Part shown: positions 1-64,000 of the stretch, piece after piece | How positions within the stretch are numbered: the first letter of the stretch is position 1 | Layout: each line of letters opens with the position of its first letter | Assembly: GCF_963675165.1 (NCBI RefSeq) | Contig: NC_087392.1 | Span: forward strand, 4,299,442-4,363,441 | Direction: 5' to 3' | Length of the DNA stretch: 64,000 nucleotides | Source: Halichondria panicea | Taxonomy: Eukaryota > Porifera > Demospongiae > Suberitida > Halichondriidae | The notes under the pieces: generated by a model | What the model saw: the letters and a program-made list of their open reading frames with translations, nothing else | The model's database searches: none | Told to the model about the DNA's origin: nothing | Translations under genes and position numbers: made by a program

Positions 1-2971
1 GGAGAGGTCCCTACAAATGCAACGAAGTGGACGTGCATGTACACCAGCTATAACGACTTGCTCACCATTTTGCTAACACTCAGAGAGGGCGACAAGTGTC
101 CTACTGGTACCGACGGAGATGCAGCAGCCAGGCCCAAGCTATCCGGCCTATCTCCAGCCTCCTGGCTCCCGGCTACTGGGATGGATGTGAGCGAATTCAA
201 TTCTTTACTATCAGACACCATATTGTTGTTCTCCAATTGACGACCAGGTTGCTGGCTGAATCGATCTTGACTCGATATCGACTCGGTAGTTGATAGTTGC
301 CTGGTAACAGAGCGTGGAGACATAAGTTGTCCATCGGGAGTGGGTTTTACAGCTGGAGCCAGGGGAGAATTCTGTTCCCCTTGTATTGACTGATTTGTCC
401 CGGAGAGCAATGCGTCTCTAATACTCGAAATTGACGACTGTTTCGTTAATTGCTGCTGACTTTGATTGCTATACGGCGTCTGCGGTGACATAGGTCCAAA
501 AGATTGTTGGTTCGTTTGCGTGAAGCCTTGTTGGCCCGGACTCTGCATTTGCTGTTGACCAGAGGCATGGGATTGTGTGAGGGAAGAGTTATTGGTGGGT
601 ATGGGTGGTTGGCCCGGGGTGGAGGGTCCACCTGGAGGGTAGCTGCCCTGCTGCCAGCTGCCACCTTGCGTCAAGTCCTGTGTTGGAGGAAGAAATGCTA
701 GTACCGTGTTTACTCTGAATTGGATCCACCACTACTCGGATCCACACGCAATAGTTACAGAGATGTGACAATACTACATGTACATGTATGACTGTGTATA
801 AAAAAATGGAAGATATCTTTCAGCAAGAGAGAATTAATATTTGTCTGCTCACATACATGTAGCTACATGTACATGTATAAGCATATCATAAAGTCCCTCT
901 AGAACTAACATACATCATGTAAAGCGTAGCCTTGAGGAATAGGAACGATAACGTGAAAAATATTCTTGGCCTGCACATAGTACATGTCATTACACAGTAT
1001 CACAACTTTACCTGGTTGCTCCAAGTTCTACCAGGGGTTAGTGACGTAGTGGATCGTGACAGAGCACCAGGATAGGGGGGCACACTCCCACCACTGAAGC
1101 CACTCTGCTGGAGGACAGAGAAGTGTTTTCCAAACTCATGTATATGCGAAAATGAATCCCAAGGATATATAAAACTATAACACGGGCCATGATTATCAAA
1201 AGCTGATTTGGGAGTCATTATAAACAGAGGAAAAGCTAATGTACACAATCCACACGTGATATAATCAATGTCCCTACAATCATAGTAGACGTCCAAAACA
1301 TTTCAAAAAAACATTTCAAGCACACGCACACGCACACGCACACGCACACGCACAAGCACACGCACACGCACAAGCACACGCACACGCACAAGCACACACT
1401 AAAAGGGAGGCGCTCCACATTTTATTGTACTACAGTAATTCCTAGACTTAGATGGGGTCATTGAGGCAGGTACAATGCTTTTAATTTATCTTTACACTAC
1501 AAAGTGATTATTACGTGAAATTAACGTTTATATACACATCATATAAAGTAACCATTAAGCTTAAACATACACTAAACTCTTCCACATACACGTACACTGT
1601 ACAGTATTGAGCACACACTCACACGCGCACTCACCTCTCCTTCACTGGTGACCCCTGGACTTGCTGGAGCGTGTGCTTGCTGCATCATCCCAACAGGGGG
1701 AGGAGCTATTTGCTGATAGGGAGGGAAGCGTCCAGCCCCCATATACGGATTGGGCGGCCCCTGGTAATTAGCGCCACCTGAGTACGCACCCCCCATACTT
1801 ATCGCATTAGGGGGGATATCAGGATAGGTGGACGGTCTCATACCAGGATACATGTCCGGCTGTAAGTAGAGGGGAATAAATTGATCAACACAAATATAAT
1901 GTACATGACTGTACATGTACATAAATACAGTGGAACCACCATTACTTTGGGGATCGAACAAGGTTTCAACCGTTCTACAGAGACGGCGTTTGTGAGGGGG
2001 TATTTTGTACACGAAGTGTTTATTTGGGACCTGGGTGTGCCTATACCATAGTTGACTTTTCTTTAGGGGTGGCCGCTAAAAGGGGGTTCCACTGTCATTA
2101 TAAATCCATTCACATGTGTACACAGTACATTGTACAGAATAGAAGTTACATGTAATCAAGTACAGTGTGTAATGCAAATGTGAAAGACGTTATCTGATCA
2201 AGAGAGACTGGTGCTGAAAACACATATATTGTTAACCACCGGTTACATAGTACTATTAGGAGTGCTACGTACTATAACTACAACTTCAGAGGCTATAATA
2301 TTACATGTACAACACTTCTCACACTGAAAAGGGAATTCATGATACACACAACACCCAAACAAGGACATTGATCTACCAGCTGAGAGTATTCCTGGAACTA
2401 TATACAAAACAGCCTGCACTGAAAGAAAGGCCAGCCAATTAGACTATTTAAAACAGCTACAAGCGGGAGTTATGAAACAAAGGGGGAATTCCCATAACAA
2501 AATGCTAATTAATGCACACCACTTGTGCCACAACCTGTTGGAAGCTTTCCATTGGACAAATTACATTTAAACTTCACTAAACAAAAGCAATAATTATATG
2601 CACCAGTTTGTATCTACCATACAGTAAAAAGTACACACAAAAGCCATCTAATGTACAAAAGCTTAATCACATACCTGCATTGGATACGGACCACCTGCAG
2701 ACTTGGACTGAGCATTCATGTAGTTGATGGCATTCGTGCTCCATCCCTGTCCATACATTGCGTCTGGAGTGGCTATCCCAGGGTGCTTGGCATACGGTTG
2801 CCCCACCATACCTCGTTGCGACACCATTCCTCCGTACGGACTGCCATCCGCGCCTTTAGGACCATAAAACCCATGATAAGGATAACGTGCATGATCAACC
2901 GGTATTCTAGCTTGGCCGGCACTGTACTCTTGTCCAGGGGGAAATCGGTGTTCACCATACTGTGGATACAT
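1..2971 (-). CDS. Pro/Gly/Gln/Tyr-rich protein, possible ARID1 (BAF250) N-terminal region, partial
   Basis: Partial gene running off the left edge. Exons read on the minus strand at about 2971-2675, 1859-1635, 1105-1013, 677-66 and from 10 outward, each ending at a GT donor and opening after an AG acceptor. The translated pieces are low complexity: Tyr/Pro/Gly/Met-rich early (for example MYPGMRPSTYPDIPP), then Gln/Ser/Pro-rich. A short less repetitive stretch reads SSISSIRDALLSG. This composition is typical of the disordered N-terminal half of ARID1-type SWI/SNF subunits, but also of SSXT, EWS-like and other coactivators. No ARID domain lies inside the window, so the assignment rests on composition alone. 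The first exon is uncertain: ATG at 2971 is possible, and a short ATG-led segment ending in a donor near 3328-3295 could be a 5' exon, though its phase does not fit cleanly. Confidence 0.55.
1319..1397. repeat. (CACACG)n / (CA)n tract
   Basis: Alternating CACACG and CACAAG units in an intron of the left-edge gene. Confidence 0.92.
1926..2096. mobile_element. Dispersed repeat family A copy with TIRs
   Basis: Opens ACAGTGGAACCACCATTACT and closes GGGGGTTCCACTGT, about 11-bp terminal inverted repeats, 171 bp in total. Interior TTTATTTGGGACCTGGGTGT matches the copy at 14296-14463. No ORF. Confidence 0.85.
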
Positions 2972-3496
2972 ATTTAGACAATTATTGATCTACGGATTCG
3001 AGGCTTTACGACAAAATTCTTGCTCATTTCACTTCTACACTTCTTTCCAAAGGTTTTCTGCACACTAGGCAATGTATGTAGCTTGATTCCACACTCAGCA
3101 AGCCTTCAAGCACACAATCTTGTTCTGAAATTCAATACAACTTCCTTGGCTGCTAGTAGCTTAGGTTTATACTAGTCACAAGTGGTTCATGTCATCTATA
3201 AAATAGTTCTAAAGATGTTGCACTACAACTTTAATCTTGCAGAAGGGCCAGATCTTTTACTTCTTTTGCAGACTTGGCAGACAAAGTTACGTTCCTCGGA
3301 CCGCCTTTGAGGCCTTGGTCGCCATTTTTTCTAACCTACTTGTGGCTACCTACCGTATACCCAATTGCACGAAACACACGTGCTATATTTCAATATTACT
3401 GGGTGGCATGCAAACATAAAGTTGTTTTCTGACACATCAATACTCAATCAATAAAATTAGAAAGGACAATACAATGGCATCATGGGAAACGAAAGT

Positions 3497-4549
3497 TTAA
3501 CGCTTTTGTCCACCTCTGCTAGTACCACCGCTACCTCGAGGTGTTTGCTTCTTGGATGACTTCTGTACCTTTTGCTGAGCCGACTGAATAAAGACGACAA
3601 ATATCAACATAAATACTAAAACCAACCAAAAACACTTACTTTGCCTGCTTTTTGCACTTCAGACTTCTTCTTTGAAGCAGCTTTCTCTTTTGCAGCCCTA
3701 AATAACAAGGATTACACTGTTATAAGACTCTAAATGTATCTTAGATAATCAATATCACAAAATTGGGAGAAAATGTTTCGAACCCTAGACCTAATCTTAC
3801 GATTAAGCACTTATATCATAGCTAATAATTATCGCAGGCTGTTACTTACTTGATAGCTTGCTCTCTTTGCTTCTTTCTTACTTCAGGGTTCTGGTTTCTC
3901 TTTGACAAGATGTCCTCTAAAGTTGCCCCACCAAATCCACGCTGAAATTTAATGGTCTTTTTCGAGGTTCTTTTCTTGGAGACTTCCTCAATCGTACCCT
4001 TCTTGTGTTTTCTACGATACACCACAGTCCAACTGGTCTTTCGGGGATTTCTCTTCATGAAATACGACTTCTCACTCTTCCCATTCGCAAAGTTGAAGGT
4101 CTACAGAAGAATTACAGTTGTATTAGCATCAGTACTGTGCGTACGTGTGCATTCAAAAGCAAAATAAAGCTGTGTTAGTGTACAAGAGAACTAACATTAA
4201 AGGGCTTTTTAGGAGGTGCATAGTGTAGTGTACATATACAACGTATTGTAACGTTATTCCGGGCACGGAATACCCAATTGGTGCACATCATACCCAAAGA
4301 AACATGCCAAAATAAGTTTCCGCATACACATGCACACCAGTATTACCTTGCCATCAACCCTGACGAACTTCTTTCCCCTACTGGGGTAGATCTTCTGCTG
4401 ACTAAAATGGCAGAGCTCAAGCCTATATAAAGCAAACAAAAACAATTAATATCAACAAACAGAGCTCTTAAACTTATACAGTGTTGTAGATAATGCCAAA
4501 CTAGTACAGTAACACCGATGGAAATAGATAATTCACCAACTTACTTCAT
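3497..4549 (-). CDS. RPL24: 60S ribosomal protein L24 (eL24)
   Basis: Large-subunit ribosomal protein eL24. Five exons: 4545-4549 (only ATGAA), 4347-4422, 3850-4100, 3640-3697 and 3497-3583. They join in frame to 158 residues, against 157 in human. The N-terminal zinc-ribbon-like segment reads MKLELCHFS then [16 protein letters not shown]. The core [20 protein letters not shown]-type segment is present as [20 protein letters not shown], followed by the usual [14 protein letters not shown] and [18 protein letters not shown] stretches and a Lys/Ala/Ser-rich basic tail. Splitting the start codon region into a 5-base coding exon is a typical ribosomal-protein arrangement. The gene stands head to head with the CCDC28-like gene, 82 bp between start codons, so the two probably share a promoter. 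Confidence 0.97.
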
Positions 4550-4631
4550 CTTGTCTGCCCTACTAATTCATACACGTGGAGAAAGGTGGAGAAAATTTAA
4601 TCACGTGATCATCTGCAAAAAGCTCTAGAAA
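4550..4631. promoter_or_regulatory. 82-bp bidirectional promoter with two CACGTG boxes
   Basis: This is the whole gap between the divergent RPL24 and CCDC28-like start codons. It holds CACGTG at 4573-4578 and again at 4602-4607, the second inside the palindrome TCACGTGA. Such E-boxes are bound by Myc/Max, USF and TFE/MITF factors in animals. Some of the interval must be 5' untranslated sequence, so the boxes lie at or next to transcription starts. Function is inferred. Confidence 0.5.
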
Positions 4632-5172
4632 ATGGCGAGTTTGCCATCAGATAATGATATCGAAGTGGTCCGTTCTGCTGACTTAAAGCACACCAAGAGC
4701 CCCAAGAGTAAGAGCTCATCACTTAGACATAAAACAAGGATACCTTCTGATGCTTTCAGACAGTCTGAACAATCTCTAAGGGAGCTTTTGGAGGACTTTG
4801 AAAGTGGAAGACTAGATGCCTTTGGTGAGTACAAACAAAAGCTTTTATAGTAAGCATCTCAGTTTTAAACTTTATGTTCATCCAGGTGATTCAGATATGC
4901 TTCAGAAGATGAACGAGATTCGTGAGATGCAAGAGAAGTTAACGCTCAAGCACTTTGAGATCGACCAGATGAAGTCCGACCCTGATGGTAAAGGGGAGGG
5001 GAGTGATGGATCCCTTATTGACCTGACACAGGGACTAGAGAAACTAGGAGCTGCCATTCAATCTCTGCATTCAGACAACACATTGCTGAGAGGACACAAT
5101 ACAAAGCCTGCAAAGACAGTATCTCTACAACCTATTTCTAGTTTTATCGCTGAAGAAGATGTACGTGTATAA
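4632..5172 (+). CDS. CCDC28: CCDC28A/B-like coiled-coil protein
   Basis: Two exons, 4632-4824 and 4886-5172, joined across a 61-bp intron in phase 1, giving about 159 residues. The middle matches the CCDC28 family: LLEDFESGRLDAF, then a short linker, NEIREMQEKLTLKHFEID, and after an acidic spacer LIDLTQGLEKLGAAIQSLH. The vertebrate counterparts read LLNDFHSGRLQAFG, REMQEKLARLHF and LSNLEDLSNSIQKLH. CCDC28B in vertebrates is a modifier of Bardet-Biedl syndrome and interacts with mTORC2 component SIN1; the role here is unknown. It ends 205 bp before the convergent CHMP1 stop. The readthrough of the first exon into the intron is not the real C-terminus: a GTGAGT donor follows GCCTTTG. Confidence 0.82.
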
Positions 5173-5377
5173 TCGATGATTCACCATTTCTTTTTTACTC
5201 ACTCATTATATAATTGTCATGATCAGCATTGTATTAATGTCAATTAAATCAAGCACAAGATACATTTATAGTACAGTGATACACATTCATATGGATAAAA
5301 ACGTTCTGAACTATAAAATATTGTACAGTACAGAGTGTTGTGTGGACCTATTGCATGTTTCAGCGATCAAAGTAGCC

Positions 5378-8033
5378 CTAGCTGTTCCTGAGCTGAGCTA
5401 GACGTGCTGAAAGATCATCCTACAGAACAAACACATTTATAAATTATTGTATGGACCTGTGACACGTGTCTGTGTTATCAATGGTAGACCTTCAAATACA
5501 ATTGTGCCTAATAAACTGTAGCATGGCTGAAGTGGTTACCTACAGAATATAACACAGAACACTGCATAACATCATTTGTAACACTAAGCCTTACGTCCTG
5601 AGCCGGTGCTGCTACGCCAGTAGGGTTGGTTGGCAGTTCCAAATTTAATTCAAGTCTGGTGGAGAAAAATAAATTAGACATCACTTATTACTCTTATTGA
5701 CATGTTAAACTTACCCTGCCTCATCAGCAGACTGTCTCATCAAACCCTCAACTTGGTCCTAGACAAAAATACAATATTGATACAACCACAACAACAGTGC
5801 GATCTATTGTACGTGTTCCTACATGTCCTCGTATCAGGCATACAATTGTGTGTGGGAAGGTTAAGGTGAGAGTTAAAAACAATACCTCTGGTGTTGTCAG
5901 TGTGGTGACTCCGCTCATTGCCTCGTCCATTGTCTGAGTCTGCACATCCAAGTGCTCAAATTGGCGTTCAAACTGGTCCATGATTCCAGCCACCTACAGT
6001 AACACAAACAGTTAAAATGGCTACTGAACTAAAAGTACACATACACAGAACAATCTTTTTTACTGTTGTCCAGTGTACAATTTGAACGGTTGAACACAGC
6101 TGTACAACACTAGAGTACCGCTGTCAATAATAATGATTTTTAGTTAATGGACAGGATAAGACTATTGATATTCCCAGTATTTCAGGCCCATCACATTATC
6201 GTACCAAGGTATTATGGCTCTCACCTTTTCCAGGTTCATAGACTTTAGGGCAGTGTCCATGCTCTTGACTACACTTCCCATGGATTTAGTGACTTGGCTC
6301 ATCTGAATGGCAGACTGTACCCTAGAGGCCACCCCATCCACTCTGGCACTCATTCGCATGAAGTTCAGACCCTACAACCATACACCAATACATTTAAGCA
6401 CAGCATCCACAATGTACATGTATACCTAATGTACACGAACAATGGAGCTAACACACAATTTATCTACCTACCCAGAAAGTCATAATAAATGCGATTTTAA
6501 CTTAAGTTGGAAATTCTACATTAGATCATAGACAGAGTAGAAGAGGGATTGGAAACGGAAATGATTCACGTGATGTTTTACAATGAAGTCTACTCTGGGA
6601 CCATCCTTGTAGTGTTCTATGTAAAGTAAGTTATTAGCCTATAATGTCAGCTGTAAGACTAGGTTTTGTGCAAATTCTCACCTCTAGCCGAATAAGTGGC
6701 TCCCTCCAAGAACTTTGAACTACCCACTAAACTAAGAATTAAGAGCTGAAAGGTATCTCTTCATAACTCCCACAAAAGCCCGGGAAACTTGTTGTGTTTA
6801 ATGCATACATCTCAAAGCTACCCCCATTACTCCCCATTACTGAATCATATGCCCCCCTGATGGTACATGTAGGGATCATTTGGAAACGAAGAAAATGTAA
6901 TCTCGATTGTCGTGAAGTAACTAGAGGTACACAGAGCGCCTCTTCGTGCTTAATAGTGTTCCTATAATTATTATAGTACCTATGATATAGCTAAGGCTGT
7001 GTAACCAAGTAGTGTGCTGTGTCCCAAATGGCCTCAAGTATGTGATGTTTAGCAGCAGAACTGCTCTTAGACTTTTTACAGACAGAAAAACAATTCTCAT
7101 GAATTATTCATCGTGTTGTTAACATTCACATGATTGCATGCTAGTACTAGTATACCTAATGTACACGTACAATGTTACTTAATTAAGCCTCAATTAAAAT
7201 CGCGGAAATACACGGATGGTACTTTGAGGGCACTTCCGTTTCCAATCCCTCTTCTACTCTATCTATGATTAGATGTGCTTGTATGACCCACTTAAAGCTG
7301 CCTGCATGGTTCACATATACATACACAACTTCTTCCATGGCACGAGGAAGAGAGGGGTGTACCTGATTCTTTTGTCTAATGGCATTCTCAGCATGAATCC
7401 TAGCTCCCTCTAAGTTGCCTTTCTGCAATGCCTGTAGGACAAGGAGTCAATGAGTTGTTGATAAATTATAGTTTAACCTATCTATGGTGATCAACTTATA
7501 AGCAGGTCACCCTCTATAATACAGCCAGGTTAATGGGCCTAAGTGCATGTGTTTCAACATGTGTTAGGCCACCTTTTCAATATAGCTACAGTTAGTCTGC
7601 CCAAGGGTGACCGCTATCGAAACTGTATGATGATACCTACACATTGTATGACTTGTATGACAGTCTAATTGATTTACGGCTATCTACATACATACACACA
7701 GACCTTACCTTCTTTACTTTCATTTTCTCTGTTTTTTCGTCCTTCTCACATTTTTTGGCACTTCTATCCATTTGCTTAGCAGCAAACTATAGTAAAATAA
7801 GAGGTGACAAAATGTGAGGTACATGTACGTGATATATACATCACGATCTAAGTATTAGTACATGTAGCTACAAATAATATTGCTCAACTTACTTTTAAGT
7901 TAAAGAGTTGTTCTATAGATTATCTGGTTAAGAATATCATTAACAGAGTGGAAAAAATACATGCATGATAGATAGATAGATATACACGACGCATACACTC
8001 AACATGAAGGATACTCTCCATATTTTTCGACAT
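5378..8033 (-). CDS. CHMP1: Charged multivesicular body protein 1 (ESCRT-III)
   Basis: ESCRT-III subunit that helps recruit VPS4 during membrane scission. Nine exons: 8015-8033, 7893-7912, 7709-7786, 7363-7431, 6225-6371, 5886-5993, 5715-5758, 5595-5655 and 5378-5419. All splice phases agree and yield 195 residues (human CHMP1A 196, CHMP1B 199). Diagnostic stretches are MSKNMEKQLFNLKF, the basic helix FAAKQMDRSAKKCEKDEK, QKGNLEGARIHAENAIRQKN, FMRMSARVDGVASRVQ, QVTKSMGSVVKSMD and LDVQTQTMDEAMSG. The C-terminus DDLSARLAQLRNS is a MIM1 motif for the MIT domain of VPS4. Exon 2 codes only about seven residues. Introns carry small repeats, including one inverted-repeat pair at about 6520-7270. Confidence 0.96.
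6420..7275. repeat. Inverted and direct repeats within a CHMP1 intron
   Basis: About 40 bases at 6522-6565 (ending GGGATTGGAAACGGAAATG) recur in reverse complement at 7228-7270. Just outside, TATACCTAATGTACACG occurs in direct orientation near 6420 and 7150. The arrangement resembles a roughly 700-bp inverted-repeat element carrying duplicated flanks. No coding potential is evident between the arms. Confidence 0.6.
7455..7625. repeat. Dispersed repeat family B copy
   Basis: A 150-170 bp segment in a CHMP1 intron containing GCAGGTCACCCTCTATAATA, CAGCCAGGTTAATGGG and GGCCACCTTTTCAATA. The same ordered blocks occur near 37570, 40571, 48255, 50567 and 53328. Better copies begin CAGTGAAACCTG and end with its reverse complement. 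Confidence 0.7.
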
Positions 8034-8270
8034 TTTGACCACTTGTGGTTATAATTCTTGATCTTTAAGCTTCTCCTGTGATCTGAAAACTGTTTAATCT
8101 TTGACTGAGCACAGCAGAGTATAAATATGATCCTTTATTTGGTGTCAGAATTGCAACTGGAACTTGGTTGTTGCTGTCATGTGATTGTTATTCACTGTAG
8201 GGTCAAAGGTCAGGAAAGGCTTTATTCAGAATCATCGACTGTGTGTGTACTGTACTGTACTGTGCGGTTC

Positions 8271-8294
8271 CTAGCTAGCTAGCTAGCTAGCTTA
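8271..8294. repeat. (GCTA)n microsatellite
   Basis: Run of GCTA units, self-complementary because AGCT is palindromic. It lies in the gap between the divergent CHMP1 and carrier genes. Confidence 0.85.
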
Positions 8295-8476
8295 TAGAGC
8301 ATTCGCTCGTAATAATTATGCCAAGATCCTAGCATTGTGATTATTAAGAAGACACAAGGACAGATTATAAGTTACTTCCACGCCAATTACGAGTAAGTTC
8401 TCTCAAAACCACGTGTCCTCTATTGCATCATGCCTCCTTAAACAAATACTGCACTGTACAGGTATTCTTCTGTGCA

Positions 8477-11164
8477 ATGAAGTTGTACAGCAGTGTAGAT
8501 GGTGGTACAGCCTCCATAACACCGTTACAACAAATGCTCTCATCTGGATCAGGAGCTATTCTGACATCCCTTCTTACGACTCCGTTTGATGTTGTCAAAG
8601 TACGACTGCAAGCTCAGCAGAGGTCTGCTCATTTAAAGCCATGTTATTTGATGGAGTGTCGATGTCTAGACGGGGTCACACTGTGCGTTATAACACCCGA
8701 AGGAAATCACATGCAAACTATCAAATTTCGAGGAACTATACACGCATTTTTAAATATTGCCAAAAGGGAAGGAATTGGATCCTGGTGGGCTGGATTGTCC
8801 CCAACTTTAGTAATGGCTGTACCTGCTACCATTATATACTTCACAATGTACGATCAACTCAAAGCACTGTTTGGATTTCGACCTGGAGAAACGAACATAC
8901 TTGCTCCCGTCCTGGGTGGTTCAATATCTCGTACAATTGCAGTAACGGCTATATGTCCTATTGAGCTCATAAGAACTAAGTTACAGTCTAGACAAGGCTA
9001 CAGTTACAGTGAAGTAACAGATGTGGTTCAAGGAGCTGTTCGACAAAACGGAGTGTTGAGTTTATGGAGAGGACTACTGCCAATGTTGCTCAGGGATGTG
9101 CCTTTTTCGATATCGTACTGGTTGGGATATGAGTACCTTAAACTTCGTTTATATTCTGGAATGGATCCCTCAATGCACTCGATTGTTCCTCTGTTATCTG
9201 GGGCTCTGTCTGGTGGAGTGTCTGCTGTGATCACCACACCACTGGATCTCATCAAAACACACATGCAGGTCAGTGTAGGACATACCAGGAGTGTTCATGC
9301 ACTCCTAGTAGTGCAGTATTGTATACATGTAGAAGCCATCTCCCAATCAGAATTTCCTGTTAGTGAATTGTGTGTTCCCCCTACAAGTATCTGTATTGTA
9401 CGTATGCAATCTTCCCACAATCTTTTACAACACTCCTATAAGTACCGACTAGAAAAACATTTGCAATGTGAAAAATTGCTAGGATTGGCCAGGGGAACCA
9501 CAAAAAAGCGTGGGAACAAGAAATCAGACGAGAGCATAACTCCAATCCGTTACAACGTCAATCACATGTATACTGGTAGTTTTCCCATGTTTTCCCAGCC
9601 AATATGCCACGCAATTTTTACTGGTGGAGTGATGACCAATCCCTATATATATTTATTATACATCCATTTTAGAATGTGGGGCACATAATCATGATGATTT
9701 GTGATGAATTGATGTTCCTAATACATGCAGTGTTGAGCACAGGTACACACAGTCCATCCATGCGTAGTAACATGCACGGACCGTACTGGTGACTGCATGG
9801 AATGATGTGGTGGATGGAAGCTGATAGGTGGATCTGGAACACAGTCTATTATTTAATATACTATGTATTGTACATGTTCATGACGTTGTAACGGATTGGA
9901 GTTATGCTCTCGTCTGATTTCTTGTTCCCACGCTTTTTTGTGGTTCCCCTGGCCAATCCTAGCAATTTTTCACATTGCAAATGTTTTTCTAGTCGGATTC
10001 CCTTTCTTTTTCAGTACAGTTTACGTATCATGACATGCATAAGTGGAACGTCAAGAGGCAGTACAAGAAGAGAAGACAGGACTAATCAGATATCTTCTCG
10101 AATATCTCTGGACTAATAATTATAGTATAATGAGTAATAATTTATTACTTGATAATTATGTTGAATTTGCGAATCAGTATTAAATGACAGCCATTTTAAG
10201 AGCATGATATCTAGCCAGTGCATATAGCATGCCTGTCAGAGAAAGGGAGCTAGAGCTGAACAGTGTGAAGAAAAGGAACACCTCAGGCTCTGGAAAAGCA
10301 CTGCTGCACTGATTTTAGGCGCACGGTTTATTAGCCACGCCTATCTATTATTATTGGCCACAACGCAATTGCTGAGTCATTAAAGATGGCGGAATTGTCT
10401 AGGTAAGAGAAATAGAGACTGAGAGGTCATCTGCCTCGTGGAAGCAATCGCAAATCTGAAGAAGCGCTTTGTAATCCAGGTTGTAGTCGTTTGGAAACCC
10501 TGTGCAGAATGTCCTGGAGATGGCTGTACTTGGAGTAAATGCTGGGCAAGAAACTTACTTACTTACTTACTTACTTAGTCAGTCAGACAAAGAGCGGTGA
10601 AACGTAGAAATAGTGCAATTTTTAAAATGAAAATATTTATTCATTAAAATGTTTATGGATTATGAAATGAGAGATACAAAGAGAGAAAAGGCTAAATAAA
10701 CTATCTGTTCAGCCAGTTTCTTGATGTGGCCTTTCCCTGCAGAGATAGAACAGTTTGAACATGAGTCAAAATAATTGAAATATTGCTAAACACAGGCAAA
10801 CCCACTGCCAATCCTATGTAAAACCTACTGGTTTTACTAATCTGTATACTTACATTTCCCTCACAAGACACCGTATAGCGCCTATTTTTAAATACTTGTG
10901 GTTTGGATCCCCGTTGCCTACTACTACTCCTAACATGTTTATTCTATCCTCCAGGTGGAAATGGGGGAGTCAAAGTCTGGCCCATCTCTGGGGGCGGGGT
11001 CTCTTCTCACAGTCGTACGTAACGTGATTAGCGAGCACGGCTACTCGGGACTATTTGCTGGACTCACTCCGAGAGTGGCTAAGATTGCTCCTGCTTGTGC
11101 CATCATGATAGCTAGTTATGAAGCAGGCAAGGAGTACTTTGCACAAAACAATATTCAGAGTTAA
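8477..11164 (+). CDS. SLC25A39/40: Mitochondrial carrier SLC25A39/SLC25A40 (MTM1 family)
   Basis: Inner-membrane mitochondrial carrier of the SLC25A39/40 group, which imports glutathione into mitochondria in mammals. Coding exons 8477-9268 and 10955-11164 join in phase 0 to 333 residues, close to human SLC25A40 (338). The three carrier signatures are PFDVVKVRLQ, PIELIRTKLQ and PLDLIKTHMQ. Other family stretches are TPLQQML near the start, VMAVPATIIYFTMYDQL, LRDVPFSISYW and KIAPACAIMIASYE. The first matrix loop keeps four cysteines (residues about 56, 61, 63 and 70), matching the number in the Fe-S-sensing loop of human SLC25A39, with different spacing. ATG 8477 gives the family-length N-terminus; an upstream in-frame ATG is less likely. 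The open frame past 9268 is intron: GTCAGT follows CATGCAG. Confidence 0.94.
9445..9996. mobile_element. Long-TIR foldback element, family G
   Basis: About 552-bp element inside the carrier intron. Arms 9445-9560 and 9881-9996 are nearly perfect reverse complements over about 116 bp (outer end CCGACTAGAAAAACATTTGC). The roughly 320-bp centre has no transposase-like ORF. A diverged arm occurs at about 34072-34160. It falsely extends the upstream exon's open frame. Confidence 0.9.
10555..10585. repeat. (CTTA)n microsatellite
   Basis: Six or so tandem CTTA units followed by GTCAGTCAG, in the carrier intron. The rest of 9997-10954 shows no gene. Confidence 0.8.
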
Positions 11165-11395
11165 ATAAATTGTTTGTGTCACTGTTTGTATCAAATCTCT
11201 CCAATGCCATTGTATAAATTATTTATTTTGTACATGTATAATGCTGCTTCACTATACCGGTACGTGCGGTGCCTGTGTCTACCTAGCTTTAATTTGTAAA
11301 GTATATTGAGAATTATGATTCAACTGAACATACAAAAATTAATTGCAATGATTAATAATTTATGATTTACAATTTAACTATACGTACAGTACGTG

Positions 11396-12346
11396 TCATA
11401 TGTTTCTGACAGGTATCAAAAACCAAATGGGACTTCTTCGCTTTGAGAGCAAAAGTACATTCAATCGACTTTCTTTTTTAACATATTTCTTATCCAAAAA
11501 TCTCTGGTAGCCGATCTTAAACACAGGTGCTTTCCAAAAGTTATTTAATACATCAAATGTAGTCATATCCGATAGCAGTAGAAAGACATGAAATCCAATT
11601 ATCGTATTGAGCACAATGAAACCACCAACAGTAGGCATGAAAAGTTCGACCAAAGGTCCGAGCATTTCCAGTGAATCTGTATCTAAAGGGTCCAGTTGCA
11701 ACCTCGACCAAACATTCGGGAAGAGACAGTCCCCAAAATAGAAGCAACTCATGGTCAGAGAATATCCGAGCCCAATTGACCCATAGCACAGAGTCAAGAA
11801 AAAGTGTGCGTATGTATTGAGGCCAACGCAATTTCCGGTAAAGGGACAGTGATGATCCATGTACGAAGTTACAGCCTGACACTTCTTACAATAGCGATGT
11901 TTTTTAGTCCCAATTTGGTCTTGTGTATCCACACAGTCTGTTGGGCGATCAGGATCATTCTTATTGCCTTGGCCTTTCTTCGGTGACACATCGTTATTTT
12001 CACTTTTGGTTTCAGAGATTACTACACTGCCTGCATGTGCGAACACTGCCATACAATAGTTAACGACCATATTTCCCCATACCCAGTAGGCAAACCCACT
12101 GTGACAGACAATCTTAAAGTTTCGAAAGGGGACGTTAGGAAAGAGAGGTATAAAATAGACAACTTGGAACCCCAAACCAGTGATTGCAAAAATGGCCATG
12201 AGCACGATTAGGAGAGTGCTTGCAGTTTGGTTGGTAAGCCTCTTGATGTTCCATCGTGGTAGGAGCAGACGCAGGAGGTCCACAATGAGGGGGGTCTGAA
12301 CAAGGCCAATCAGGAAAGCAAGGATGTACACCAGCCATGACAGCAT
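11396..12346 (-). CDS. DHHC-type palmitoyltransferase-like membrane protein, copy 1 (intronless)
   Basis: Single-exon gene of 316 residues, read from ATG at 12346 (the longer frame opens with GTG). It is a multi-pass membrane protein: hydrophobic segments at about residues 3-25, 40-65 and 85-105, then the DHHC region, then two more at about 180-205 and 225-255. The DHHC quartet is at about 164-167 in YMDHHCPFTGNCVGLNTY. Upstream sequence is reduced to YCKKC; the usual first Cys pair and the next scaffold Cys are absent. TTFD after the last membrane segment sits where DHHC enzymes carry TTxE, and the C-terminus has SRLNVLLLSKRRSPIWFLIPV-like sequence shared with copies 2 and 3. S-acylation of proteins is the family activity; whether this enzyme is active is uncertain. 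Confidence 0.86.
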   Translation of the reverse strand: MLSWLVYILAFLIGLVQTPLIVDLLRLLLPRWNIKRLTNQTASTLLIVLMAIFAITGLGFQVVYFIPLFPNVPFRNFKIVCHSGFAYWVWGNMVVNYCMAVFAHAGSVVISETKSENNDVSPKKGQGNKNDPDRPTDCVDTQDQIGTKKHRYCKKCQAVTSYMDHHCPFTGNCVGLNTYAHFFLTLCYGSIGLGYSLTMSCFYFGDCLFPNVWSRLQLDPLDTDSLEMLGPLVELFMPTVGGFIVLNTIIGFHVFLLLSDMTTFDVLNNFWKAPVFKIGYQRFLDKKYVKKESRLNVLLLSKRRSPIWFLIPVRNI

Positions 12347-12749
12347 GGTGTTTAATTCCAGGTACTGTACCACATGTAGATCTAGCTATTAAATGTGTGT
12401 ACATCAGATCATGCCTGAGTGGGTGGGGAAGCCTGTGAAGCGTAATTTGCTATAATTATACAAAATGAAGCTGTCTAAAATTTTTGCAGCTTAATTAAAA
12501 TTTACGTATAGCTTTCAGTGTTAATTACAGTACTTGCATGTTTGTATAGCTAACTGATACCTTGTGGACCTATACCTACTATTATTGGGATGACTGTTAA
12601 TGTAACCTGATATATAGAGCAGAAACAAAATTAATGCGTAATGTTCAACAGGTATTAATACTCAGTGGTAGATCAGGGAATTTAATTTATTACCTGATAA
12701 AGGTATGATAGTTTCAGGTACAATCTTCTTGTGGAAAGGGACGGTAGGT

Positions 12750-14200
12750 CCACAGTATATCTATAGCAGGGAGTCGTAGTCCCTATTCTGTGCACATTTT
12801 AAGGGCAAACTTCTGTACTTTTTCTATTTTGTGAGAATTTGTTTTTTGGTGTGGATCCCAAATATAGGGGCAGCATATTCCAGTTTTGATCTCACAAGTG
12901 AGATGTTAAACATTCTAGTGACGAGTCGCCATAGAACTGTCGGTATAAAGTATACCAACCTGCTTGCAGGCATTTCTGCACATTCCTTCTATGTGTTTTG
13001 ACCATGAGAGGTCATGAGAGATCCACACGCCAAGCGAAGGTACTTGCAGTGGTCAACTTTAAGTAGGGGACTTCCACTAATATTGAGACACATGTTGGGA
13101 AGTGGTGGGCTAGCTGGATTTTCATGATGTATAGTTATGTATTTACATGCACTTGCGGATATAGGATGGTAAAGAAGAAGATCATCAGCATAGAGCAAGA
13201 GACTTCCTTCATTTTGATTTGTATTCAGTAAGTCAATGTCATTTATGTAGATTAGGAAAAGAAGAAGTCCCAGCACCGAACCATGTGGAACTCCTGACAC
13301 AACCTCAGAGATTTTGATGACTTTCCATTTACTGTGACATACATGTATTCTATTCCTGAGATAGCTTGAAATCCAAGATGGGATGGGGATCTAAGTTCAA
13401 TTTGGTTAGCTTACTCATCAATATCGAGTGAGGAACCTTGTCAAATGCCTTTTTGAAATCAAAAAAGACTGCACATTATTATACTCTGACCATCTTCAAG
13501 CAGTTTGTGCCAATTGTGCACTGCCGTAAGCAGCGCATCTGTGGTGGATTTTCCTTTAGTGAAACCCATGCATTGTTTATTCGAGAGGAAAGATATATCT
13601 TTTAGATGCTCTAAGATTTTGCTATACATATGTTTTTCCAGGAGCTTTACAAGGATGGAGAGTATAGCGATATAGGGCGATAGTTTAAGGGATCAGACTT
13701 GTCGTTTGATTTAGAGACATGAACCAATTTCCAGTCGTATGGCAGTTCACAGTTTTTTTTATCGATAGAGCATTGTAACTGTTATACTTGGGGTGATCGT
13801 TTCAGCAGTAGCCTTCAGCATTTTGGCGGAGATTCCGTCAGGATCATTTGATTTTGTGGTGTCTAGATTGGATAACAGGTTGAATACTTCATATTCTGCA
13901 TGTGCAGCGTAAGTTCTCAGGTAAGTCTCTTGTTGGTTGTTTAAAAAAAAAAAAAAAGGTATATCTGGGTCAAGAGGAGGAAGTGAATGGTTGAAATTTG
14001 CATAAAACTGTTTGTTATTAAGGACCTGGGCCTTTTCTTCATCTTGTTTGATTTTGCGGCCATTTACTATACAAGACATGGGATAGAGCTATCTGGTATT
14101 TCAGAGCAGTCCAACATTTTTTTGACTGAGGCTTGAGGGTGCTAAAAAAATCTTCTGTCTGAGAGTGGTCACAACCTTATTTCTGATCTGTTTGTAGGTG
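12750..14200 (-). pseudogene. Degenerate non-LTR retrotransposon (LINE) fragment
   Basis: Reverse-transcriptase remnants read on the minus strand in several frames. The better block (about 13300-12989) has GVPHGSVLGLLLFLIYINDI and a catalytic YADD. Upstream (about 13750-13400) the frame holds LNYRPISL, a TKGKSTTDALL-like block and FFDFKKAFDKVPH, broken by frameshifts. About 14079-13760 carries the linker region before the RT with a homopolymer expansion. No intact endonuclease or 5' end was found. The order of motifs is that of a jockey/CR1/RTE-type LINE. It is dead, 5'-truncated, and lies between DHHC copies 1 and 2. Confidence 0.85.
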
Positions 14201-14295
14201 CAAAATCAGAAGGTTTGTTGTATTTGCGCGCAAGTCTGTGTAATAGTTTCTCTTTTTGATATCTTTTATTATCTTTTCCATGCACTTATAACAGT

Positions 14296-14463
14296 GCATG
14301 GAACCCCTCTATAACGGACACCTTTGGGGAACAATGTTTTGGCCTTTATACAGAGGTGGCCTTTGTTGAGAGGTTGTTTTGCACAAACTATTCATTTAGG
14401 ACCTGAGTGCCTGGCCGTTATACAGCAACTGGGAGGTGGTTGTTAACAGAGGTTCCACTGTAT
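14296..14463. repeat. Dispersed repeat family A copy
   Basis: About 170 bp with GTGCATGGAACCCCTCTATA at one end and GAGGTTCCACTGT at the other; internal blocks CAATGTTTTGGCCTTTATAC and GGACCTGAGTGCCTGGCCGT. The same organisation occurs at 1926-2096 and, inverted, at 30157-30342. Confidence 0.8.
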
Positions 14464-14510
14464 TTCGGTGAATATAGTTGTATAGGGTTGAATGCTTGCA
14501 TTCAACTATA

Positions 14511-14654
14511 TACACTGTAAAAAATGGTGTGTGGTTTTGACGCAAGTGCGTGACTATTGTGGCAATTATCAGTAAAAAACGCAAGAAAAAACGCACGTTT
14601 GCCACAATAGCCACGCACTCTGCGTCAAAACCACACATCATTTTTTACAGTGTA
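14511..14654. mobile_element. Perfect-hairpin foldback element
   Basis: Opens TACACTGTAAAAAATGGTGT and closes with its near-exact complement. Arms of about 55-60 bp surround a short centre containing GCAAGAAAAAACGC. No ORF. This is a non-autonomous foldback transposon in form. Confidence 0.85.
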
Positions 14655-15031
14655 GCCTCCTTAAATTCACAGGCCTTGGATTGAACTCTCAGAAGTGTGA
14701 CCTGGGACCAGGCTAGCATTTAACCCGAGTCTCCATCACAGTGTTATAATTGATTAGCCATGCTGTATATTCTACACAAGCTTGAAAACTGCAATGCCAT
14801 CCATTTAAAATACGAAATTCTAAAAATATGTTCGTTTTATTCTGCAGATGTCAGCTAGTGTTGGACTCACATACACACGCTGGGGAACTTGGAAGCGCTT
14901 CCTGAAAACAATTCTCTATAGTGACAGAATCAGTGGGATCATTTTTCGTGCGATATCTGATTATAAGCTCCGTCTTCATGTAGTGGGATAACGTTGTTCA
15001 TTTACTGACTTTTAAAAGGTGAAAAAATTTA

Positions 15032-15440
15032 TAGCTCACCAATCGGTTCATGCACTATAGCTCCAACACAGCCACAGGCCTGAAAGTGTAATGAATATTC
15101 ATCCATGACTTTAATAGAGGAGCAGCTGTGTGTGATAAGCATGCTGATTATCTCAATATGCAATATGGCAGGCCGGAGTTAGAGTTGAAATGCAAAATAT
15201 GCCAGCAGCCCCACCCACTTTATCTCCAACAATAACACTTACATACACATTATATACAGTATATATAGCTCACCAATCTTCCATGCATGCACTCCAACAC
15301 AGGCCTGAAAGTGTAATGAATATTCATCCATGAAACTTAGAGCTATGTGTGATCATATAAGTCATGCTGATCATCTCAACATAGGCAGGAATTATAATGC
15401 TGCAAAATATGCAAGCAGCCCCACCCACTTTATCTCCATG
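15032..15440. repeat. Diverged tandem duplication 3' of DHHC copy 2
   Basis: About 180-200 bp at 15032-15228 recurs at 15268-15438. Shared blocks are AGCTCACCAATC, ACAGGCCTGAAAGTGTAATG, AATATTCATCCATGA and CAGCCCCACCCACTTTATCT. The second copy ends 27 bp before the DHHC copy 2 stop codon, so it may form part of that gene's 3' UTR or terminator region. Confidence 0.8.
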
Positions 15441-15465
15441 CCACTAAATAACATAGTAATAGAAA

Positions 15466-16467
15466 TTATTTATGCTTCATCTTGTTTTTGTTACTAACCG
15501 GCAGCAAATACCACCAAGCACTAGGTCTCTGATTCAGAATCAATACATTCAGTCTGCTGTCAGCATCAAGAAACTTTTTGCCTCGAATCCTATGCCACAT
15601 AAATTTTGCCATTGGGTACTTGCTCCAGTACGTAAGCACATTGTACGTAGAGAGATCAGACAGTAGAAAGATAATCTGTAGAATAAGTAGAGAAGTTGTT
15701 ACAAGGTATCCGGAGAAAACTGGGATGAAAATCTGACTATGAATGTCCAGCTCCTCGCATATAGCATCAGGATTTCTGTCTTGCACAAGTCTGAAATACC
15801 ATAGGATTATTTTTACATTGCACTCAAAGAAATAGGGGACTGTAAGAATAACAGCATACAAAAGCCCAATCGATCCATAGAGAAGGCCTATAAAGAAGTG
15901 AGAATAGTTATGTAATCCTGCACAACAGCCGGTGAATGGACAATGGTGGTCGATTAGTGGAACAGCACAATCACAAATGGAACAATAGTGAATATCTTTA
16001 GGGTGCCAATCAAGACCATTAGTAGGCTCTGTGGGAGCTCGATTTTTATCATGATCAGAGGACTCCTGTAAAACTTGCAAACTGGTATCTTTTGTTGATA
16101 ATGAAGAGGATGGTTTCGATTGTTTATACTCTTCTTTTCGTCCGGGATGAATGCACACAACATGGTAGTAGTTGCCAACCATGTTGAACCAGAGCCAGAG
16201 GGCAAATATTAGGTGTAGCCACCCAGTGAAAGAGTGCAACGGATCTGGTACCGTCACTGGCAGGTAGACAAAGATGTGGTAACTGATTCCAATGCAGAAG
16301 ATCATGCCCACACACACAAAGAGAATATAGTGGACAAAGTTGCCAGCAGCTCGAGAAATCTTCCAGTGAGGAACAAAGAAACGGAGGAGGTCTATCGCTA
16401 TCGGAACTTGGACAACCGCCACTAAAAATATTGTGGTGTAAACAAACCAGGAGGATGAGGGAAGCAT
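15466..16467 (-). CDS. DHHC-type palmitoyltransferase-like membrane protein, copy 2 (intronless)
   Basis: Single-exon gene of 333 residues from ATG 16467; the frame extends four codons further to a TTG that is not a likely start. The topology matches copy 1: N-terminal hydrophobic segment, then a shared VPIAIDLLRFFVPHWK-type block, two further segments, a polar insert rich in Lys/Ser, the DHHC quartet at about 173-176 in LIDHHCPFTGCCAGLHNYSH, and two more membrane segments. It shares SRLNVLILNQRPSAWWYLLPV at the C-terminus. The zinc scaffold keeps only YCSIC; the cysteine that should precede the last four residues before DHHC has moved by one or been lost. STYN replaces TTxE. It lies 0.4 kb from copy 3 in the same orientation. 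Confidence 0.86.
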   Translation of the reverse strand: MLPSSSWFVYTTIFLVAVVQVPIAIDLLRFFVPHWKISRAAGNFVHYILFVCVGMIFCIGISYHIFVYLPVTVPDPLHSFTGWLHLIFALWLWFNMVGNYYHVVCIHPGRKEEYKQSKPSSSLSTKDTSLQVLQESSDHDKNRAPTEPTNGLDWHPKDIHYCSICDCAVPLIDHHCPFTGCCAGLHNYSHFFIGLLYGSIGLLYAVILTVPYFFECNVKIILWYFRLVQDRNPDAICEELDIHSQIFIPVFSGYLVTTSLLILQIIFLLSDLSTYNVLTYWSKYPMAKFMWHRIRGKKFLDADSRLNVLILNQRPSAWWYLLPVSNKNKMKHK

Positions 16468-16895
16468 CTCAAATCTCAAATCTGTACAAATATTAGACTA
16501 CGTAAAAGTCTTGTCATGTTCACAAGATCTATTGTGTCAACATTCAAACTACAGCTACAGTAAAAGAACCATTATGATAGAGTAAACTACTTAACTGACA
16601 CTGTCTATGATTGTATAGATAATAATATGTTTAGAAAAATTATAGCTATAGCTTACTCTTGCATGTATAGTTTCTTACAAGATGTTTTTGCTGAGAGTAA
16701 TCAGAAGCTAATTACTTGAGCTGCACCGCGCCTGTCGGACCTCCTCTGGTTTCTTACCATAAGATTATGCCATGCCAGACTCAGAGCCAGACTGATACAC
16801 AATTAATTGAACAGTTCAGGTCAAAGTACATTAATGGGTGAATGCAGACACAATAGAATCCAAACTTGATAAAATAACTTAACAAAAGAAAACTG

Positions 16896-17933
16896 TTACA
16901 CTGCATGTACTACACAAGATGAAATAGAATGAGAGTTTCCAACTGGAATTAGATAATGAAACCACCGTCGACGCTGACTCAGAATCAGAATGTTTAATCT
17001 GGAATCGGGATGAAGAAATTTCCTTCCACGCATTCGGTGTCCAATAAAAGATAGCATAGGTACTTTTGCAGCATTCTTTAACACATTATATGTTGAGACA
17101 TCTCCAAAGAGTAGTATGTTCTGTGCAACAAACATCATGCCCACCAGCCAGAGTGCAATTATAACTGGGATGAATACACGACTCTGAGTTCCAATCCAAT
17201 CGCAAATGTCCGTTTCCAAGTTTGTGTGGTCGATAATACCGAGATACGACAGTAAATATTTTATGTCACATTTCCAAAAATACGGAGCAGTCAGTATAAA
17301 AGCATAAATTCCCGCCATGAGTCCGTAAGAAATTCCGATATAGAAATATGAATAGTTGTTGACGCCAAAACAGGTTCCAATGTACGGACAATGATGATCT
17401 AAGTAAGCCACTCGATAGTGACATATCTTACAATAATTTCCACGGCCTGGATACCATTGCATACCGTTACTAGGAATATTACTTTGACTAGTTCCATTTG
17501 TATCATTCTTTAACTGATCTCCACTTCGATTTCGAACATCTGAGGTAGTTACTTGGTTGCTATTATTGCTAGTGCAGCTGTTATACTTCTGCCAATTCTC
17601 GCCTTCTTTGTCAGGTGACTTATCGACTCCAGGGTGTGTCAAAAGCGCCCGATAGTAATTGACCGTAATATTTATCGCTATCCAAATGATAAAGACAATA
17701 TGGAGTATTCCAGACACTGTATGAAATGGGTCAGGTTCGTAGAGGGGCAGAAACACACAGAGCAGTTGCCATAGCGCTGTGAAGCCAACAGTGGGAGCAG
17801 CAACTATCAGGATGTAACGAGACCAGTAGCCAACTCTTGAGAGCTTCGAATCGGGACAGGCAAAGCGAAGGACATCAATAAATAGAGGAGTGTGTGCAAT
17901 CACCACCACCACACCATACACGTACCAGAACAT
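16896..17933 (-). CDS. DHHC-type palmitoyltransferase-like membrane protein, copy 3 (intronless)
   Basis: Single-exon gene of 345 residues from ATG 17933, with the same plan as copies 1 and 2. The DHHC quartet is at about 179-182 in YLDHHCPYIGTCFGVNNYSY, preceded by NYCKICHYRVA, where the third scaffold cysteine is Arg. The insert before it is Asn/Ser-rich with several N-x-S/T sequons. The cytosolic tail has STYNVLKNA and SRLNILILSQRRRWFHYLIPV. The catalytic Cys is kept. The start codon is about 260 bp from the divergent katanin start. Sequence between the three copies is clearly diverged, so this is an old tandem expansion and not a recent assembly artefact. Confidence 0.86.
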   Translation of the reverse strand: MFWYVYGVVVVIAHTPLFIDVLRFACPDSKLSRVGYWSRYILIVAAPTVGFTALWQLLCVFLPLYEPDPFHTVSGILHIVFIIWIAINITVNYYRALLTHPGVDKSPDKEGENWQKYNSCTSNNSNQVTTSDVRNRSGDQLKNDTNGTSQSNIPSNGMQWYPGRGNYCKICHYRVAYLDHHCPYIGTCFGVNNYSYFYIGISYGLMAGIYAFILTAPYFWKCDIKYLLSYLGIIDHTNLETDICDWIGTQSRVFIPVIIALWLVGMMFVAQNILLFGDVSTYNVLKNAAKVPMLSFIGHRMRGRKFLHPDSRLNILILSQRRRWFHYLIPVGNSHSISSCVVHAV

Positions 17934-18191
17934 GACTTGACAGATTCTACCTAGGAATCAACGAATCAAACTTTGTGATCGAATGTTTGGTGCAAGACAA
18001 AAATTCTCACCTGTCACAATGGCTTGCTCAGGACCAGCAGAGTGTGATGTATTCCTACTTTGCTTACAGATTTATCTCAGCAAAGAGTGGCCTGATCAAT
18101 GCCCATATGGCATATGGAGGTACGCACTGATTCTATTTAATGCACATTTATTTCGTTGAATTGGAGGTAAATTTCAAACTTGAAAAGCAAA

Positions 18192-22572
<4,381 letters not shown>

Positions 22573-22723
22573 CTATAGAGTCCTGAGGCTGTGTTGTGAC
22601 TTGACTTGACTCTATGCACGTTGCCTTTAGTGTGTTTGTGCAATTTATATACTGTAGTGTAGATCTACACTGTTTTTGTTTCAGTCTTGAAGTTGTGATG
22701 TTGGATGTAGTGTACACTAGGGA

Positions 22724-23270
22724 CTAGGCCTTGCCCAATTATGCTAGCATAATTTTGAGACTAATAGGTGTGGTGGAGCATTGAGCATTATGCCAGCCTA
22801 ATAGGCAAAAAATATTAGCCTATTAGGCAATTTTACCAAATTTTGGTAGAAAGTGTATGATGATTTTATAGAAGCACTAAGCCTCAATGAGCTCCTGCTA
22901 ATACTGAGTATAATAGTATGGAAGGTGCTCTAGATCAGTTAACTCTTTTCTAAGATTTCTTTCACCAATAATTATAGTTCCTTAGAAGATTATGTAGAAG
23001 CGTCTGTGATGTTGCAGTATAATTCTCGTTGATGATTTTTATTGAGACTAATGCCATGGGTAATAATTAAAGACTAATTGGTAAGAACAAGAGTGCACTC
23101 TTGGTAAGAATTTAAGACTAATAGGTACAAATGCATGAGACTTGGAGACTAGACTAATAATTAGTCTAGTCTCCAAGTCTCATGCATTTGTACCTAAATT
23201 CTTACCAAGAGTGCACTCTTGTTCTCTTTTATAGGCAAAATTTTGAGCATAATTGGGCAAGGCCTACTAT
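22724..23270. mobile_element. Inverted-repeat element between katanin and kinase genes (family H)
   Basis: Ends GGCCTTGCCCAATTATGCT (about 22726) and the reverse complement near 23245-23266. Inside are repeated GACTAATAGG blocks and a large perfect hairpin at 23084-23226. It fills most of the 0.8-kb gap between the two genes; no ORF. Confidence 0.8.
23084..23226. repeat. Near-perfect ~70-bp-arm hairpin
   Basis: Left arm from AGAACAAGAGTGCACTCTTG to GACTAGACTAATA, loop of two or three bases, right arm fully complementary apart from an 8-10 base insertion in the left arm. The RNA would fold into a long stem. Confidence 0.9.
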
Positions 23271-23359
23271 ACTAGGGACCTTCCTGGGGAAGTCCCACAT
23301 AACTGTACTTCTCACTGTTCTTGCCTCGTGAGTATAGTAGCAAATAGTCTGAAAATAAT

Positions 23360-26300
23360 ATGGCTAGTCAAATGATGGCTAGTTATAAAGCTCCATCAAG
23401 CAGAAGCTCCCAGAAAACAGATGATCTCGCATGGTCATACCCATCTTACATACCTCTACCTGGTCGCATTGATTTAGACATAGATCTAATTCAGGCACAA
23501 CCAGCTGCTGGTAGTGACAGTGACAAAGCCTGTGATAAAGTTCCACTCCAAAAGGTAAACAATAGATCTAATTGTATTCCATTCTACCATGATACCAGCA
23601 GATAATTGGGCCCAGTTACCATTGACAATTTTAATATAGATCTACTGCGAATGTTTGGGCTATAGCTAGCTAGCTGGGACTGTCTGCACTCCCAAATAAT
23701 TATTTCAAAAAAGCCGTAGACTCTATATAGATTATATTTTAATTGTGGTTCATCTATACCGATATTTTGCTGTTGAAAAACCTTTACGAATAAACTAAAT
23801 CAGCAGAAAATTGACCCTTTGCGATCTAAGCATTGCATTCTGCAAGGATTGTCTGTATTTCGATCTACCAGACGAATGCTAGATAGGGCTGAAACCCGTC
23901 CCCCCCTTTTATGGCTGAGGACGGGCACGCCCATCTATACTAATTTAGGCTTTATTGTTACAAATTGATAGCCTCGTTCCCAGGCCTTACTTTTTCTTGC
24001 TGTTGTTGTCATTGTTTATCCATAAATCACTAGTGCTAGTGAGGCAGCAAAGAAAGAAATGGGCGTACAGTTAAGAAAAAGTAAGGCCTGGTTTGGGAAA
24101 TCGCGTGATCCACAAGGATTTTTATGAACGTGGGCGATATGTAGCCCACAATCGTGACGTAAGGTATTCTCCCACGCATTCAGAGTTAATAAGACTGTAC
24201 TGCATGAGACAACCACCAAGCTGTGATGCAAGTCAGATCAGAGAACCAGCGTGGCCAGCTCTGGTGGCAGTAGCTACCTGCTATATGATAATGATGACTA
24301 AGCTATTCTTGATCTATACTAGCATGTAGAAAGACACAAGAAAAGGTAATAGTCTGATAGAATCTGAACACACAATCTAGACTAGTAGATCATCTAGCTA
24401 AGCCTAAGGTATATAGCTAGCTATAGTGCTTGCAAACTTCCAGTTCCAAGTCCATGTCCAGCTTGCTGCAGGCAAAGTTTTATTAGTCATAGATATCTGC
24501 GTGGGCAGTCCAACATCTCTAGTTCAGCATGCCCACGCTCATTTTCACCCTTCTACCCTCACGCGACTTCCCGATACAGGCTCTCCTTTTTCCTAACTCT
24601 ACGTCTATTTCTTTCTTTATTCCTCCAATTAATACCGTATTTTATCTCATTGAACGATTAAGGCAGTATTTTATCTTAAGGTCTCGTAAAACCATACAAA
24701 CATTCCTTGATGAACCTAGCTGGCTGGGAGACATGCTTATAAGGATTTAATTTGTGTTATAATATTTTGCTGGTGAAAAACCTTTGTGAATGTACCAAAT
24801 CAGCAGAAAAGTTGACCCTTTGCGATCTAACTATCTAACTGTTCTGGCAAGGATCGTGTGTATTTACTAGGTATACGTTTTGCGGATTTTACTGTTGCGA
24901 ATTGATCAACCCTCGCAACGTTGCAAATGTTTGATGCTTGCAAAACATTCGGTATGCCATCATTAAAATTAAAACCACATTATTCAGTATGAATATCAAT
25001 ATTTGAGTCATGAATATCGTTATATAGAAACACTCCATTGACAGTAGATAGCTGTTGCATCGGTCATGCAGGTAAGGCTTAAACAGCTAGCTGTCAAGAT
25101 AAGATCCCACTGTACAGCGGGTAATTTTCATGGGGTAATTTCATTTGCTTCCTTACATGCGTTGCGGCTAGGTTTTTGTGGAAAATGTTCATCGAGGTTA
25201 GCTTGCCCACGAAAATAGCGAATTTTTACCCCACGAAACTTACCCACTATATACGGTGGTCTGAACAACATACCTATTACAATGTTCACCTATGTACATT
25301 ACCAAGAAGGACAGGAAAGCATTTCAGAGCTGCCACATTAGAGACATGGCACAGACTAGTATAGAGCCACTAAGTACTTACAAACGGCGCTGTATTTGCG
25401 TATAACACTTGTAGGGATTTAACCACTTAGTTTACAACTTTCTCTCTAGGGTCATAGCCACGTACCAAACGTGATTGCCATAGTTAGACGCTCCTCATAG
25501 TACTGTAGTTGTAATAGTACGGGTTTTATATAGGATTTTTGGGGGGTTTTTGTGCTTCAAACCATATAAATTATACTTAGTTAATGAGATTGTAGACATT
25601 TCAGAGAGAAACTTTTCAGATTTCTAGAGGGGGATCCCATGCTTTAATGTATGTTCTTGGGTGTCTTACTGCATCCTGTATATTAACACCTGTAATAACT
25701 AGCTACGATACACAGTCAATTGTCACATCTGCTTTTTGTTTACTTATATACAGAAAGATGAGTTGGAGACATTGAGGAAAGACCGAGAGGACAGCTTACT
25801 GAGAATTGCTGACTTGGAACGACAAGTTCAAATTGCCGAGCAAAGTGTACGACTCAAAGAGGGTGCTGCAACTGATATAAAGAAGCTACCGAAAAAGAAG
25901 AAAGCTGGTAGGAAAAAAACTAAGTCTATCGATGGAGCTCATTTGGTTGCCAGGATCGACGACTTTCATCGAAACGAAGAAAAACTAACGGCAGAACTCA
26001 AGCAAAAAGAAGATCAACGATATCAAGCAACACAACAGGTCATTGCACTCAGAGAGCAGCTTAGCACTTTACAACACCATATTGAGAATCTCAAATATGC
26101 AAATAAACAGATGGAAGGGGAAATGAAGCAGCTTCTTGAGATAGCGCCTGAAGATATACCTGACGATGTCAATGTCAGAGTGTTGATCGCTCAGCTACGA
26201 GCCCGTGTCAGTATGTTGGAGAGAGAAAACCAACAAATCAAGGTGCATACAGAAGAGCAGAGCAAACAAGTTCCGATAATGGATCAAGAACAAAAAGGGA

Positions 26301-29300
26301 TTGAGGTATGAACGGGGGGGGGCATGTCAATTATTTGCAGTCATGAATACCGAGCTCTAAATCCTTATTATTATACAAGTCCAACCGTTAATTTTGTGAG
26401 AAAGTAGTGTTGGCTCAAGGACACAAACAAGATGGGTTGGTGTTATGATTGGCATAGTGAAACTAACAGCTTCTATAGCTTCTAGCCACGTTCTCATGGA
26501 CTTTGATTCGTGGATATGCAAACTAAAGCTTCTTTCTCAAGTTATGGCTAGTTTGACTCGCATGCAGTGAAGGCTGTTGTAGTCTCTTCAGAATATTTCA
26601 TAGCATCGTCTGTTCGCACAAACTTTCTATTCAACTTATGAGTTAGCCTTGCACTAAAGCGCTATAGCTGTTAGTTACAAGAGAGCTACAAAACTACATG
26701 CTTCTATCCTCTGGCTTCTATCCTTGTGAAGATCATTCATCAATTAAGCCATCAGATACTTCTGTTCCCATTAAGCTCCTCATCTATAATGACTGTGTGT
26801 TTCAGTCAACAATAATTACATAAAATAACACAAAGCAAACTAATTACCTCTCTATATACACTCTATACATAATTATTTTGAGCGAAAGCAAAACATGGCG
26901 AGAGGCATTAGCACAGCGCAGCTTGCAATTAAGGTGATTGTGTTAACTATACACTATGACACAGTGTTAACACTGTAGCCTAGAATCATGCGATGTATAC
27001 ATGTCAAGATCCATGCACCAATTCAATGAGAACTTGGTACTCAGTGCTTCCAAACCTGCCTATTATTCTCATGAGCTAACTTTCACCCAAAAAGGTGCCT
27101 ACGTGCTGGCCTATAACTGAGAGTGCTGCAAAGAAGATCGACCATGCACATCAAATATTTTGCACTATACTGAGCAGACTAATTATAGACTTTAAGCCGG
27201 TTGCTCTGAGGATCTGTCTCTATTGATAACTATACTAGTCCTTGTAGGCTACTACCGAATTTTGGACTGGTACTCTCTTGTAGCAATGGACGAGTTTGAG
27301 TATCTAGCCCTAGTGTCCATCAATGGTTTGTGTTTCTGTGTATGCAACCGCTTTTGCCACTCAAGATGGTGGATAGCAACAGTTGCTAACTTTTTTTGCT
27401 TGAAACATAAGCTTTCGCTTGCGCATGCTCTCCAATGCTTAATCACTTAATCATCAATGCTGTACATTTAGGAGAAAAAAACTCTCAGAAAGCATCTGAA
27501 AAAAAGGATCAAGACGTCAGTTACCTTGAAGTGAGTTAATTAAGTACATAATTCTCCAGATATATTTTAGTAGGTATAATTATATGCAATACCATTCTGA
27601 TAAGCATTGGTCTATTACAAGATTTCTGGAATTGAATTGAGTACACCAATCAAGAACCCATAAAAAGTATATTTTGTACGTACTACTGGTTTGCACAAAT
27701 AAAGTACTTCTCTATTCTGTACAAGGAAAACAAAACTCTCACGGAGCAACTGGAAAAGATGGATAAAGACATCAGTTACTTTAGAGTTGAGTTTCTCTGA
27801 TTAGCCCCTCCCCATGCATGCAAAGTAGTTAGAATGTCTTTTGATACTCACCTCAGGGATGTATGGAAGACTCGAAGAATTATGAGAAAAGTATCAAGGA
27901 AATGATTGACACCATGGCAGCTGAAAAGAAGGCCTTAATAGATGAGAATGAGCAGTTAAAGTCTGAAAACTCTGACCTTAAGACGCAACTTGAAACTGAA
28001 CAAGCAACGGTACCATTTTGTATTCATATGAGAATTGCAGATTATCAGATAATTGTGTTTAGAAAGCTAGTAGTTAATAGATCTGAAACAACAGATTTCT
28101 GCATTATACCGGGGTACAAGTGGTTTCACAACACATGTACTGGTATACATGTATGATTGTCCTATAGATTCGTGTTAATTATACACACCATCCCCACCTA
28201 TACCTATACGTACTGTATCATTGAGTCTGATATAGCATCGTAAGTAATTCTGTGTAATTATGCAGCCTGCAGATGTTCAAGCCAACATTGAGAAATCTGA
28301 AACGATTTGCCAAACTCTTAAAGGAGGCTTAGGAGAGTGTCAATCCCTGATTAGTAGGTATGTGTGTATCAAACCCTAACCGTAATCCGGTTCTGTTAAT
28401 TTGTAGTCAACTACCGGACCAGGGTAACATGGCATATATTGATGAAAGTAGTACATGTATTATACAGCAATGTAGTTGTAGCCAACACTGGACATGCAAG
28501 CGTAAAACATCTGCAGGGCTTTTATTTGGTCTAGCTGCGCATCTTAAAGGATTTATATACATGTAGGTTATACAGGCGCCTGAGCAGTTTATATATAAGT
28601 ATTACCACCCTTATAGCCTGCTAATAAGCTTAATGTATGTATAGTGATTTGTCTTCATTGTACGTACTTTTGCATCACAACAACAGGTTCCAAGATGGGT
28701 TGGCTGCATTTCAAACTGATTACAAACTCTTAACAAAGGTTACTGAGGAGCGTGACCGCCTCAAGAGTGAAACCATACACCAGAGAAAAACTATAGCAAC
28801 CAGCCAGGATGTAAGTGTTGCGTACAATCGTGTATATTATTACCTTAAGGTTATACGGTAAACCGTTTGCGTGCTCATTAATTATTCATGAGCTATATCT
28901 AGTGACGTGAGAGCAGCTAGAATGAGGGTGGAAGTCAAGCTGAAACGCAGTAGTCATTTCATGGCTCAAATAGACAAGATAGCTTAGGTACAGTCTACTG
29001 TAGCTTCACTATATATATGCAGGGCGACTCGAAAAAAGGCTACTGAAAGCTCACAAGAGGCTGTTTCCTTGGCTCTGACCACCATTTTAAGTGGTGTTAG
29101 TTTACGAGACTTTTTGGCCTGGAAAGAAAAAACTGCTTCGAGTTTCCCTCTAGAATGGTAAGAAGCATCGTATAAGAGCAAGAACACAGAGCTAGAAGTG
29201 TTTTTGGAAGTTTAAAATGACTACTAGTTGTGTTGTTTCTAGTAAACTTTGATGATCGCTCAGAGCTTCCACTGAAAGATGTTTTGAAGATTGATACTTC

Positions 29301-31797
29301 TTATACAGAATGATATACCAATATATTTATCATATAGCTATATATGTGTTTCAAACTTCTTTCATGGCATTTATAGTTTCACAAAAATCATCAAAAAATC
29401 ATGAATAATTATTTACGCAGGTATTAATACTGCTATTTCTGCGAATGAGAGTAAAATCACAAAAATGTGTACTCGCGGCTAATTGGAAAATGTACTATAA
29501 CTCACATGCGAGAATTACAAACGCTATGCAACTTTAGCAGAATTTAATACCAGCAAGATGTGTTAAAAAAATCTACCTGTGATTTATGTTACCTTAAAGT
29601 ATCGTCAGGCATGTAGCAATGTTAACCTCCACGAAAGTTTCCCGCTATACGGTATATACCATTGGATTCCTTGTTAAAAAAAACATGCTTTAGAGCTCAT
29701 AAGCTGGAGAGTTTGTATACGTTAAAGTTATATTTTCGTATTTAGTCGTTTGAGCAGTTCCGACAACAATCAGAGCGTAATTTCGAAGAAGTGAACAATA
29801 GATGTGAGCAACAAATCAATCAAAGGATACAGCAAGAGGTAAATATAATGTACATAGCTGTATTTTTTGAAGTTAAATAACCGATAATTTGTGTATACAG
29901 TAGACCCTCGCTAATACGAACCCCTTTAGTTTGAAAGTGGAGGGGAGGGCATGTCAGTATAGATAGACTACTGTGCATTCGCACTCTAACTTGCTCTGCT
30001 GAATTTTATTAATTAATAAACGTGCTCTCAGCTAGTACATAATGTACAATGTCCACTGCAAAGAAAACTAAGAGAGCTCACAAACTCACTCTATTGGAGA
30101 GAACTTTTGTATATATTCTAGCTATAACAGCTTCCCTTCTGGCCACATGCAGTAATACAATACGTGGAACCTATGTTAACAACCACCTCCGAATAAAAGC
30201 CAGCTGCTATATAACGGCCAGGCACTCAGGACCCAAATGAACAGTTTGTGTACAAAACAACCTCTCAGCAAAGGCCGCCTCTGTATAAAGGCCAAAACAT
30301 TGTTCCCCAAATGTATCCGTTATAGAGGGGTTCCACTGTACATGTATACACGTCTTCGTTAATGATATTCATAATCACTTACAATGACATCCGTTAATCC
30401 AGAAATTTCATGTACCTTATATTACTAGAATGTTTTGCGGATGAACAACCTTTGCGAATGAGCTAAATGAGCAGAAATGTTGACCCTTTGCGATCTAGCT
30501 ATTGCGTTATGGCAAGGATCGTGTGTATTTAGTAATAATTTAGGTTTTGCGGATTTTATTGTTGCGAATTGATCAATCTTCGCAAATGTTTGATGCTCGC
30601 AAAACACTCTAGTAATACGGTATTCGAATGAAATCTGGTCCCTCTCTAGCAAGAGTCTACTGTACTAATATAGTTAGGTTCACATGTACATGCACAAATC
30701 ATGCGTATTTACAGAGTCAAACAAGTAGAATGCTCAAGCAGCTGAACAAACGTATGAAAGAGACTGCCTTGCTTGTGCCATCCAAAAAGGTAATCCATAA
30801 TTTTATGCGTCAAGTATATATAATACTATAGTATAGTAAGTATAATACTATTGTTGTTATTTCTTTTGTTGTGCAGACCAATGAGTTGGTGAAACGCCAG
30901 TATAGTCAGGATGTTAAGGCTTTCACTGTGAAATCAACGACACCTATCCAGTATTCTGATCGAAACCGAATTGGGAGGGGCAGTTTTGGATGTGTGTATG
31001 CAGTCAACTTGAATGGGACCCCTTGCATTGCTAAGCGTCTACATGACATACTTATGGGGCGGGGAAAACAAGAAAATGTTACACTGGAGGAAAAGCAAGC
31101 ATGTCACGAAAATTTGTGTCGCGAATGCGTTTTAATGAGTCAAGCAGAACATCCCAATGTTGTCAAATTCATTGGAGTACAGTTTGGTAAAGATGAGTTT
31201 GATCTGATGCTGTTTATGGAACAACTTCACATTGACCTTGCAGTGTACCTCAGCAGTACCTCAGACATGCCCCTTCCTTCAAAGGTCTCAATACTTCACG
31301 ATGTCTCCTGTGGGCTACTCTATCTTCACGAGGAGTGTTCTATCATCCACCGTGATCTCACAGCTGCCAATATTCTCCTAACAGCTGACAACCGAGCCAA
31401 GATAGCCGACCTTGGTGTGTCAAGAATTTTTACAAGATCTTTGTTTCAACTCTCGAAAATTCCTGGTACGCTTCCATACATGCCTCCTGAAGCTCTCCAA
31501 GATGGTGCTAAATACGATGAAAGCCTTGACATCTTCTCATTTGGTGTTCTCACTCTTTTTGTTGGGAATCAGATGTCACCTGACCTCTCCTGGGATCATG
31601 TGCCCGATGATATACATGCCAAGGGGGAGCAAGAAATCTTCAAGCGAAAAAAGTGGATTGAGATGATGAAACCAAAAGAACCTGAACTAATATCTCTTGT
31701 CCTGTGGTGCTTGTCTGATGACCCTAAAAGCCGACCCAGCACTTATTGTGTGAATGTTATCCTTCAAGAAATGAAAATGACTTTTAGTAACTGTTAA
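23360..31797 (+). CDS. Coiled-coil protein with C-terminal TKL-like protein kinase domain
   Basis: Protein of about 754 residues from exons 23360-23554, 25754-26305, 27726-27785, 27857-28009, 28266-28357, 28687-28810, 29746-29838, 30715-30789 and 30877-31797. The start region is Ser-rich. A Lys-rich patch (PKKKKAGRKKTKS) is followed by long heptad-rich coiled coils to about residue 450. The last exon codes a complete kinase domain: glycine loop GRGSFG, beta-3 Lys in CIAKRL, catalytic loop HRDLTAANILL, DLG in place of DFG, GTLPYMPPEAL activation segment, and DIFSFGV. All catalytic residues are present, so activity is expected. The loop looks intermediate between tyrosine kinases and TKL kinases. 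I do not recognise an ortholog. A near-copy of exon 3 lies at 27472-27530 and cannot be included without breaking the frame. Confidence 0.87.
23755..23880. repeat. Dispersed repeat family D, partial copy
   Basis: Half-copy in the kinase gene's first intron: AATCAGCAGAAAATTGACCC and TTTGCGATCTAAGCATTGCA. Fuller copies lie at 24757-24950, 30422-30624 and 60151-60357. Confidence 0.75.
23978..24612. mobile_element. Nested foldback element (family J)
   Basis: CAGGCCTTACTTTTTCTT at 23983 pairs with AAGAAAAAGTAAGGCCTG at 24073. A segment at 24051-24108 (GAAAGAAATGGGCGTACAGT and on) recurs inverted and diverged at 24554-24612. The structure is a foldback with an internal secondary palindrome; no convincing ORF. 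Confidence 0.65.
24757..24955. repeat. Dispersed repeat family D copy
   Basis: Carries ATATTTTGCTGGTGAAAAAC, CAGCAGAAAAGTTGACCC, GGCAAGGATCGTGTGTATTT and GCGAATTGATCAACCCTCGC in the usual family order. Intron 1 of the kinase gene. Confidence 0.8.
25108..25258. mobile_element. Family C element, diverged ends
   Basis: CAGCGGGTAATTTTCATGGG at the left and ACCCCACGAAACTTACCCAC...TATACGGT at the right, arms complementary. Same interior as the copy at 34862-35070. Confidence 0.8.
27472..27530 (+). pseudogene. Frame-breaking duplicate of kinase-gene exon 3
   Basis: 59 bases flanked by AG and GTGAGT, closely matching the 60-base functional exon at 27726-27785: both run from GAGAAAAAAACTCTC/GAAAACAAAACTCTC to GTCAGTTACCTT/ATCAGTTACTTT. 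One base is missing within the CTGAAAAAAAGG homopolymer. With the exon included, the downstream frame reaches a stop within the next exon. Confidence 0.8.
30157..30342. repeat. Dispersed repeat family A copy
   Basis: ACGTGGAACC at one end, GGGGTTCCACTGTAC at the other, with TATAACGGCCAGGCACTCAG and GGCCAAAACATTGTTCCCCA. Reverse orientation relative to 14296-14463. In a kinase-gene intron. Confidence 0.85.
30422..30624. mobile_element. Family D element
   Basis: Opens TTACTAGAATGTTTTGCGG and closes CGCAAAACACTCTAGTAATACGGTA-type sequence; arms about 20 bp. Copy at 60151-60357 matches over nearly the full length. Confidence 0.85.
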
Positions 31798-31910
31798 ACT
31801 CTAGACATGAATGAACTTTAACATTACTTGTGTCACTTTAATTGTATATGTATTAGCATTATTTTTCATGAAATGAACAACCTCTAGTGAAAAGTTTTGA
31901 ATGTGATATA

Positions 31911-31931
31911 GATAGATAGATAGATAGATAA
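31911..31931. repeat. (GATA)n microsatellite
   Basis: Five tandem GATA units just 3' of the kinase gene. A shorter run is at about 7968-7980. Confidence 0.85.
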
Positions 31932-32489
31932 ATTTTCATTTGAATAGGAATGCTGCATCCACCATAATGGTAGGTTTTCATGCAGGCCCTATATAAAAGA
32001 AAAGAAAAAATATAAAACATACATTTAGATAATTAATTCATATATGACAGGTGTTCTCCTAGATTGTGATGTGTAGGGTTTTCAGGGAGGTTTTGAACGA
32101 CTTTAAGGTGGGGCATGATTTTGAGGATAGCGGGAGACGGTTGTAGTGCAGAGCATAAAGTATAGCATTCCATGTACATGCATGGCAGCAACCACAATAA
32201 ATTATTATGATGATAGGTCTATATCTTGAGCTGCTGTATATACGTATCAGGAGCACATGCATGCATGAGGAGATGGAGAGCGACTAATTACTAAGCATAA
32301 TTATATAGTAATATCGTCTAACCACATTTCCTTGTTTGTAATATAAGTGCTCTGTATAGTAAGGTATCTAATTAGCCCCAACAAACTACCGTATAGCGGG
32401 TAATTTTCGGGGGACAAAATATTCGTGGTCCACGTGTACAGTAACTGTATAATATACGTACGTATTCCTTCTGTGCGATATCTGTAATT

Positions 32490-32832
32490 AGGCCAGTGTT
32501 CGTCAATGTCTTGTTTCTGGTTTGGAAATCACTTTACCACTAGTGAGGAGGGAGGTTATCATTATTCATTATTGTGACATCACTCCTGTAAAACCCCATT
32601 TCCTGTTAATTAAAATAACCACACTGGATATACAATAAAACCACAAATATGAAAAAGGAAAATCTTACCTAATCTATGCTGCAATCTATGCTATTTATCA
32701 TGTGACACACCCACAAGTAGGTGTGGCTAATGAAAATAATGGAGTGATGTCATAATAATGAGTTTTTTGATGAGGCAGTGAAATTTGAGGAGGGAGGTAA
32801 CCAGAAACAAGACATTGATTAACATTGGCCTT
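32490..32832. mobile_element. Imperfect long-TIR element (family K)
   Basis: AGGCCAGTGTTCGTCAATGT...CTTGTTTCTGG at the left pairs with CCAGAAACAAGACATTGAT...GGCCTTA at the right; GAGGAGGGAGGT and ATTATTGTGACATCACTCC blocks also pair. About 340 bp, no ORF. It occupies part of the 2.7-kb gap between the kinase and beta-propeller genes. Confidence 0.75.
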
Positions 32833-32942
32833 ATGTGCTGAATTATATAATTTGCACTTCACTGCATGATTGATCCTTGAGCAGCTGTAGCAGTCTAAAG
32901 CTCGACAGACAACACACAAATTATAATTATACCTCGCTGTGC

Positions 32943-32962
32943 ATGCACATACTAACCCTAAC
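32943..32962. repeat. Short telomere-like CCCTAA tract
   Basis: Three tandem CTAACC units. Interstitial and too short to indicate a chromosome end; consistent with an organism using TTAGGG telomeres. Confidence 0.6.
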
Positions 32963-33269
32963 CCTAACCCTTATAATTATAAGCAAATGCATATTAAGTA
33001 TAACTTATGTTATAGTAATTAATTTGTCATGTCAAAAGCAGTTAATGACTCCGCCTCGTGTCCTGGGTTCAGTATTATAATGGTTGCTATCAGAGCAATA
33101 GATAATTGTGGCCTCTTAAGTACGAAATCCGAAAGATTATTGCCTTTTTCTTTATAATCCGGCTCCAGTATATATAGCTATGACGTATATAAGACTGCAC
33201 TCTAGGAATGGAGATTTATATGAAGAAAAGGTAGATTAATCGTTTGGATTTTGATGTCAATTTTCTGAG

Positions 33270-33371
33270 AGCCAAAAGTTACAATGTGTACCTTGATGGT
33301 GAGACGACAAACTTGTCAGGATAGAACACCTTCACTGCTCTGCTTATCAGGTCAGCTATTGTAGTCGACTA
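33270..33371 (-). pseudogene. Stray copy of a RAPGEF RA-domain exon
   Basis: About 102 bp, roughly 90 percent identical by eye to 41886-41985, the exon of the PDZ-GEF gene coding [20 protein letters not shown]. Similarity starts inside the flanking intron (GAGCCAAAAGTTACAATGTG) and ends at GTCGACTA, the other splice border. No neighbouring RAPGEF exon is present. The reading frame is still open in the copy. Confidence 0.88.
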
Positions 33372-34071
33372 CAATTACAGTACAACAGTACACTGGCAAC
33401 ACGAGAGTTAAGGTTCGTCCGTTTGGAATCGCTTCCAACTTTTGTACAGAGGGACTCCAAACTAAGTCTTGTTCACCATCACCAAACCATTTTCAACTAC
33501 TGCATGTTATATACAGATGGAACTCTGAACTACATCTTTAATAGTTAGGAGAGGTTTGCACTTAGCGAACCCTTTTCACAACTGTACATATTAGTAAACA
33601 TCGATATGATGTATATAGATTGTTTGCTACAGTCTGTTGTAGAAGTGATATTAGGTTTGCAATGCATTGCGCATGTGCAGTACACAATGTCACGTGCTTA
33701 TTATATAGCAGCTACCGCTTTTCTGTACATGTTCTTGGTATACGTGGTGCAGCGTACATCAAAATTTATACCCTAGCTACAGAAGGCTAATTTTCCATCT
33801 TGTGGTTTCGAAGCATGCAATAAAAGGTCAAAGGTGGGATCTCTTCTCACAAGCTGGTTTGTCTGTGGCGCGATAGCTCAAAAGCATGAAGCTAGTGGTG
33901 GTGTATAAACCCAGGGGCGCGAGGGTGAACTCGATCAGTATACATGTAAAACATATAACCCCATGTGCTGTTTTAATTTATGACCTTTTGACATTGGCTT
34001 ACCCCCTCTGGACTAAACCAGTCTATCCTTAGACTCGCTGGCCAGTCCTACATTTGCAAGGGAATGTAACA

Positions 34072-34165
34072 GATTGGAGTTATGCTCTCGTCCGCGTTCT
34101 TGTTTCTACGCTTTTTGGTGTTCCCCCGGCCAATTTTTCACATTGCAAATGTTTTTGTGGGTCTT
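34072..34165. repeat. Diverged arm of family G foldback element
   Basis: AGATTGGAGTTATGCTCTCGTC, then GCCAATTTTTCACATTGCAAATGTTTTT in short pieces, match the right arm at 9881-9996 with several deletions. No second arm was found nearby. Confidence 0.8.
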
Positions 34166-34476
34166 AATGTTATAGTTCAAACATGCAGATCTTGCATGCA
34201 TGTGTTCTATGGAAGATGGTGGACACTTTTATAAGTTTTATCAGGAGTTCTCTGGTTTTACAATTAGTTATATCTTATCTTAATTGGTACACTCATAACA
34301 CTTAGTAGAAAGTCTGTTATTCATAGATATAGCTTAGATGCATTGTTGCAGGGATGCCTGAAGATATTATACTTCAAAGTAGAGTTTGTAAAAGGATTTC
34401 TGTTTACCACTAAAGTGATAAAACTCCAAAAATAGTCTGGTAATGCTTGTGACAAACACACAAGCAGAAATTGTTC

Positions 34477-36960
34477 TCATAGCTCAATAGGAACTATGCT
34501 AACAGCACTACCTTCAAAACCAATCAAATACATAAACATAGAACCTACTAAAATAGGTGGCTCAAAATATTCAAGTTTTGGGACACTATAGGTCTTGTCT
34601 AGTGATCCATCTCTGGTCATTAGACGGTACACCACTGTGCCGTTTTGATGGATGAAGTAGGTGTGGCCATCAGGGTGGATGGAGGGTGGGGTGACTGATC
34701 CAAGTGAGGAGTTGCCAAATTTTTCCGATTGCCAACGAAGGGAACCACTAGGAGTCAGAGAGAACATCTGGTTGCCGCAACTGTGCGTATGTACATGTAT
34801 GTGCATGGAAACCAGAGTGTAATATTACTTTGGTCAGTCAAACTCCTGACGCTTTTCAGAATACCGTATAGCGGGTAATTTTCGTGGGGTAAAATATTCG
34901 CTATTTTCGTGGGCAGGCTGACCTCCACAAAATTTTATCGTAGGCGTGGCTTATCTGAACGTAGGAATTCCGTGCAGCCACGAGACTAAACGAAATTTTT
35001 ACTCATGAAAACTACCATTTCTCGAGTTGAACGAATTTTTTACCCCACGAAACTTACCCACTATACGGTAGTATTATAGCTTGTAAATCAAATGCACATG
35101 TATTCTTGAATCACCTGAAATACACACATCCTTGTTGATCGACCACTGGTCCACTCAGCCCACCAGCCCCTCTGTCACACCATCCATCATCATTGTATAG
35201 CAGGCCGCCTGTGGTCAGGTTGACCAGGAACAGTGCTCCCTTGCTGCCCTCACTTCCGGAGTTACTGCCATACAGAATGCCAACACTGCAAGAGGGTCTG
35301 GAGTTTGACTCACATGCAAAACAAACAAGTATACATGGACAATACTATACTAGGTATACGCACACGCATGATTAGCCTCGCGCAGAGTTGCATTTAAGTA
35401 CAATTTTAGGAGAAAGAAGGAGAGCTTGCTAGAGAGTATAGAGAATGAGAAATAGCAAATACATATACATTTTTGGTTAGAATCAGTCTCTCAAGAACTC
35501 TACTATCTCGAGTAGTAGTGTCGTTGTTGGCTTTGACTCTTATAATAGCTACAGCCTAAGCTATAGCTCTTCAAGCTAGTACGTAGCTTTTATTCTCTGC
35601 ATAATTATGCCAATAGTAGATCAGTTTGGAGGTAATAAAGATTAACCGAATGTAGCCACACCCAATTCTGCATTCCTGAGCGTGACATACATAATTATAC
35701 ATACATACATACATACATACATACATACATACATACATACATACATACATACAAAGGTTTTCTGAGATACGATGCAGTATTAGTTGCCTCGCGCTAAGGC
35801 GCTCGGCAATTATTGTTAGAGTAGCTTGGTAACATGAATATAATAATTGTGAATATAATTAAATATAATTACTAGAGCACTGCACCTTGAGAATGCAAAC
35901 AGTGCTCCTGCTGTGAACCCCAAATCAGTATACCACTGAAGGTGGGGGAAAGGAAGTGGACCTGTGCATGAGAGAGGAAAATGATTTGAGACAAGACATT
36001 CTGTACAGTCAATCCTGATATAGTATAAAAATTTGAATTTATCACCCGACTGATCATTACTGTATATACACCACCTTGAGCTGCAGTGTCGTAAGCATAA
36101 AGTCGTCCTTTCCCTTCAAAACCATCCCAAGGATCAGTTGATAGCAGCACCACCTCACCATTCAGAGCAGCGTCAGTTTGGTTGAGTGAAAGAAGTTTAG
36201 GAGCTGAGGAAAACTGCTTCGTACTGCTATTCAATGTCTGCTTTTTGGGAATGTCATTAATTGCATCTGTAAGCGGTTGCATTATATTTCCGACTTTCAA
36301 TTGCATGAAGATCCCAACTTGATAAATGTTCTTCTTTTCCCACATAATCTCACCATTGGTAATCTTGACAGCGGCGAAACTGCTTTTATCATATCCGGCC
36401 ACAAAAACACAATCTGTTTCGATGGAGAGTGAAATTGTAGTTGGATGATAGAGCTCATTAAACATTTTAGTCCATACTACTTCACCGTCTGTTGCATTGA
36501 TAGCTACAAACTGGAAGAAGGTATTCTGCTGCACCCAAGTGCTCCCAACTATCACATAATTGTGTGGCTTTGAGTACAGTGTATTTGTGAGGTACGAATT
36601 TCCGTTCGGGGACACACCACATTCCCAAATCATGCTTCCATTTGGTGCTATGGCGATCACATTAGCTCGTAAAGGATAGTACAGTACACCAAACTCGTTA
36701 ACACATGGAGAGGTCTGCGAGACAAAATTTTTAGTAGTATAGTTCCATCCAGGTTTAAACTGGCCATTGTCAACGTACTCCGTGTAGCTGGTGGAGGACT
36801 GATCTCCATACTGCTGTGTCCACCCTCCTACCTCGGATCCAGGACGCCCTAAACTTGGAGACATATCTTGCTTACTTTCTCTTAGTAGCCAGCAAGGTTT
36901 GGCAACCAGGGTTAAGCATGCCAGCAGTGAAATAGCCGTGTGTTTAGCAACAGGCTGCAT
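34477..36960 (-). CDS. Secreted PQQ-like beta-propeller protein
   Basis: Four exons, 36075-36960, 35886-35961, 35115-35285 and 34477-34780, join in phase to 478 residues. The start is ATG 36960; the frame runs a few codons upstream to GTG only. Residues about 7-22 (AISLLACLTLVA) form a signal peptide, so the product is probably exported or lumenal. The body contains repeated blade-like units with the PQQ/quinoprotein pattern: IAIAPNGSMIWE, VAINATDGEVVWTK, AAVKITNGEIMWEK, ALFLVNLTTGGLLY and FSLTPSGSLRW. This predicts an eight-bladed or smaller beta-propeller. Several N-glycosylation sequons are present. No catalytic signature was recognised; a role in extracellular binding is as likely as enzymatic function. 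The long first exon contrasts with the short exons of neighbours. Confidence 0.8.
34862..35070. mobile_element. Family C element, best copy
   Basis: Opens TACCGTATAGCGGGTAATTT and closes with CTTACCCACTATACGGTA; arms about 40 bp with CGTGGGGTAAAATATTCG and its complement. Sits in the last intron of the beta-propeller gene. Confidence 0.88.
35697..35752. repeat. (ATAC)n microsatellite
   Basis: About 14 tandem CATA units in a beta-propeller intron. Confidence 0.93.
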
Positions 36961-37401
36961 TTCAACTTGAAATTGCACTGTCAGCTAGCTAGGGGGTGCA
37001 TGGGGCTCATACTCGAGGGCGGTGTGTGAACGAGATGGTATGCAAGTCAAGATTTAATGCATGGTAACCGAATAAATCCGTCACTATAGAGTGATGAGAT
37101 ACCGTATAGCTGGTAATTTCCGGGGGGGGGGGGGGTAAATTATTCATATGGTTTTCGTGGTTGAACACTGGAGCACGAATATTACCCAAGGGTGACCGGA
37201 TTAACGAGAGTACTGTAAATTCTCAAGCACAAATCACCCGCAATGATGTACAATAACAATTATTGGTCATGATCATTTATTACAGGCACACAAACACATT
37301 AATTTAATATTACACAACAGAGAATACAGCGACACACTATATACACAATATATAGGAGTCAACCCAACAAAAATTAATAAGCTAGCATGGTCACAGGAGG
37401 T

Positions 37402-40400
37402 CTACATTTGGCACACAGTTAATTGCTGAATTGTTTGTGAGTCAACTACTGCACTGCTTGCACCAAACCATTGGCCTCCGTAGCCACTGAATCTGTGTGT
37501 GGGGTGGGGTGGGTGGTGATTGAGTGGGTGGGTGGTAGTGGTGATTGAGTGATAACAGTGACAATAACTTTTGTAACAATGAAACCTGGTGGATGTAATA
37601 AAGAGGTGGCCTGCTAACACAGCTCCAAACACATACTATGGAGACTTTGGGGCCATTATAGAGGGTGTAATAGACACTGTATTTCACGGAAGTACATAAT
37701 AAAATGAAATTCTAGACTATAGGAAGCGAACAGGTTTTAATGTCAATAGGGTGGGGTAATGGGTTGGGATGACAACGACAAAACTACAAAACTAATGGTT
37801 ACCAGCAACTCACCATTTAGAGAAGGTGATACAGAAACAGAAGAGCTACTTTGAGAATCAGATGCTAATGCTGCATGTGAGGAAATACAACGGTCATACA
37901 ATCGTACACACAAATACTGGCATATACTAGGTACTGTATCTAATTGCGTACCTGATGCAGGTACTGATAATTGTCTCCGTGGCGACGAAGGTGGTGTGAA
38001 GCCGTCGACAGGGGGTGCAGCAGACGTGTCTGTGGGGGGTAGTCACATGACAAATATTAGCCTTGTTTTGATAATTAGATGGCCAGTGAAAAATGTATGT
38101 ATATATATGTAGAAGGTTTCAAATACATGTAGCACCAAAATGTTGTGATGGAAGAGCAGTTCTATCTGCCCTAACTCGTATTAAACACGTAGTAGCTATA
38201 ATTATAGAGGGACCAACCCTAACCCAAGGAACATAAGTAGCTACATGTATAAAGGGACTAACCTGAACCCAAGGAGACAGTCGTAGGGGACGGTGAAATG
38301 GGCTCTGTAGAAACAGTAGCGAACAAAGTCAGTGTGAAGTCTTGTGATAATTATGGCAGTATTGAAAGAATGTAAAATAACTCACTGAAGTTGTTGAAGT
38401 TGCTGTATTTATCGTTAGGAGCCGATTTCCTCTTTACTCTGTTGAGGGGGCTCGGTGGATTTCTACGCAGCTGCACAACTGCAGGGAGAGAGTTTTAGAT
38501 AATTTGGGGTCCCAAAGTGTGAAGAAGTTCTAGAACAACCTCAACATTCAATGCACTGCTCGTACTGTACATAGTAGCCAAATACAAAAAGCTGAACAAA
38601 ACCGGTATGCAAAGTAGTATAGGTAAATCTAGGATATCACTATAGACACCCAGTCAATGACTCAGATATTTGACAACAGTCAGAAACATACATAAAAGTT
38701 TGCAGTGAGTAAAAACAGAGAATTGGCACCAAAGATGGCAAAGCTAAACTGTATGTGACCCTCAGTATACAACTAAGGGACTAAGGCTGTCACTATGATC
38801 CAGTACCCACCTCTCTCACTGCTCTCCGCTATTCTCTCGAGGAGGTCCTCTTCTTGAACCACGTACTTTCTTTCTAAATGTTTCCTCACCATCTTCAGCA
38901 TGCGGTGCTGCAGAGGAACAGAGAGGGCTCAATAAACAAAAACAGTATCTACATGTACGATGCACACACGACTATGCAGCGTGTAGGACTTGCTTTAGGA
39001 AGAAGTCAATTGATACCATGTTATTACTGTACATATCACATTGTCAACTGAAGGTAACACGCTCGTAATAACAGTCATAAGTCATTCCGTCCCTACTGTG
39101 TCATTTTTTATACGGTCAAGTAACCTTGAGGCATAATTTGGTAAAGGTCCTTGTATTGCATGAAAATCCTTGCGTTGTATGCAATATACAGGTAGTTCGC
39201 CTATACAGATATCAACAGACTAAAAGTGCACAGTCATATCCACGATGCACTCACGTGTGTGTAGACTTCCTTGAGCACGTTGTCAGTGATGGTGGCCATG
39301 TTGGTGGACTTGTTTCTAAGTCTGATCGAATGGTGAATGCTTTTTAACATGCCCCCAAGCTTACCGAGGTCTACCTGCGGAGGGTCGGGCTGTGGGGGGG
39401 GGGAGGTGTAGGATATAATATCAATTGGTACATGTATACTTGCCCCATGAGTTCACAGAAACAAATATCATAACCTATGACAGTGTAACATATTATAATG
39501 GGTATGTGGGGCCCTGTTTGCATGACAATACCAAGTTTCAAAACTATACGCGGGGTCTGCCAAATTATGGAAATTTAAGCAGTTTAAGGGGGAGGGGGGG
39601 TGGTCTAATAATCTACAGTGCATGAACACTCACAATGATGGGCTGCTGACAGTAGGTCTTAATGAGTCGTATCTGTCTGGCCAGCATTCTCAGTTTCTCA
39701 AAGTTGACGAGCCCCTTGACTTGTGACTCGTTGCCATCAAACAAGAAGGTGAGGTCTTTCTTTATGATGGGGAAGAATGGGATGAGTGGTGGAGGAGTGC
39801 TTCGCTGGAGCTCACGGTACTTGGCCATGTTATGGAAAGGATTCATGAAGCCTGACATGTCCTGTGATTATAAGGACAAATAGAACAGAAAATGAAAGTG
39901 AATGATGTTTGGGCACATCTGAAAATGTGAAAGAACTCTCAAAGAGCTGCAAGAATTGAACTCGAGTATTCTTAGAGACGGCTGCCCTAAAACTGTATTC
40001 AACACACAATTGATGTCAAGTTGTGTAGGTACTGTACCTCCATAGACTTCTTGTGTTTGGAGGGCACCTTCTCCCAGGAGCTCTTCTGTCGAGAGACCAG
40101 CCCGTGGTGGAGACCACTCAGAATGTGGAACATGGAGTTGTAGTTTCTCTGATCCTTACAGCATCCTAGCGAGGGTGTGGGAGTGTGTGTGTGGGTTGTT
40201 GTATGGTAACGTTTGGGTTGTGCAAAGCACACACCTTGTATGCAATGTGTGACACATAATGGACGATTAGCTCACAGCAAATAATGTTACGACTCTAATA
40301 CAGCACACGTACACATACAAAAACTATAACCAGAAACTGCATGGAACACTATGGGACTGGTAACAATTATGCAATGTGCAGGCAGGCAGGCAGATGACTC

Positions 40401-43400
40401 ACTGGCTATCTTGATGAACTGTTTCATGAGCTTGGCCCTCATGTCCGATCGTGTTTCACTGACAACCATTGTCACCACCCAGTACATCTCGTCGTTGGGG
40501 ATCTACATGTCATGTATGTGATGTCATACTGCATCATCAAACACTCCAAAATAAGGACAACTACACTTTACAGTGAAACCTGTCTTTACATGTATGTAAG
40601 CAGGTCACCCTCTAAAATACAGCCAGGTTAATGGGGCCCAAAGTCTCCATAGCATGATTATGTGTTAGCAGGCCACCTCTTTATAACAGCCACTGTGGGT
40701 CTGCTCAGCTATAGACGGTTTTCACTGGACTAATTGGTATATTCCTCAACAGGGAAATAAAATTTAAAATGTGAACCTAAGGAAAAGGAAAAGGAAACGG
40801 AGAAGTACTAGCTAGCCTCTCTCAAACTCTGCACAACAGTTTTATAAAACGCTGTACGTAGATGTACATGGCTTCAATCACAATAATTCTCAGTTGCTCA
40901 CATTCTCAAACCTGGACAGGTTCTGTTTGGCCTGTTGGTCTCGATTCCTCCACAGGTCAGCTATGTACTCACGAGAGTCTATGCTGCAAAACACCACCGA
41001 GTCCTGGATGAAAACAGACTAGTTTCAGGGCACGTAGAAAAGTGTTGAAAGTTTGGGTAGCACACATAGGGAATGGTCATCACATTTAGAATTGAATTTG
41101 TTCTGGCAATGTAGAGAACAATACTATGAGTGAACTCACGGCTCGTGTGAGCTCCTCTGCCACCTGCTTTGGTGAGAGGCTGAGGATGTGCTCCCACAGT
41201 CGACTCTCCTTCACAATGTGCTGGAGGGGAGGGGAGGGGGGGGGCAATGTTAATACGAGGGGCAGTTACAGCATTGGTTTAAGGGGAATATAATTAGTTG
41301 CATGCAAGAGTCCGGTAGAAAATAGCAATAGCTTTTCGATGTCCGGACACAACGTACACACATGTATACAGTTAATTATAAGCACTGAATATTGAAATGG
41401 GCTAGAGCCTTATAAATCGTCAAGTCATCAATGTTTGCAACACAAACATATACAACAGCAATTCACCTCGGCTTCTTCGTCCTGTACCAACGTGCCGTGG
41501 AAAGCTCTTTCTTTCAGATAATACCTGGGCAACAATATAATGATTGATATACACACAATTACAGAATGTTGCGCGTTTTTGAAGATAACCACGATCTCAA
41601 TTTTGAACCCTCAATCTTACCTGCTTCCGAGGCCAATATAGTTGGCAAGGTCTGTCAAGTGATTAGGGAGCACTGAGTTACGTATTGGGCCGTTCCTACT
41701 GTCCACAGTCACCATACAGATACAGTACTCACTGCAAAGGGAGGGGGGGGGCAAGGAATGAATACGTGTGCTAGTTCACACCAAGTGTGCTTGTTTGTGC
41801 CTCCATTAAACCAATTTGTAACAACACTACTGCAAGTACGTAGAATACTACAAAAGTGTATACAGAGCAGGGATTATAAATAAGAGCCGAAAGCTACAAT
41901 GTGTACCTTGATGGTGAGACGACAAACTTGTCAGGATAGAACTCCTTCACTGATCTGCTGATCAAGTCAGCTATTGTAGTCGACTAGAGAAAATTATACT
42001 GATCACTCATGATTCGGGACACATCACACACACAGTAAGATGCTGAAACACATTCAATACAAACATAATGCATACATGTACATACATGTATACACAGTAA
42101 ACTGCTACTATAGCCATACTGGATGGTACCGGTGACACACAGCCTACACCCATCAACTCTATCCCTCCACTTACTGGAGAGATATCCAGGTACTTGTGTG
42201 AGTGGTCAGGGAGGTACAATTTCACTACGGCATCGACAATCTTCCCGGCAGCACCCCCCTTCCCGTTACCCCCTGGAGAGCTCAGAGAGTGAAGGTCCTC
42301 CATCGAAATTGCTCTTTTAGTTAGAGGGTCACCTTCCGAGGTAGATGGAATAATCAATCAATAATGACTTACACTACACAACAACTAGGCGTAAAATACT
42401 ATTTTCATATACGGGTACAGGCAAAACAATTAGTCACGTACAAATCATAATTTTGTATTGAACCTATAGACCTTTTGTGTTCCAAAGTACATGTACGTGT
42501 GTGTGTATAATTATAGGGATGATTCAGACGACTTAACTACATTGTTAAACCTTTCTTTCTACCTTTCTTTCCTCTACCTTTGTCTCCTTTCCCATCGGAC
42601 AAGTTCTCTGTCGAATTTTTTCGACTTTTACGACTTTTTTTCAAAGCTTTAAGGGGGGCGGGGCCGGTGGTGCCATCATGTGAGTCCGTGGTCACAATAG
42701 CGGAGGAACTCGATCGAGGGCCGAGCTTGAACTTTCTGAATTTATCCAAAGAGGATAGCTTTCCAGTAAAGGCCGTTAGTGGTTTCATTATGTGCTGTGG
42801 GAAGTACATGTAGGGTGGGATAAAGACTACTGCACTGTGCAATGCATGTGGCGGGTATAAATTATTTTCAATCTCACGAATTGCATGAGGGGGAGTGAGT
42901 GAGGGATATTCGTACATTAACACTAGTTGGGCTGCTGCTTTCTGCCAACATTTTATCTAGACCCTCGAAACGTTATCTGCCACACGGTAATATAGTATAC
43001 AGTGGGCACGATAATATTTTCATGCACTGTGTCAAATACTCACCGGGCCCTTTTTCTTTGGCTTTGGGGAACTTGGAGCTGGAATGAATGTAAATGATAC
43101 TATTATCGAAGGCTATTGCATAATGAATATATACACTATGGTCCATTCCAACATGCTGTAGCAGACACAGTACAAAGATTACACTAAATGTACGTATATA
43201 AAGCCAACTTCAAAATGCCAATTTTGTAAATAAGACTCTATCTACATCTACATGTACGTACTAGAGTTACTTTTACAAATGTAATAGCTACACAATGTAT
43301 TGTAAGGGAGCTCACTCTTGCCCGAAGATTTCCCGTTTGTGGCGGCAGGTTTGGAATCTGAGTTACAGCGTGCCATAGGAATGAGGGGGACCATTGGTGC

Positions 43401-46400
43401 GGGGGCGGGAGATTTGGACGAGTACTGTGTGAGGGTGTGTGTGTGGGAGGGGATAAACAATGTGAAAGTTGATATACTCTATTTGCATGCAATAGTGGCC
43501 AGGGCTTCTAATTCTAATTTCTTTGATTGAGACGAGCAGGCCATTGAGACACAGACTTCTATTCAAGATATACTATAACACTACACATGCATTACACTCA
43601 CATCAGCTGGTACTTTTGGAGGGTCTGCCACAAACGTTCTGAACTCTGGGAAGGTAACAACATATAGTCATGCACACTCACAACAACACACCCCAGGCTG
43701 TATTGCTGTGGCTAACGGAGATACCTACCAGGGAGGTTGGACTTGACTTTGAGGGACAGCTTGTAGTTTTTACGCAATGTGGACAACACCTGTGGCAGGA
43801 AAATAGTGTAATACTCAGAACATCACATGATTGAGCGGTCCAATCACAACACAGTACTCCAACAATTAAGACAACATACTCATTACCACAGAGTACATGT
43901 ATTGTACCTGATTCAGCTCCTTCTTAATACAATTTCCATCATTTATCTCCAATATCTGAATAGAAATTGATACAACAATTAAACTAGTACACACATTAAC
44001 AGTGACACATACATTGCATGGACACACAAAGCAAGGTCAACCCCTATACCCTAAGTTACACTCTTTATTCATCCATTGTACATGCATGAGACATAAACCC
44101 AGGTATAAGGACAAAATCAGGCAAGGAAAGCTATTAGGGAACGTTAGTTTTGAGTGAATATGTAGTGATCACCTGATCTCCTAGTCTAAGCCCCGCCTTC
44201 TCTGACATTGACCCTGGCTCGACCTTTGACACAAACACGGGATGCCCGACCTCCCATCCTCCCACCACCTCAAACTCCAGTGGAGAGTTGGTACCTGCTC
44301 GATCCTATAAGGGGGGGGGGGGGAGTGTGTACATGTACATTGTATATCGCAATGTTTTGTAAGCATAAAAATTATAATTATGGCATCGCAAAAATAAGAT
44401 CGCGAAGCCTATACCAGTACTTGCGGTATGACATCAAGACCCTTGCCTGATCGCAAAAGTTGGATTGCATAGTGTCAAATGTTCTGCTAATTTGGCTCAT
44501 TCGCAAAACATTGTAGTACATCAACATGTACATGTATGTAGTAATACAGCAGCCTGTTACCTGCATGGCTATGTCTACACTGTACATGTGTGCTCACCAG
44601 CTCAATGCCTGTTACCTGCATGGCTATGTCTACACTGTACATGTGTGCTCACCAGCTCAATGCTCCTGGTGGCAGCTCGTGATGATCTCAGTTTATCCAG
44701 AGTCCTCTTCTCACTGAGCTTGCCCTGAGAGAAAGAGAGACAACAATCAACAGTCAGCACACACTCATTATCAGCTATTTTAGAGAGAATTAACTGAGCT
44801 AAAGACTATCTAAATTGGAAAGTATACAACTGTAACTTATGTATACACTATGCAATTGATCTCTTTCAGCTGTACCCCTGCTTCAGTACATACGAAATAA
44901 TGTAAACAAACTATGAAATTGGATCCTCAAAACTAAACGCACACACTACTAACAATGTAGTATTGATCAACTCAATTGACTCACGTCTTCTACGAGTCGT
45001 ATCTCGAACCAGTCCAGGAAGTCCAACATCTCTGTCATCTCCTCGAACTCAGAGTATTGTTCTGCCACCCAGTATGTCAGTATCACCGTCACCTGTACAC
45101 ACAGGCACAAGGTATACACAGCGTAAATCATATTATTGGTAACAACTTGATATACTTACATGTATACAACAGCCGGCCTGACTTTAAGCTATACAAAAAC
45201 ATATGTACAGTACAGCACAGGTCAATAACCAACAGTACCTATTCAACTGTGTATGGGTAGATACAGTAGAGAGGTACACTGTATAGTTGTTAGTTCTGAT
45301 CTGTATACTTCAGGATAGTACTTAGAAGTACGGGTAATTGTAGCAAAGTTCATTGCCCACAAGAAATTTAATTCCACTGTAAATAAAAAAACAAAAATAC
45401 AAACCGTGCAATCTAGAATGACTATGAAAACAGTTAATCATGCACCAATAATGATGGCTAATACTTGCACAGACAGTTAGTAGCCAGAAGCAGCACCACT
45501 GCAGTCTATAACCCTCGGAATGACCTTACTAAGATGGCCAATGTGGCGGCGGCACTTCTCCGTATCGACTGTGGTCCAGAATTGTTTAATTCCTTCTATC
45601 AGCTCCGTCTTGGTTGTTGGTTTAACCTCTTGTTGTATATAATCCTTGAGCTCGTGCCATAAGTTTTCAATTGGGTTTAAGTCAGGGGATTCCGGGGGTG
45701 TGCGCCACCAGTTGATGGTCTCAGATTCAAAGAAGTTCTTGGCCTTTCGAGATGTATGCCTAGAATCATTGTCTTGCATGAACCTATGAGTTGAAGGGAA
45801 GTTCGATTGAATAAATGGAACCAAATGTCTACGAAGGATCTCTAGATAGAAATCCGTGTCCATTATCCCTTCAAAGATACATACTGCGGTCGCTCCCTTT
45901 TTACTGATGCCAGCCCATACTTGAACTTTTACGGGTTGCTTTGGTCTTGGTGTCAGTTTTCGAGCCTGGTCTTTTCTACGGAAAGCATGTCGGTGATGAG
46001 AATCAAGTTGGATCGAGGTTTCGTCACTCCAGATGACATCTTCAAAGTCATCCTTCTCCTGTATCTGCTGCACACACCATTCTAAACGCTTCACTCTGTT
46101 CGGTTCATGAATCATCTGACAGTATCGCGAGCCACGAAAGGTCCAACCTAACTCTCGCCGGTACTGTTTCAATGTAGTCAGACTAATACCTATACCACTG
46201 ATATGTAGGACTTGCTGTAGTTGTGTGGCAGTAGTTTCACTGTCACTCTGCATTTTGGCTTCTACAATGCACTTCACTTCAGGAGTGATCTTGGTCTTTC
46301 TTCTAGAGCCAGATTTTCGTAAAACAGATTTATTACTTCGGTAGTACGACAAAAATTTGCTGACAGACTGACGAGACAAGTCCACTTCATACATCTCTTG

Positions 46401-49400
46401 AAGGTGGCTAGATATGTAACCTGCTGTCCATCCTTTACTTGCAAGATAGAGAATTGTATGCTTAATGTAATGACTGACTTCGGCCATCACTTTTCTTTTC
46501 TGACAAAAATAATTCTAGACTGTATGTAGATCTAGAGCAGGCAAGATAATGATTGTGCTTATATTTGGCCACAAGTACCTTATCTACTCACTCCCACACT
46601 ACCCTACTACCCTATGTAAGTACCTGTACTACCCTTAGGTACCCGTATACTACCTCAAGTACCCCTACTACTACCCTAAGTACCCCTACTACTACCCCAA
46701 GTACCCCTACTACTACCATCTACCCGTGCTACCCATATTCACATTTACAATAGGTAAGTACTACACTACTAGGTATACATGGAATTTCGGTTCAGATACC
46801 AAAGTACTATAATTATGGGTCTTGTAGATCCCGAAATGTTTTTATTGACCAATATTTTAACTGCACACATTGCACTCTATGTTTAGACGCCTTCTCCAAC
46901 TGACTCGCTACCGCTACCAAAACAGTTCACTAGTGACCCTATACCGTACACCAGGTTTTGAACACGAGAGTCGGAGACTATCTGCCCCCTGAAAGAAACC
47001 CAGCCAACCTACCCTCTCTCTCTGCTCAGGCATTCCTTCGACCCAAGCCTTCTTGAGCTGATCCACTACGACCAGGGGGGAGGGGAGGAAGGTCTTGTAC
47101 GTGAGCAGGAAGTCCTTCATAAACAAATCGTCCACTGTCTCCTCACAGAGGTTCTTCAAGAGCTCCTCCGGGGTCGCCTGTGGGTGTGTATGGGGGGAGG
47201 GGTACATCGAGTAACAAGCTACAACTGTATTGCCAGCAAGTCCCAAGTGTACTGTCCAAGCATATTGCACTGCTGAGAATGAACACGGTACATTTACACA
47301 ATCAATGCTTATGTCTTAAACACTGCATATCATTGAATAACAGCTAAAAATAACGTGGACAGTAATGGACTAATCCTCCTTAATTATGTACATGCACGTG
47401 GGTGGGTTGAAGCCATACTAAAAACCACGCAGCCTTACACAAAATACATCTAGACTCTTAGTGACTTTGAATGCCTATCTGCCATTATCCCCCTCCCCCA
47501 CATACACACCCATCCGTACCTGTACAATAAAGTAGCCCTCCCTCTTGGCGTCCACGGCTCTCTTCTCCAACACTGCCACCAGCTCTCCGCCCACCTCCAC
47601 TCTCTTCAGGTTCTCCTCTCCCTGAATCTGCACACGACTGTACTCCTCCAGGGTCACAAAGCAAAGCTGGAGGGGACAGATGGCTCGTTTGATAAAAGTA
47701 ACAAAAAATAGGAATAGGTTACATCTCCTTCCAATAAAGAAAGTAACACTTCAAGTCTTGGCGATCATACTTTTGTGATGCCATAAGCACTCGCACTAAC
47801 TTTACAAATATAAACCACTCATAAAACATTGTAGCTACATGTACATGATAAAGACAAACATTGACAGAGTGTATAAGTGACTGAATGGCTTACAGTGCAT
47901 GATTTCTCTGCTGTGAGCAGCTTCCCTCTCTGAGGGAGCACCTTGAGACTCTGGTTGATGCCAAACCTGGAGCACACACAGGGAGAAAACAGCACATGAC
48001 CTTGAAATAATCAACACATACATTTATACTCTGGGAATAGAATATAGATTTCTGCTAACTACAAAATCCCATGGCTGTTTGTGTCCCAAGGCAACAAAAT
48101 ACCAGTACACGTATATCCTTTATATCGTACAGTGAATGACTAAACAGTCATACACATTAAGCACAGCACAACACATTAAATATGGTATGTAAGGATAGGC
48201 CATAACAGGATGCAGTAATTAGTGGCTAGAATGGGTGCAGACTATTGCGTCACTTCATAATCAGGTCAACCCTCTATTATTTATACAATAGCTTATACAG
48301 CCAGGTTAATGGGCCCCAAAGTCTCCATAGAATGTGTTTGGACCTGTATTAGCAGGCCACCTCTAATGGAGCCACTGTTGATCTGTTCAACGACAAGGGT
48401 GAATGGTATAAACAGGTTTCACTGTGACTTGTTTCATCACGTGGAAGCTACAGCAGTACGTACATTAAACAATCCATACAAGGCTCCAAAACACTATAAG
48501 ATCACTTAGTGGATCAATCACAAGAGACAGCACATTAACAAGGCAACGGTGAGTATTGAGAGAGTTCACAGGACAACAAAGTCAAGACCTTGTACTAGCC
48601 TTGTCCACTACCACTCACATGATCAGCCATCATTGCATACACAAGCATCACAGACACGTACACATAATCAAGCAAAGGCTGAGACACGCAATGAAGTACT
48701 GCTAACAGTGGAAAATTGCTCTAAGTGCACACTAAAGTGGGAATAACTCAAACCACACCAAGAGATCTCCGAATCTCCTGCCTAAGAAATCACACCACCA
48801 GGTCCCACAAAGATCTCATACAAATGTAGGAAAAACCTCAAATCAACCAAACACTTTTGGTAACTCTGTTGGTTCCCACAAGGTACTGTTACTGTAGTAC
48901 GGTACTCACGAGTCTCCAACGTGGTAGGTCCTGTCCGTGTCCGAGTCCCTCACCAGTCGCAGCTGACCGTTGAGCACTACATACCACTTGTCCACCTGAG
49001 GGAGGGGGCGGGACAAAGCCACAACAAGTAAAGTATGGCCTCAACTATGTATACATGTAATACAGTGAATCTGTCGATTAAGATACACTTTTGTGGGAAC
49101 AGTATAATTATAATCAAGACAATGTTGTAGAGAGGCTGTACTGTACTAGGAGGCTCTATGTACTGTATTTTATAGGTAGGTACATTTTAGGTATGGATCA
49201 AAGCACTAGCTAGTACTGTTCTTGGAGAGGCACTTGTACATGTAAACAGTGTCCCTAATTTGACAGCCTTTTATTAGAGGGTCCCACAGTCTAGTTATAC
49301 ATTATGTGATTGCTGTACACATCTCTACAACACCAAACCTACCTCTTCCCCGTTGTCAATGACGATGGAGCCCTCGTTCTCAAAGGTCTGCAGCATGAGT

Positions 49401-52378
49401 ATCTGGAACAGGGCTTGTCGTATGTTGGACGTCATGTTGGTGAAAGCCTGAGGGGGTGGAGGTTACAATAACTATACATTCCTCTTAAAATTGCATTTGA
49501 ACAGCTGCTTAATTCAAACTATGAGATGTGTACATGTATTGACAATCAAGGCACAATAGTCTAGTTCACAATGGTTGCTTTGTTTGCATATTACGCTTCA
49601 ATCACATTCAGCCACACACACACACACACAGTAAACACAATCATGCCTTCGCATCACGTGACGTAACCAACCAACTCACTGGTATATACTGTAAGACGTC
49701 CATCACTCGCTCTGTGATAAGAACAACATTCAATAACACACACCATACATGTACGTCTTGACAGTACTCATAAGGTCTACTATTGTAACAGCTTTACAGT
49801 AAGCGGTGCCGAGGGTCACACCTACATGTAACATGCAGCTGCTGTATGCCTCATCAAATATCGAGTACCGGGTGTGGTATGGCGAGAGCTGTCGCTATGA
49901 TTGGGGATTTTTGAAACAATTATCTTTATTAATTACGATGAGAGACCGTTTTGGTGGGTGTTGACAGGCTCAATTAATCGTCAGTACATACCTTCTCACC
50001 ACCTGGCTGGCTGTGCATACTCACGTGTACAGTAACTGCATGTTTAGGTACAGTACACACTGGCTATTTCAGCTAAGATCACCTGTTTGTCACTTCTAAA
50101 ATGAATCGAAATAGCAGTGCATATGTACAAGTAGGTACATATGCACTGGCTAGAAGAGGAATCTTCGCTATTTCTCTTTAGGGAGCTAAGGTCACCACTT
50201 AGCCACTCTTGGAATTAACAAAACATGTGAAAAATTTAAAGTTCAAAATTAGGAGCAGAGATAATGCAAGTGTCAGTATAATGCAGTGTGCGTATGTAGC
50301 AAGCGAGTTCCATTGTAGTACAGTTGTGTAGCAACCCACTAATAGAAGTCATCCACTTATTATAGTATCCCCAACACTGACCTATGTCCTCCTCTGATCT
50401 GTCAGTGGGGGGCTTTGACAGCACCTCCAGCACAGCGTCCATACTGGTGGCACTGGAAGACTGCATGTGAGGACACAAACGTATCAGCTATAATTATACA
50501 GAGTTAGTAATAAAAATACAAAAAACAGATGGTCAGTGGGTAGACGAAGCAACATGTAGTGGGATTACAGTGAAACCTGTCTAACCACAGTGGCTGTACA
50601 GTAGAGAGGTGGCCTGCTAACATACGTTGATACCCACACACTATGAAGACAGTGGGGCTTATTAACTTGGCTGTATTATAGAGGGTGACCTGGTATCTTA
50701 GATGTTCACTACACTGATTTACCTCTTCGGGGACAAAGTAGAAGTTAAAACTCATCTTATTAACTGTAGCACTATATTCTCTAAGGTATGAATACATCAA
50801 CTACAAGTACAAGTACGAACTTGAAAATATCCTGGCTAGCTAACTATTAGTCACAATTCAATCAAGCCACACACTTAATCTTTAGTGTACTAAGATCTGC
50901 TGCAGTTAAGGCATTGGCTTGCACGGCTAATTTAGCTAACAATAGTGGCTACAAGTTGCTAAGTGGAGGTACAAGACTGCTACATGCACACACCATACAG
51001 CCAGTTTATGTACTGTACTCCGTAACAATGCTATATTATATCTCACCTCTGATTGCACAGATTCCTCGTCATCAGAATCAACTGGAGAGAGAACCACACA
51101 TTTATACATACATACTATGTACAATATACATACATGTATACTGCACACACTCTACTTTATACAAACACTGTATATGAAGGATGAGGGACACAACTACACC
51201 TGGATAATTGCAGGGGAATCTCTTTCAATTTCCACCCCTGAAGAATGGCCAACTGAGGCCAGATCCAATGAACAGTGCATTCACAAACAACCCTTTAAGA
51301 AAGGCCACCCCTGATAGCTAAAAGCTGTGATGTACATGTACATGTATCCTCCTGATCCCTCCCACACACCTTGACTCTCGGACAAGTAGTCGAGTGAGCC
51401 GACAGAGTCTCGTATCCTGTGATCTGTTGGGGGAGCACTGGCCCTCCGCTCTCTACGCCTGTCCCTCGATCGTACTATGACCTCTGACGATGTTGGACCT
51501 GCTATTGCCAGGTCAAAGGTCACTGGGTGCTCCATTGCTTTATTGAGACTGTCATTGGACATACTTTTCTTCTTTTCTTCAAATGAGAAAAACGGTGACC
51601 TACAAACCGAGCAAAGAGATGTAATAAATTTTATACACAAACAACCACGACAAAATCCCAAATACCACCTCATGTTGGAAAGTGAAGATATGACGAATAA
51701 TTATATACCGTAGAGCGCGTAATTTTCGTGGGGTAAAATATTCGTTATTTTCATGGGTAAGCTGACCTCCACAAAATTTCCCCTATGAAAATCACCGTGT
51801 TCGAATTTTTACTCCACAAAAATGACCCGCTATACAGTACTTGTACCTAACTGACATGCACAACTCCTCTACTTGTAGGCCAAAGTCTTGAAATAGACTG
51901 CACGTACAATACAAAAGGTTCACTTGTAGCAACCACTTGATTAGTGTTCAGAAGATGATCTAAAAGGAGGCCCTACATGTATATTCAAGTGACTGCAGTA
52001 CTACAGTACAGTCAGTATCAACGCCCCTCAGGGCATGTAGTTGTTAAGCATGTACTCACAAGACCATAGCTCTAACACAAAGACACTGTACACTGTACAC
52101 GTACCTTTCTTCACTCATGCTCCTCGAGTCCCTGTCAGAGAGAACGTCTGCACTCATGGGGTAGACCTGCGTCCTTCGAGGGGACCCTGTACTGTCAGGG
52201 GGTGGGGTACTAGTGGCCACATGCAACTCAAGTTCTAACCCATCACTGCCTTTTCGTCTACTCAGAAGGGACTCGAATTTTGTGAGTGGAACATTTTCTG
52301 ACCGTCCCTCTGTCATTCCGGACGGTGGTACAGTATCCTCCGCCTTGGTACTGGCAGCAGTGGTGGACACTTGGGTCG

Positions 52379-52413
<35 letters not shown>

Positions 52414-55400
52414 TGTGGGTGTGTGTGTGGTGTGGGTGGAGGGGGTAAATAAGTGAACAGGTGCTTTTGAGCAAAGTAACAAAGTTAGTCCAACCATGTG
52501 CTGATGGGGCTACATGTGTGCTTATACAATAATGTGAAAGTATGACATAATTGTATCATTGTAAAGGTACGTCTTTGCCATTTAACATCATTTAACGCAT
52601 GCAGACACACACAGAGACACGTACTAGACAGTGAGTGTTCTCCACTGGTGGTGAGGTCCACCGAAGCCTTGGGGCTTTTGCTGGCCATCTTGGCCGCTCG
52701 CTGGGCAAACCGTTTCATCTCCTCCTCACTATAGTTGATCTGCACGGATGATGACAGTCATAAATGTACAGCACACAAATAAACAATATGGAGTTGTAGG
52801 CAGTGCTGTGCCCAGAATATTCAAAGTGATGGCTGCATGTATTCATGTATTTTTAATCCTCATGAGTCATCACAATTTAAAACACTCTATTTTATGTAGT
52901 AAACTAGGCCTTATTGTGTGTCTAGAGGTGGTTAGTACCATCCAACATCGACCTGGTTATAATTACAACAGCTAGTGAAAATTGCTCTGTTTTCTCCAGC
53001 TTGCAGACAATAACATTTTATTACGCTACAACAACAGGACACAGAGTATTATGTATATACAGCACAACTGCACATAATTATTGTTAGAGGCATGCAGTTG
53101 CTTACTTTGAGGAGCTCTGTCTTCTCTAGGATGTGACACCGATCGTCTCTCTGGTTTAAGTTGATGCAACGCCCGAAACTGTCCACAACACAAAAACAAG
53201 GTAAGTAAGTAACATACACTAATCAATGTACGCACAATTGACTAAATACATAAAACGAGTTCTCTTGATCACTTAATTGGTAATATACATAATTATACGT
53301 AAGTAGTCTTAATTAACACCAATCACAACTCAGTGAGGCCTGTTTCTTGAGCTGTAATAAACAGGTGGCCTGCTAACACAAGTTGAAACACACATGTAGT
53401 AGAGCTTTATAGCTTTGTTAAAGATGGTGATGCTTATATACAATGTATACATAAAGGTGGCCAGGTTTCACTGTATCGAGATCACATTCAGTAGTAGCTA
53501 AGTCTACAAACGGACTTGCCACCCATATAGTAGCTACCTCTCTATTGAGACTCCTCTTTAGGTCCTATAGACCACTTATCATGCACTCACTGCTACTATT
53601 AATGCTGAATGCATGAAGTATGGAGGCGGCTATATAGAGTACCAACAAGTTACTAGCACGTACAGTCATTATAACTATACGAATGGTTTGTACAATAATT
53701 ATGTATACCTAGTCGACTTGGACTAAGAACTTGGAAATTACTTTTTCTTTATAAGTATAAGTATGGTATATATGAGCACTGACTGACTGCACGTACCTGC
53801 TCCCTGTTGAGAATAAGTAAGTATCAGAGAGCATGACACTGCCAGTGAGGACACAGTACCAGCAGTCTGCCAAGGCACCGGCTCTGTGGGGGTGGAGAGT
53901 GTGAGTGTGTGTGTGTGGGTGTGTGTGGGTGTGTGTGAGTGTGGGTGTGGGGGTAGTGGCAAGGAAATACGTGTCCTCAAAGCTGAGACAACACACACAA
54001 TACAGTTGTGGAGGGCTCGTGTACGTGTATATGTAGGTCAGCTGCAGGTTATTAGCAGGAGTGCACTCCTGGTATAAGTGATGCGTGAAAGCTAGCTTAA
54101 TGGCTGTGTGATACATCTTCTTACAGCAATACACTTTAAGCTAAATACAATTTAGTTGGAAGTTGAACCAACTCAGTGCCCACCCATTATCTCAAAGAGA
54201 AGTTGTGATAAGGGGGCTATGAGAAGTAGCCACAAACAGGCAGTGTGTGTACAGCGCTATACCAAACTGAAAACTGATTTCTCTGATAATGACAGGAATA
54301 GTTTTATATTACAGACAGGTACTCACTCGTAAAGAATGGTGTCTTTCAGATGCAGTTCGTAGATCAGCCTGTCAGGAACACACCTGCACACAGGGACCAT
54401 GGTTACAATCAATCTACACAACAACACTATCTAACACAATGTTAGTAATACAAAACAATATTGTGCACAATGAATTAGCTTGGAGACAACACAGGGATAC
54501 TATTAGACTAGCTAAATAAATAACAAAAGGAAGGAGCAAACTTGTCTTTGAAACAACTACTCAAGCTAGTGCTACACACACTCAACAGTTAACTAGCCAT
54601 GCAGCACACAGATAGGCTACAAAACAGCAAACAGTAACTGAAGAGCTTTCTTATACTGAGCACCTACCAATATTAAATAAGCTACAAACTTCTCTCTCAC
54701 ACAAAGATGCTCAAGCTGGCTACTAGCAATGCCACACAAGAACACTACTGAAGTGCCGTATAAGTTTGGATCATTATGAATGCATGCACTTCTATATAAG
54801 CAGTCCAGTTTAATCTGTTGGAATTCACAGTTTAGAACAACAGTAACGCAACCTTGATTGCCTTTATCTGCTCCAAAAGGAGATCAGAGGAATTAGCCAA
54901 ATATGGCTGCCAGGTTTTATGAGAATACAATAACTAACTACCTGTTAGAATTAAGAAGCTTGGAAACAGACACTTCCGTAATATCACGTAATAATATCAT
55001 ATTATCAGTTGGGTAATGATCACTACATTAATAGTAAGCATGTTGTTAGACAAATCGTAACTAGTACAAACCACAAAACACAACAGCTGATCAAAACTTG
55101 AAAAAGCTATTCTTGGCCAGCTAACACTAATTAAAAAGTTGAATATTAATTTTGCATGGATACTCAAATCCAAAACAGTACAACAAAGAAAAATCATTAT
55201 TATTGTGCACGATTATGACTAACTACGTATCTAACAGAGCTTCAAAAACAGTAAAAGGAGAGCACCCGCAAATTGGTTTTCAATACATCTGATGAGGGCC
55301 CAGTGTATAATGTAGCTGTACAACTCTGATTATAATTATATCGTTATTATTATTATGGTACATGCTCGTGTGAGGGACTTACTTGAACTGTGTTGAGTCG

Positions 55401-57595
55401 TAGAACTCGAATTCACTCAACTTCTTCAGAGTGTGGCAGATGTAGTCATGGTCCTGGAGGGGAGGGGAGGAGGGGATTGAGTTAAAACATGTAATAGTTA
55501 GATCATGTGAATAGTGTCCCTCAACCCTCGGACATACACACTCAAGTGGTATCTAATTAGCTTCAACAAAACGTTTTCAGAGCAGCAAAAAAACCCACAG
55601 AATATATGCACTTGTTAGTTTAAATGTAACTGTTACATGTACATACGTGAATTGCATAGCATGCAAGTACATTTTATTACAGGGAATTCTACTGGTTCGT
55701 CAACACTGAAATTGTGGTTTTTGTTGAGAAGTTTAGTGTGTTTACAATACAGACGTACACAGGCTCGTATACAGGCTGTCAATATAAACAAAGCACAACA
55801 CATAATGAATATAAGTACATGTATGTACGACACATACACGCACACTCATAGAGCAATATTGTGACCATGGGATCAAAAATGTGAGGAATCTCAACAATAT
55901 TCACGACACTTAACAAAAGGAGAAAAACCACAAGCTATAAATGAATATCTCTACGAACACTGCTATATAGCACTAAAGTGAAAGTGCTGTGCTGGGAAAA
56001 ACAAGGAACAAGCAAGCAAAATAACAGTTGACTGTGTAAGGTGACATTACACCTGAGCTACACAATACATTAGTGTAGCTGTTTCTCTTACAAATGTACT
56101 GTTATTGAGCTAACGGTTTATGGCAAACCAGAAACTATATTCAATATCGGGGTACTTATATATATACTTGTCGAACATCAAGTGAGAAGACCAAAATATG
56201 TATGAAGAACTAACTAATGCACAACAAAGCCATGTGTATATTATGTGCAGGTGTACTATGACCTTGCTCGATACACAAACATTCACACACACACACACAC
56301 ACACACACAGGAACAGCTGCACAGTGAAACACGTGGTATACACAGGGAGGTTCTATAACAAACCATTGAGTGATGGTAGTGTCAGTGGGGTGAGGTAAGG
56401 ACAGGCTCAATAGGGTATGCACAGTAAACAGTGATATTTACATTACCACATAGCGAAACAAACACTGTCACATAAGAAGCCCCAAAATGAGCTTAGGAAA
56501 ACCACTCAACCTTCAGAACAGTTCAGGGGTTGAAAATGTGGCATCCCCTTCAGCAAGCTATATCTACAAACACTAGTTACAGAGATTATCAGGGAGGGGA
56601 CTTTCTAAAGAAATCTCAGGAATTCTCATCTTGTATCACAACAGGAAGACATACATACATAGCTATACCCCATACAGTACTACTACACTACATTAATCCA
56701 TGAAGCCATTAGTTTGTTAGGTGGTGGTACTGCTTCAGTCCATGCTGGATTTGTGTAGCCTAGTCTATAAGGATTCGTTCTTCAAAGCTTGCAACCATGT
56801 ACCAAGGAAACAGAAATACCTCTGCAGTGTGTAATACTTATAAGCTCAATGGACACTTGTATGGGACACAAAAGTCTAAACAAGTCACACAATAAGCAGG
56901 ATAATTAGAGAAGCTTTTCATGCAAATTTGCTAATGTATATCATATTGATACGTGGTAATTACTGGCACTATAATTGAGAGCTAGGGGGATGATGGTTGC
57001 TTGGCAATTATACAGCAAGCACTCCATGTACAGTCACACAACACTGCACTGTAGACCCACAGAGACTATTACAAAGACTACAGTGGAACTTGGTAGGCTA
57101 GACAACCAACAGCCAGACAATCAGAGGGACCACCTCTTACAACTTTGCTGAATTTATACTACCAGGTTGCACTTTAAGAGTACATATGAAACACTTACTG
57201 CACACGCACACGCGCACACACACACGCACGCACGCACACACACACACAGCACACACATACACACAGTGCTTAGGAGAGCGAGACCACACTACTAATGTAA
57301 TAACCAGTCGGCATTATCAATGTGAATGCAGCGCTAAATGCAGCATATTGTGTGTGTTTAGCCTACTGGTTCCGTACAGTACAAAGCCTGCCTAGTAAAT
57401 AATATAATTATATAGTCCACCATCACATGGCAACAATGAGCACACATCTGGTGCCATACATCGACCAGAAACCTGTGAAAGTAGATAGCCAGCTACACAC
57501 ACTTCCCTCACCTCTGGTGTCCTGTCTGAATGCGGCTTCTTGACACAGTCCACAAACCGCTTGGTGAATACTAGGTCTCCCTCCAGTGACATCAT
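37402..57595 (-). CDS. RAPGEF2: PDZ-GEF, Rap guanine nucleotide exchange factor (RAPGEF2/6 type)
   Basis: About 38 short exons over 20 kb. The start at 57595 codes [10 protein letters not shown] and [10 protein letters not shown], like the family's KKPPERTPED. A first cyclic-nucleotide-like domain follows (54.4-53.1 kb, [13 protein letters not shown]). Then come Ser/Arg-rich linkers (52.7-51.0 kb), a second such domain (50.4-48.9 kb, [13 protein letters not shown]), RasGEF-N (47.6-47.0 kb, [15 protein letters not shown]), PDZ (44.3-43.7 kb, KAGLRLGDQ), a basic linker, Ras-association (42.3-41.5 kb) and the RasGEF catalytic domain (41.2-39.6 kb, [33 protein letters not shown]). A proline-rich tail ends near 37402 with [11 protein letters not shown]. 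The full RAPGEF2/6 domain order is kept. Family members activate Rap1/Rap2 at membranes and junctions. Exact borders of several linker exons are uncertain. Confidence 0.93.
37570..37685. repeat. Dispersed repeat family B, partial copy
   Basis: AATGAAACCTGGTGGATGTA, GAGGTGGCCTGCTAACACAG and CTATGGAGACTTTGGGGCCA follow the family B order in reverse orientation. Confidence 0.75.
38209..38276. repeat. Short tandem duplication at a RAPGEF splice donor
   Basis: GGGACCAACCCTAACCCAAGGA at 38209 and GGGACTAACCTGAACCCAAG at 38254, 45 bp apart. On the minus strand the second contains an exon end GGGTTCAG followed by the donor GTTAGT; the first is a diverged intronic copy. Confidence 0.6.
40571..40727. 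mobile_element. Dispersed repeat family B, full copy
   Basis: Opens CAGTGAAACCTGTCTTTACA and closes ACGGTTTTCACTG; interior CAGGTCACCCTCTAAAATAC, CAGCCAGGTTAATGGGGCCC and GCAGGCCACCTCTTTATAAC. About 157 bp, in a RAPGEF intron. Confidence 0.85.
44380..44515. repeat. Diverged GCGAAAACATT repeat related to family D
   Basis: GATCGCGAAGCC, CGCAAAAGTTGGATTGCATA and GGCTCATTCGCAAAACATTG resemble the inverted family D interior, heavily diverged. In the intron 5' of the PDZ exon. Confidence 0.45.
44553..44662. repeat. 55-bp tandem duplication carrying a splice donor
   Basis: Two identical 55-bp units, 44553-44607 and 44608-44662, beginning CCTGTTACCTGCATGGCTAT and ending CACCAGCTCAATG. On the minus strand each holds the exon end CATTGAGCTG followed by GTGAGC. 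One copy is the real 3' end of the RAPGEF exon coding RAATRSIEL; the other is a ready-made second donor 55 bp into the intron. Confidence 0.94.
45477..46487 (-). mobile_element. Tc1/mariner transposase, intact ORF (DD34E)
   Basis: Uninterrupted 336-residue ORF from ATG 46487, in an intron of the RAPGEF gene and on the same strand. The N-terminal half carries two helix-turn-helix units ([33 protein letters not shown]), and the middle has the Tc1-type [11 protein letters not shown] and RLEWC. The catalytic domain has VIWSDETS, then MQDNDSRH, then [15 protein letters not shown], with 34 residues between the second Asp and the Glu, the Tc1 spacing. It encodes cut-and-paste DNA transposition into TA sites. 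No stop or frameshift is seen, so it may be young or active. I could not confirm terminal inverted repeats; GTACTTAGAAGTACGGGTA near 45317 and the TACCC-rich array near 46610 are the only candidates. Confidence 0.94.
46598..46735. repeat. TACCCCTACTAC minisatellite
   Basis: Five or so degenerate units of about 22-24 bp built from AAGTACCCCTACTACTACCC. It lies 110 bp upstream of the transposase start, so it may be part of that element's end. Confidence 0.8.
48255..48428. mobile_element. Dispersed repeat family B copy
   Basis: GCCAGGTTAATGGGCCCCAA, AGTCTCCATAGAATGTG, AGCAGGCCACCTCTAATGGA and closing ACAGGTTTCACTGTGA. In a RAPGEF intron. Confidence 0.85.
50567..50700. mobile_element. Dispersed repeat family B copy, inverted
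   Basis: Opens ACAGTGAAACCTGTCTAACC, then GAGAGGTGGCCTGCTAACAT and CTTGGCTGTATTATAGAGGG. Opposite orientation to the 40571 copy. Confidence 0.85.
51706..51839. mobile_element. Family C element, short copy
   Basis: Opens TACCGTAGAGCGCGTAATTT and closes AATGACCCGCTATACAGTA; interior GGGTAAGCTGACCTCCACAA as in the 34862 copy. About 134 bp. Confidence 0.85.
52378..52432. repeat. (GT)n microsatellite
   Basis: GT run immediately beside the donor of a RAPGEF linker exon, on the plus strand. Similar CA/GT runs: 1319-1396, 53903-53950, 56284-56311 and 57195-57266. Confidence 0.9.
53328..53475. repeat. Dispersed repeat family B copy, diverged
   Basis: CTCAGTGAGGCCTGTTTCTT, AACAGGTGGCCTGCTAACAC and closing GGTGGCCAGGTTTCACTGT. 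Confidence 0.75.
55456..57511. other. Large first intron of the RAPGEF gene, no gene seen
   Basis: About 2 kb between the first and second coding exons. It holds two CA microsatellites and AT-rich unique sequence. No repeat family described here and no credible ORF was found. As the first intron of a signalling gene it could hold regulatory DNA, but nothing specific is visible. Confidence 0.5.
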
Positions 57596-58187
57596 TAGTC
57601 CCCTCACACACTAGCTCACAAAGCTCCTCAGGCCTCAGATATGCACCTGTCAATTGTTATGTTGCACTGGTTTCCACTGTTTCTTTATGGATGACTTGCT
57701 TTGCTAGCAGACAGAGATACAGTGTCTTCGTGTTTAGGAGCTTTTATTATATAGTACTTGGGTGGCTGTGAAAGGGATCAGGTATAATTATATCAATGAA
57801 GAGTCTTGAGTCACTGATATGGATGTGGAGCTTATTCGGTTTCTTCGATCTTGCCACTGTTTAATTAATACTGATGTCTATTATACGCAAATGCTCTAGT
57901 CAATACTAGTAGACACATCAGAGTCCACAGTTAATGTGTTTAATAATTATATAGACTAGAAAATGGCTAATAAACGGTCCTTGAGTCAATAATTATTCTC
58001 TACATGTACGCTGTACACAGCAAGAAATTATTGTCGTTTAATTAGACAATGACATAAGGATGAGACAACACAAAATGGAAGTAAAAATCTCTTGATATGT
58101 GCAATATTTATCCTGACTAAAGCACCACAGCATAGATCTTAATACTATACAGAGTTCTGATTGTGAAACACATTGACATAATTATAG

Positions 58188-59141
58188 CTACTCCACACCA
58201 TGTGCGAATATCATCACTAAGCCAGGAGACACAATCATTGCTTCTCCCATATGCTCATTCTCAGAGGCCATTATCACAATCGCTTGCTTCCCGGGAACTC
58301 TTTTAGTGACATACTGCTCGTATCTCCTCCGATTCATCTGTCTAGTTTCCAGTGTGCTCAGTCCAGTAGGCCATCTACGCTCATGGGCATTGGCCATTAG
58401 TTCTGTTAGGAGGTGCGAGGGACACCCACTGTCTCCTAGTGCTCGCTTGATGATGGCTTGCAGAACAGCATCCGGTGTTGAAATCATTCCTCCCCATCTT
58501 CTGACTCGTGCCGATTTAAGAGTTGATAGCCATCGAACTGTTTGGATAGCTTTTTCAGTTTCGTCCGTGTTGCTGAGACTACCACAGACGGAGGTACGCA
58601 TGCTTCGGACTATTTCCTTGAGGATAAGGATTTCACGGTATTGGTCATTTAGTTGTAGCTCAAGATTATCGACTTTGCTGACAAGTTCGTCCACTCGCTC
58701 AGATTTCTCGTTGAGAAGTTTGTGCAGTTCTTGAACACAGTTGTGTTTGGGCACCTCATCTAACGGGACAACTAAACCACACCCTTTATCGCAGGGAACA
58801 GGCCTCTTGGGGTTGAAAAGACACTCATTGTGGTGCGCTCCTAGAGAGTCTAATCTCACTACAGTAGTGCATCCAAAATCTTTGTTATCACATGATATTT
58901 TCAATCGCGAAAGCAAGTTTCTCAATATTCGAGGTGGTTGAATCAAGTCTTCGACAGGTGACACAGGATTTCGATCAACTGGGCATACTTGTTGGTGTTT
59001 GAACCATTCATGAACACAAGAGCCACAAAAGCAGTGCTCACACTGACGGATTTGAACTGGAGACTCGAGAACTTGACCACATATAGTGCACATCAGTTCT
59101 TCATCGACCTCGTCATTAAATCTGGTGATTTCGTAGCCCAT
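58188..59141 (-). CDS. RNF41: RNF41/NRDP1 E3 ubiquitin ligase, intronless CDS
   Basis: 317 residues, exactly the human RNF41 length, from ATG 59141 (MGYEITRFNDEVDEELMC). The RING at about residues 18-57 is C3HC3D: CTICG, CEHCFCGSC, then CPVDR. A SIAH/TRAF-type zinc region follows (CDNKDFGCTTVVRLD, NPKRPVPCDKGCGL, HNC), then a coiled coil at about 135-180, then the C-terminal USP8/receptor-binding domain with VRRWGGMISTPDAVLQAIIK, NAHERRWP, GLSTLETRQMNRR and PGLVMIFAHGVE. In vertebrates it ubiquitinates ErbB3 and other receptors and is stabilised by USP8. The whole reading frame is one exon, unusual among its intron-dense neighbours. A 5' leader exon probably ends just upstream. Confidence 0.97.
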   Translation of the reverse strand: MGYEITRFNDEVDEELMCTICGQVLESPVQIRQCEHCFCGSCVHEWFKHQQVCPVDRNPVSPVEDLIQPPRILRNLLSRLKISCDNKDFGCTTVVRLDSLGAHHNECLFNPKRPVPCDKGCGLVVPLDEVPKHNCVQELHKLLNEKSERVDELVSKVDNLELQLNDQYREILILKEIVRSMRTSVCGSLSNTDETEKAIQTVRWLSTLKSARVRRWGGMISTPDAVLQAIIKRALGDSGCPSHLLTELMANAHERRWPTGLSTLETRQMNRRRYEQYVTKRVPGKQAIVIMASENEHMGEAMIVSPGLVMIFAHGVE

Positions 59142-59186
59142 GATAATCAATCCTAGACACGATCAGCTTTTAGAAGTGAGTCTCAT

Positions 59187-59490
59187 GGCCTCTGCTTCAA
59201 TAATCTGCCAAGAGAAATTATTGTCAATGTCCTCCAGAATGAAGAGTTATAAAAACCAAGGTAAGCTATTCCATCTAGATCTAGGTCTAATAATGATACT
59301 TACAGTGAATCATTAGTGAATCAGGATAATGGTGAACCACAATAATTTCTTGTCCAGCGTCTGCAACCAATGATACACGTCGTTTCTGCTCAACGCTTTG
59401 ACCTTTCTGTACAATGTAGACCTTCTGATGGTGCGTCTTACTTAGAATATTCATGACTAGCACATGAGCATGCGCGAAAGTGGTTGCCAT
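59187..59490 (-). CDS. Small ORF (about 64 aa) in the probable RNF41 leader
   Basis: ATG at 59490 opens MATTFAHAHVLVMNILSK and continues through YIVQKGQSVEQKRRVSLV to DSLMIH at the donor GTAAGT (exon 59304-59490). The next acceptor gives an exon starting at 59204, where the frame ends after two codons (TAT TAT TGA). RNF41's ATG lies about 50 bases further on. So this is either an upstream ORF on the RNF41 transcript or a tiny separate protein. I recognise no family. It faces RSPH3 head to head at 77 bp. Confidence 0.45.
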
Positions 59491-59497
59491 AGATACA
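59483..59497. promoter_or_regulatory. Possible RFX X-box between RNF41 leader ORF and RSPH3
   Basis: GTTGCCATAGATAC resembles the X-box GTNRCC(N)RGYAAC-type palindrome bound by RFX factors at ciliary genes. It lies about 71 bp upstream of the RSPH3 ATG but overlaps the start codon of the small minus-strand ORF. The right half-site is imperfect. Confidence 0.35.
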
Positions 59498-59567
59498 TAC
59501 ATATTGTGTAAACATAGTACATGTAAATATTAAGTTCCCCCAATAAACCTGTCCAAGGACTGTAATC

Positions 59568-62500
59568 ATGGCTGCTTCTGTAGTACCACCAACTGCAGAA
59601 GGGAGTGGTACGTACACCTACTCTTCTCAGCCAAGAGCTGTCCAGCAAAGACAAAAGTTCAGAGACCAGTAAGTCCGATACCTTTTTCTGACCATGTGTC
59701 GGTTAAACTTTAATTCTCTACAGGAATCAGTACAACAACATCATGTACGATCATCGCATTGTGAGGGGAAATACATATGCTCTACACACCCTACCAGCAG
59801 TGAGTAAAAGCTATAATTTAAATATGTTACAAGTAGTTGAATATTTACATATAGTAGGCTTTTAGGCATCATAAAAGTGTACAATTTGAAGTGGTGGTAC
59901 TTGCAAAGCTCAAATGTTGTGATACTGCACCTCAATGACTGTGTTCATCTCTTAGTCCTCTCAGCCAGACCCTCTGGAGCTACAGAGGCAGCAAGAGTCT
60001 CGACGTAGAGCTTTGGCCAGGAAGAGAGCACGGGACCAACTGAGACCACGCTCACCAGAGCCAGTGGAGGGCAGGAAGCATATCGAGGTACAGACAGAGC
60101 TCTATCTTGAGGAAATAACAGGTGAGGTCTATATTACTATCGTGTCTGTATTACTAGAATATTTTGCGGGTGAAAAACCTTTGCGAATGAGCCAAATCAG
60201 CAGAAAAGTTGACCCTTTTGCGATCTAACTATTGCGTTCTGGCAAGGATCGTGTTTATTTACAGTGGTGGTTTTGCGGATTTTATTGTTGCGAATTGATC
60301 AACCCTCGCAAAGTTCGCAAATGTTTGATGCTCGCAAAACATTCTAGTAATACGGTAGGTGTAGTAGCGCTTATCGGCGCCATAATAATTATTATGTGCA
60401 TATTATTTTATGCTAATAATCCACTACTGAACCCTAAGGGCATTGGAGAAGAATCTTACAGTAGATGAAAAAGTATTGTTAGAAAAATATAATGTGTAGA
60501 TTACGTGTACCTGATATCGGGTATTACTGAGAATTTTTTATCCTTCTTTCTCTAGATCGAGTTGAGGAGGCTGATATACAGACCCAGACTGATGCATTCC
60601 TGGATCGACCACCTACCCCTCTGTTTGTGCCTGCTAAGACTGGTGTCGATGTCTCCACTCAAATAGCCGAGGGAGATGTAAGTGGCATAGTTTACTGGTG
60701 TACATGTGTATGTAGGTCAGGTCAGTTCTCTCTCAGTCTGTGTATGCCACTGTAGGTTGGTTGGTTGTCCACATTTGAGTTAGAAATAATTATTGCTGTG
60801 CTACTAGTATCAGTATACTAACCTTTTCCTTAGTTTGAGACACATCCCTTTAGGGTTAAAACTGCATGAATCCCACATGCATGTGCATGAATTTTAAATT
60901 CTCATTGTTTTCTCAGCTGTTTGATTTCAACCTTGAAGTGAAACCCATCCTGGAGGTACTGGTCGGGAAGACGGTGGAACAAGCTCTGTTGGAAGTGATG
61001 GAGGAGGAGGAACTTGCCAGCCTCAGAGCTCAGCAGGTGAACTATATCCTAAGCTATTAGTCTCCATTGAATTGACTGTGGAATTATTTTTCACCACGCT
61101 TGTAATAATAGGCAAGTCATGTATTATTCTAATTCACTTCTAAATCTAACAACTCTACGCTTTGTTTTACCAAAAGCTCTATTAGATTGTTCTTTTATGT
61201 TTGGTGTAGCGTGAATTTGAGGAGAACCGTAATGCTGAGGTGGTGGAGACTCAACGACTGGATGAACAAGAGAGACGACGAAGAGAAGAAAAGGTGATTA
61301 TAATTGTCTGTTTCTCTCATTAATGTTTTTATTGCTGTAAATGCATGACTGTTTATTGGGATTATTTGACTCAAGGCAAAGGGTGGGTATTGCATAACAT
61401 AATACATGGGCATGTACATGTACTTTTGAATTGAGTGTGTACTGACCATAATTGTTTCTTTATTTGTTTGTAGGAGCGTCGCCTGCAGCAACAGCGAGAG
61501 GCTCTACTCAAGGAGAAAGAAACAGCCGAGAAGATTGCTGCAAGGGCCTTTGCACAAAGCTACCTTTCTGATTTAGTGCCATCTGTGTTCAACACACTCA
61601 AGGAGCATGGGTTCTTCTATGACCCAGTGGAAAGAGGTACAAGTCCTATAATTAGGATCATTGAAGCAATACTCGTATAGCAAAGAGCAACTCTTACTGA
61701 TACCTGCAGTGTTAGTGTATACCTTAAAATGTCAGAGGTCAGACGTTGCTTCTTAATAATAGGTGGTTCTACTAAAACTAGTCTTTCAAGTGGCCTAGAA
61801 TCCAGGCTAGGTGGCTAGGTTTTGACCCCCATTAGAAACTTTTTCGTCAAGGCAGCTGCTACTTTGAGAGATTAGAATATTAAGGGTGACGCATATCTGT
61901 AGGGTCTAGGGTCGCCTTAAATTGATTTAACCTACTCAGTATTGCATGTTCATCCCTGCAGAGGTGGAGACAGTGTTTATGCCTTGGCTCATGGATGAAG
62001 CTTTAAAAACCCTCGAAAAGACTGTTCTAGCAAGAGCCATGGTTGATGGTAAGGTTTAAATTGTTACGTTGGTTTTATTGCAATACACCTCTCTCTTATA
62101 CAGTGATTATCCGTGATATTATTGCCAAGCGTGTTGGTGTCCCTGTGTCCAAGCCCTCCACCCCCGAACACTCTGAGAACACCGTCACTGAGGCTGAACC
62201 CACCAGTGAAGAGGGAACTGCACCCAAAACAGGTGAGTCTCATACTGATTTAAATAAGAGTCCTATATAGCTGTTGTGTTAACTTGTAACTGTGCTTGTT
62301 GTTTAATGTATCATGAATATCTTCATTGCTAAATTAAGTAATTACAATTTAAGTAGTGGGTTTTTACTTGCAGAACCTCTTGAGAAAGTGTTTGGAGAGA
62401 AAGATGACTCCACTCCATCTCAGCCACCTGCAACTGATTCTGAGGTCCAACCAACTGTTGATCCCCCACCAGAGACTACCCAAGCTCCTGCTGAAAGTAC

Positions 62501-62918
62501 TGAACCCCCTACGAATGAAGCAACTGTCAAGCCACCCGCTGACCCTCCAAGTGATCCACCCGCTGAGCCACCAAGTGACCCACCCACTGAACCTCCAAGT
62601 GACCCACCCACTGAACCTCCAAGTGACACACCCACTGAACCACCCAGTGACTCAGCCGCTGAACCTCCAAGTGACCCACCCACTGAACCACCCAGTGAAC
62701 TTCCAAGTGACCCACCCACTGAATCTCCAAGTGACTCACCCGCTGAGCCACCCAGTGACCCACCCACTGAACCTCCGAGTGATTCAGCCACTGACCCACC
62801 CACTGAGCCAGCTCCAGCTGAAGACAAAATTGAAACATTGGGAGAGCCTACAGAAGCTACAGAGCAGCCTGTAACTGAGGAGACACCTGCTACTGAAACT
62901 GAAGAAAAAACTGATTAA
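59568..62918 (+). CDS. RSPH3: Radial spoke head protein 3 (RSPH3)
   Basis: Structural subunit of the axonemal radial spoke in motile cilia and flagella; the family anchors PKA regulatory subunits. Ten exons: 59568-59668, 59724-59799, 59956-60121, 60556-60677, 60917-61036, 61210-61293, 61474-61636, 61962-62048, 62104-62232 and 62374-62918, all phases consistent. Family stretches are FRDQNQYNNIMYDHRIVRGN near the N-terminus, KHIEVQTELYLEEI, EADIQTQTDAFLDRP, LFDFNLEVKPILEVLVGKT, EVVETQRLDEQERRRREEK and SYLSDLVPSVFNTLKEHGFF. The C-terminal exon adds an acidic proline-rich repeat tail of about 180 residues not expected to be conserved. A family D element lies in intron 3. Presence implies a motile cilium. 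Confidence 0.94.
60151..60357. mobile_element. Family D element in RSPH3 intron 3
   Basis: TTACTAGAATATTTTGCGGG to CATTCTAGTAATACGGTA, about 207 bp; matches the copy at 30422-30624 along its length. The terminal TACGGTA agrees with families C and E. Confidence 0.88.
62530..62815. repeat. 24-bp coding minisatellite in RSPH3 exon 10
   Basis: About eleven degenerate units of CCACCCACTGAACCTCCAAG-TGAC type encode EPPSDPPT and variants (EPPSDSAA, ESPSDSPA). Frame is kept throughout. The antisense frame is open as well, a by-product of the repeat. Confidence 0.93.
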
Positions 62919-63163
62919 CAAAAATTATTATAATTTTTAGTCTAGCTTTCTGTATGTCGCTATAATTATTAACCTATTATGTTAATTTGCTGTAGCAATA
63001 ATTTCAAGACCATGAATAAGATCTTCTAATTACCATGCACAGAAAACATTCTTCTGTCATAATTATTATGCAAACAGATGGCATTAGAGGATACACGTAA
63101 TTAATAATTATATCAACACATAAGCATGCATGCAGGATGATGGATATGATGATGCTACTATAG

Positions 63164-63944
63164 TCAGCACTTATAGCTACGCACAGAGTCGGACTCTAGT
63201 TCAGAGCTGTAGCCTCCGCTGCTCTCGTACTCACTGTCCGTCACCTCAGAACTGGACAGTGACGACTCATCATCATCTGTATGTCAAACATAAATTTAAA
63301 TGTTCATGTTCGTTTGTTCAAGAGCAGTTAGTGAATCATAATTATACTTGTAGTATTACAATCATCAAACTTACGTATGCATAAACGAGTGTACGTGTCA
63401 TAACTTGTATAAATTATGCGACATTTCTGAAAGTAACTAGTTTGGTGTACTATATCACCCATGCACCCTGCACCCCCCAAACACTGGCCATGCACTATAG
63501 CTTACCCAGCCCCACATAATTGTGGTTGACATTACCATTTGAAGTTTCGGGCCTGTCCTGTACACTCTCCTCAGGGTGAGGGTGTGGGTGGTCAGTAAAC
63601 TCTTTTGTTAGATTAGTGACGGCACTGAGTAGAGCCTTCCTCATAGTCAGAGCTGACAGACACTCGATAGCCTGAACACATGTGAATAGTGATCGAATAT
63701 GCAAATCACGTTGATTCATTCTTTGAAAGGGTTAATTTAATTCTTCTCACCAGCTCACTAAATCCAGCACTGTGTAGATTGGCTATTAGGATCTGCCATG
63801 TGTCATCTTGTGTGCTGGAATGAAAATAAAATTACAGCCACTCTTTACAGCATAAAGTGAATTATGGCTGAATTGTTATATAATGCATGTGTACCTGTTT
63901 TCTAAGAGAGTCTGCAGACTGCCATCGTTAAGCTCATGAACGTC
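63164..63944 (-). CDS. C-terminal part of an unidentified protein, possible Death-fold helices
   Basis: Partial gene entering from the right. Exons 63895-63944, 63751-63814, 63506-63671 and 63164-63276 join in phase; stop TGA at 63164-63166. The visible 130 residues begin DVHELNDGSLQTLLENS and TQDDTWQILIANLHSAGFSE, a W-x2-L-x3-L pattern typical of the last helices of Death domains. A helical stretch and a His/Pro/Glu spacer follow, then an acidic Ser-rich tail (DDDESSLSSSEVTDSEYESS) with many casein-kinase-2-like sites. Only the end of the putative domain is present, so the assignment is tentative. It converges on RSPH3, 245 bp apart. Confidence 0.7.
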
Positions 63945-64000
63945 CTAAGAAAATTACTAAGTCTTATTCAGTTTGCAGAATAAAAGTGATGTGCTTGTAT

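Follow-up and report, generated by a model that had tools for sequence, protein, structure and literature searches.

Three tandem DHHC-family genes of the sponge Halichondria panicea appear to keep one complete zinc site of two

DHHC enzymes are described as having six conserved cysteines in the cysteine-rich domain (CRD), arranged in two CCHC zinc sites (PMC5359973, PMC7586229), and the two sites are usually treated together as a single structural requirement. Losses in the CRD of DHHC proteins are already on record. Yeast Akr1 is an active enzyme with most of its zinc ligands missing (PMC8227752), the heavily duplicated DHHC genes of Trichomonas include poorly conserved members, with losses of the HC, C and DHHC elements that co-occur (PMC4109852), and the fly protein GABPI carries Ser for the DHHC cysteine and is probably inactive (PMC4192757). 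A group of DHHC genes of the Drosophila testis (CG4956, CG17195-17198 and others) is narrowly expressed, and in one of its members, CG17197, the motif contains an Arg (PMC4192757, PMC5364179). Passages and abstracts of the literature on ZDHHC22, on degenerate scaffolds and on sponge and fly DHHC genes contained no description of a DHHC enzyme from an animal in which precisely one zinc site is complete.

We analysed a window of 64,000 nucleotides of Halichondria panicea (assembly GCF_963675165.1, contig NC_087392.1, positions 4,299,442 to 4,363,441; coordinates below are those of the window). As an earlier note on this DNA had described, it holds three single-exon paralogs in the same orientation, g1 (11396..12346, 316 aa), g2 (15466..16467, 333 aa) and g3 (16896..17933, 345 aa), arranged head-to-tail on the minus strand, each in an open frame and all with the DHHC motif intact. 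The frames end at 11396, 15466 and 16896, and the ATGs that align across the three proteins were taken as starts, the GTG of g1 and the TTG of g2 given in the frame list lying a few codons upstream of them. Pairwise protein identity is 31-40%, and the codons differ at the third position in 65-69% and at the second, the most conserved, in 34-39%; three frames of more than 300 codons that stay open at such a divergence, and with such a distribution of differences, exclude chance. The term intronless is a reading of these continuous frames, and a non-coding 5' exon may exist. A reverse-transcriptase remnant sits between two of the three genes.

The DHHC profile search proposed in the earlier note placed all three proteins in the family, with Pfam DHHC (PF01529) matches of 62.6, 62.4 and 66.6 bits for g1, g2 and g3, respectively, over a cut-off of 28.7 bits (E 3e-18 to 6e-17), and none of the three matched an NCBIfam model. 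In every query search of PDB sequences at E up to 1, the eight distinct sequences matched were all DHHC enzymes; each of g1, g2 and g3 matched ZDHHC9 and human DHHC20, both with solved structures, over the CRD and membrane parts. These two proteins differ from g1-g3 in their complete two-zinc CRD and in the usual topology of two membrane segments before it, whereas hydropathy gives three in all three sponge proteins. This third segment before the CRD had been overlooked earlier. Two segments follow the CRD in g2 and g3, and the segment directly after the CRD of g1 scores below the hydropathy threshold. All three proteins fit the family layout of at least four membrane segments, the CRD lying between pairs of them. 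AlphaFold2 models from three-row alignments reached mean pLDDT values of 41.6 (g2 first) and 41.4 (g3 first), unusable for checking the kept zinc site in three dimensions; at this low confidence their helices agree with the hydropathy segments of g2 and g3.

The zinc ligands were mapped in human DHHC20 numbering, with the solved DHHC structures as template. All four ligands of site 1 (C128, C131, H141 and C148) are lost in the three proteins, and all four of site 2 (C142, C145, H155 and C162) are retained, so that each still has three of the six CRD cysteines and a single one of the two zinc histidines. Measured against six cysteines and two CCHC sites, g1-g3 have one site complete and one absent. 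The reduced CRD of g1 (11801..11893, minus strand) keeps C153, C156, H166 and C173, carries Y152 and V159 where H141 and C148 would stand, and has T178 at a position otherwise occupied by Asn. That of g2 (15895..15987, minus strand) keeps C162, C165, H175 and C182, with Y161 and A168 as the replacements, and that of g3 (17343..17435, minus strand) keeps C168, C171, H181 and C188, with Y167 and R174. In each protein a variable, polar linker follows an HPG/HAG motif and takes the place of the outer, site-1 half of the CRD (CxxC, KPxR, H141 and C148).

Much of this had been seen in the earlier note, and it held on inspection: YC-x2-C is the remnant upstream of DHHC in the three proteins, and none of the three has a CxxC within the 45 upstream residues; the cysteine two residues beyond is replaced, the C148 position being V, A and R in g1, g2 and g3; and the Trp after DHHC is F, F and Y. 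A further Cys that is kept, the equivalent of C162, had been overlooked; it stands six residues after the catalytic Cys in all three proteins. Together with the equivalents of C142, C145 and H155, this residue gives g1-g3 one complete zinc site. A missing exon carrying the CxxC pair was ruled out, as the frame from TM2 to the CRD is continuous in the three genes with no CxxC in those 45 residues, and a frameshift or assembly error was ruled out by the three intact frames.

We take the eight ligands to be divided between the two sites as given above. Part of this split is supported by the SHC sequence of DHHC8, whose His and Cys bind different zinc ions (PMC8227752). If four of the eight ligands were drawn at random, the kept set would come up 1 time in 70, or 1 in 35 with H155 taken as fixed by catalysis; these odds count as one event because g1-g3 share descent. 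The ligand pattern looks like a clean loss of one zinc site, not random decay, which was rejected since the losses are confined to one site; the other is whole, and the description of a decayed zinc scaffold does not fit. The sequence supports instead the other suggestion made from it, a subfamily that makes do with fewer zinc sites. Akr1, like g1-g3, is without the full set of ligands, but it differs in its DHYC motif, its ankyrin repeats and the loss of five of the six zinc cysteines, which goes beyond the removal of a single site. The Drosophila testis group, likened here by description, resembles g1-g3 as several DHHC genes in one genome. Some of these fly genes are reportedly clustered and strongly divergent.

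Outside the CRD, the second Thr of TTxE, the PaCCT Asn and the LPV block are, like DHHC, invariant in the three proteins, and all are elements of the DHHC family. The TTxE equivalents, all on the minus strand, are TTFD in g1 (11552..11563), whose TT aligns with that of TTNE in ZDHHC9, and STYN in g2 (15640..15651) and g3 (17085..17096), with the Glu replaced by D, N and N. The PaCCT regions, also on the minus strand, run from SRLN to LIPV in g1 (11408..11470), to LLPV in g2 (15496..15558) and to LIPV in g3 (16941..17003); the FG that follows the PaCCT Asn in a provisional DHHC20 sequence is missing. The SRLN block and ST/TT-x-(D/N), put forward before as marks of one subfamily, are the PaCCT and TTxE regions of the wider family. 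The Trp after DHHC is replaced also in human ZDHHC22 and ZDHHC24 and in L001 (C10:2036415-2037329), a single-exon gene of the same genome with a full two-zinc scaffold. There are two further departures: one Asn is described as absolutely conserved among the DHHC enzymes of yeast, worm, fly and human that were surveyed (PMC4192757), and g1 has T178 there; the acyl-CoA phosphate patch of DHHC20 consists of R126, K135 and H140 (PMC8227752), and g1-g3 have only partial substitutes for it, with R, H and N at the H140 position.

We consider it probable that g1-g3 encode active, membrane-bound DHHC protein S-acyltransferases whose CRD binds one zinc and not two, and that they make up an old tandem family. 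By analogy with the solved members of the family, the proteins would span an internal membrane and expose the CRD to the cytosol, the kept site 2 would brace the loop that bears DHHC, and acyl-CoA would donate a fatty acyl group to the DHHC cysteine, which would hand it over to a substrate cysteine. Because the site-1 half of the CRD has given way to a variable polar linker, substrate choice or regulation would probably have shifted, with catalysis kept. The Thr for Asn in g1, the loss of the TTxE Glu in all three and the only partial substitutes for the phosphate patch weigh against an active enzyme with one zinc.

The loss of site 1, of the KPxR block and of the TTxE Glu, and in g1 that of the otherwise invariant Asn, would agree with g1-g3 being catalytically dead or repurposed DHHC-like membrane proteins serving as scaffolds or chaperones, for which the fly GABPI, probably inactive with its Ser (PMC4192757), offers a precedent. 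We regard this as unlikely, as at 31-40% identity the three proteins share without exception the full DHHC motif, the ligands of site 2, the Thr of TTxE and the Asn of PaCCT, and a retained nucleophile is not expected in a dead enzyme. That the genes are duplicates whose scaffold erodes at random as they turn into pseudogenes is scarcely tenable and was already disfavoured: the tandem copies, the reverse-transcriptase remnant between two of them and the poorly conserved duplicates of Trichomonas would agree with it, but three frames are intact despite deep divergence and the losses are limited to one site, and whereas in Trichomonas the HC, C and DHHC losses co-occur (PMC4109852), here DHHC and site 2 are untouched. 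A second zinc bound by substitute residues that the linker or another loop supplies appears very improbable; g1 has one Cys in the 45 upstream residues and in g2 an additional Cys directly precedes the C148 position, but g2 and g3 have none in the upstream stretch and no replacement Cys there is common to the three.

The kinship of this presumptive one-zinc family was compared with human enzymes, the sequences of ZDHHC22, ZDHHC24 and ZDHHC20 used in comparisons and trees being provisional. In that of ZDHHC22, F and V appear to stand for the site-1 His and Cys, with the site-2 ligands kept and Phe for Trp. The same provisional sequence shares FTGNC with g1, and its lumenal-loop/TM2 pattern (FLP..DP..LH..N..GNY) resembles that of g2. 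ZDHHC22 is shorter, 263 aa versus 316-345 aa, and the first hydrophobic segment of g1-g3 is mostly gapped against it. Among four targets, the provisional ZDHHC22 scored highest for g1 (34.7 bits) and, by a narrow margin, for g2 (32.0 bits, next 31.5). For g3 it was the lowest of the four with 20.5 bits, versus 40.7 for the provisional ZDHHC20, which speaks against kinship with ZDHHC22, and a profile of g1-g3 together also favoured ZDHHC20. A tree of 51 CRD columns, with the provisional sequences, grouped g1-g3 with ZDHHC22, ZDHHC24 and L001 at 88/82, with an open fork and no resolution inside, and the full-length tree, with the same sequences, set g1-g3 apart from ZDHHC22. L001, unlike g1-g3, has both zinc sites. 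The nearest known branch may be ZDHHC22/24, a weakly supported placement. The term lineage-specific, used before for this subfamily, is doubtful, as human ZDHHC22 appears to have the same pattern in its provisional sequence, of which the motif RHDHHCFF alone is confirmed in print (PMC12117998).

Natural enzymes cleanly without one site would separate the roles of both, and would make it easy to ask which of the two zincs holds the catalytic loop in position. The same logic could extend to human ZDHHC22. More tentatively, a one-zinc DHHC clade may be ancient in animals, with g1-g3 and vertebrate ZDHHC22 descending from one ancestor that dropped site 1 and in which the CRD's outer half became available for recognizing substrates. 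If so, site 2 and DHHC together would be the smallest CRD able to catalyse, and the rule of two zincs would not be general. Human ZDHHC22 is reportedly implicated in the palmitoylation of mTOR. It is also implicated in BK channel palmitoylation, and is listed as an ER/Golgi enzyme (PMC5364179).

The alignment of g1-g3 gave 85 pattern matches in viral_contigs and 65 in genome_contigs, and L001 gave 4 in viral_contigs, none of them confirmed, and exact DNA patterns gave 0 and 0 in viral_contigs and 0 in genome_contigs; both collections are viral or prokaryotic, and absence there is uninformative about animals. In the sponge genome, a probe of the cathepsin/silicatein family gave 77 Peptidase_C1 places; among the best 30 of these, 16 loci yielded 17 active-site lines, 15 with CGSCW, one with CGNCW and one with CGSSW, and none was of silicatein type. 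Within the same 131-Mb genome, no closer relative of g1-g3 was found; with the frames intact and the other DHHC places distant, full-scaffold closest relatives combined with frameshifts, which the earlier note had raised against itself, did not appear. At the C148 position, all 12 other DHHC loci that can be read there have Cys, namely ten plus L030 and L033 (L031 and L032 begin after DHHC, and L034 repeats L008). L001 shares 21-24% identity with the g1-g3 proteins, and its best matches in the genome are other full-scaffold DHHC genes, ahead of g1-g3.

The three DHHC-family genes g1 (11396-12346), g2 (15466-16467) and g3 (16896-17933) have the same orientation in an open-frame scan of the window, all on the minus strand, along which the array reads g3-g2-g1, and each is a single continuous frame, open from an ATG that aligns across the three and coding for 316, 333 and 345 amino acids, respectively. 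Their Pfam DHHC scores (62.6, 62.4 and 66.6 bits) are well over the cut-off of 28.7 bits, and in every search of PDB sequences all eight distinct matches at E ≤ 1 were DHHC enzymes, the matched proteins being DHHC20, ZDHHC9, ERF2, ZDHHC5 and 6bms, an entry labeled just "Palmitoyltransferase". No signs of frameshift were seen in the three frames. Codons differ between pairs of these genes at third positions in 65-69% of cases and at second positions in 34-39%, and since frames of more than 300 codons remained open despite such divergence, the sequences suggest that the three have been genes under selection. The observation of three divergent DHHC-type genes in the earlier note is real, with open frames and Pfam matches in all three.

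Protein identity is 36% for g1-g2, 40% for g2-g3 and 31% for g1-g3, in such a way that the most similar pair is formed by adjacent genes, as expected for tandem duplication. The array is flanked by a mitochondrial-carrier exon ending around 11161 and a katanin p60 gene starting around 18192, both on the plus strand. Between g1 and g2, on their same strand, there is a reverse-transcriptase remnant (12989-13390; PF00078, 31.3 bits, cut-off 29.6), and a frame close by (13759-14079) had no Pfam match. A fold-back element at 14511-14654, whose nested inverted repeats measure 34 and 21 nt and are 97% and 95% complementary, is likely a small mobile element, and downstream of g2 (15073-15438) two direct repeats of 36-38 nt are interleaved at a spacing of 210-225 nt. 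At 45477-46514, on the minus strand, an intact frame of 345 amino acids from stop to stop scores 80.5 bits for the transposase domain DDE_3 and weakly matches a Tc3-type HTH, which together indicate a Tc1/mariner-like transposase.

Regarding the cysteine-rich domain (CRD), we take zinc site 1 to be formed by C128, C131, H141 and C148, and site 2 by C142, C145, H155 and C162, in DHHC20 numbering. This numbering was anchored on R126, K135, H140 and DHHC 153-156, as printed in PMC8227752, and on printed alignments. Both sites are described as CCHC in PMC7586229, and the His and Cys of the SHC sequence of DHHC8 bind different ions according to PMC8227752, which partially backs this presumed assignment of ligands. 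In g1, g2 and g3 the H141 position is occupied by Tyr, the C148 position by Val, Ala and Arg, respectively, and CxxC is absent from the 45 residues upstream, so site 1 is gone in all three. By contrast with the decayed scaffold proposed earlier, in which the Cys at the C162 position had been overlooked, all three genes retain the ligands equivalent to C142, C145, H155 and C162, and site 2 is therefore whole. Four random losses among eight ligands would coincide exactly with site 1 with a chance of 1/70, or 1/35 if catalysis keeps H155 fixed; given the common descent of the three genes, the loss counts as one event, and this is an argument rather than a proof.

The search of the genome (131 Mb, 39 contigs) detected 18 Pfam DHHC places, including the three window genes. 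The motif scan of 15 loci provided 12 rows, L034 being a repeat of L008, and loci without a row were read separately (L031 and L032, exons starting past DHHC; L033, an exon ending ahead of it). All 12 readable other loci (10 from the motif scan plus L030 and L033) have Cys at the C148 position, and the H141 position is His in 11 of them, the exception being a Leu in L008 that is probably due to an exon edge. Of the 11 loci in which DHHC can be read, 10 have Trp after it; the exception, L001 (C10:2036415-2037329), is a full-scaffold gene of 305 amino acids with Phe instead, and it is also single-exon, so this state is not peculiar to the array. Searches with g1, g2 and g3 retrieved one another first and thereafter weak CRD matches alone (best E of 4.5e-6, 2.3e-4 and 1.8e-5, respectively), and that with L001 retrieved other DHHC places first (E of 3.9e-12 and weaker), with two window genes near the end of the list (8.9e-4 and 0.0016).

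Two further motifs that the earlier note had taken as subfamily marks belong to the DHHC family in general. The SRLN...LPV block falls on the PaCCT region when aligned with a presumed DHHC20 sequence, where the Asn of the block pairs with the structural Asn266, and ST/TT-x-(D/N) corresponds to TTxE, the TT of g1 aligning with that of TTNE in ZDHHC9. None of the three genes retains the Glu of TTxE, and the usual DPG reads HPG, HAG and HPG. By hydropathy, each of the three proteins has three hydrophobic segments ahead of its CRD, and the extra first one would make them resemble zDHHC4, which also has three. Two segments follow the CRD in g2 and g3, and in g1 the one directly after the CRD falls under the hydropathy threshold. 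AlphaFold2 models of these two proteins showed the same helix order, with mean pLDDT values (41.6 and 41.4) too low to be used as evidence.

We infer, for zinc number, activity and expression alike, that g1-g3 are most likely working one-zinc protein S-acyltransferases, which would be new within the known DHHC family. That they are pseudoenzymes seems rather improbable, this reading being strongest for g1, where Thr occupies a position elsewhere held by Asn, a residue described as absolutely conserved in a yeast-worm-fly-human survey (PMC4192757). The same comparison reports some non-worm enzymes without many CRD cysteines, and duplicated Trichomonas genes lost the HC, C and DHHC positions together, according to PMC4109852, whereas the window genes keep DHHC and one whole zinc site.

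The reduced scaffold of these putative one-zinc enzymes is possibly common to ZDHHC22. The evidence for kinship, as judged from sequence, is mixed. Human ZDHHC22 presumably has Phe in place of H141 and Val in place of C148, with site 2 kept, resembling g1-g3 in lacking His and Cys there, and g1 and g2 presumably have in common with it FTGNC and a pattern in the lumenal loop and TM2. With presumed target sequences, ZDHHC22 was the best match of g1 (34.7 versus 28.6 bits for ZDHHC20), was level for g2 (32.0 versus 31.5) and the lowest for g3 (20.5 versus 40.7); a g1-g3 profile, run on the same presumed ZDHHC sequences, scored ZDHHC20 at 49.6, ZDHHC22 at 44.5, L001 at 26.7 and ZDHHC24 at 21.7. 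Ungapped CRD identities, leaving out DHHC and the two readable site-1 columns, were 0.33, 0.36 and 0.22 to the presumed ZDHHC22 sequence and 0.29, 0.36 and 0.38 to ZDHHC9 for g1, g2 and g3, respectively. A 51-column CRD tree placed g1-g3 with L001, ZDHHC22 and ZDHHC24 (the latter two as presumed sequences) at 88/82, a support under the starred level, with no inner order, and in the full-length tree the window genes stand apart. By eye, L001 most resembles the presumed ZDHHC24 sequence. Trp after DHHC-x is found in 21 of 23 human enzymes, the exceptions being ZDHHC22 (RHDHHCFF) and ZDHHC24 (RRDHHCRL), as tabulated in PMC12117998.

A second cluster was detected on C9 (around 5.157-5.171 Mb), with three DHHC places, L006, L027 and L029, within around 14 kb; it includes two near-identical CRD exons, and L027 lies on the opposite strand to its mates and has Ser at a usually invariant Asn position. 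Among the best 30 of 77 Peptidase_C1 places, one papain-like protease copy (C8:493345-493998) from a group of such genes at 0.49-0.52 Mb of C8 reads CGSSWAF, with the catalytic Cys changed to Ser.
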